Part shown: positions 1 through 36,413 of the stretch, one piece after another
Layout: every line of letters begins with the position of its first letter
Position numbering within the stretch: position 1 is the first letter of the stretch
Source of the DNA: Deltaproteobacteria bacterium
GTDB taxonomy: Bacteria > Desulfobacterota > DSM-4660 > Desulfatiglandales > HGW-15
Length of the DNA: 36,413 nt
Direction of reading: 5' to 3'
NCBI GenBank assembly: GCA_016932115.1
Contig: JAFGDM010000106.1
Location: forward strand, 1-36,413
Position numbers and translations under genes: made by a program
The notes under the pieces: generated by a model
What the model was told of the DNA's origin: nothing
What the model saw: the letters and a program-made list of their open reading frames with translations, nothing else
The model's database searches: none

Positions 1-59
1 AAAATTGCTGCATTGCCCTCGCTATACGGCGCACATTATCCAGCCTTCGGGTTTTCTTG

Positions 60-359
60 TCAAACCATTGATTCGGGCTCATTTTTCTCTATTTGAGAGA
101 TCTTTTCATCCAGAAGATCGGTGAGGGTCTCCCTGAACCCATATGGGTAGAGTGCGAATACTTCTGCAAGCCGCCCTGAAAGCTTGTCTGCGATTCTATT
201 CGCGATCGGATTCTCTGCAGCCATGAGCCAGTATTCCTGCTGCCTGATTTTGCTTCGAAGTTTCATTTTCTCGATTTTTTCAAGCCGAGGTACGGAATCC
301 AGCTCCTTTTCAAGGAACTCGATGATCTCGGTTGCGTCCCGTTTTCCGAATCGACTCAT
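60..359 (-). CDS. Hypothetical small helical protein (99 aa)
   Basis: I do not recognise this protein. It is rich in Glu, Lys, Leu and Arg, has no signal peptide, membrane segment or cysteine cluster, and looks largely alpha-helical, so a small soluble cytoplasmic protein is likely. The ATG is well supported: a strong Shine-Dalgarno GGAGGTG ends four bases before it on the minus strand. The gene is transcribed divergently from the YchF-like gene, with 209 bases between the two starts. Positions 1-59, downstream of its stop, hold nothing I can assign. The gene call rests on the ribosome binding site and a composition typical of a real protein; the function is unknown. Confidence 0.6.
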   Translation of the reverse strand: MSRFGKRDATEIIEFLEKELDSVPRLEKIEKMKLRSKIRQQEYWLMAAENPIANRIADKLSGRLAEVFALYPYGFRETLTDLLDEKISQIEKNEPESMV

Positions 360-568
360 GATTCACCTCCATCGAGCAGTCCTCCCATGTAGGGTCGGGC
401 TCCGTCGCCTCCCGGGATCTCCCCGCACGATGGAGCTTGCCCCTCTCCATTTGCATCCGACACCACTGAAATATAGATTTACCGTGCTCGCCGGCTAAAA
501 TCCACTGGTATTTGCTCCCATGCATGCGTATACTATTCATGAGCCCAAGATAAGGAGGGGGGCGTACT

Positions 569-1615
569 ATGAAGCTCGGCATAATCGGCCTGCCCCAGTC
601 CGGCAAGTCAACCCTTTTCGCTGCGCTCTCGGGAACCCGGGGGCAAGGAGGGCTGCAGAAACCGTCCCGATCCGAGCAGCACCTCGCCACGATCAAGGTG
701 GCGGACGAAAGAGTGGACTTTCTGAGCGCGATGTACAAACCCAAGAAAACAACCTATGCCCGGCTCGAATACCTACTTCCCGGGCAACCAACGTCGGCTT
801 TGCCCGGCAAAGCCGAAAACCAGGCCTTCACGCAGGCGCGCGTGTGTGATGCCCTCCTTCATGTGGTCAGGAACTTTGAAGGGCCCGGGGGAGTCCCCCC
901 AAGCCCTGAGACGGATTTCCGGAAGTCGGAAGAAGAGATGATCCTGAGCGATCTCGTCGTGGCGGAAAAAAGGATTGAACGGATCGACCTTGACGCCAAG
1001 CGGGGCAAGAAACCCGATGAAGAGGAGCTTTCCCTGATCAGGGCAAGCCGGGAAATGCTGGAACGGGGACTTCCCCTGCGGCTTAGGCCTGAAATAGCCG
1101 AAGCCCAGGCCCTGAGGGGGTTTACCTTTCTCTCCGCCAAACCCCAGCTCGTGATCATCAACAATGGCGATGAAGATGAATCAATGCCCGAATGGAAGCA
1201 GAAGCCCGAGCATGTTGAAACCCTTGTGGTGCGGGCTCGGCTTGAACAGGATATTGCCTCAATGCCTTCCGAGGAGGCCCGGGAGTTTATGGAAGCATAT
1301 CATATTGACTCTTTCGTCCTGGACCGCGCGATTCAAAGCTCCTACCGCCTCCTCAACCTCATCTCCTTTTTTACCGTTCTCAATGATGAGGTCAGGGCCT
1401 GGACCATAAAGCAGGGGCTGCCCGCCTTGGAGGCGGCAGGGACGGTGCACACAGACATGAAAAAGGGGTTTATCCGGACCGAAGTCCTCTCCTTCGACGA
1501 CCTCAATACCTTAGGGTCCTTCCACGAGGCAAAGCAGAAAGGGGTCGTTCGCCTGGAGGGCAAGGAGTATGTAGTCAAGGATGGAGATATCATCAATTTC
1601 AGATTCAACATCTAA
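569..1615 (+). CDS. Divergent YchF/Obg-like GTPase/ATPase with C-terminal TGS (DUF933) domain
   Basis: A 348-residue relative of YchF, the ribosome-associated ATPase of the Obg family. The P-loop GLPQSGKS lies at residues 7-14. The family stretch around KPKK is at about 57-60, and the C-terminal TGS/DUF933 region ends EGKEYVVKDGDIINFRFN, very like canonical YchF. The central region is unusual. Where YchF has the switch II/G3 signature E-F-V-D-I-A-G-L, this protein reads EYLLPGQP (67-74), so the conserved Asp and the DxxG pattern are gone. The G4-like segment is INNGDED. It is slightly shorter than typical YchF (about 363 aa). An AGGAGGGGG Shine-Dalgarno supports the ATG. It is probably a paralogue with altered or no hydrolysis rather than the housekeeping ychF, so I give no symbol. 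Confidence 0.85.
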   Translation: MKLGIIGLPQSGKSTLFAALSGTRGQGGLQKPSRSEQHLATIKVADERVDFLSAMYKPKKTTYARLEYLLPGQPTSALPGKAENQAFTQARVCDALLHVVRNFEGPGGVPPSPETDFRKSEEEMILSDLVVAEKRIERIDLDAKRGKKPDEEELSLIRASREMLERGLPLRLRPEIAEAQALRGFTFLSAKPQLVIINNGDEDESMPEWKQKPEHVETLVVRARLEQDIASMPSEEAREFMEAYHIDSFVLDRAIQSSYRLLNLISFFTVLNDEVRAWTIKQGLPALEAAGTVHTDMKKGFIRTEVLSFDDLNTLGSFHEAKQKGVVRLEGKEYVVKDGDIINFRFNI

Positions 1616-1709
1616 ACATGAAGGACAAGGAATGGAACAGGGAAACATTTATTTCTTAGAGACACCGACACCACCTTGTTGGTCGTGACTTGTTTGGGAG
1701 GCATAGGCT

Positions 1710-2771
1710 ATGAAAAAGATCAAAGCGGCCATCATCGGAGCAGGCGGATACGGCGGTTGCGGGGCCACTGAACTTCTGATCGGTCACCCCGGCGCGGAGA
1801 TTGTCGCTCTTTTTGACAAGCAGGATATCGGCAAACCCATAAGCAACCTTTATCCCCACCTGAAAGACTTTTGTGATCTGCCGTTACTCGATCCGGCCGA
1901 CCCTCACCGGCCTGAAGACTTTGATGTCGTCTTCTTTTCCACACCCGACGGCGTAGGCCAGAATGAAGCGAAGTATTGGTTAAATAAAAATATTAAAGTA
2001 ATTGATTATAGTGGTGATTTTAGATTTAATGACGTGGAAACTTACCGGGGTTACGCAGCTCGGATCGGGAAAAATCAGGAGCATGCCTCTCCGGATCTCC
2101 TCCCCCGCTCGGTTTACGGCCTGGCCGAACTCCACCGCAAGGAGATCGCCGAATCCCAGGTGGTAGGCAATCCCGGATGCTTTGCCGTAAGCTGCATCCT
2201 AGGGCTTGTTCCTGCCTTCAAGGCGGATCTTGTAGAGGAAGGCTCAATCATTTGTGACTCCAAAACAGGTGTCTCAGGAGCAGGAAAAAAGCCTGCCCCG
2301 AACTTTCATTACCCTGCTCGCTACGATGCTATGAACGCCTACAGAATCTCCGGCCATCAGCACGTCTATGAGATTGAAAGAGAACTGAGCCTGGTGGCCG
2401 GGAAAGAAGTGAAAATCACCTTCACACCCCATGTCATCCCTTTGTGTCGGGGTATCCTGAGCACCCTGTATGGAAGTCTGAAACAAGGCCACACCGCTGA
2501 AACCGCTTTCGAAGCCTACCGGTCCTTTTACAAAGGGGAGCCCTTTGTCAGGGTCTTCGGCCCGGGCAGCATCTTAACAAGCACGGATGTGCGGGGATCT
2601 AATTTCTGCAACATCTCGGTAAACGCGGATGCCAGAACAGGCAAGCTCATTGTGGTGAGCATTATCGATAATCTGGTAAAAGGACAGGCAGGTAGCGCCG
2701 TTCAAAACATGAACATCATGTTCGGCCTCGAAGAAACAACGGGTTTACTGAGACCCGGCCAATTTCCCTAA
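1710..2771 (+). CDS. argC: N-acetyl-gamma-glutamyl-phosphate reductase
   Basis: Third enzyme of arginine biosynthesis: it reduces N-acetylglutamyl phosphate to the semialdehyde with NADPH, in the cytoplasm. The 353-residue length is normal. The N-terminal dinucleotide-binding motif is GAGGYGGCGATELL (about 11-24). The active-site cysteine lies in GNPGCFAVS (around residue 155), the family's GNPGC motif. The conserved VIDYSGDFR segment and the GHQHVYEIE segment are present. The start follows GGGAGGC. It lies 94 bases after the YchF-like gene on the same strand. No other arg genes are in the window. Codons for about 20 residues around VIDYSGDFRF (positions 1970-2032) are extremely AT-rich and contain no C at all, unlike the rest of the gene; see the separate entry. 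Confidence 0.93.
   Translation: MKKIKAAIIGAGGYGGCGATELLIGHPGAEIVALFDKQDIGKPISNLYPHLKDFCDLPLLDPADPHRPEDFDVVFFSTPDGVGQNEAKYWLNKNIKVIDYSGDFRFNDVETYRGYAARIGKNQEHASPDLLPRSVYGLAELHRKEIAESQVVGNPGCFAVSCILGLVPAFKADLVEEGSIICDSKTGVSGAGKKPAPNFHYPARYDAMNAYRISGHQHVYEIERELSLVAGKEVKITFTPHVIPLCRGILSTLYGSLKQGHTAETAFEAYRSFYKGEPFVRVFGPGSILTSTDVRGSNFCNISVNADARTGKLIVVSIIDNLVKGQAGSAVQNMNIMFGLEETTGLLRPGQFP
1970..2032 (+). other. C-free, AT-rich tract inside argC
   Basis: Sixty-three consecutive bases contain no C and only about ten G, inside a gene that is otherwise GC-rich. Nearly every degenerate codon position is A or T (for example tta, aat, aaa, att, gta, gat, tat, agt, ggt, aga), yet the encoded residues are the conserved ArgC segment and the frame is intact. 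Confidence 0.85.
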
Positions 2772-2874
2772 ACCTGACTGATTACATCGTAAATCTATTT
2801 TTTCATACCATTTTGGCTTTCTGGAATAAGGTCCCGCAGCCGGTGTGGATAGCAAAGCATTCCAAAAAGCTCCT

Positions 2875-2901
2875 GAGAAACTCGAAATCAACTAGTTTCT
2901 C
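2875..2901 (+). other. Stem-loop between argC and typA
   Basis: Perfect 8-bp inverted repeat GAGAAACT (2875-2882) and AGTTTCTC (2894-2901) around an 11-base loop, in the 195-base argC-typA spacer. There is no clean U-run after it, so it may be a weak or Rho-assisted terminator of argC, or a regulatory structure upstream of typA. Confidence 0.45.
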
Positions 2902-2966
2902 TCATAAATAAATATGTACCGAAGCGCCGGGGCCGTTTACTCAAATAGTACCATTAGAACAGGATC

Positions 2967-4823
2967 ATGCATGCCATGTTTAAAATAGGGCAAAACCAAA
3001 CCTTGAGAAACATCGCCATCATCTCCCACGTTGATCACGGCAAGACAACCCTAGTGGATTCCTTGTTTCGCCGGAGCGGCATGTTCAGAGATAATCAGGA
3101 GGTCGGTGAAAGGCTGATGGATAACCTGGAGCTCGAGCGTGAGCGGGGAATCACAATCGCGGCCAAGAACTGCTCAGTGATGTGGAAAGGGGTTCGCATC
3201 AATATTATCGACACCCCTGGTCACGCGGATTTCGGCGGCGAAGTGGAGCGTGCCGTCTCCATGGTCGATGGTGCCATCCTTCTCGTGGACGCATCCGAAG
3301 GTCCCCTTCCCCAAACCCGCTTCGTTCTGAAAAAAGCGCTCGACGCCCACCTTAAGATCATCGTGGTGATCAATAAGATCGACCGTCCAGACGCCCGTCC
3401 CGAACAGGTTCTGGATGAAATCTACGATCTTCTCATCGACCTGAATGCGACCGAGGATCAGCTTGACTTTCCTCTGCTCTACGCCGTGGGTCGGGACGGA
3501 ATCGCGCAAAAGACCCTCAATGAAGAAGGTCAGGATCTCCACCTCCTGCTGGATACGATCCTTGCAGAGATCCCAGCTCCCTCTTGCGACCCCGATGCGC
3601 CTTTTCAGATGCTTGTATCCGATCTGGGCTATTCGGACTATGTAGGGCGACTGGCCATTGGAAAAATCTTCCACGGCACGGCCAGATCCAGAGACAGTCT
3701 CGTGTGCATCGGCGAATCCGACGAGATCATGCCTCTCACAGTATCGCAAATCCAGGTTTACGAAGGAACCAAGCTCAGGAACATGGATGAGGTTCAACCC
3801 GGCGATATTGTGGTGCTTGCAGGGATCGAGGAGGTAAAAATCGGCGACACCATATGCAACAGAGAGCGGCCCCTGGCTCTTCCCCGAATTACCGTGGATG
3901 AACCGACGGTATCCATGAAATTCATGGTGAATACGTCACCCCTCGGGGGACGGGACGGGACTTATGTCCAGTTAAGCCGGATTCACGCCCGCCTCGTGAA
4001 AGAGGCCAGGAGAAACGTGGCCATCCAGGTGGAAAAAGGGGAAGAGCCGGATAGCGTCCTGGTCAAGGGCCGGGGAGAATTCCAACTGGCTATCCTCATC
4101 GAGACCATGCGCCGGGAAGGCTATGAATTCTGCGTGGGCCGTCCCCAGGTGCTCTACCGTTACAAAGACAGTCGGAAGCTGGAGCCTATAGAGCGCGTGC
4201 TCATCGATTGCGAAGATCGGTTTCTCGGCGTGGTCACGGAAAAACTGCTTCTTCGCAAGGGCAAGATGATCCAACTCATCAACAACGGCAAAGGCCGGAT
4301 GAGGATGGAATTCTCCGTACCCGCCCGCACTCTGATCGGATACCGTGACGAGTTTCTGACGGACACCCGCGGCGCAGGCACTATGCACACCCTTTTCGAC
4401 GGCTACGAGGATTTCAGGGGAGAGTGCCTGAGCCGATTCACAGGCTCCATCGTCGCCGACCGCACAGGACACGCCGTCCCTTATGCCCTGTTCAATCTTG
4501 AACCCCGGGGTCGCCTTTTGATCGTGCCGGGAGATGCGGTTTACGAGGGCATGATCATCGGAGAACATAACCGCGGTGAAGATATCGACGTCAACCCGTG
4601 CAAGGAGAAGAAGCTCTCCAACATGAGGGCTGCAGGAAAGGATGAGAATGTCATTCTCTCTCCCGTGAAGCCGCTCACCCTTGAGCAGGCCATCTCTTTT
4701 ATCCGTGAAGACGAGTTGGTAGAGATCACACCCTTGGCTGTACGCATGCGGAAAATCGTGCTTTCGGCTCAGAAACGCCGCACCCTTCGTCCTTCCAGGA
4801 GCAAGGATAGGAAAGCCGCGTGA
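2967..4823 (+). CDS. typA: Ribosome-associated translational GTPase TypA/BipA
   Basis: A 618-residue translational GTPase of the EF-G/LepA superfamily. It binds the ribosome and supports 50S assembly and stress adaptation. G motifs are all present: G1 HVDHGKTTL near residue 21, the switch I effector stretch [10 protein letters not shown]3 [14 protein letters not shown], and G4 NKID in [10 protein letters not shown]. The TypA-type C-terminal domain follows, including the [12 protein letters not shown] segment. Length is normal for TypA (607-620). The first ATG (MHAMFK) has only a weak upstream AGGATC; the ATG three codons on (2976) is an alternative. It is monocistronic: a hairpin lies upstream and a convergent pilZ gene 17 bases downstream. 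Confidence 0.96.
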
Positions 4824-4826
4824 TAC

Positions 4827-4864
4827 CTGAGTATGTAAGACTATGACTCAGCGGGGTTTTTCTT
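4827..4864. terminator. Possible terminator between convergent typA and pilZ
   Basis: CTGAGT (4827-4832) pairs with ACTCAG (4846-4851), followed in the typA direction by cgggg and a T-rich run (4857 onward). The stop codon of the convergent pilZ gene lies in the loop. The stem is only 6 bp, so this is a moderate call. Confidence 0.4.
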
Positions 4865-5203
4865 AGCCGTTAAAGACGCTAAGGCTTCGCCGAATTGTTC
4901 CCGATCCTCTCGGGAGATCCTCACAAAGCAAAAGCCCATGCCGGGAATGGTGTGTTCAGGTTTGAAATTTTCCAGATTGGACCAAGCAAGCTCACCCCGA
5001 ACCTCGACCGGGTTTTCAGGAAGCCCGATCCTCATATGGCATAATTCACCCTCTTTGAGCCTCTGCGGGCAGTGAAAAAAAACCCCTTCAACAGTCAGGC
5101 TTCTTGTTTCGCCGCTCGCCTCACCGTCACGGGTAAGGACTGTAACGGGCCACCTCTCGCTCAATTTGGGATGATCTCGCTTTTTAGAAATTTCAACCAT
5201 CAT
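4841..5203 (-). CDS. Small PilZ-type protein
   Basis: A single-domain protein of 120 residues with the PilZ beta-barrel pattern: a basic N-terminus, ERWPVTVLTRDG, a strand pair around SLTVEGVFFHCP, and the typical closing stretch GMGFCFVRISREDREQF. PilZ domains usually bind cyclic di-GMP through RxxxR and [D/N]xSxxG. Here the second motif is degenerate (TRSLTVEG lacks the acidic or amide first residue), so binding is uncertain and it may instead act by protein contact. Two adjacent ATG codons exist. The Shine-Dalgarno GAGGT is 3 bases from the first (5203) and 6 from the second (5200), so 5200 may be the true start. A sigma-54-like promoter lies 37 bases upstream. Confidence 0.75.
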   Translation of the reverse strand: MMVEISKKRDHPKLSERWPVTVLTRDGEASGETRSLTVEGVFFHCPQRLKEGELCHMRIGLPENPVEVRGELAWSNLENFKPEHTIPGMGFCFVRISREDREQFGEALASLTAKKNPAES

Positions 5204-5239
5204 TTTACCTCGTGGAAACCGGAATGATGGTTAAAAGGA

Positions 5240-5255
5240 AGCAAAATCTTTGCCA
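5240..5255 (-). promoter_or_regulatory. Sigma-54-like -24/-12 promoter of the pilZ gene
   Basis: Read on the minus strand: TGGCAAAGATTTTGCT. This keeps the TGGC and TTGCW cores of the sigma-54 consensus TGGCACG-N4-TTGCW, with GG and GC exactly 10 bases apart. Expected transcription start is near 5229, giving a leader of about 27 bases before the pilZ start. Confidence 0.6.
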
Positions 5256-5398
5256 GCTCAATGCGCTCCCCATATTCAAATCAATTTCAACGTGTTACAT
5301 CCTTAGGACAGCATCGCCTTTCGTATATTTGCCATATTTTGTCAGGAAGCGGCAAAAAAAGTAGCTTCATCCCGCCTGAGCTCCCTTCAGCCTAAATC

Positions 5399-5442
5399 AT
5401 ATTGACATTAATATTGACAAGATACCTCATATTAGATATAAT
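5399..5442 (+). promoter_or_regulatory. Perfect sigma-70 consensus promoter of the J-domain gene
   Basis: TTGACA (5414-5419), a 17-base spacer and TATAAT (5437-5442): an exact match to the consensus at both hexamers and in spacing. A second TTGACA sits 12 bases upstream, because ATATTGACA is directly repeated at 5399-5407 and 5411-5419. The region is markedly AT-rich. Predicted start near 5449, leader of about 40 bases. Confidence 0.8.
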
Positions 5443-5487
5443 ATTATATAATTTCATGTAATACATCTCAGAAGGTTTTTTGCATAG

Positions 5488-6087
5488 ATGAGGTCATCAG
5501 CAATGCTACAGGACGTCAGTACAGCTTTCATAGATTATTACGAGATTCTTCAGCTCAGTCCGAAGGCGGATCAGGATACGATAGAGCGTGTTTACCGTCT
5601 CATGGCAAAGAAGTATCACCCGGACAGCGTTAGCGGGGGTGATGAGGAAAAATTCAGGAATGTGTCGGATGCATTTCGCGTTCTCACCGATCCGGTCAAG
5701 AGGGCCGGCTACGATGCAAATTATGATAGGGAGCATACCTACCGGCTGCAGGTCCTTTCCGATCAACCGGATTTTCATGAGCCCCAGGAAGACAGAGGGA
5801 TCCAGAAAGGAATCCTCTCCCTCCTTCATTCCGCACGCAGGCGCGATGCGAGCAACCCCGGGGTTGGGATCTACGAACTGGAGAAGCTTCTGAGGATACC
5901 TGAAAAACATCTGGAGTTTCACCTCTGGTATCTGAAAGAAAAGCGCTGGATCCAGCGCACTGAAAACGGTCAGTTGGCCATTACGGCCGACGGCGTGGAC
6001 GAGGCCATGAAAAACGGGAATCACAATGGGGGCAAACACCTCCTGACATCTGGCCCTCAAGATCAATCCCGAAATGGATTGGAATGA
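5488..6087 (+). CDS. J-domain protein with C-terminal winged-helix-like region
   Basis: A 199-residue protein. Residues 16-80 form a J domain (DYYEILQLSPKADQDTI onward) with the essential HPD motif at 44-46, so it should stimulate a DnaK/Hsp70 ATPase. It lacks the G/F region, zinc fingers and client-binding domain of true DnaJ, which is encoded separately at 28535. The C-terminal part (about 110-185: GIYELEKLLRIPEKHLEFHLWYLKEKRW then a short beta hairpin) looks like a winged-helix DNA- or protein-binding module. Two starts are possible: 5488, 12 bases after AGAAGG, or ATG 5503, 8 bases after GAGGT; the second gives MLQDVSTAF. It is driven by a perfect sigma-70 promoter. Its clients or targets are unknown. 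Confidence 0.8.
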   Translation: MRSSAMLQDVSTAFIDYYEILQLSPKADQDTIERVYRLMAKKYHPDSVSGGDEEKFRNVSDAFRVLTDPVKRAGYDANYDREHTYRLQVLSDQPDFHEPQEDRGIQKGILSLLHSARRRDASNPGVGIYELEKLLRIPEKHLEFHLWYLKEKRWIQRTENGQLAITADGVDEAMKNGNHNGGKHLLTSGPQDQSRNGLE

Positions 6088-6200
6088 AAAGCTACACAAG
6101 AATTATCATTCCCAAAATAGGCATTTCCACGCCTTAGAGCATCATTTTCGAGCCGGGAAACAACACTGTCAAACACTTATCTTGCTCCGAGCCCGGGTTC

Positions 6201-6248
6201 GTAAAGCTATGAGCTATAAGCCCCCCTCCCATGAGCTGTGAGCTTTTT
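6201..6248 (+). repeat. Heptamer-periodic repeat / hairpin after the J-domain gene
   Basis: Three contiguous 7-base units ending in AGC (6201-6221, including TATGAGC), an 8-base C-rich interruption, then two more (6230-6243, CATGAGC and TGTGAGC), followed by TTTTT. AAAGCT (6203-6208) and AGCTTT (6241-6246) can also pair, so the element may serve as a terminator for the J-domain gene. The other gene in this spacer is convergent. Confidence 0.5.
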
Positions 6249-6277
6249 CCGCCGAGAAAAGCAAGATGTTCCCCGAT

Positions 6278-7867
6278 CTACGGTTCCGAGGAAATGATGA
6301 TGATGTTGTTGTCCTCCCGAGATTCCGGGATCACATTCCCGCAGTCTATTTCCGCTATGATATAAGCGGGGTAATCAGTCCCCAGCAGCTTGTCCTTAAA
6401 CTCGAGCGCTACGGTGACTCCGCCATCCGCCGTTATGTTTTTGGCGATGGAATTGGCAACCATAGTATCCTCTGAATCCAGGACGCAGTCAAAAGAGAGA
6501 TAAAATCTTACGGAAACAGAGTCAACTTTCTGGTTCCCTAAATTATTCACGAGAAACTTACCTTTGATCCAGACACTCTTTCCTTTCAAAAAGCGCGAAA
6601 GGGAAAGCCATTCCCCCGTGAGATCAGTAAAAGTGTCCACCACATCGATGCTGGGTTTTCGGACAGCGACATTGCACTTGTCGCTTGACTTCGAGCCGCT
6701 CTGATCGGTAACGGTCAACTGGAAAATAAGAGGTTCGCCGTCGTAGCTTACCGTCGGCGCCGTGAAACGGGTTTCGATAGCCCCAGGGTTGTCGAGCGCC
6801 GCAGGAGGACCCTCGGCCTGACTCCACTGATAGGATGCAATCCCGCCGTCCGCATCTGAAGAGCCCGAGCCGTCCAATAAAACCGTGTCGCCTTCAGAAG
6901 CTGTCTGATCAGGTCCGGCCTCAGCCAAAGGAGGCTCATTGGTCAGCCCCGGCACGCTTACCACACAAGTATCCGTATCTTGAAGCCCGTAACGGTCGGT
7001 GACCGTCAACGTAAATGTCAACGACTCACCCTCGGGGCCCGGGCTTGACGCCGTGAAAGCAGCCTGCGCAGACCATGGATATGCGAGTTCAACGGGCGTC
7101 CCCTCGGCCTGGGTCCATTCGTAAGATGTAATCACGCCGTCAATGTCATAGGATGCCGAGCCATCCAGGGTAACAATCTCATTCGCATACACCACTTGCT
7201 CATGCCCTGCATCCGCAATGGGAGGGATATTGAGCCAGGTTACATTGACTAGACACTGATCAGAGGCTCGGTTACCGCCCCGATCCGTGACAGTAAGCTG
7301 GAATCCGAGGACTGAGCCGTCGGCGCTCACATCGGGAGCGACAAAAGATGTAGCTACCGCGGAGGGGTTCGCCAAGACGACCACAGGCCCGCTGATTTGC
7401 TGCCACTCATACGTTGCGATTCCGTCGTCCTGGTCGACTGAGTTGAGACCGCTAAGGGTGGCCATACTGCCTTCCTCGACCGTCTGATCAGGCCCTGCAT
7501 CAGCCACGGGCGGCCTGTTGGCGATGGACACGGTCAAGGTTGCAACCTCGTTTGAGTAGCCGCTTTCGCGGCCCTCTGTGTCGTAAGCCGTCACTGTGAA
7601 GTAGTAATTCTCCCGGTCACTCAGTCCGGTTAGAGTGAATGAGGTGGTGTTCCCCACATCAATCGGAGAAGGCCCTTGAAAGGAGTCGGCTCCATCGTAT
7701 GGAGGCCCGCTGGTTCCTGCTTTGTAGTAGAGTTTGTAGCCCGCCAGAGTGGGTTCATTGTTAGGGTCCCAGGTTAAGCTCAAGTCCCCGGCGTTCGCCG
7801 GCCCTGCAATCGCAGTAAGGATGAAAAACAGAATAGCGACGGCGTTTATGCTCCTTTTGATACACAT
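6278..7867 (-). CDS. Secreted Fn3 and triple PKD-repeat protein with CARDB-like C-terminus
   Basis: A 529-residue exported protein. Residues 1-27 are a classical signal peptide (basic start, hydrophobic core, ANA-G cleavage site). A fibronectin type III domain follows (about 28-113). Then come three PKD/Ig-like repeats (about 117-210, 213-304 and 310-403), each opening with a variant of PPVADAGPDQTV and ending FQLTVTDRGG-like. The C-terminal ~120 residues (VDTFTDLTGEW to EIDCGNVIPESREDNN) resemble a CARDB-type beta domain, whose DNN ending is typical. No enzyme domain or anchor is visible, so a role in adhesion or as an extracellular scaffold is inferred. The ATG at 7867 follows GGGAGGGGG; an in-frame GTG at 7882 lies inside that ribosome site and is unlikely. 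A sigma-54-like element lies about 100 bases upstream. Confidence 0.85.
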   Translation of the reverse strand: MCIKRSINAVAILFFILTAIAGPANAGDLSLTWDPNNEPTLAGYKLYYKAGTSGPPYDGADSFQGPSPIDVGNTTSFTLTGLSDRENYYFTVTAYDTEGRESGYSNEVATLTVSIANRPPVADAGPDQTVEEGSMATLSGLNSVDQDDGIATYEWQQISGPVVVLANPSAVATSFVAPDVSADGSVLGFQLTVTDRGGNRASDQCLVNVTWLNIPPIADAGHEQVVYANEIVTLDGSASYDIDGVITSYEWTQAEGTPVELAYPWSAQAAFTASSPGPEGESLTFTLTVTDRYGLQDTDTCVVSVPGLTNEPPLAEAGPDQTASEGDTVLLDGSGSSDADGGIASYQWSQAEGPPAALDNPGAIETRFTAPTVSYDGEPLIFQLTVTDQSGSKSSDKCNVAVRKPSIDVVDTFTDLTGEWLSLSRFLKGKSVWIKGKFLVNNLGNQKVDSVSVRFYLSFDCVLDSEDTMVANSIAKNITADGGVTVALEFKDKLLGTDYPAYIIAEIDCGNVIPESREDNNIIIISSEP

Positions 7868-7969
7868 TGTTCCCCCTCCCACGACGCACTCCCCTGCCCC
7901 CCAACAGGTGCATCGCGGAAAAGAGGCGCGCCGGTTCCTGTGAAAATGCTGTTCTTTTTCCTGGGAATC

Positions 7970-7984
7970 GCAAATGCCGTACCA
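7970..7984 (-). promoter_or_regulatory. Sigma-54-like -24/-12 promoter of the PKD-repeat gene
   Basis: Read on the minus strand: TGGTACGGCATTTGC. Against TGGCACG-N4-TTGC there is one mismatch, and GG and GC are exactly 10 bases apart. Predicted start near 7957, about 90 bases before the ATG at 7867. Confidence 0.6.
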
Positions 7985-8092
7985 AAAGGAGATTCAAGGA
8001 ACCGGGATTTTAGGGAAACGAGGCCCTCGTGAAATAGCCCGTCAGATCAGAGATTTAGCTTTACAAAGAAGGTAGGCTGGATAAAGCACGCT

Positions 8093-8108
8093 GCGCAGAG
8101 GCGCAGAG
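8093..8108. repeat. Tandem 8-bp repeat GCGCAGAG x2
   Basis: GCGCAGAG at 8093-8100 is repeated exactly at 8101-8108. Short intergenic duplication with no assigned role. Confidence 0.7.
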
Positions 8109-8245
8109 GAAAGACGTTATAGATTGGATTTATGTGAACTATATGTGTACCAATTTATACGCTACTCTTATCCCACCATGAAACCCTATTCCTCAAAACC
8201 AGCTCCAAGTCAAATATTCAAATTTCGAACATCCTCACAAAAAGG

Positions 8246-8336
8246 CCTTTGCCCTATGCTCCATGCTCTTCGCTCTAAGCTTCTTTTCCGACCTCCGGCT
8301 TTCCCGGCCTCTGGTTTTTTGCTCTTTGCCCTTCGC
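8246..8336. repeat. Degenerate heptamer repeats (NNNNNGC units)
   Basis: Five contiguous 7-base units at 8246-8280, each ending in GC (for example CCTATGC followed by TCCATGC), and three more at 8316-8336 (for example TTTTTGC followed by TCTTTGC). Units differ at the first five positions but hold the 7-base register. Similar heptamer tracts lie at 6201-6243 and 35109-35136. Confidence 0.6.
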
Positions 8337-8477
8337 TTAATTAACGGTGAAACGCCGTGAAAGATATGAACTCGAAAGATGAAAATATTTGCTTACTAAA
8401 TGGTTATGCGTTCCTATCGCAAATTCTACGGGCCCATCCGAAAAAAGCGATAAGAGCAAGAACGCGAAGCGGAAGCA

Positions 8478-10661
8478 TCAGCAGGTCGGAGCCTTGATTT
8501 GTTTGTAGGAAATGTGAAATCTCCTTTGAACGTATTCCATGTACTCATTTCCTGATTGAACGTTCAAAATCCACAACTGGTAATTCTTCTCGCAGGGTAT
8601 ATCCTTGCAATCGACGTAGCTTATGGGGTAGAAGAGAAGGGGTATACGCTCCAGATGGGAATCGCTCGCAAGCTGAGCTACTGCCACGGAAAGAACACTC
8701 CAGGGAAGAGTCTCCCCTCTTGCCACCAGGATCTTTATCCCATTTAAAAGCTCTGAGAGATTAAAGCCAAAATCCGTGCGGTTGGAGACGAGAATCGCGG
8801 ATAAATCCTGTTTATACCGCAAGGAAAAGGCCCTGCATTTTCGAAATAAATTGAGACGTGCATACACTTCTTCAATGGACTCATCATCTTTTTTACCTGG
8901 AACAAGTCCCAAGGCGTCCAAAAGTAGCCCATTCGACTGATCTTTGTAAATGCGTTCGTATTCCCAAAGATCAAGGTCCGAGGCCGGATTCAGGGTCCAT
9001 CCCTCAGGAAGTTTAGGACTGAGAGAGAGGCGCGTATAAGGAAGGTATCCAAAAAGGTCTAATGAGCATCCGCGGGAATCATTGAGCTCTCTTGCAAATC
9101 CGCCGAACACACGGTCGGGGAATTTGTTCTCAGGCCTGAAATAGCACATCGCATAATCCATTTTTGTCGAGGGGAGTCGGTGCATATCGTTAAGATAATG
9201 CATAATGAGTTTCAGAACCATAAACCCCGTTCTTTGATTGCGCATGGCTTTTGCCGCGTGATGATGGACCATCCAGGCTCTTTCGTACGCCCTCACCATT
9301 GAGATATGCCCGTAGATACGGCCGTTTTTCTGATATGTGAAATGCCTGGCCACTTCCGGCCCGTCCTGGTAGAGTCTTTTGTAAGTCTCCTTGAATTTTG
9401 CGCGCTGATGTTGAATCACCCTGTATTTTTTCGGGTAAATGAATCCCGTTTCAAAAAAGAATTCCCATAAAGCATCGACATTGATATCGCTTGATACATT
9501 GGCGCAGGGATCCAAGGCTTTGGCAAGAACATGGGCAAGGCTGCTGTAAGCATGAATGTCCATATTCAGGATGGCCAAGCCGCAACGGTAGCTTCCCTCC
9601 CCGGTTGGTTTTGAATAGATAACCTGAGCGGAGCAATTGATCTTTAATAAACCGGCGAAGTTGATCGTTAGTTCCGGCAAGATGATCCCGGGAGAAAGAA
9701 GGCGCTCTTCAGTTTCTTCACAGACCGAGAACCCGGAGGTTGAAATGTCTGAAATTTCAAGATCCACCTTGTTTCCGAGAAAAGGGTGGGTAAAAAGCAT
9801 TTTCGGTCGGGGATTCAAATCCTGACGAAGATTGCGACATGGTTTCTTCCTGAAACGTCGGATATCGTCATAAAGGGGAGAAAGGACAATGTCTCTTACT
9901 GTGTCACCGCCTTCCTGTCGAATTAATCGGCAGGATTCAGAAAAAAGGAGTTTTTCCTTTCCTTGAAGTTTAATCATGGCGTTCTCTTCAGAGTTCAACC
10001 AGCGGAAGGAACAAGAGGGGTCGGGGGTGACTCTTATTCGAAACCCTGTAGGATTAAATTCCACCATTTCCCCACAGGCATGAAATCCGCTCTGGAAAAG
10101 CTCTGCGGTAACCCCATGGCACATAAATCTTCGTGCTTTGCGTTGGCGGTGGACAAAGCTTTTTTCCGGCAATTCGATAGCAATATGCTTAGGGCTGATC
10201 TCATGCATTACTCCAGGGGCGAGAATGATGGATCGGCCGTCGTCAACGACCAAATAACGAAAGGACAGTATTCTAAGATCCAACGAGGATGATGAGTCAT
10301 CGGCCCACGTGCAGATTAGGCGGCTGCCCATGCACGGCTCAGGAAAAGCCCGGAGCAAAAGCGTTTCTTTGTACTGCGGATGCCCCATCATAATTTGCAC
10401 GAACCGGTCGGTAAAATGGATATGGTTGAGCATATTCGTCAATGCGGATCGATCCAGCTCATCAGCCCCCTCAGAATCCGTCAATATTGAACCATGCCTG
10501 AACAGGGATGGTGCGGCAACATGCCGGGACATTATGGGGTTAATGTCTTCTGAATCCGCAATCTGAGAGACTATCTCTGCGCCTTGACTAAGTTTCATGC
10601 CGAAATTCCTCTTTTCATCAAGGTCTATACTCAAATAGTGTGCCATGTTCCCAAGAAGCAT
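8478..10661 (-). CDS. Large PilZ protein with GNAT-like C-terminal region
   Basis: A 727-residue cytoplasmic protein with no signal or membrane segment. Residues 1-160 are unassigned. A PilZ-like region (about 165-265) has an RxxxR-type stretch (RKARR, 174-178) but a degenerate second motif. A second PilZ region (about 265-385) has an exact DxSxxG (D305, S307, G310), so cyclic di-GMP binding is plausible. The rest (about 400-727) resembles an N-acyltransferase (GNAT) fold, around YGHISMVRAYERAWMVHHHA (450-469) and the helix-strand pattern following; this is judged by pattern only. The start is unclear: ATG 10661 lacks a good ribosome site, ATG 10646 has GGGA, and ATG 10598 (MKLSQGAE) has AGGA at 8 bases. 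A double palindrome lies 126 bases upstream. I infer a c-di-GMP-responsive transferase or regulator; the substrate is unknown. Confidence 0.65.
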   Translation of the reverse strand: MLLGNMAHYLSIDLDEKRNFGMKLSQGAEIVSQIADSEDINPIMSRHVAAPSLFRHGSILTDSEGADELDRSALTNMLNHIHFTDRFVQIMMGHPQYKETLLLRAFPEPCMGSRLICTWADDSSSSLDLRILSFRYLVVDDGRSIILAPGVMHEISPKHIAIELPEKSFVHRQRKARRFMCHGVTAELFQSGFHACGEMVEFNPTGFRIRVTPDPSCSFRWLNSEENAMIKLQGKEKLLFSESCRLIRQEGGDTVRDIVLSPLYDDIRRFRKKPCRNLRQDLNPRPKMLFTHPFLGNKVDLEISDISTSGFSVCEETEERLLSPGIILPELTINFAGLLKINCSAQVIYSKPTGEGSYRCGLAILNMDIHAYSSLAHVLAKALDPCANVSSDINVDALWEFFFETGFIYPKKYRVIQHQRAKFKETYKRLYQDGPEVARHFTYQKNGRIYGHISMVRAYERAWMVHHHAAKAMRNQRTGFMVLKLIMHYLNDMHRLPSTKMDYAMCYFRPENKFPDRVFGGFARELNDSRGCSLDLFGYLPYTRLSLSPKLPEGWTLNPASDLDLWEYERIYKDQSNGLLLDALGLVPGKKDDESIEEVYARLNLFRKCRAFSLRYKQDLSAILVSNRTDFGFNLSELLNGIKILVARGETLPWSVLSVAVAQLASDSHLERIPLLFYPISYVDCKDIPCEKNYQLWILNVQSGNEYMEYVQRRFHISYKQIKAPTC

Positions 10662-11006
10662 CCATTCATAATTTTTTTCAAAGAGCGAACCCGTATAACT
10701 CTTTGATTAATAAGAGATTTGAGTGGGTGGAAATACCGAATCCAAATTCCCGTAGGCCGGCGCTGGAAAAGCGGTTCCCCGTCATTGCACAGGAATCTGT
10801 GCAGTCTGCACAGATTCCTGTGCGCATTCCCATAAACGTGACTGCCTTCAAAGTTCAGTCCGCTGCAAAAACAGAACGCCGCGATGCCGCCTTTTCGATC
10901 TTCAGTTTTGAGAGGGATTCCCTTGTGCCGGGCCGTCAGCCTTGAATTTTGAAGAAAACAGAAGTGTCGAGTGATTTGAGCTTTTCACTGATAAGATCTT
11001 GCATCT
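10662..11006. other. 345-base spacer with a double palindrome
   Basis: Between the stop of an acyl-CoA dehydrogenase gene and the start of the large PilZ gene, both on the minus strand. The only strong feature is the double palindrome at 10787-10823. No convincing -35/-10 pair was found for the PilZ gene. A plus-strand frame through this stretch has no ribosome site and no recognisable content. Confidence 0.6.
10787..10823. promoter_or_regulatory. 37-bp double palindrome (tandem GCACAG-N4-CTGTGC sites)
   Basis: Two 16-bp palindromes of the form GCACAG-N4-CTGTGC occupy 10787-10802 and 10808-10823. They are separated by 5 bases and are reverse complements of one another, so the whole is a 17-bp perfect inverted repeat around a 3-base centre. 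The two centres are 21 bp apart, two helical turns. It could be an operator for a dimer pair upstream of the PilZ gene, or a long hairpin in the 3' end of the operon transcript; no U-run follows. Confidence 0.6.
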
Positions 11007-12149
11007 TTATCTGCCTAGAAGATTATTCGAGATCACCTTTCGTTGGATTTCAGAGGTGCCCTCATAAAGCGTAAAAACCCTGGCGTCACGATAGAACCTT
11101 TCTACAGGAAAGTCCTTCATGTACCCATAACCGCCATGAATTTGCAAAGCCTGATAAGCCACCTGATTCGCCATTTCAGATGCAAACACTTTGGCCATGG
11201 AAGCAGAGGCTGAAAAATTCTCTTCCCTGTCTTTTTTCGCGGCTGCGTTCAAAGTCAAAAGGCGTGCAGCCTCGATTTGGGTAGCCATATCCGCAATCAT
11301 CCAGCGAATGGCTTGAAACTGAGCAATGGGTCTTCCAAACTGAATTCGCTCCTTGGCATAGGCGACTGATGCATCGAGACAAGCCTGGGCCAACCCAACA
11401 GATTGGGAGGCTATGCCTATTCTGCCGCCGTCCAGAGACGTCATAGCAATAATGAATCCGTCCCCCTCTTTGCCCAAAAGGTTTTCTTTCGGCACCCTAC
11501 AGTCCTCGAAAATCAGCTCCACCGTGTCTGAGGCGCGAAGCCCCATTTTGTCTTCCTCTTTGCCGACGTAAAATCCGGGCATCCCCTTCTCCACAACAAA
11601 CGCGCTGATTCCACGATGCTTTTTCTCCCTTGTAGTATACGCTGTTACAACCGTCACATCGCTATTCCTGCCTGTGGTAATAAAAATCTTGTTTCCGTTT
11701 ATGATGTAATCCTCTCCATCCCTGGAGGCTTTCGTTTTTTGACTGGAAGGATCCGAACCGGCTTCCGGTTCGGTGAGGGCAAATGCGCCTATCATTTTCC
11801 CGGCAGCAAGAGGCTTCAGGTAGGTTTCCTTAAGATAGGGAGAACCAAAAAGGTAAATCGGCCCGCAGGCAACCGAGTTGTGAACCGACATGATCACGGC
11901 CGTCGAAGCGCAAGCATAGGCAATTTCCTGAAGGGCCAGGGAATAGCTGACCGTGTCGACCCCTGCGCCGTTGTACTCCTGGGGAACGTTCATCCCCAAA
12001 AGCCCGAGGTCGCCCATTTTTCTGAGGTTTTCCCTTGGAAATTCCATGGTTTTGTCCCTCTCTGAAGCCGTAGGCAGGATCTCCTGTCGCGCAAATTGGC
12101 GGACCATGGCGCGGATCATTTTCTGTTCTTCAGTCAGTTCGAATGCCAC
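11007..12149 (-). CDS. Acyl-CoA dehydrogenase (short-chain/butyryl-CoA dehydrogenase type)
   Basis: A 380-residue flavoprotein that should introduce the alpha-beta double bond in an acyl-CoA and pass electrons to ETF. It has the normal length and signatures: FAD/substrate segment AFALTEPEAGSDPS, ITTG, the RIQFGRPIAQFQ motif, HGGYGYMKDFPVERFYRDAR, and the catalytic glutamate at about 363 in LYEGTSEIQR. Overall closest in character to short-chain or butyryl-CoA dehydrogenases, but chain-length or branch preference cannot be read by eye. AAAGGAA precedes the ATG. It starts 21 bases after the XRE-cupin gene and is the last gene of the long minus-strand acyl-CoA operon. Confidence 0.92.
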   Translation of the reverse strand: MAFELTEEQKMIRAMVRQFARQEILPTASERDKTMEFPRENLRKMGDLGLLGMNVPQEYNGAGVDTVSYSLALQEIAYACASTAVIMSVHNSVACGPIYLFGSPYLKETYLKPLAAGKMIGAFALTEPEAGSDPSSQKTKASRDGEDYIINGNKIFITTGRNSDVTVVTAYTTREKKHRGISAFVVEKGMPGFYVGKEEDKMGLRASDTVELIFEDCRVPKENLLGKEGDGFIIAMTSLDGGRIGIASQSVGLAQACLDASVAYAKERIQFGRPIAQFQAIRWMIADMATQIEAARLLTLNAAAKKDREENFSASASMAKVFASEMANQVAYQALQIHGGYGYMKDFPVERFYRDARVFTLYEGTSEIQRKVISNNLLGR

Positions 12150-12170
12150 GGTGATTTCCTTTGAAATGGG

Positions 12171-12719
12171 TTAAGGGGTGTAGAGTACAACGAGTAATTC
12201 CGCTTTTTCTTCGCTGATATTGCGAAGTTTATGGATGATGGAAGAGTTGAAATGAATGCATTCTCCCGGAGAAAGGGTGTTTTTGTTCTCTCCCACCATC
12301 ACATTTATCTTGCCTTTGAGCACATAAATGAATTCTTCCCCCAAGTGTTGGTAGCTCACACCCTTGTGGTCCGACTTAGGATCGATGAACACCTTAAAAG
12401 CCTTCAGTCGCTTGTGCGCAGCCTCCGGCGTAAGCGTCTGATAGCTATAATCCTCCGTTCTTTTCCGGTAGTCCGATTCAGAATCTTTTCCTGCTTTGGC
12501 TTTCTCCTCGCGCAGCAGGATGCTTGAATCGATCTCAAGGGCGCGGGAAAGCTGCAGGATCACCGCAACAGGGGGAATCACTTCTCCCTTTTCAACCTGT
12601 GAGAGATATAGCTCGCTCAGGCCGGTTTCATTGGCAAGAGTCTTGAGGGTCATGTTTTTTTCTCTTCTAAGCCTCATCACCCTTTTTCCAAAAGGCAAAG
12701 CTCCCTTTTTTGCCGGCAT
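12171..12719 (-). CDS. XRE-family regulator with C-terminal cupin domain
   Basis: A 182-residue transcription factor. Residues 11-65 are an XRE/HipB-type helix-turn-helix (LRREKNMTLKTLANETGLS, then LYLSQVEKGE). Residues about 105-180 are a cupin_2 beta-barrel (HLGEEFIYVLKGKINVMVGE, then LSPGECIHFNSSIIHKLRN) that in this family senses a small ligand. It lies inside the acyl-CoA operon, between the small membrane protein gene and an acyl-CoA dehydrogenase gene, so autoregulation of the operon, possibly in response to an acyl-CoA or acid, is inferred. The start has AGGGGGT seven bases upstream. Family membership is secure; ligand and targets are unknown. Confidence 0.9.
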   Translation of the reverse strand: MPAKKGALPFGKRVMRLRREKNMTLKTLANETGLSELYLSQVEKGEVIPPVAVILQLSRALEIDSSILLREEKAKAGKDSESDYRKRTEDYSYQTLTPEAAHKRLKAFKVFIDPKSDHKGVSYQHLGEEFIYVLKGKINVMVGENKNTLSPGECIHFNSSIIHKLRNISEEKAELLVVLYTP

Positions 12720-12773
12720 GATTCATACCCCCTTATTGATCATTGTCTTTTATTCCTCCTACGGCTTGACTCT

Positions 12774-12989
12774 CTATAGTTCCGTCATCCTCATGGCAAA
12801 GGCGATGACCACCGTAACACAGATAAAAATGATGAAGTTGGAAGCGAAGAAAGTCATCACAAAGGAGAAGGGATTATTGAGCCTGCAAGAAGCGATCAGT
12901 AGTTGGATCCCCAAAAGCAGAAAAAGACTGCCGACCATGAATAAAACACTATACTTGAACCACCGCCCCGGAACGCAGACGGCTCTCAT
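12774..12989 (-). CDS. Small two-helix membrane protein
   Basis: A 71-residue hydrophobic protein with two clear transmembrane segments (about residues 12-34 and 42-66) separated by the short polar turn CRLNNPF. The family is unknown to me. The ATG at 12989 lies two bases after the meaB stop (TGA-TC-ATG) with AGGA upstream; a TTG two codons earlier (12995) is an alternative that overlaps the meaB stop. Tight coupling to meaB and the downstream XRE gene places it in the acyl-CoA operon. A role at the membrane, for example in acid transport or electron transfer, would be a guess. Confidence 0.6.
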   Translation of the reverse strand: MRAVCVPGRWFKYSVLFMVGSLFLLLGIQLLIASCRLNNPFSFVMTFFASNFIIFICVTVVIAFAMRMTEL

Positions 12990-12991
12990 GA

Positions 12992-13975
12992 TCAAAGATC
13001 CTTTTGCAATGCGCGAAGCGTCGAAAGAAGCAGTTCATCACAAGCGGTGTAAGGGTCGATTTCACCGTCCATGACGGCATCCACGGCTTTGTTTAACCGG
13101 TCATTTTCCGACATGTGATCGAGTACTTCCTGGATGAGTCGACTTTTGATCATCTCCACCAGGTCTTCACGGATCCGCTCTTTGTTTTTGCGGAGCTTGT
13201 TTCCTTGACTTGCCTTCAGGAGGTAGTCCCTGTGTCTTTCAATTGTTTCAAGAAGTTCCGTCACGCCACGGTCGAAAACCGCTTCCGCCTTAAGGATAGG
13301 GGGTTTCCATTTCCCATCCTCGTATTTTTCGTGACCCATGTCGATCATCTGACGCAGCTCATTAAAGGTTTTATCCGCCCCTTCCCTGTCGGCTTTGTTG
13401 ATCACGAAAAGATCACCCACTTCCAGGATTCCCGCCTTGATCGCCTGAATGTCATCCCCCATTCCCGGGATGACCACGATCACCGTAGTCTGAGCGCTCT
13501 TGACCACATCGACCTCATCCTGTCCGACTCCCACGGTTTCAACGATGATGTAATCCTTTCCCATGGCATCGAGCACATCAATGGCGCTTCGTGTGGACTG
13601 AGAAAGCCCTCCGAAGTGACCACGCGTGGCGAGGGACCGGATAAAGACCCCATCGTCCAGGCTATGTCGCTGCATTCGGATCCGGTCTCCCAGGATGGCG
13701 CCGCCGGTAAAAGGACTTGTCGGATCGACCGCAAGAACACCCACGCTTTTCCCCTGGTGCCGATAGTGATTAACCATCTGATCCACCAGGGTGCTTTTCC
13801 CCACGCCCGGAGCCCCGGTGATGCCGATCACATAGGCCTTACCCGTATGGGCGTAAAGAGCCTTCAAAACATCCCTGACTCCGGGAATCTTGTCGTCAAT
13901 ATCCCGGATCAACCTTGCGACGGTTCTAACATCCCCGGCAATCACCTTCTCCACAGCACTGGACATATGCCTCAA
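12992..13975 (-). CDS. meaB: MeaB/ArgK-type GTPase, mutase chaperone
   Basis: A 327-residue G3E GTPase that in characterised systems gates cobalamin loading and protects B12-dependent acyl-CoA mutases from inactivation. Motifs: Walker A GITGAPGVGKSTL (about 52-64), the Walker B/switch region IIVETVGVGQDEVDV, NKAD as base-recognition motif, and the C-terminal dimerisation helices. The order mutase large subunit, small subunit, meaB makes the partner obvious. The reading frame can start at TTG (13975), overlapping the small subunit stop as TTGA and with AAGGA upstream, or at ATG 13966 (MSSAVEK). The partner mutase has an isobutyryl-CoA mutase-like signature, so this is better viewed as chaperone of that enzyme than of methylmalonyl-CoA mutase. 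Confidence 0.9.
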   Translation of the reverse strand: MRHMSSAVEKVIAGDVRTVARLIRDIDDKIPGVRDVLKALYAHTGKAYVIGITGAPGVGKSTLVDQMVNHYRHQGKSVGVLAVDPTSPFTGGAILGDRIRMQRHSLDDGVFIRSLATRGHFGGLSQSTRSAIDVLDAMGKDYIIVETVGVGQDEVDVVKSAQTTVIVVIPGMGDDIQAIKAGILEVGDLFVINKADREGADKTFNELRQMIDMGHEKYEDGKWKPPILKAEAVFDRGVTELLETIERHRDYLLKASQGNKLRKNKERIREDLVEMIKSRLIQEVLDHMSENDRLNKAVDAVMDGEIDPYTACDELLLSTLRALQKDL

Positions 13976-14379
13976 TCCGTCCTTGTTTTTACATTTGCTT
14001 TGACCCAGCCCACCATATCATCGAGTTTGGAGCCCGGTGTAAAGATTTCAACGATCCCTTGTGCTTTCAGCTTGGGAATGTCGTCATCGGGGATGATTCC
14101 CCCGCCCACAACCACGATATCATCAGCACCGTTTTCCTTGAGCAGTTTTACCACCTCCGGAAACAAATACATATGGGCACCCGCCAGGCTGGACAAACCA
14201 ATCATGTCCACATCCTCTTGAATAGCGGCCTTTACGATGGAATCAGGCGTTTGATGAAGCCCGGTGTAAACCACCTCGAAACCTGCATCCCGAAAGGCTC
14301 TGGCAATGATCCTCGCCCCGCGGTCATGCCCGTCCAATCCCGGCTTTGCGACCATTACCCTGAGTTTTCGATCTCTCAC
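13972..14379 (-). CDS. B12-binding small subunit of acyl-CoA mutase
   Basis: A 135-residue cobalamin-binding domain of the methylmalonyl/isobutyryl-CoA mutase type. The base-off/His-on motif DxHxxG is present as LDGHDRG (residues 15-21), followed by the conserved TGLHQTP, SSLAGAH and VVVGGGIIPDDD segments. It should supply adenosylcobalamin to the large subunit encoded just upstream. The start is a GTG (14379), with a run of G (GGGGGG) about seven bases upstream. It overlaps the meaB start by four bases. The gap to the large subunit gene is 142 bases, long for this operon, and contains a GC-rich hairpin. Confidence 0.9.
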   Translation of the reverse strand: MRDRKLRVMVAKPGLDGHDRGARIIARAFRDAGFEVVYTGLHQTPDSIVKAAIQEDVDMIGLSSLAGAHMYLFPEVVKLLKENGADDIVVVGGGIIPDDDIPKLKAQGIVEIFTPGSKLDDMVGWVKANVKTRTD

Positions 14380-14411
14380 CTTTGATCCCCCCGCTTATTC
14401 TCATGGTAAGA

Positions 14412-14440
14412 CGGACGGACACCCTTGTCCTTACCGTCCG
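14412..14440 (-). other. GC-rich stem-loop between mutase subunit genes
   Basis: CGGACGG (14412-14418) pairs with CCGTCCG (14434-14440), 7 bp, in the 142-base spacer between the large and small subunit genes. No U-run follows in the minus direction. It may be an mRNA processing or stability element that adjusts subunit ratio. Confidence 0.4.
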
Positions 14441-14521
14441 CGCCATAACATCAGGCAATAGACAGCAGGCAGTGGGGGATAAAACGCCCCGTGCGCCCTG
14501 CGGCCTTTGCCGTGCACCTTC

Positions 14522-16207
14522 TCAATAAATCCCGGGATCCTTATATTCGCCGAACGCTCCACGAAACACATCACAGACTTCCTGCAGTGTGGCGTATGCC
14601 TTGACCGCATCGATGATCGGATTCATAACGTTCTTGCCCGATACACATGCCTCACCGAGTCTTTCAAGGCACTCCCCGGTCTTACCGTTATCCCGCTCCA
14701 TCTTGATCCGAAGGGTCTTTTCAATTTGAATCTTTTCAAGGGCCTCATCGATTTCGAGGATCTCCACGGGAAGCCTTTCTTCAGTTGCGTATTTGTTTAC
14801 GCCTACGACCGTTTTTATAGATTCATCGATTTGCCTTTGATATCTGTACGCGGCATCCGCAATCTCTCGCTGGGGGTAGTTCTTTTCGATAGCCGAAAGC
14901 ATGCCGCCCATTTCATCAATTTTCCTGATGATCGCCAGTGCTTCCTCCTCCATACGGTCGCTCAACGCCTCCACAAAGAAAGCTCCCCCCAAAGGATCGA
15001 TGGTGTTGGCAACCCCTGATTCCTCCGCAATGATCTGCTGGGTCCTCAGTGCGATGGTGGCGGCCTCCTCGGTAGGAAGCCCGAGAACTTCATCAAGGGA
15101 GTTGGTGTGAAGGGACTGAGTCCCCCCTAGGACGGCGGCCAGAGCTTGGAGCGCCGTCCTTACAATGTTGTTGTATGGTTGCTGCGCCGTCAGAGAGCAG
15201 CCTGCCGTCTGGGTGTGAAATCGCAGCCACCAGGACCGAGGATCCTCCGCCTTGAAGCGCTCTTTCATGATCTTGGCCCAAAGGCGTCTGGCGGCACGAA
15301 ACTTCGCGATTTCCTCAAAAAAATCAAGGTGTGAATTAAAGAAAAAGGAAAAACGGGGTGCAAAATCATCCACCTTAAGTCCCCGTTCAATAGCGGCCTG
15401 GCTGTATGCGATACCGTCAGCCAGGGTGAAAGCCAGTTCCTGAACTGCGGTCGAACCTGCTTCCCTGATATGATATCCACTTATGCTGATGGTGTTCCAC
15501 CTGGGAACCTCATGGGTCCCAAACTCCACGGTGTCCGTTATCAGTCGAAGGGACGGTATAGGCGGACACATAAATGTTTTCTGCGCAATGAATTCCTTGA
15601 GCATATCGTTTTGAATGGTTCCGCCGATTTTTCTCCGGTCAATGCCGCGCTTTTCAGCCATGGCGATATACATTCCCCAGATGACCGGCGCCGGCGGATT
15701 GATGGTCATGGAAGTTGTGATGCCATCCACGGGAAGCCCGTCAAACAGATCCTCCATATCCACGATGGTGTCGATCGCTACGCCGCACTTACCGCACTCT
15801 CCCTTGGACCTCGGCGATTCCGTATCATAGCCCATAAGGGTAGGCATATCAAAAGCTGTTGAAAGTCCGGTCTGTCCGGCATTGACGAGAACATGAAACC
15901 GCTGATTGGTATCCTTGGCGGTGCCCAGACCCGCAAACATCCTCATTGTCCAGAGACGGCCCCGGTACATGGAAGGTTGAACTCCCCTTGTAAAGGGATA
16001 CTCGCCGGGGAACCCCATATCTCGCTGAAAATCGTGGTTCTGCAAATCTTCGGGGGTGTAAAGAGGTTTAATTTCCTGGTCGGAGACCGTAGAAAATCTT
16101 TCAAGGCGCTGCGGCGTGATGGAAAATACCTCTTTCAGTGTTCTTTCCCATTTTTCACGCTCTTTCCTGATGTCATCCATGATCTTCCGGCTATAGGTCA
16201 AAGACAT
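14522..16207 (-). CDS. Acyl-CoA mutase large subunit, isobutyryl-CoA mutase-like
   Basis: A 561-residue catalytic (TIM-barrel) subunit of the B12-dependent methylmalonyl-CoA mutase family, separate from its B12 domain as in two-subunit enzymes. The family signature is clear: [18 protein letters not shown] (111-128), [11 protein letters not shown] with the catalytic His at 246, and [27 protein letters not shown]. Two specificity positions differ from methylmalonyl-CoA mutase. The residue matching P. shermanii Tyr89 is Phe91 (RMFAGLG), and that matching Arg207, which binds the malonyl carboxylate, is Gln209 (KEFIAQKTF). Phe/Gln is the isobutyryl-CoA mutase pair as I know it. I chose ATG 16207 (AGAGGA six bases upstream, 14 bases after the previous stop); an in-frame GTG at 16309 would add 34 residues read out of frame inside the upstream gene. 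Confidence 0.88.
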
Positions 16208-16221
16208 AGGATTTCCTCTCA

Positions 16222-17343
16222 TCAAAAGCCCGTCATTCCTGCAAGGCCTATAACATGGTCGGCCACGACAAGACCCGCATCCTCGCTTGTCCCAAAATAA
16301 ACCCGACACATCTTGGCTTCTCTCATGCGCTCTTCCATCAAGGGTCGTCGAGAGGGGTCCTTATCTCCCAGGATCTCCAGGCCCTCACAAGTAAGTCTGA
16401 CAGCAGCTCCTGTCGCAAATACCTTGGCGGATGCAGCCGTTTTCTCATAGCTCTTCCCTTGATCCTTCAGCCATGCGGCCTTAAGAACAAAGAGCTTTGC
16501 AGCCTCCAAATCAACGGCCATATCCGCGAACTTCCATTCCATGGTCTGGGATATTGATCCTCGCCCCTGTTTGTTTCCAAAAAAATTCGTTGTCTCCTCC
16601 ATAGAGCTCGCCCCGATTCCGACCGCTATCGCGGCAACAGCCATCCATGCCTCTTGCAACACGGATTGAACAGCAAAATCCGAGTCGTTCTCCATCCCCA
16701 TTAATTCAGCGGCGTCGACCCGAACATTCTCAAAGGCGGCTTCAGCGATACCCGAGAAAAAGATACCCCCCTTTTCGAAAATTTCTCCTCTCTTCAAGCC
16801 GTCCGTCCGATCCAGATCAATAATGATAAAGACCTTCCTTTTGCTCCCTTCAGAAACAACCGACAAAATACCCCATGAAAACCCGCAAGGGAAAAAAGTT
16901 CCCCTTCCTTTTACCCATCCTTCCCCTCCATCCGAGAACCCGGTTACATGATTCCTCCCGGACAGGGCGCTCCCGATCAGGGCGAAGGAACCGCTTCTCC
17001 GCCCTTTTGAACAGGGAAAAAGATATTTTCTTTTTTGCTCCTCACTGCCATATTTCAGAATGGGAAAGCAAAAGAGCGAGTTGTTCCACGCGAGAAAGCC
17101 GCCCACCGAAGCATTCCCCTGTGAGATTTCCATGAGAGCCAAAACATGGCTGATTTCATCTCTTCCTCCGCCCCCGTAATCTTGGGGTATGGTCATCGCC
17201 ATCATCCCATTTTCGGCTAGGATCTTAATGATTTCAGGAAAAGCCCGATCCGCATTGTTACTCCTTGGAACAATCTCCGTTTGCGTCAAGGTACGAGCTG
17301 ATTCCCTGTAGGCCTCATGCTCTGCTGTAAGTGAAAAATTCAG
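16222..17343 (-). CDS. Degenerate acyl-CoA dehydrogenase paralogue, probable CTG start
   Basis: An acyl-CoA dehydrogenase fold that has lost key residues. The N-terminus ([16 protein letters not shown]) and C-terminal half are recognisable, but the FAD/substrate stretch TEPEAGSD is replaced by IGSALSGRN. The catalytic glutamate of the YEGT motif is Phe ([10 protein letters not shown], about residue 350). A nearby Glu in VLQEAWMAV is one position off the alternative base used by isovaleryl-CoA dehydrogenase. No ATG or GTG fits the N-terminus. A CTG at 17343 sits seven bases after a near-perfect GGGAGGTGA site and gives 373 residues, the normal family length; a TTG at 17289 would drop 18 conserved-looking residues and has no good site. 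The frame is intact, so it is probably a functional non-catalytic or altered subunit, not a pseudogene. Confidence 0.7.
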
Positions 17344-17372
17344 ATCGGACTCACCTCCCCCGGGGACCGAAA

Positions 17373-18524
17373 TTACATCTTTCCGAGCAGCGCGCTCGCA
17401 ATTGTGTTTTTCTGAATTTCCCGTGTGCCCTCATAGATCTCCATGATCTTGGCGTCCCTATAAAAGCGCTCCACTTCGTATTCAAGCATGTAGCCGTATC
17501 CACCATGAAGCTGGATGGCCTCATCGGCCACTTCCACAGCCACACGACCCGCGTACATCTTGGCAATGGAAGTTAGCTTGGGATCAATGACGCCTTGATC
17601 AAAGTTCCATCCCGATTTATGCACGATGAGTCTTGCGGTCTCGATCTTTGCGATCATGTCCGCAAGCTTGTGCTGAGTGACCTGAAACTCGGCGATCTTT
17701 TTCCCGAACTGGCTTCGCTCTTTTACGTAGGCCAGAGCCCGATCAAAAGCACCTTGCGCAATTCCAAGAGCCTGGGCGGCGATCTCGACGCGGCTTTCAT
17801 CAAAGAACTCCAAGACCTGATAAAAGCCTTTGTTTTCCGTGCCCAACAGGTTGGAAAGGGAAACTTTCACATTGTCGAAGGAAAGCTCGCCTGTAGAGGT
17901 CATCTTAATGCCCATCTTTTCCCCTACGTCCGTTTGGGTGTAGCCCGGTTCTCCTTTCTCGACAATGATGGTTGATTGACCCCGGTAGGTGGGCTTAGCG
18001 TCGAGATCCGTCTGGCATAGGACAATGACAAAGTTCCCGATAGTGCCGTTGGTGATAAAGGTCTTCACTCCGTTGATCACATAATGATTCCCATCCCTCA
18101 AGGCATTTGTGTTCATGGATGTTATGTCGCTGCCGTGATCCGGCTCCGTGAATCCCCCGCTGCTCAAGGCTTCACCCTTGGCGATAGGCAAAAGATATTT
18201 CTCTTTCTGCTCCTCAGTCCCGTGTCTGAGAATGATTTCAGAGGAAAAATCGGCAAGAGTGACGGCAATTCCGATGCTCGAATCCTGACGGCAGAATTCT
18301 TCCGTCACCAGGGCATTTTCAAGGACTCCGTAATCTTGACCGCCGTACTTTTCAGGGAAATGAATTCCAACAAAACCCAATTCACAGGCCTTTTTCCATA
18401 TGGATCTCGGGAATGTGTGGGTCCTTTCGTGTTCCAAGGCCGTTTCTTTATCGAACTCACCTTTTGCAAATTCTCTCGCCGCTTTCTGAATGGCTTCCTG
18501 TTCTTTGCTCAATCTAAAATCCAT
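17373..18524 (-). CDS. Acyl-CoA dehydrogenase
   Basis: A 383-residue FAD enzyme with intact chemistry: GGFTEPDHGSDITSM for FAD and substrate, FITNG, RSQFGKKIAEFQ, HGGYGYMLEYEVERFYRDAK, and the catalytic glutamate at about 365 in IYEGTREIQ. It should oxidise an acyl-CoA to the 2-enoyl-CoA with ETF as acceptor. It differs clearly from the other intact dehydrogenase of the operon (11007-12149), so the two probably handle different substrates, for example branched and straight C4. The ATG has AGAGGT six bases upstream. It begins 14 bases after the enoyl-CoA hydratase stop and ends 29 bases before the degenerate paralogue. Confidence 0.92.
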   Translation of the reverse strand: MDFRLSKEQEAIQKAAREFAKGEFDKETALEHERTHTFPRSIWKKACELGFVGIHFPEKYGGQDYGVLENALVTEEFCRQDSSIGIAVTLADFSSEIILRHGTEEQKEKYLLPIAKGEALSSGGFTEPDHGSDITSMNTNALRDGNHYVINGVKTFITNGTIGNFVIVLCQTDLDAKPTYRGQSTIIVEKGEPGYTQTDVGEKMGIKMTSTGELSFDNVKVSLSNLLGTENKGFYQVLEFFDESRVEIAAQALGIAQGAFDRALAYVKERSQFGKKIAEFQVTQHKLADMIAKIETARLIVHKSGWNFDQGVIDPKLTSIAKMYAGRVAVEVADEAIQLHGGYGYMLEYEVERFYRDAKIMEIYEGTREIQKNTIASALLGKM

Positions 18525-18538
18525 AGCACGACCTCTTC

Positions 18539-19327
18539 TTAGATTAACTCGCCTTCTAATTCCGGCTTTCTCTTCTCAAGAAAAGCTCTCATCCCCTCTT
18601 TCCCATCGGGGCTGGCCATGCACAGACCGAAGGCGTCCGCTTCCATCTGACACCCTCTACGAAGATCCGTATCAAACCCGCGGTCGATGCACTGCTTTAC
18701 GGCTCTTACCGATACCCTTCCCTTCGAAGCGATGAGGTTGGCCGTCTTGAGCGTTTCTTCCCAAAGCTTGTCCGGCGGAAAAACCTTGTTAACAAGACCG
18801 ATCGATTTTGCTTCCTGGGCGCTGATTATGACGCCGGTCAAGCAGAGTTCCTTGGCCGCTCCTTTTCCCACCAGTCTTGACAACCTCTGGGTACCGCCGA
18901 ATCCGGGAATGATGCCGAGGTTGATTTCGGGTTGGCCGAACCTGGCATTCTCGGAAGCGTAAATAAAATCGCAAGCCATCGCCATTTCCGTTCCACCGCC
19001 GAGGGCAAACCCGTTGACTGAGGCAATGACCGGGATGGGAAGGTTTTCGAGGCGAAACCCTAAATCATGGCCTTCGACGGAAAACCGTCGTGCCTCAAGA
19101 GGAGAAAGATTCACCATGTGAGCGATGTCCGCACCGGCAATAAAGGCTTTCTCACCCTCGCCCGTCAATATCAGCACCCTGAGTGAGCCGTCCTTTTCTA
19201 TTTCATCCAGCGCGTCGCCCATCTCGGCCACAACATCGGGGTTGATGGCATTCAACGCCTTGGGCCTGTTGAATTTGATGATCGCCACACTACCCTGCTT
19301 TTCAAAAATGATGGTTTGGTAGCTCAT
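18539..19327 (-). CDS. Enoyl-CoA hydratase (crotonase family)
   Basis: A 262-residue crotonase-fold enzyme that adds water to 2-enoyl-CoA. The oxyanion-hole motif AFIAGADIAHM and both glutamates that activate water are present: GGGTEMAMACD and FGQPEINLGIIPGFGGTQRL. These match short-chain enoyl-CoA hydratases and argue against a non-hydratase member of the superfamily. ATG 19327 is preceded by GGAG six bases away. The frame stays open 68 codons further upstream but those residues are not crotonase-like and overlap the thiolase gene. It lies 17 bases after the thiolase stop and is part of the acyl-CoA operon. Confidence 0.93.
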   Translation of the reverse strand: MSYQTIIFEKQGSVAIIKFNRPKALNAINPDVVAEMGDALDEIEKDGSLRVLILTGEGEKAFIAGADIAHMVNLSPLEARRFSVEGHDLGFRLENLPIPVIASVNGFALGGGTEMAMACDFIYASENARFGQPEINLGIIPGFGGTQRLSRLVGKGAAKELCLTGVIISAQEAKSIGLVNKVFPPDKLWEETLKTANLIASKGRVSVRAVKQCIDRGFDTDLRRGCQMEADAFGLCMASPDGKEGMRAFLEKRKPELEGELI

Positions 19328-19344
19328 GATTCGCTCCTTCCGCT

Positions 19345-20628
19345 TTAAGCTTTTTCCAACACCATGGCCATCCCTTGACCGCCGCCGATGCAAAGAGTCG
19401 CCAAGCCGAGGCCATGGTCCTTCCGGACCATTTCGTTCATGAGAGTCACAAGGATGCGGGCTCCCGTGCATCCGATGGGGTGACCGATGGAAATACCGCT
19501 TCCAAGGAGATTGGTCTTTCCCATATCGCACTTGAGTTCCCTAATGCAGGCAATGGCTTGGGAGGCAAAAGCCTCATTGATTTCAATTGTTCCGAAATCC
19601 GCGACGGCGAGCTTCTCTCGCTCAAGGATCTTTTTCACCGCCGGGATCGGTCCCAGCCCCATATAAGCCGGATCAACCGCGCCGGCGGCATAGGCCCTTA
19701 TTTTCACTATTGGTTTGAGCCCCAAATCCTTGGCCTTCTTGTCGGACATAAGAAGCAGCGCCGCGGCGGCATCATTGATTCCCGATGCATTACCCGCGGT
19801 AACCGTACCGTTCTTTTTGAAGGCCGGAGGAATCTTGGCCATTTTTTCCACACTCGTCTCCATAGGCCTTTCGTCAGTGTCAAACACTAGGGGCTCACCC
19901 TTTTTTTGCGGGATCACCACAGGAATGATCTCATTTTTGAAAAGACCGTCGGCAATGGCCTTTTTCGCCCTTTTGTGGCTCAAGGCCCCCAGTTCATCCT
20001 GTTCCTTTCGTGAGATTCCATACGTTTCAGCGATATTCTCGGCTGTAATCCCCATATGGTAGCCGTAAAAAATTTCGAACAAACCATCAAAAACCATGAG
20101 GTCCACAAAATCTACATTATTCATTCTGGCGCCCCATCGAGCCGCTTGAAGGGCGTAAGGAACGAGGCTCATGTTTTCCATACCTCCTGCCAGCACCACC
20201 TCAGCTTCTCCTGCCCGAATGGATTGGGCCGCAAGAGCAACGGCCTTCATGCCGGAAGCGCAGACCTTATTTATAGTGAAAGCATTGGTCTCTTTACTGA
20301 TACCCGCCCTGATCGCAGCCTGCCTGCCCACATTCTGACCCTGCCCGGCACCGACGACATTGCCCATAATTACCTCGTCCACCTGCAGAGACTGAAGTGA
20401 CTCGGCATAATCATAGGCTTCTTTTTCAAGATCGATCATGCCGGTTTGCTTGAAAGGCTCCGGAGCAAAACGACTCATTTCAGGGGGTACAACCGGTCTG
20501 AAACCTGCCCTTTTCAGCGTCTCTTTTAAGACAAGAGCTCCCAATTGAACCACCGGGGTACCCTTCAAGCTTCCACCAAAAGCTCCAACCGGTGTCCTTG
20601 CACCGGAAACAATAACCACATCCGCCAT
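19345..20628 (-). CDS. Acetyl-CoA acetyltransferase (thiolase) with an internal insertion
   Basis: A thiolase of 427 residues that should cleave acetoacetyl-CoA (or a longer 3-ketoacyl-CoA) with CoA to acetyl-CoA. The nucleophilic cysteine is Cys123 in NKVCASGMKAV; NEAFASQAIA, the histidine of GHPIGCTGARI and the second cysteine in CIGGGQGMAMV are all present. It is about 35 residues longer than usual (about 392), because of an extra segment at about 43-80 (PVVPPEMSRFAPEPFKQTG onward) just before VDEVIMGNV. ATG 20628 has GAAGGGA/GGAG upstream. It is the first gene of the acyl-CoA operon, with a good promoter about 67 bases upstream. Confidence 0.93.
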   Translation of the reverse strand: MADVVIVSGARTPVGAFGGSLKGTPVVQLGALVLKETLKRAGFRPVVPPEMSRFAPEPFKQTGMIDLEKEAYDYAESLQSLQVDEVIMGNVVGAGQGQNVGRQAAIRAGISKETNAFTINKVCASGMKAVALAAQSIRAGEAEVVLAGGMENMSLVPYALQAARWGARMNNVDFVDLMVFDGLFEIFYGYHMGITAENIAETYGISRKEQDELGALSHKRAKKAIADGLFKNEIIPVVIPQKKGEPLVFDTDERPMETSVEKMAKIPPAFKKNGTVTAGNASGINDAAAALLLMSDKKAKDLGLKPIVKIRAYAAGAVDPAYMGLGPIPAVKKILEREKLAVADFGTIEINEAFASQAIACIRELKCDMGKTNLLGSGISIGHPIGCTGARILVTLMNEMVRKDHGLGLATLCIGGGQGMAMVLEKA

Positions 20629-20694
20629 AATCCCTTCTCCTTTTCTCTTTTTGACTGAGCCGTAGGGCTCCAAGCACCGCCATATGTCCTTGGG

Positions 20695-20724
20695 ACTATA
20701 CAAAGGCTCCCCTTTTGAAGTCAA
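20695..20724 (-). promoter_or_regulatory. Sigma-70 promoter of the acyl-CoA operon
   Basis: On the minus strand: TTGACT (20719-20724), 18-base spacer, TATAGT (20695-20700). Each hexamer has one mismatch to consensus. Predicted start near 20689, leader of about 60 bases before the thiolase ATG at 20628. Confidence 0.6.
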
Positions 20725-20792
20725 GGTTTAAAACTCCCGTCAAAGAAGCGAAACATTCCTTGAATCCAAACCTTGCCGTGTAAACCCCTCCC

Positions 20793-20823
20793 AAATCCCA
20801 CAGAGGATAAGGGGGGATTTTTT
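20793..20823 (+). other. Terminator-like hairpin in the divergent promoter region
   Basis: AAATCCC (20793-20799) pairs with GGGATTT (20814-20820), followed by more T. It has the shape of a short intrinsic terminator on the plus strand but lies upstream of the aminotransferase promoter, so it may insulate that gene. Confidence 0.35.
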
Positions 20824-20824
20824 C

Positions 20825-20854
20825 TTGACACCCCGCCTTATCAGCCGCTAAATA
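20825..20854 (+). promoter_or_regulatory. Candidate sigma-70 promoter of the aminotransferase gene
   Basis: TTGACA (20825-20830), 18-base spacer, TAAATA (20849-20854). The -35 is perfect, the -10 weak; TAGAAT at 20853-20858 is better in sequence but 22 bases away. Confidence 0.4.
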
Positions 20855-20904
20855 GAATATTTATCACCCCCTATATAAACCACATCCTTCAAGAGGGTTA
20901 GAAG

Positions 20905-22215
20905 ATGAATCCACTGGCCGTTGAGTTGAATGAGACAATCAGACAAGAGAACATCCATGTTTATGAAATGCTCTCCGAGGTCGGGAAAAACCTTTACTTC
21001 CCAAAAGGAATTTTGACCCAGGGTGCCGAAGCCAAGGAAAAGGCTTACAAGTTCAACGCCACGATTGGGATGGCCACAGAAAAAGGTCGGACCATGTACC
21101 TGCCATCGGTCATGTCCCTTTTAAAGGGGATCGAGCCTGAGGAAGCTTTGACTTATGCGCCCTCCTTCGGCATCACGCCCCTGCGCAAATTATGGAAAGA
21201 AATAATGCTGGAGAAGAATCCTTCTCTTTCGCAATTTCCGATAAGCCTTCCCGTGGTGACCCACGCTTTGACTCACGGGCTCAGCGTTCTTGCGGATTTG
21301 TGGGTGGACCCGGGCGATGTGATCCTTCTCCCCGATAAAAACTGGGGAAATTATAACCTCATTTTTTCCGTGCGACGAGGCGCCAGGATTGTTCAGTACC
21401 CATTCTTTAACGAAGCCTGGGAATTCAACCTGAAGGCTTTTGAAAAGAGCCTGATAGAGCAGGCCCGGGATCGGAACAAGGTGATCGTGCTTCTTAACTT
21501 TCCCAACAACCCGACAGGTTACACCATCACGCCTTCCGAAGCGGAGGGGATTGCAGAAATCGTCACAAGGGCGGCCCAGGGCGGAACCCGAATGCTTGCC
21601 ATAAGCGATGATGCATATTTCGGCTTATTCTATGATCACACCAGCCTGAAGGAGTCCATTTTCTGCAAACTTCTAAACAGGGATCCTAGACTTCTTGCCG
21701 TTAAGGTCGACGGCGCTACCAAGGAGAACTATGTCTGGGGTTTGAGGGTAGGATTTATCACCTACGGCGCATTCCTTGAAAAGAATCACGAACAGGTCTA
21801 TAATGCTCTCGAAAGGAAAACCGGAGGCGCGGTTCGCGGCTCCATCTCCAACGCCTCCCACCTCAGCCAGTCGATCACCCTGCATTCGCTTAGGGCTACA
21901 ACCTATGCGGCCGAAAAAGAAGAAAAGTACCGGATCATGCAGGAACGGGCCGAGGAGGTAAAGCGGGTCTTGGCCGACGACAAATATCGCGATGCCTGGG
22001 ACGCCTATCCCTTTAACTCAGGCTATTTCATGTGCCTGAAACTTAAAGAGGTGGAAGCAGAGCCTTTACGTGTCCATCTCCTCAACAAGTACGGCGTAGG
22101 TCTGATTTCTCTCGGCAAGCATGATTTACGGGTAGCCTTTTCATGCGTCGAAAAAGAGGACACTCAAGAGCTTTTTGACACGATTCTTCAGGGCGTTAAA
22201 GACTTAATGGCCTAA
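20905..22215 (+). CDS. PLP-dependent class I/II aminotransferase
   Basis: A 436-residue fold-type I PLP enzyme. Cofactor residues are visible: the aromatic/Gly segment before NYNLIFSVRRGA, NFPNNPTGYT (Asn that contacts PLP), the Asp of SDDAYFGLFYD, the Schiff-base lysine in DGATKENYVWGLRVGF, and a C-terminal arginine in LRVAFSCVE for the substrate carboxylate. The substrate cannot be told from sequence; an amino acid such as aspartate, alanine or a branched-chain residue is possible. The ATG follows AAGAGGG. A histidine kinase gene begins 14 bases downstream, so the two are probably co-transcribed. It is divergent from the acyl-CoA operon. Confidence 0.88.
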   Translation: MNPLAVELNETIRQENIHVYEMLSEVGKNLYFPKGILTQGAEAKEKAYKFNATIGMATEKGRTMYLPSVMSLLKGIEPEEALTYAPSFGITPLRKLWKEIMLEKNPSLSQFPISLPVVTHALTHGLSVLADLWVDPGDVILLPDKNWGNYNLIFSVRRGARIVQYPFFNEAWEFNLKAFEKSLIEQARDRNKVIVLLNFPNNPTGYTITPSEAEGIAEIVTRAAQGGTRMLAISDDAYFGLFYDHTSLKESIFCKLLNRDPRLLAVKVDGATKENYVWGLRVGFITYGAFLEKNHEQVYNALERKTGGAVRGSISNASHLSQSITLHSLRATTYAAEKEEKYRIMQERAEEVKRVLADDKYRDAWDAYPFNSGYFMCLKLKEVEAEPLRVHLLNKYGVGLISLGKHDLRVAFSCVEKEDTQELFDTILQGVKDLMA

Positions 22216-22229
22216 GAGAGACCACACCC

Positions 22230-24053
22230 ATGTGGGAAATCCCCAACCGTTTCGTACAATCCATTCGAGATCAACCTTGGGCTCAGAACTGCCGGGAACA
22301 GGATTTTTGGAAGTTTCTTCTTGAATGGATCAAGGACGTACTTCTTCCCGAGTTTCTTGTTGAAATATCAGGGCAGGTGGATGAAATTACGGAGATCGAT
22401 CCCGACTGCTCGGACCAAGAGATTCTTTCCATGGCGACTCACCATATGGTGGACTTTCTTGGCGCCGTTTCCGCATCGGTCAGGATATACGATCCTGCAA
22501 CCGAACAAATGCTTTCTTACGGCTCCTACCCGCCGGAGGAGGAATCACGGGAAACCTATATTCCTCTTACGATGACCCTTGCCGGTGAAGTGGTCAGAAC
22601 AGGACGTACGTACCTAGTACCGAATATTCTGTTCGAAGAACTGTACCAAGACAAAGAACGGGTTATGAAGAAAGGCGCTTATTCCGTCATGGCCGTTCCC
22701 ATGTCTTTCCCCCGCTTGTCCCCTTACGAAGCGCATACCATGGGTGTGATTCAGCTCTACTACCAGGAAAAGGACAAGCTTTTCCTGCCTCTTGAAATAA
22801 AAATGGCGGAGCTTATGGCCCGCCGCCTGAGCTTTGTCATGGCCCGAAAGCGAATCCTTTCCCTCTACCGAATCAATGAGAAAAAGGAGACGATCGTTCA
22901 GAAGATCTTCCTGAAGCTTGGGTCGAGAGAAGGGGTTAAAATGAAAGAGGTGTTCAACCGGGTTGTCCCGGAGCTCGCGGACATCATCAGCCTTCAAAGC
23001 TGCGCTCTTTTTGCTGTGACGGAGGACGAAGAAAACGTCTTCCTTGAAGCGGGGTACCCTGATACGAGCGGTTATCACGGCATCGGGAAATCTTTCCCTA
23101 TTGAGAGTGAGCCTGCCTTCAAATTAGTATTGAGGCGGGAAGACTACGAGTCGGACTCTCCTTATGAAATCCTGACCCCGTCCTATATGCTGATTATCGA
23201 TCCATTGAAAAGTCGTTACATTTCAGGAAATATGAAAGCTTTTGCTCGCGATCACAACATCAATTCCATCCTTTACGTGCCCCTCACCGTAGGCGAGGGG
23301 GTTACCCATTTCATGACCTTTGATGCGCGGGAGCAGAGGAAACGCTACACGGAAGGAGAAATCGAAATCTTTGTGTTCCTGGGCCGGGAACTTATGAAAG
23401 CGCAGCGGATGGAGCGCCTGGATGATATTCTACACGATTTCAAAAACCCTGCCATCGCAACAGCAGGCTTCGCCCGCAGACTGAAACGGCTCATCGAGGG
23501 TCAGGAATCCCTTCAGGAAGCCGAAACAATCCGGAAGTATACCGAGATTCTCCTGGTGGAGACAAGCAGGCTTCAAGAAATGGCCTTAAGCATCTACCAG
23601 GTAGGTAAAGAGCAGGTGGTGAACCTCACGAGCATTCTCATCAATCGATTTGATATCAACAGCGAAGCAATAAAGGAAATGCTCAAACAAAACGTCACCG
23701 TCAAGGAAGGGCCCTACCATGATCCCCTCTATGTTCGATGCTATCCCCTGCATTTGGAGCGGATTTTGGATAATCTGCTCAACAATGCCACCAACGCCAT
23801 TCCTCTAAAGGGAGGCACACTTACTGCCAGTACCTTTCTCGATAACGGCTGGGCCTGCGTGGAGATCACCAACACCGGACTGATTCCTGAAGAAGAACGG
23901 CGGCGACTCCTGCAAGGAGAAGGCCGAGGAAGGGGCATCTACATTACCTACCGCATCGTTCGCCTGCTTAGAGGGCAAATCAACATCACCGCTGAGAAGA
24001 ACAGCACCAAGGTAACGGTGAGATTTCCCCTCGCTTCTTCGCCCGATCCTTAA
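22230..24053 (+). CDS. Soluble sensor histidine kinase with two GAF domains
   Basis: A 607-residue kinase with no membrane segment, so a cytoplasmic sensor. Two GAF-type sensory regions (about 60-205 and 235-390) precede the phosphoacceptor H402 in LDDILHDFKNP. The HATPase domain has an N box (LERILDNLLNNATNAI, about 508-523), a G1 box where the usual Asp is Asn (VEITNTG, 535-541), and a G2 box (GEGRGRGIYITYRIV, about 563-577). No receiver domain and no response regulator gene are nearby, so it is an orphan kinase whose partner is elsewhere. It lies 14 bases after the aminotransferase gene, which suggests the pair respond to or control the same metabolite; this is inference. It ends 48 bases from the convergent pbp1A gene. 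Confidence 0.88.
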   Translation: MWEIPNRFVQSIRDQPWAQNCREQDFWKFLLEWIKDVLLPEFLVEISGQVDEITEIDPDCSDQEILSMATHHMVDFLGAVSASVRIYDPATEQMLSYGSYPPEEESRETYIPLTMTLAGEVVRTGRTYLVPNILFEELYQDKERVMKKGAYSVMAVPMSFPRLSPYEAHTMGVIQLYYQEKDKLFLPLEIKMAELMARRLSFVMARKRILSLYRINEKKETIVQKIFLKLGSREGVKMKEVFNRVVPELADIISLQSCALFAVTEDEENVFLEAGYPDTSGYHGIGKSFPIESEPAFKLVLRREDYESDSPYEILTPSYMLIIDPLKSRYISGNMKAFARDHNINSILYVPLTVGEGVTHFMTFDAREQRKRYTEGEIEIFVFLGRELMKAQRMERLDDILHDFKNPAIATAGFARRLKRLIEGQESLQEAETIRKYTEILLVETSRLQEMALSIYQVGKEQVVNLTSILINRFDINSEAIKEMLKQNVTVKEGPYHDPLYVRCYPLHLERILDNLLNNATNAIPLKGGTLTASTFLDNGWACVEITNTGLIPEEERRRLLQGEGRGRGIYITYRIVRLLRGQINITAEKNSTKVTVRFPLASSPDP

Positions 24054-24101
24054 AATGGGCAATAATAAGGAAGCAGTAATGGATCCGTAGGCCGGTTCCG
24101 C

Positions 24102-26456
24102 TTATTGATCCTCCTCTTCCATGCTTTCCAGATCAAATTGGGAGAATTGTCCTGCTTTTGCAGCTTGCGGCTTCGGTTGATACTCCTTGGGTTCTTGACC
24201 CGCTGCAAAAGCCTGAGACACGGTAGCCTCTGAATAAGGACTTGCGAGAAGTCCTGTCTTCGCGTCGATTTTCCAGAAAGCCACTTTTTCCGGGACGGGG
24301 AAATCCTCCACCGGCTCACCTTTCAAAACCTCGTTCATGAAATAGAGCCATATGGGGTTTGCCGCCCTGGATCCGGTCTCGCCTGCGCCCAGCGGCTTGT
24401 TGTCATCGTAACCCACCCATACTCCCGCCGTGAGCCTATTCGTAAAACCGATAAACCATGCGTCCCTTGAATCATTGGTGGTTCCGGTCTTGCCTGCGGC
24501 CGGTCGCTTCAGGGCCTTGGCGCGCCATCCTGTTCCTTCCTGGATAACCGCTTTTAGAATGTCGGTAATGACATAGGCTGTTTCCTTAGAAATGCATTGT
24601 TTCAAAACGGGTCGGTTTTCTTCCAGGATTCTCCCTTTCAGATCCGTCACCCTGTCAATATAAATCGGCTCCGTCAGCATCCCTCCATTTGCAAAGACTG
24701 CATAAGCGCATGTGAGTTCCGCCAGGGAAACACCTGAAGAACCAAGAGCAAGGGATAAGTCGGCGCTCAATTCCGATTTAACGCCCATGTTCCTTGCGTA
24801 AGAAATCGCATAGGGCACTCCGATTTGTTTGAGAATTTTTACGGTAATGACGTTCCTGGATTGAACCAGTGCCGTGCGCAGGAGTGTCGGCCCCAAGAAC
24901 TTCTCCTTGAAATTCTTGGGTCTCCAGATATCCTCATCAGGATTCATGGAGGAAACATAGGGGGCATCCAAAAGGACGGTTGCCGGCGTCATGCCCCAGT
25001 CCAAGGCGGCTGTGTAGATAATCGGTTTGAACGCCGATCCGGGCTGGCGTCTTGACTGGACAGCCCGGTTGAACTGACTGGCGCGAAAATCCCTGCCCCC
25101 TACCATGGCCTTTACCCGGCCCGTGGCCGACTCCAAGCAAATGAGGGCCCCCTGCACCAGAGGTTCCTGCTCCAACGAAAGTCTCCAACGCGGACCGGCT
25201 TCCTTAATCCGCACTAGAACAACGTCCCCCGCTTTCAGAACCTGTCCGGGGTTTTTGATGCTAACGGTATTGAAAGCAACATTCGGGTTGGGCTTTCTGG
25301 CCCACTTCATCTCCGAGAGCGGCATGATTCCTTCACCCTGTCCTAAAAAAATCGAAACCCGTTTTTTTGCTTCGTCGACTTTTTCCACCAGGCCTTCAAC
25401 CACATCACCGATCTCAAGGGTTTTCCCTTGCAGTGCGTCCGCCCGCTCTCGTCTGTAGCTTTCCCTGTCCTCAGCCGCCAAGTGACGGAGAGGCCCCCGG
25501 TACCCTTCCCTTTTGTCCAATTCCAGCAACCCTTCCTTAAGAGCGGACTCGGCCGCTTTTTGCATTGATAGATTCACAGTAGTGTAGACCTTGAGCCCCT
25601 CTGTGTAGAACATGGTCCGGCCGTATTTGCTCTCCAGGGATCTTCTTACATGCTCCGAAAAATCAGGCGCCTTATCAAAAGGGTTTTCGATCTCTTTGGC
25701 CAGAACAATCTCAGAAGCCAGAGCCTCCTGCTCCTCCGGAGCGTTAATTAACCCCTCTTGACGCATTCGCTCCAAAACGTACTTTTGCCTATTTTTCGCC
25801 TTGTCAAAATTTCTGAAAATAGAGTACCTGCTCGGCGCCTGGGTGAGACCGGCCAGAATTGCTGATTCGGCAAGGCTCAAGTCCGAAGCGCTTTTGTTGA
25901 AGTAAGTCTGCGCGGCAGCCTCCACACCGTAGGCGCCTTGACCGAGATAAATCTCGTTTAGGTAGAGGAACAGGATATGTTCCTTGGTAAATTCCTTTTC
26001 AATTTGTAGCGATAGCGTCGCTTCTCTGACTTTCCTTTTGTAGGTCTTTTCCGGGTTCTTCAATAGAAGGGCCTTGACTACCTGCTGCGTGATCGTACTG
26101 CCGCCCTGCTCGATTCTTCTCGCCGCGATATTCCGGAAAAAAGCCCGCAAAATTCCTCCGAAATCCACACCTTCATGTTGATAAAATCGCGCATCTTCTG
26201 CGGCTATAAAAGCGTTCACAAGATGCTTCGGAAAATGATCAAGAGGAGTCACGATTCTCTTCTCCTCCCAGAACTTCCCGATAACTTCCCCCTCGTCGCT
26301 GTAAATCTCCGTTATAGTCGGAGGAGTATATTCTTTAACAGATCCGATGTAAGGCAAATTAGAAGACCAGATGTACCACAAGGCTCCCCCGGCACCCAAG
26401 ACAAGCAGGACTACTAAGAGAATCAAGACTGCAAACGAAATCAATACTTTTTTCAA
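24102..26456 (-). CDS. Penicillin-binding protein 1A (bifunctional glycosyltransferase/transpeptidase)
   Basis: A 784-residue class A PBP of the inner membrane that polymerises and cross-links peptidoglycan. An N-terminal membrane anchor (about 5-30) is followed by the GT51 domain with catalytic Glu87 in AAEDARFYQHEG and GGSTITQQ (118-125). An OB/S1-like insert follows (about 345-430). The transpeptidase has SAFK (Ser474), SRN (533-535) and KTGTT (656-660). The start is a TTG (26456) that overlaps the comM stop as TTGA, with GGAGG eight bases upstream, so translation is probably coupled to comM. The C-terminus is a short Gln/Pro-rich tail. All catalytic motifs are intact. Confidence 0.94.
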   Translation of the reverse strand: MKKVLISFAVLILLVVLLVLGAGGALWYIWSSNLPYIGSVKEYTPPTITEIYSDEGEVIGKFWEEKRIVTPLDHFPKHLVNAFIAAEDARFYQHEGVDFGGILRAFFRNIAARRIEQGGSTITQQVVKALLLKNPEKTYKRKVREATLSLQIEKEFTKEHILFLYLNEIYLGQGAYGVEAAAQTYFNKSASDLSLAESAILAGLTQAPSRYSIFRNFDKAKNRQKYVLERMRQEGLINAPEEQEALASEIVLAKEIENPFDKAPDFSEHVRRSLESKYGRTMFYTEGLKVYTTVNLSMQKAAESALKEGLLELDKREGYRGPLRHLAAEDRESYRRERADALQGKTLEIGDVVEGLVEKVDEAKKRVSIFLGQGEGIMPLSEMKWARKPNPNVAFNTVSIKNPGQVLKAGDVVLVRIKEAGPRWRLSLEQEPLVQGALICLESATGRVKAMVGGRDFRASQFNRAVQSRRQPGSAFKPIIYTAALDWGMTPATVLLDAPYVSSMNPDEDIWRPKNFKEKFLGPTLLRTALVQSRNVITVKILKQIGVPYAISYARNMGVKSELSADLSLALGSSGVSLAELTCAYAVFANGGMLTEPIYIDRVTDLKGRILEENRPVLKQCISKETAYVITDILKAVIQEGTGWRAKALKRPAAGKTGTTNDSRDAWFIGFTNRLTAGVWVGYDDNKPLGAGETGSRAANPIWLYFMNEVLKGEPVEDFPVPEKVAFWKIDAKTGLLASPYSEATVSQAFAAGQEPKEYQPKPQAAKAGQFSQFDLESMEEEDQ

Positions 26457-27982
26457 CGAAACATCCTCCGGTCAAGGGTGCGGTATTGGATCGCCTCAGC
26501 CACATGGGAAGACCTCAAGTCCTCGCTTCCATCCAGGTCGGCAATGGTTCTGGAAATCTTGAGAATCCTGGCATGAGCCCTTGCGCTGAGTCCGAACTTC
26601 TCCATCGCTCTTTCCAGGAGGTCGTCGGATTGGGAATCAAGGACACAGAATTTTCTGATCTGCCTGCTGCTCATCCCGGCGTTGGTATGAAGCTTCATCC
26701 TCTGAAACCGCCTCGCCTGGATTTCCCTCGCCTTCTTAACGCGATCCAACATGGTTGCGGAAGACTCCCCTTCTTTGCTGCCCGCAAGGTCTTTGAATTG
26801 AACAGGAGGAACTTCAATATGGATGTCGATCCGGTCCAGAAGGGGTCCTGAAATTCTGGAGCGGTAGCGCCGGATCTGGAGATAGGTACAGGAACACTCC
26901 CTTTTCGGGTCTCCGAGGAACCCGCACGGACAAGGATTCATCGCGGCTACGAGCATAAAATTGGCGGGATATGTGACCGAAGAACTGGCCCTTGAAATCG
27001 TCACCTGACCTTCTTCCATGGGTTGTCTAAGGACCTCCAGGACGTTTTTCCTGAATTCAGGCAGTTCATCCAGAAAAAGCACACCATTGTGGGCGAGACT
27101 TACCTCCCCCGGCTTGGGGATCTGACCTCCTCCGATGAGGCCCGCATCGGATATTGTATGGTGGGGCGTTCGAAAAGGCCTCACCGATATAAGGCCTTTG
27201 CCTCTGGGCATCATACCCATTACGCTGTAAACCTTGGAGGTCTCAAGAGCTTCCTGAAAGCCGAGTTCCGGAAGAATCGTGTGGAGCCTCCTCGCCAGCA
27301 TGGTTTTTCCAGCGCCGGGTGGGCCTATCATAATCATATTATGGCCGCCTGCGGCGGCGATTTCCATCGCTCTCTTCACGTTCTCCTGGCCCCGCACGTC
27401 ACTGAAGTCGTGCTGATATTCAGAATCCGGCCGTGACGTGTTTTTATCCATGCAATAAGCATAGATGGGCGTCACGCCGCAGAGAAAATCAACCACCTGA
27501 CCAAGGCTTGCCGCGGGAAAAACGCCGATTCCATCCACCACTGCGGCTTCAGGGGCGTTTTCAACGGGAAGAATGATCCCTTTCAAGCCTTGCTCTCTGG
27601 CGGTTATGGCCATGGGAAGCGTGCCCTTGATGGGGCGTATGAGGCCGTCCAGGGAAAGTTCTCCAAGAACCAGGGCTTCCATACAAGCCGTTTTGGGAAC
27701 AAGCCCGGTTGCGGCAAGGATACCCAATGCCATGGGCAGGTCAAAAGCGGAACCCTCTTTTTTGATGTCGGCAGGGGCCAGGTTTACGGTTATCCGATCG
27801 GGGGGAAAATGGTATCCCGAATTCTTGACCGCCGCCTTCACGCGTTCCTTGCTCTCCCGCACAGCACCCTCGGCCAAACCTACCGTTGAAAAAGAGGGCA
27901 ACCCCTGGGATATATCTACCTCGACCTCGACCACATAGGCGTCGATCCCAACAAGGGCGCTGCTCAGTACCTTGGCGAGCAT
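26453..27982 (-). CDS. comM: ComM/YifB family Mg-chelatase-like AAA+ ATPase
   Basis: A 509-residue hexameric AAA+ helicase of the ComM (YifB) family, which in naturally competent bacteria extends branch migration of incoming DNA; most non-competent bacteria also carry it. The N-terminal Lon-like domain (1-180) is followed by Walker A GPPGAGKTML (about 220-229), Walker B VLFLDELPEF, the cysteine cluster PCPCGF onward to CSC, and the C-terminal Mg-chelatase domain. GAGG lies nine bases before the ATG. The gene overlaps the pbp1A start. No other competence gene is in the window, so its role here is undetermined. Confidence 0.92.
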   Translation of the reverse strand: MLAKVLSSALVGIDAYVVEVEVDISQGLPSFSTVGLAEGAVRESKERVKAAVKNSGYHFPPDRITVNLAPADIKKEGSAFDLPMALGILAATGLVPKTACMEALVLGELSLDGLIRPIKGTLPMAITAREQGLKGIILPVENAPEAAVVDGIGVFPAASLGQVVDFLCGVTPIYAYCMDKNTSRPDSEYQHDFSDVRGQENVKRAMEIAAAGGHNMIMIGPPGAGKTMLARRLHTILPELGFQEALETSKVYSVMGMMPRGKGLISVRPFRTPHHTISDAGLIGGGQIPKPGEVSLAHNGVLFLDELPEFRKNVLEVLRQPMEEGQVTISRASSSVTYPANFMLVAAMNPCPCGFLGDPKRECSCTYLQIRRYRSRISGPLLDRIDIHIEVPPVQFKDLAGSKEGESSATMLDRVKKAREIQARRFQRMKLHTNAGMSSRQIRKFCVLDSQSDDLLERAMEKFGLSARAHARILKISRTIADLDGSEDLRSSHVAEAIQYRTLDRRMFR

Positions 27983-28086
27983 GACTTTGCCTCACTTTCA
28001 GTTTTTTGCAAAAGCTGAACCATTTTCCTATCCAAGGAAAGGCTCCATTTGCGGCTTCCATGACATGGATTGGAATCGAACCCGGG

Positions 28087-28151
28087 TTGATTTCATGAGA
28101 AAAAAATTTATTTTAAAATGGCTTTACATTAAATATAAGAAATGCTAAAAA
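28087..28151 (+). promoter_or_regulatory. Candidate promoters of rpoZ-dnaJ-dksA
   Basis: An AT-rich stretch with two overlapping sigma-70-like pairs: TTGATT (28087-28092), 16 bases, TATTTT (28109-28114); and TTTACA (28123-28128), 17 bases, TAAAAA (28146-28151). The second is the better spaced and gives a leader of about 95 bases. Confidence 0.4.
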
Positions 28152-28186
28152 GTAAAGTTTATTCAACATTGATGCTTTGTCGTCCT

Positions 28187-28203
28187 GAAACCGTTACGGT
28201 TTC
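28187..28203. promoter_or_regulatory. 17-bp perfect palindrome in the rpoZ leader
   Basis: GAAACCGT (28187-28194) and ACGGTTTC (28196-28203) around a single base, 50 bases before the rpoZ start and downstream of the candidate promoters. It has the form of a repressor operator; as RNA, the tiny loop would force the stem to open by a few pairs. Confidence 0.45.
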
Positions 28204-28253
28204 CGGCAAAACTGAAACAGAAAAATCCTCCTTTCAAAGATCAGGAGAACATG

Positions 28254-29644
<1,391 letters not shown>

Positions 29645-29662
29645 ACAGGTAGGAACCGGGAT

Positions 29663-30028
29663 ATGATGTCAAAACAAAAAGTCGAGTATTTTAAAAACCT
29701 GCTCCGGGAGAGACTGGAAGAGCTCCTTCATGAAGCAAATAAGACCGTAAGCGGCATGACTGCGCATGACGACAACCTTCCTGACCCTGCCGACAGGGCC
29801 ACCCTGGAATCGGACCGGAATTTCACGCTCAGGATCAGGGATCGAGAAAGAAAGCTGATCGTTAAAATCAAAGAAGCAATGGAAAGAATCGAAAACGGCA
29901 CATACGGCATTTGCGAGCTATGCGGCGAGGAAATATCCGAAGCCAGACTCAAAGCAAGACCCGTGACGACGCTTTGCATCGAGTGCAAAAGAAAGCAGGA
30001 AACAGAAGAAAAGCTAAGAGGTACTTAA
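29663..30028 (+). CDS. dksA: DksA/TraR family transcription factor
   Basis: A 121-residue RNA polymerase secondary-channel regulator. The coiled coil carries the tip motif DPADRA (about 41-46), which matches the DxxDxA tip of functional DksA. The C-terminal zinc finger is CELCGEE, then CIECK at the end (four cysteines). Together with ppGpp it redirects transcription from rRNA to biosynthetic promoters. The start at 29663 lies eight bases after AGGA; the adjacent ATG 29666 is an alternative. It is the last gene of the rpoZ-dnaJ-dksA cluster. Both RNA polymerase partners of ppGpp (omega and DksA) are therefore encoded together. Confidence 0.93.
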   Translation: MMSKQKVEYFKNLLRERLEELLHEANKTVSGMTAHDDNLPDPADRATLESDRNFTLRIRDRERKLIVKIKEAMERIENGTYGICELCGEEISEARLKARPVTTLCIECKRKQETEEKLRGT

Positions 30029-30092
30029 TATGTTGAGCTCGCTCGTCCAGCATCCCCTTTTATCAGCCTGAGGATTCACCGAATTTCTATTG

Positions 30093-30107
30093 ACGGCAGC
30101 CGTTTTT
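30093..30107 (+). terminator. Weak intrinsic terminator after dksA
   Basis: ACGG (30093-30096) and CCGT (30100-30103) around a 3-base loop, followed by TTTT. The stem is short, so this is a low-confidence call. Confidence 0.3.
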
Positions 30108-30291
30108 CCCCTCCTTCCCGCTTGGTCGTTGAAAAACTTGAGCGGATTCCTACTGCGCGATGTCCCCGACGACCTCCGCCCGCCTCACCCTTTGACCGAA
30201 GCATAAGATAACGATGCGGCTTCTTCGTTTTGCAGTTTTAAGAGAGACCCCCCGTGTTCAGGGCCGCCGGCTTCAGCATTACAAACGGCTA

Positions 30292-30304
30292 AATTGTCAC
30301 AATT
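30292..30304. promoter_or_regulatory. 13-bp palindrome upstream of the nucleotidyltransferase fusion gene
   Basis: AATTGT (30292-30297) and ACAATT (30299-30304) are perfect inverted repeats around one base, just upstream of the promoter-like pair at 30310-30338. Possible operator. Confidence 0.4.
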
Positions 30305-30309
30305 GAAGT

Positions 30310-30338
30310 TATACAGGGCTTTTCCGATATGGTATCAT
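30310..30338 (+). promoter_or_regulatory. Promoter-like pair placing the transcript start at the ATG
   Basis: TATACA (30310-30315), 17 bases, TATCAT (30333-30338; one mismatch to TATAAT). Seven bases further is the ATG at 30345, so the transcript would be leaderless or nearly so. No Shine-Dalgarno precedes the ATG, which fits. Confidence 0.4.
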
Positions 30339-30344
30339 CTTTTT

Positions 30345-33077
30345 ATGGAAAACAAAGACATTGAAAATCAAGAAGGGCTCGGCTCGCCCGAAAGGCAGCA
30401 TGAAGAAGTCATCACGACCCATATGAATGCAGACTTCGACGCCCTTGCCTCTATGATTGCGGCTCGAAAGCTTTACCCGAACGCAACCCTGGCGTTTCCC
30501 GGTTCTCAGGAGCGAAACCTCCGGAACTTCTTTCTCCATTCAACCAGTTACCTCTTCAACTTCACCAAGATCAAGCACCTTGACTTCGATCGGATCAAGC
30601 GCCTCATTCTCGTGGATACGCGCCAAAAAAGTCGCATAGGCCGTTTTGCCGACCTCGCACAAAGACCTGATGTAGATATCCACATCTACGACCACCACCA
30701 CGACTCGCATGACGATATCCACGGTCGAATCGAGATCGTCAGGGAAGTGGGGGCAACCACGACGATCCTTACACACTTCATCAAGGATCGGGGAATCCGA
30801 CTCTCATCCGATGAGGCAACGATCATGAGCCTCGGCATTCATGAGGACACCGGTTCCTTCACCTTTTCCTCCACTACGCCGGAAGATTATCGAGCTGCCG
30901 CCTGGCTTGCCGAACAGGGCGCAAACGCCAACCTCATTTCGGACATGCTCACCAGGGAGTTGACCGCCGAGCAAGTGTGGCTCTTAAGCGATCTTACCAA
31001 GTCGGCCACATCACAGGTTATCAACGGGATTGATGTGGTCATCTGCAAGGTAACCCGAGATGAGTATATCGGCGACTTTGCCGTCCTGGTGCACAAATTC
31101 ATGGAAATGGAAAATTTGAGCGTTATCATCGCTCTCGCCCAGATGGAGGACAAGATCTATCTCGTTGCCAGAAGCCGGGTTGAAGAGGTAAATGCCGCCG
31201 AAATCGCCCTCGCTTTCGGGGGAGGAGGACACCCGCAAGCCGCCTCCGCCACCATTAAGAAAAAAACCTTGATTCAGGTGGAAAAAAGCCTTCAGGCCCT
31301 CCTTAGAAACCGCGTCATTCCTCAAAAAAGAGCCCGTGACATGATGACTTCTCCTGTGATTCACATTTCTCCCGATGGGACGATCCAGGAAGCAGCCACC
31401 CTGATGACCAAGTTTAACATCAACGTCCTGCTGGTTACGGACGATCAGGCAAATCTCGTGGGATATATTACTCGGCAGGTGGTGGAGAAGGCGGTCTATT
31501 TCGGCCTTGGAAACATCAGAATTGAGGAATATACCAATATTGAGTTCCCCACCGTGGGCGCGGATGCCTCCCTCAAGGAAGTTCAGGATCGCATCATTGA
31601 GGATAAGGTGCGCATCCTTCCTGTTACGGAAAACGGCAAGATGGTGGGGGTCATCACTAGGACCGACCTCTTAAACATCCTCGTGGGTGGGCCGGTGCTG
31701 CCCGATTTTCTGTACGAATCTCGCCATGCCTCTCATTTTGAACACAAAAAGAACATAGCCGCCATGCTTAAAGAGCGTCTCCCCCGGAGGGTAATCACGC
31801 TTCTCAAAGATTTTGGATACGTGGCCGACATGATGGGATACCAGGCTTTTCTCGTGGGCGGCCTCTTAAGGGATATCCTCCTGAAGCGGGAAAACCTCGA
31901 TGTGGACATCGTAATCGAAGGGGACGGAATCAAGTTCGCCCAGGAGTTCGCGGCCGATCACGGGGTCAGGCTCAGAAGCCATAAAAAATTCGGCACCGTG
32001 GTCATGATCTTTCCGGATGGATTCAAAGTGGATGTGGCTACCGCCCGTATTGAGTACTATAACTCGCCCGCTGCTCCTCCCAGTGTCGAGGTAAGTTCCT
32101 TGAAAATGGATCTCTACAGGCGAGATTTCACCATCAACACCCTTGCCGTCAAACTTAACAAGCGGGACTATGGCACCTTGATGGATTACTTCGGCGCTCA
32201 GAAGGATATTCGGGAAAAGGTTATCCGAGTGCTCCATAACCTGAGTTTTGTGGAGGATCCTACACGCGTGCTGAGGGCCATACGATTTGAGCAGAGATTC
32301 GGTTTCAAGATCGGAAAGCTAACACTTTCCCTCATGAAAAACGCTGTGGCCATCAATTGTTTCAAGGGGCTTTCCGGAAGGCGTCTCTTACTCGAGTTGA
32401 AGCTTCTTCTGATGGAACCGGAACCCATAAAAACCGTGGAAAGAATGGAAGAGTTTAATCTGCTCCAGGTCCTGTCCCCGGCAATCCTACTCACGCCTGA
32501 ATTGAAGAACCTTCTGGAAGACATCCGTGGAGTTTTGTTTTGGTTTGACCTCCTCTATCTGGATGAATCATACGATCTATGGAAGGTGTACTTCCTGGGT
32601 CTCACATCGCACATGGATGCAAAGTCTCTTCAAGCTATGGTTCAAAGATTACAGATGAGCGACGTAAAAGATCGTAAAATGATCAGACAAAGGCTCGAAA
32701 TAGGGGCCGTGCTGGATCAGCTTTACAAGTTTCAGGAGCAGAGCAATTACGCCCTCTACAAATTGCTCTCCCAGTATGATACAGAGATCCTGCTCTACAT
32801 GATGGCCAGGGCCAACAATAGAACCATTAAGCGCCTTGTCTCCCAGTACTTTACCAAACTCAAAGGCATCCGGTGTCTTCTTAAAGGCAAGGACCTGAAA
32901 GCCATGGGCTTTCCTCCGGGTCCCCTGTTCAGGGAAATCTTGGATGCTCTTCTAGAGGCGAGGATTAACAATGAGGTAGGCACCAGGGAAGATGAGATCG
33001 CCTTTGTCAAAAAGCAATACGGCAAATCACGCGAGAGTGAAACAGAGGAAACGTTAGAGCCATGGACTATGAAGTAA
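30345..33077 (+). CDS. DHH phosphoesterase - CBS pair - tRNA nucleotidyltransferase/poly(A) polymerase fusion
   Basis: A 910-residue three-part protein. Residues 20-310 are a DHH/DHHA1 phosphoesterase: NADFDALAS, DTRQ, the DHH triad at 116-118, GIHEDTGSF and FGGGGHPQAA. Residues about 320-440 are a CBS pair (ARDMMTSPVIHISPDGT onward), usually an adenosine-nucleotide sensor. From about 490 on is a class II nucleotidyltransferase of the CCA-adding/poly(A) polymerase family with GGLLRD (about 504-509), the metal-binding DVD (about 518-520) and RRDFTINTLA. This architecture is known in several bacteria, where it adds A or CCA to tRNA 3' ends or polyadenylates RNA; which one cannot be told here. 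ATG 30345 is chosen; a TTG at 30294 is possible but neither has a ribosome site. It overlaps scpA by 16 bases. Confidence 0.88.
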   Translation: MENKDIENQEGLGSPERQHEEVITTHMNADFDALASMIAARKLYPNATLAFPGSQERNLRNFFLHSTSYLFNFTKIKHLDFDRIKRLILVDTRQKSRIGRFADLAQRPDVDIHIYDHHHDSHDDIHGRIEIVREVGATTTILTHFIKDRGIRLSSDEATIMSLGIHEDTGSFTFSSTTPEDYRAAAWLAEQGANANLISDMLTRELTAEQVWLLSDLTKSATSQVINGIDVVICKVTRDEYIGDFAVLVHKFMEMENLSVIIALAQMEDKIYLVARSRVEEVNAAEIALAFGGGGHPQAASATIKKKTLIQVEKSLQALLRNRVIPQKRARDMMTSPVIHISPDGTIQEAATLMTKFNINVLLVTDDQANLVGYITRQVVEKAVYFGLGNIRIEEYTNIEFPTVGADASLKEVQDRIIEDKVRILPVTENGKMVGVITRTDLLNILVGGPVLPDFLYESRHASHFEHKKNIAAMLKERLPRRVITLLKDFGYVADMMGYQAFLVGGLLRDILLKRENLDVDIVIEGDGIKFAQEFAADHGVRLRSHKKFGTVVMIFPDGFKVDVATARIEYYNSPAAPPSVEVSSLKMDLYRRDFTINTLAVKLNKRDYGTLMDYFGAQKDIREKVIRVLHNLSFVEDPTRVLRAIRFEQRFGFKIGKLTLSLMKNAVAINCFKGLSGRRLLLELKLLLMEPEPIKTVERMEEFNLLQVLSPAILLTPELKNLLEDIRGVLFWFDLLYLDESYDLWKVYFLGLTSHMDAKSLQAMVQRLQMSDVKDRKMIRQRLEIGAVLDQLYKFQEQSNYALYKLLSQYDTEILLYMMARANNRTIKRLVSQYFTKLKGIRCLLKGKDLKAMGFPPGPLFREILDALLEARINNEVGTREDEIAFVKKQYGKSRESETEETLEPWTMK

Positions 33078-33796
33078 GGCTTGACATTTTTGAGGGTCCC
33101 CTTGATCTTCTGCTCCACCTGATCCGCAAAAACGAGGTGGACATTTTTGACATACCCATTGCTACGATTACCGATCAATACCTTGCCTACATCGACATAA
33201 TGGAAGCACTTAACATCACCCTGGCCGGGGAATTCCTGGTCATGGCCTCGACCCTGATCCATATCAAGTCCAGAATGCTTCTTCCAGGCTTGGGGGAAGA
33301 GGAGGAGGACCCAAGACTGGAAATCACTCGCCCCCTGATGGAATACATGAAATTCAAAGAATTGGCCGGCTCTCTGTCGGAAAGGGATATGCTCTACAGG
33401 GATGTTTTCACCCGCCAATTCCCTTCAGATTACAAGAACCGGTTCCGAAGCGAAGAACCTCTAATTGAAGTCAGCCTCTTTCAGCTCATCGACGCTTTCA
33501 AGAGGGTCATGGAACAGAGGCTTCCCGGCGAGCAGCTCAAATTTCAGATTGAGCCTTGGTCTCTCAAGGAAAAGACCACATTCATCATCAATCAACTGAA
33601 GGAGCGTGGGGCACTCTATTTCAATGAACTCTTCAGTGAAGCCCGAACCGCAGGTGAATTCATCATTACCTTTCTCTCCATTCTAGAGCTAGTTCAAATG
33701 GGTCTTGTGAGAGTTTTCCAGACCGATCCTGAAAAAGACATTCGCCTTGAACCCCATTTCAAGGAGGAAGAAGAAACAGATGACGAAGTCGCTTAA
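33062..33796 (+). CDS. scpA: Segregation and condensation protein A
   Basis: The 244-residue kleisin subunit of the SMC-ScpAB condensin, which compacts and segregates the chromosome. The N-terminus is canonical (YEVRLDIFEGPLDLLLHLIRKNEVDIFDIPIATITDQYLAYI). The middle contains the basic/acidic SMC-linking helices, and the C-terminus has the winged-helix element FNELFSEARTAGEFIITFLSILELVQMGLVRVFQ. The ATG lies inside the end of the upstream fusion gene (16-base overlap), with only GAG as ribosome site, so translation is likely coupled. scpB follows with a 17-base overlap. The smc gene is not in the window. Confidence 0.95.
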   Translation: MDYEVRLDIFEGPLDLLLHLIRKNEVDIFDIPIATITDQYLAYIDIMEALNITLAGEFLVMASTLIHIKSRMLLPGLGEEEEDPRLEITRPLMEYMKFKELAGSLSERDMLYRDVFTRQFPSDYKNRFRSEEPLIEVSLFQLIDAFKRVMEQRLPGEQLKFQIEPWSLKEKTTFIINQLKERGALYFNELFSEARTAGEFIITFLSILELVQMGLVRVFQTDPEKDIRLEPHFKEEEETDDEVA

Positions 33797-34394
33797 ATTG
33801 ATCCTGGAGGCGCTCCTTTTTGCCTCTGAAAACCCCCTTACGCTGAAGGATATTCACGCCGTGCTCCCGGAAAGCAAGCTTTCCGATATCGTGGGCGCCC
33901 TGAGAGTGTTGAAGTATGAATTCGAAGCCATGGGCCGCAGTTTCACCCTTCAGGAAGTGGGAGGAGGCTATCAGTTCAGGACCCGATCCGAATTCGGCGC
34001 CTATATCTTGAAAATGATGCAGGCATCTCCTGCGAGGCTGTCACGGGCAACCATGGAGACCCTGGCGATCGTGGCCTACAAGCAACCGATCATGCGACAG
34101 GAAATTGAACGCATCAGGGGCGTGGATGTCGGAGGGATCCTGCGGACCCTGCTTGAGAAGGACCTTATCAAGATCATGGGCCGAGAAAATCTCCCCGGGA
34201 GGCCTCTTGTCTATGGAACAACCAGGAAATTCCTTGAAGTCTTTGATCTGAAAGATATCGACTCCCTCCCCAAACTAAAAGAACTCAAAGCGCTCGGGGT
34301 CGAGGAAAATGAAATCCAGGAGCAAGAAAAAATCGTCGAAGACCCTTCAATCCGAAAGCCTGATGATGCCGCAACCTCTGAGCCAACGAATTAA
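33780..34394 (+). CDS. scpB: Segregation and condensation protein B
   Basis: A 204-residue dimeric winged-helix protein that binds the ScpA kleisin. MTKSLKLILEALLFASENPLTLKDI is the typical start, and the second winged-helix domain contains TMETLAIVAYKQPIMRQEIERIRGVDVGGILRTLLEKDLI with GRPLVYGTT, the family signature. ATG 33780 is chosen over an ATG 11 codons upstream (33747), because it gives the family N-terminus and a GGAGG lies 12 bases before it. Overlaps with scpA and probably with the rluB start show a tightly packed operon. The last ~25 residues are acidic and probably disordered. Confidence 0.95.
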   Translation: MTKSLKLILEALLFASENPLTLKDIHAVLPESKLSDIVGALRVLKYEFEAMGRSFTLQEVGGGYQFRTRSEFGAYILKMMQASPARLSRATMETLAIVAYKQPIMRQEIERIRGVDVGGILRTLLEKDLIKIMGRENLPGRPLVYGTTRKFLEVFDLKDIDSLPKLKELKALGVEENEIQEQEKIVEDPSIRKPDDAATSEPTN

Positions 34395-35103
34395 CCGCAT
34401 CCTCTCTGCTTCCGGAATAACATCGCGACGCAAAGCAGACGAAATGATCAAAGCGGGACGGGTCAGCGTAAACGGTTCCATCGTCAAGGAGGCGGGGGCA
34501 CAGGCCCTGTGGGGGGTAGACCGCATCCTGGTGGACGGCCGGGTGGTGCCCGACCCTGCCGAAAGGGTGTACCTAATGCTTAATAAGCCGTTCGGATATG
34601 TCTCGGCTCTCAGCGATCCGGCCGGCCGGCCCGTGGTCGCCGAACTGCTTCAGGATTTGGGCCGGAGGGTCTATCCGGTGGGCCGCCTCGATTTCGATAG
34701 TCTCGGGCTCCTGCTGTTCACCGACGATGGAGAATGGGCCTTTCGCCTCGCTCATCCCCGCTTTCGCGTCCCCAAGACTTACAAGGTCACGGTTGCGGGG
34801 CCTGTCTCCGATGAAGCTCTGGAAAAGCTGAAGAAAGGCGTCCACCTGGAAGACGGATTCAGCGGCCCTTCCAAGATCACCCTGCTCCGAAAAAACGCAA
34901 AAGCCTCGGACCTGAGAATAACGATCACGGCCGGAAGAAAGAGGCTTTTACGCCGAATGATCGAAGCTTCGGGGTACACTGTGACCCATCTGATTCGAAT
35001 CGGCTTCGGCTCCGTGGAACTGGGAAATCTCAAGGTCGGCCGCTATCGCCGCCTTGAACCCGCGGAAGTGGAGGACATGAAAAAAATGGTGGGCCTCTCT
35101 TGA
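34363..35103 (+). CDS. rluB: Ribosomal large-subunit pseudouridine synthase, RsuA/RluB family
   Basis: A pseudouridine synthase of about 246 residues. The N-terminal S4 RNA-binding domain (QRINRILSASGITSRRKADEMIKAGRVSVNG) is followed by the catalytic domain. The nucleophilic Asp is in VGRLDFDSLGLLLFTDDGE, with RVPKTYKVTVAG and GRKRLLRRMIEASGYTVTHLIR, the RsuA/RluB family motifs. RluB modifies 23S rRNA; the exact target position is assumed by family. The start is uncertain: ATG 34363 or 34366 overlaps scpB by about 30 bases, while ATG 34309 (GAGG upstream) would add a basic tail MKSRSKKKSSKTL and overlap scpB by 86. It is last in the scpA-scpB-rluB run, a common bacterial order. Confidence 0.9.
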   Translation: MMPQPLSQRINRILSASGITSRRKADEMIKAGRVSVNGSIVKEAGAQALWGVDRILVDGRVVPDPAERVYLMLNKPFGYVSALSDPAGRPVVAELLQDLGRRVYPVGRLDFDSLGLLLFTDDGEWAFRLAHPRFRVPKTYKVTVAGPVSDEALEKLKKGVHLEDGFSGPSKITLLRKNAKASDLRITITAGRKRLLRRMIEASGYTVTHLIRIGFGSVELGNLKVGRYRRLEPAEVEDMKKMVGLS

Positions 35104-35108
35104 AGAAG

Positions 35109-35136
35109 CTTTCAGGGTTCAGAGTTCAGCGTGCAG
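35109..35136 (+). repeat. Degenerate heptamer repeat after rluB
   Basis: Four contiguous 7-base units ending in CAG start five bases after the rluB stop; the middle two are GGTTCAG and AGTTCAG. A further pair, CACTGCT and TACTGCT, lies at 35227-35240. Confidence 0.6.
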
Positions 35137-35204
35137 GGTGACTCATACAGCACAGAAATTTTTTTGTTTGCAAAGCGTTTCTTCTTGGTGTATTGATTTT
35201 TCAT

Positions 35205-35228
35205 TGACCAATGCTTTCTGATTGGTCA
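35205..35228. repeat. 8-bp inverted repeat just upstream of tRNA-Val
   Basis: TGACCAAT (35205-35212) and ATTGGTCA (35221-35228) around an 8-base loop, 22 bases before the tRNA. No T-run follows. It may terminate or process the rluB transcript, or be a binding site near the tRNA promoter. Confidence 0.45.
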
Positions 35229-35250
35229 CTGCTTACTGCTTACATACATT

Positions 35251-35325
35251 GGGCGGTTAACTCAGCGGGAGAGTGCCATCCTCACACGGTGGAAGTCGCA
35301 GGTTCAAATCCTGTACCGCCCACCA
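35251..35325 (+). tRNA. tRNA-Val (anticodon CAC)
   Basis: A complete cloverleaf can be drawn. The 7-bp acceptor GGGCGGT pairs with ACCGCCC (35315-35321); the D arm is ACTC with GAGT. The anticodon stem is CCATC with GGTGG (one G-U pair) around the loop CTCACAC, anticodon CAC at 35283-35285, so it reads GUG. The T arm is GCAGG-TTCAAAT-CCTGT. The discriminator base is A and CCA is encoded. A strong terminator follows. Confidence 0.95.
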
Positions 35326-35333
35326 TCACCGAC

Positions 35334-35363
35334 AAAAAACCCTCCAAAAAGAGGGTTTTTTCT
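35334..35363 (+). terminator. Intrinsic terminator of tRNA-Val
   Basis: AAAAAACCCTC (35334-35344) pairs with GAGGGTTTTTT (35351-35361) around a 6-base loop. The T-run supports plus-strand termination, and the A-run on the other arm makes it work for minus-strand transcripts too. Confidence 0.9.
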
Positions 35364-35382
35364 TTTCCGGCCAATTAGAGAG

Positions 35383-35455
35383 AACCCGCCCTTGAGACGA
35401 ATGATATCAACAGAATAGCTTGGGCGACCCAGCCCAACCAAGTCAAGGGCGGTTT
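35383..35455. repeat. Nested palindromic element between tRNA-Val and vapC
   Basis: Outer arms CCGCCCTTGA (35386-35395) and TCAAGGGCGG (35443-35452) match perfectly over 10 bp, with two further A-T pairs outside one mismatch. Inside, TTGGGC (35420-35425) and GCCCAA (35432-35437) form a second hairpin with a 6-base loop. The 73-base unit is compact and symmetric, like a small palindromic repeat or non-autonomous element, and it directly follows the vapC stop. Confidence 0.55.
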
Positions 35456-35459
35456 ACAA

Positions 35460-35879
35460 TCATAGGCCTTCCCCTTTCGCGGCGCTCTTTAATCTCTCAT
35501 CGAAAGTGAACAAACAAAGCTCAGGAAGCTCTTGTTGAATACGCTTTGCGGCGGCCAGGTGCCACAGGTCCGCGCCTCGAAGCGGCCATTTTTTACATAG
35601 ATCGCGTAGATCTTCCCATGCAGGCTGTAGAAGAATACGGCGCCATGGGCCGGTTTCCAGCACTTCAAAGGCCGCTTTGACAAGAATATCCGTAAGCAAC
35701 CCTTCCCGTCCGATCCTGACCAAGACGGCGCATGCTTCCGCGTAGCCCAGCGACGAAATCAAATGCACGCCGTCCTGATCCACCAGCTTCTTGGCTTTTT
35801 CACTATGCTCATCTTTGAACAAAACCGACAGGATCGCGGACGTGTCCCAATAGACGACGGGTCGGCTATGTTCGATCAT
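35460..35879 (-). CDS. PIN-domain toxin (VapC family)
   Basis: A 139-residue PIN-domain ribonuclease, the toxin of a type II toxin-antitoxin pair. The acidic active-site residues are in place: Asp12 in VYWDTSAILSVL, Glu in YAEACAVL (about 48), Asp in RGADLWHLAAA (about 103), and Asp in FTFDERL (about 126). VapC toxins cut tRNA or rRNA; the target here is unknown. The ATG overlaps the end of the antitoxin gene by 14 bases, so the two are translationally coupled. Ordinary DNA composition and the position next to a tRNA gene suggest possible acquisition, but no integrase is visible. Confidence 0.88.
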   Translation of the reverse strand: MIEHSRPVVYWDTSAILSVLFKDEHSEKAKKLVDQDGVHLISSLGYAEACAVLVRIGREGLLTDILVKAAFEVLETGPWRRILLQPAWEDLRDLCKKWPLRGADLWHLAAAKRIQQELPELCLFTFDERLKSAAKGEGL

Positions 35880-36159
35880 TCCGATCCCCCTGAAGCATCT
35901 TTTGGGCGAGTCCTTTTTTCAGAGGCAGGGGAGGCGGGATTCTGTTCATGCGCCTCTTGTGAGAAGGCTCGATTAGCCCTCGTTCCTCGAGGCCCTTTAA
36001 CCGCTCCCCGAGGGCAAGGGAGCGAGGCGGGACACGCACGATTTTCCCCACCGGTCTTCCCCGGTCCGTTAGTAGGACTTCATTTCCATCCCGGACCAGT
36101 TTAAGCAGTTTACTCAAGTTCATTTTGGCATCCCGGATGCCCACAACCGCCGTTTCCAT
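35866..36159 (-). CDS. Phd/YefM family antitoxin
   Basis: A 97-residue antitoxin. The N-terminal half is typical of the Phd/YefM fold that dimerises and binds the operator: METAVVGIRDAKMNLSKLL, VRDGNEVLLTDRGRPVGKIV. The C-terminal half is basic and proline-rich and would wrap the toxin. ATG 36159 has GGGAGG five bases upstream; an in-frame start at 36216 would add 19 residues that lie inside the promoter and are unlikely. The pairing of a Phd-type antitoxin with a PIN toxin is common in bacteria. Both genes run from the promoter at 36204-36232. Confidence 0.88.
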   Translation of the reverse strand: METAVVGIRDAKMNLSKLLKLVRDGNEVLLTDRGRPVGKIVRVPPRSLALGERLKGLEERGLIEPSHKRRMNRIPPPLPLKKGLAQKMLQGDRNDRT

Positions 36160-36203
36160 AAGACCCTCCCATGGAACCATAAAGACTGCTTTTACATGTG
36201 ACC

Positions 36204-36232
36204 ATTGTAACCACAACCAATTCTCCTGTCAA
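36204..36232 (-). promoter_or_regulatory. Sigma-70 promoter and possible operator of the toxin-antitoxin pair
   Basis: On the minus strand: TTGACA (36227-36232), 17-base spacer, TACAAT (36204-36209), nearly a consensus promoter. TTACA/TGTAA inverted half-sites at 36192-36196 and 36206-36210 overlap the -10 and the start point, a likely site for autorepression by the antitoxin. Confidence 0.7.
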
Positions 36233-36413
36233 CCGTAATAAAAAGGGGACGGGCATAAATAAATAAGTAACAGCATATCCAACGCGCGGCTGCGTCATTC
36301 CAAGCTTTCTTCCCAATTCCTTTAATCCCTATCCCGGCTCTCCGACCTATAACGCTCAGGTAAATCCCCCCATCCCTGATGAGGTAACTTTACCCACCTG
36401 TGGGACACTCGGC

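Follow-up and report, generated by a model that had tools for sequence, protein, structure and literature searches.

A Glu-less acyl-CoA dehydrogenase (ACAD) paralogue beside an active ACAD is an already known kind of arrangement. The steroid ACADs ChsE4-ChsE5, ChsE1-ChsE2, IpdE1-IpdE2 and CasC are heterotetramers encoded by adjacent genes, or in CasC by fused domains, and one of the two partners lacks the catalytic Glu (PMC8399759, PMC11153573). In the ChsE type the heteromer is essential, and its Glu-less subunit makes contacts with the ADP-ribose moiety of FAD (PMC8399759, PMC11153573). In long-chain acyl-CoA dehydrogenase (LCAD) and isovaleryl-CoA dehydrogenase (IVD), the catalytic base is a Glu on helix G (PMC11153573). 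The ACAD fold also serves as a flavin-free assembly scaffold, in human ACAD9 of the complex I assembly complex (PMC10716376). Here we describe P0001, an ACAD-like gene that stands next to an intact dehydrogenase in a bacterial operon.

The window, by which we mean the whole stretch of 36,413 nucleotides analysed, carries this operon on its minus strand in the following order:

19345..20628, minus strand: thiolase
18539..19327, minus strand: enoyl-CoA hydratase (crotonase)
17373..18524, minus strand: intact ACAD resembling butyryl-CoA dehydrogenase (bcd-like), the putative incoming dehydrogenase (bcd); all motifs present, 78-87% identical across the family
16222..17343, minus strand: P0001, an ACAD pseudoenzyme of 373 codons without catalytic Glu or FAD motifs (from translation, Pfam, alignment, AlphaFold and tree)
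14522..16207, minus strand: acyl-CoA mutase large subunit, active-site F/A/Q
13972..14379, minus strand: cobalamin-binding small subunit of the mutase
12992..13975, minus strand: MeaB-type mutase-associated GTPase
12171..12719, minus strand: HTH-cupin regulator, conserved in the operon
11007..12149, minus strand: second intact ACAD of the operon

Among solved structures, the mutase large subunit aligned best with 2-hydroxyisobutyryl-CoA mutase. The alignment places Phe, Ala and Gln where methylmalonyl-CoA mutase has Tyr, Ala and Arg and 2-hydroxyisobutyryl-CoA mutase has Ile, Asp and Gln. We take these residues to be the signature of isobutyryl-CoA mutase, which suggests that the window's mutase is one; this gene would probably be misannotated if labelled methylmalonyl-CoA mutase. 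Given such a mutase, we infer that the substrate is isobutyrate, which the operon would probably oxidise via butyryl-CoA. This route has been described in syntrophs and related sulfate reducers (PMC5017805).

Three other minus- or plus-strand genes of the window deserve mention in their own right. A 727-residue protein (8478-10661, minus strand), whose sole match is a sub-threshold one to PilZ, also lies near the operon in G004, another genome of the window's family (53% identical). The gene at 6278-7882 (minus strand) has PKD, fibronectin III and CARDB domains and probably encodes a secreted surface protein. On the plus strand, a 927-residue frame (30294-33077) fuses DHH/DHHA1, CBS and poly(A) polymerase/tRNA nucleotidyltransferase domains.

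P0001 lies between the complete bcd and the mutase and reads through 373 codons to a TGA with no internal stop. Calling of open reading frames limited to ATG, GTG and TTG puts its start at a TTG at 17289. We prefer a CTG at 17343, because homologue alignments begin there and a ribosome-binding motif lies 7 nt upstream, and this CTG is the probable true start:

17351..17358, minus strand: Shine-Dalgarno-like GGAGGTGA, from the sequence
17341..17343, minus strand: probable CTG start codon of P0001, in frame with the homologues' ATG

Pfam matched the N- and C-terminal ACAD domains of P0001 and, in both intact ACADs of the window, the middle (flavin) domain as well; it found no middle-domain match in P0001, where this region is nevertheless modelled as a beta domain.

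To place P0001 among its relatives, we compared the corresponding loci across the order. Just one ACAD, of canonical type, stands between hydratase and mutase in a sister family and in other members of the order, and the flanking genes are the same; in sister families these are thiolase, crotonase, mutase, small subunit, MeaB, regulator and second ACAD. P0001 matches this canonical slot ACAD best (38-42% identical) and the adjacent bcd at just 27%. A maximum-likelihood tree groups P0001 with its three orthologues, from other genomes of the window's family (G015, G007 and G004), as a single clade (98/94) lying among the canonical ACADs of this slot. As judged by identity and phylogeny, these results show that P0001 descends from the operon's original slot ACAD. 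Its grouping with the slot's own ACADs, together with the 27% identity, ruled out a recent duplicate of bcd. The sister of the clade is a Glu-to-Ala copy from G005 (95/79), although the branches are long and the exact placement is less sure. The G005 locus has neither bcd nor mutase. The ACAD there (L027:2584-3726) reads YAGT, has otherwise largely intact flavin motifs and belongs to an operon that has lost its mutase subunits; it is possibly an FAD-binding but base-less protein and a separate case.

Twenty-two genomes of the order have bcd in the operon, and in four of them the extra gene stands between bcd and mutase. In the other 18 (six of the window's family, eleven of another and one of a third), bcd abuts the mutase across a gap of 9 to 380 bases, and tblastn found no pseudoenzyme remnants in these gaps. 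A class-level search, which drew on the same set of 85 genomes as the search at order level, found no further members. The simplest story is that bcd entered beside the resident ACAD and replaced its function, after which the resident was usually lost. The mutase and bcd trees give weak support to movement of bcd between lineages. In one sister-family genome (G043, L169), bcd occupies the slot instead of the ancestral ACAD, which suggests repeated in-place replacement of one ACAD by another.

We next compared the residues of P0001 with those of a canonical reference of 36 aligned ACADs, taking as conserved those positions shared by at least 92% of them. The changes that bear most on catalysis are:

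16951..16980, minus strand: lost TEPxAGSD flavin/substrate signature, four residues deleted (alignment)
16645..16647, minus strand: Trp233 codon, Arg in all 36 canonical ACADs and Trp in all four pseudoenzyme orthologues (alignment)
16294..16296, minus strand: Phe350 codon at the catalytic-Glu position, YEGT to YFGT (translation, alignment)

The catalytic Glu of the J-K loop is kept by every canonical ACAD (36/36), so that its loss exceeds chance variation. The four orthologues have Phe, Met, Met (beyond a frameshift) and Gln at this position; once the Ala of G005 is counted, it varies among F, M, Q and A, as expected for an unconstrained site. The helix-G Arg-to-Trp change is, by contrast with the 36 canonical enzymes, a derived state common to all four copies, which also lack the FITN Thr, most R-x-QF-G contacts and most of QxxGGYG. 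The FAD-binding motifs of P0001 (TEPxAGSD, FITN, R-x-QFG and QxxGGYG) are thus lost or altered, with Thr352 of YEGT as the main survivor. Retention of ancestral consensus residues is highest in core helices H and I (56-91%), which form the tetramer core of ACADs, and lowest in the FAD-binding R-x-QFG loop (8-25%); the least retained large part is the beta domain.

P0001 could still be an active flavoenzyme, either with a displaced base in the manner of IVD and LCAD or with base-free ACAD chemistry. Like P0001, those two precedents have no Glu at the YEGT position, and Glu231 is present in three of the four copies. The alternative base stands one residue before the helix-G Arg. In contrast to LCAD and IVD, P0001 has Ala232-Trp233 here, and no Glu stands at this site in any of the four orthologues (A/S/S/N) or, with G005, in the five Glu-less proteins (A/S/S/N/V). 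Glu231 itself is two residues from Trp233 and missing in G004, and the flavin contacts T-E-P-x-A-G-S-D, FITN Thr, R-x-QF-G and QxxGGYG are lost or altered, so that we find an active enzyme scarcely credible. The first-pass annotation had proposed a displaced base among other roles, and the residues at the known alternative site and the loss of FAD motifs in four orthologues speak against it. Its description of the gene stands: an ACAD paralogue without the catalytic glutamate (Phe350 in YFGT), with an altered TEPxAGSD-type signature, 373 open codons and a place between a normal dehydrogenase and the mutase.

AlphaFold modelled P0001 with a full ACAD fold (pLDDT 82.5, pTM 0.87). Confidence was mostly 95 or more in the C-terminal helical core and 52-81 in the flavin-facing beta domain. 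Because the input alignment is rich in canonical ACADs and the model leans on these rows, it shows fold compatibility rather than proof. The nearest solved structures are short-chain ACADs, and the match to human short-chain acyl-CoA dehydrogenase (SCAD) 8sgs covers the full-length fold (VIA Z 48.6, rmsd 2.2 A over 367 residues). Taken together, Pfam, AlphaFold and structure comparison give P0001 the three-domain ACAD fold. A retained fold within an acyl-CoA pathway operon would suit a sensor or regulator that binds acyl-CoA and reports CoA ester levels to the pathway. However, P0001 has lost the conserved helix-G Arg and those motifs of the middle domain that lie close to the ligand site, its beta domain is retained least among the large parts and modelled with the lowest confidence, and the operon already has a separate HTH regulator; we consider a sensor very improbable.

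To determine whether P0001 is under selection, we estimated dN/dS in a sister genus, since the genome collection includes no congener of the window's genome, and left out pairwise values between genera, where dS is saturated. In this single congeneric pair, G015 and G007, the pseudoenzyme has a dS of 0.82 and a dN/dS of 0.26 (2dlnL 67 against dN/dS = 1), with similar values in the N-terminal (0.26), middle (0.24) and C-terminal (0.26) domains. The neighbouring bcd, mutase and hydratase of the same pair have dS of 0.85-1.05 and dN/dS of 0.03-0.07. Neutral simulation to 40% identity gave a mean of 9.7 stops, and none of 150 runs ended with zero stops; the three full-length copies have no internal stop at 60-70% protein divergence. 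A frameshift of two bases interrupts the G007 copy some 65 codons from its end. Since the new frame is open and conserved to the end, the event is either recent or an assembly error. An ordinary pseudogene would show a broken frame and a dN/dS near 1, whereas three of four copies here are open and the congeneric pair has a dN/dS of 0.26. Given that value and the roughly ten stops expected under neutrality, P0001 is no ordinary enzyme and no free-running pseudogene either. On sequence evidence, with selection measured in one sister-genus pair, it is a pseudoenzyme on which purifying selection, though relaxed, still acts. Separately, dN/dS, full-length homology and presence in four genomes ruled out sequencing error or a spurious ORF.

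These results bear on two further explanations. Under the first, the open frame alone would matter: an untranslated kilobase before the mutase could cause Rho-dependent polarity or break translational coupling. The frame has stayed open while the active site drifts, and the pseudoenzyme ends about 14 nt short of the mutase ATG, its stop codon sharing bases with an earlier in-frame ATG of the mutase (TGATG). Yet selection on the frame alone predicts a dN/dS near 1 without stops, not 0.26, and many genomes have solved the problem by deleting the gene; we regard a translational relay as improbable. The second and main rival is a lingering relic, a displaced dehydrogenase on its way out that bears the imprint of past constraint and is not needed today in the window's lineage. 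The gene has gone without trace from 18 of the 22 bcd-mutase junctions, its dN/dS is four to nine times that of its neighbours, its GC3 is slightly lower than theirs, four different residues occupy the base position, and the G007 copy is frameshifted. All four copies also have non-ATG starts (CTG, CTG, TTG and GTG; window, L028, L026 and L031), whereas the canonical slot genes that were checked start with ATG, which hints at lower expression; the Shine-Dalgarno sequence of the window's CTG-started copy is strong. Against a relic stand the dN/dS of 0.26 in every domain at unsaturated dS, the absence of stops despite the divergence, Trp233 in all four copies and the conserved frame beyond the G007 frameshift. 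We hold a relic to be a tentative possibility.

The reading that we favour, with moderate confidence, is that P0001 is a displaced original dehydrogenase selected as a flavin-free, chemistry-free contact subunit. The slot between crotonase and mutase first held the operon's original ACAD, from which P0001 descends. A different ACAD, bcd, now precedes it and has presumably assumed its chemistry. P0001 has lost catalytic base, helix-G Arg and flavin motifs while keeping its fold, and helices H and I best of all. It would bind no flavin and carry out no dehydrogenation. It would act by protein contact, and most probably as an apo-subunit with the ACAD fold that assembles with itself or with bcd via helices H and I. 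The pattern of conserved parts suggests such a contact role. Several observations weigh against any structural role, namely the dispensability of the gene in the 18 genomes, the unconstrained-looking base site, the non-ATG starts and the one late frameshift. In addition, bcd has almost no substitutions specific to pseudoenzyme-bearing genomes, with one weak case, Arg to Lys at 220. We think it rather unlikely that a foreign bcd entered and that the resident, having shed flavin and catalysis, stayed on purely as a scaffold or assembly subunit free of flavin, serving bcd or a pathway complex, which would be a new ACAD partnership.

Of the roles put forward in the first-pass annotation, a structural partner is plausible and the one that we prefer. 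Its claim that selection has kept the gene is supported by the dN/dS in the congeneric pair and the three unbroken copies. It had named frameshifted or absent orthologues as evidence to the contrary, and these were found in part, as one late frameshift and absence from 18 of 22 genomes, beside open frames and a dN/dS of 0.26.

One operon here displays a chain of states, from intact resident to arrival of a replacement, to a dead but selected copy, to loss, and makes it testable whether displaced enzymes pass through a stage as structural pseudoenzymes. If an apo-subunit does assemble with the active dehydrogenase, this would be an additional heteromeric type of ACAD, whose partner chain contributes no base and no contacts to the flavin. 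P0001 and bcd resemble the ChsE and IpdE type, here at the level of genes, in being an adjacent ACAD pair with one member lacking Glu. They differ from it in that P0001 has lost the residues that contact the ADP-ribose of FAD (R258 to K, F261 to R, Q323 to E, G327 to D), bcd has the full motif set and relatives do not require the pair. The NCBIfam IpdE2 model, the sole beta-subunit model compared, matched the two intact ACADs of the window and not P0001. ACAD9 offers a possible working likeness as a flavin-free scaffold, but its active site is preserved and its FAD is lost only when it binds ECSIT, and its relation to P0001 is at most that of superfamily. Because P0001 lacks the contacts of the ChsE type and shares only the superfamily with ACAD9, we file it under neither. 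It also resembles SCAD and Bcd: unlike them it lacks catalytic Glu, helix-G Arg and flavin motifs, but it appears to have the same fold over its full length, and it descends from such an enzyme in the same operon slot.
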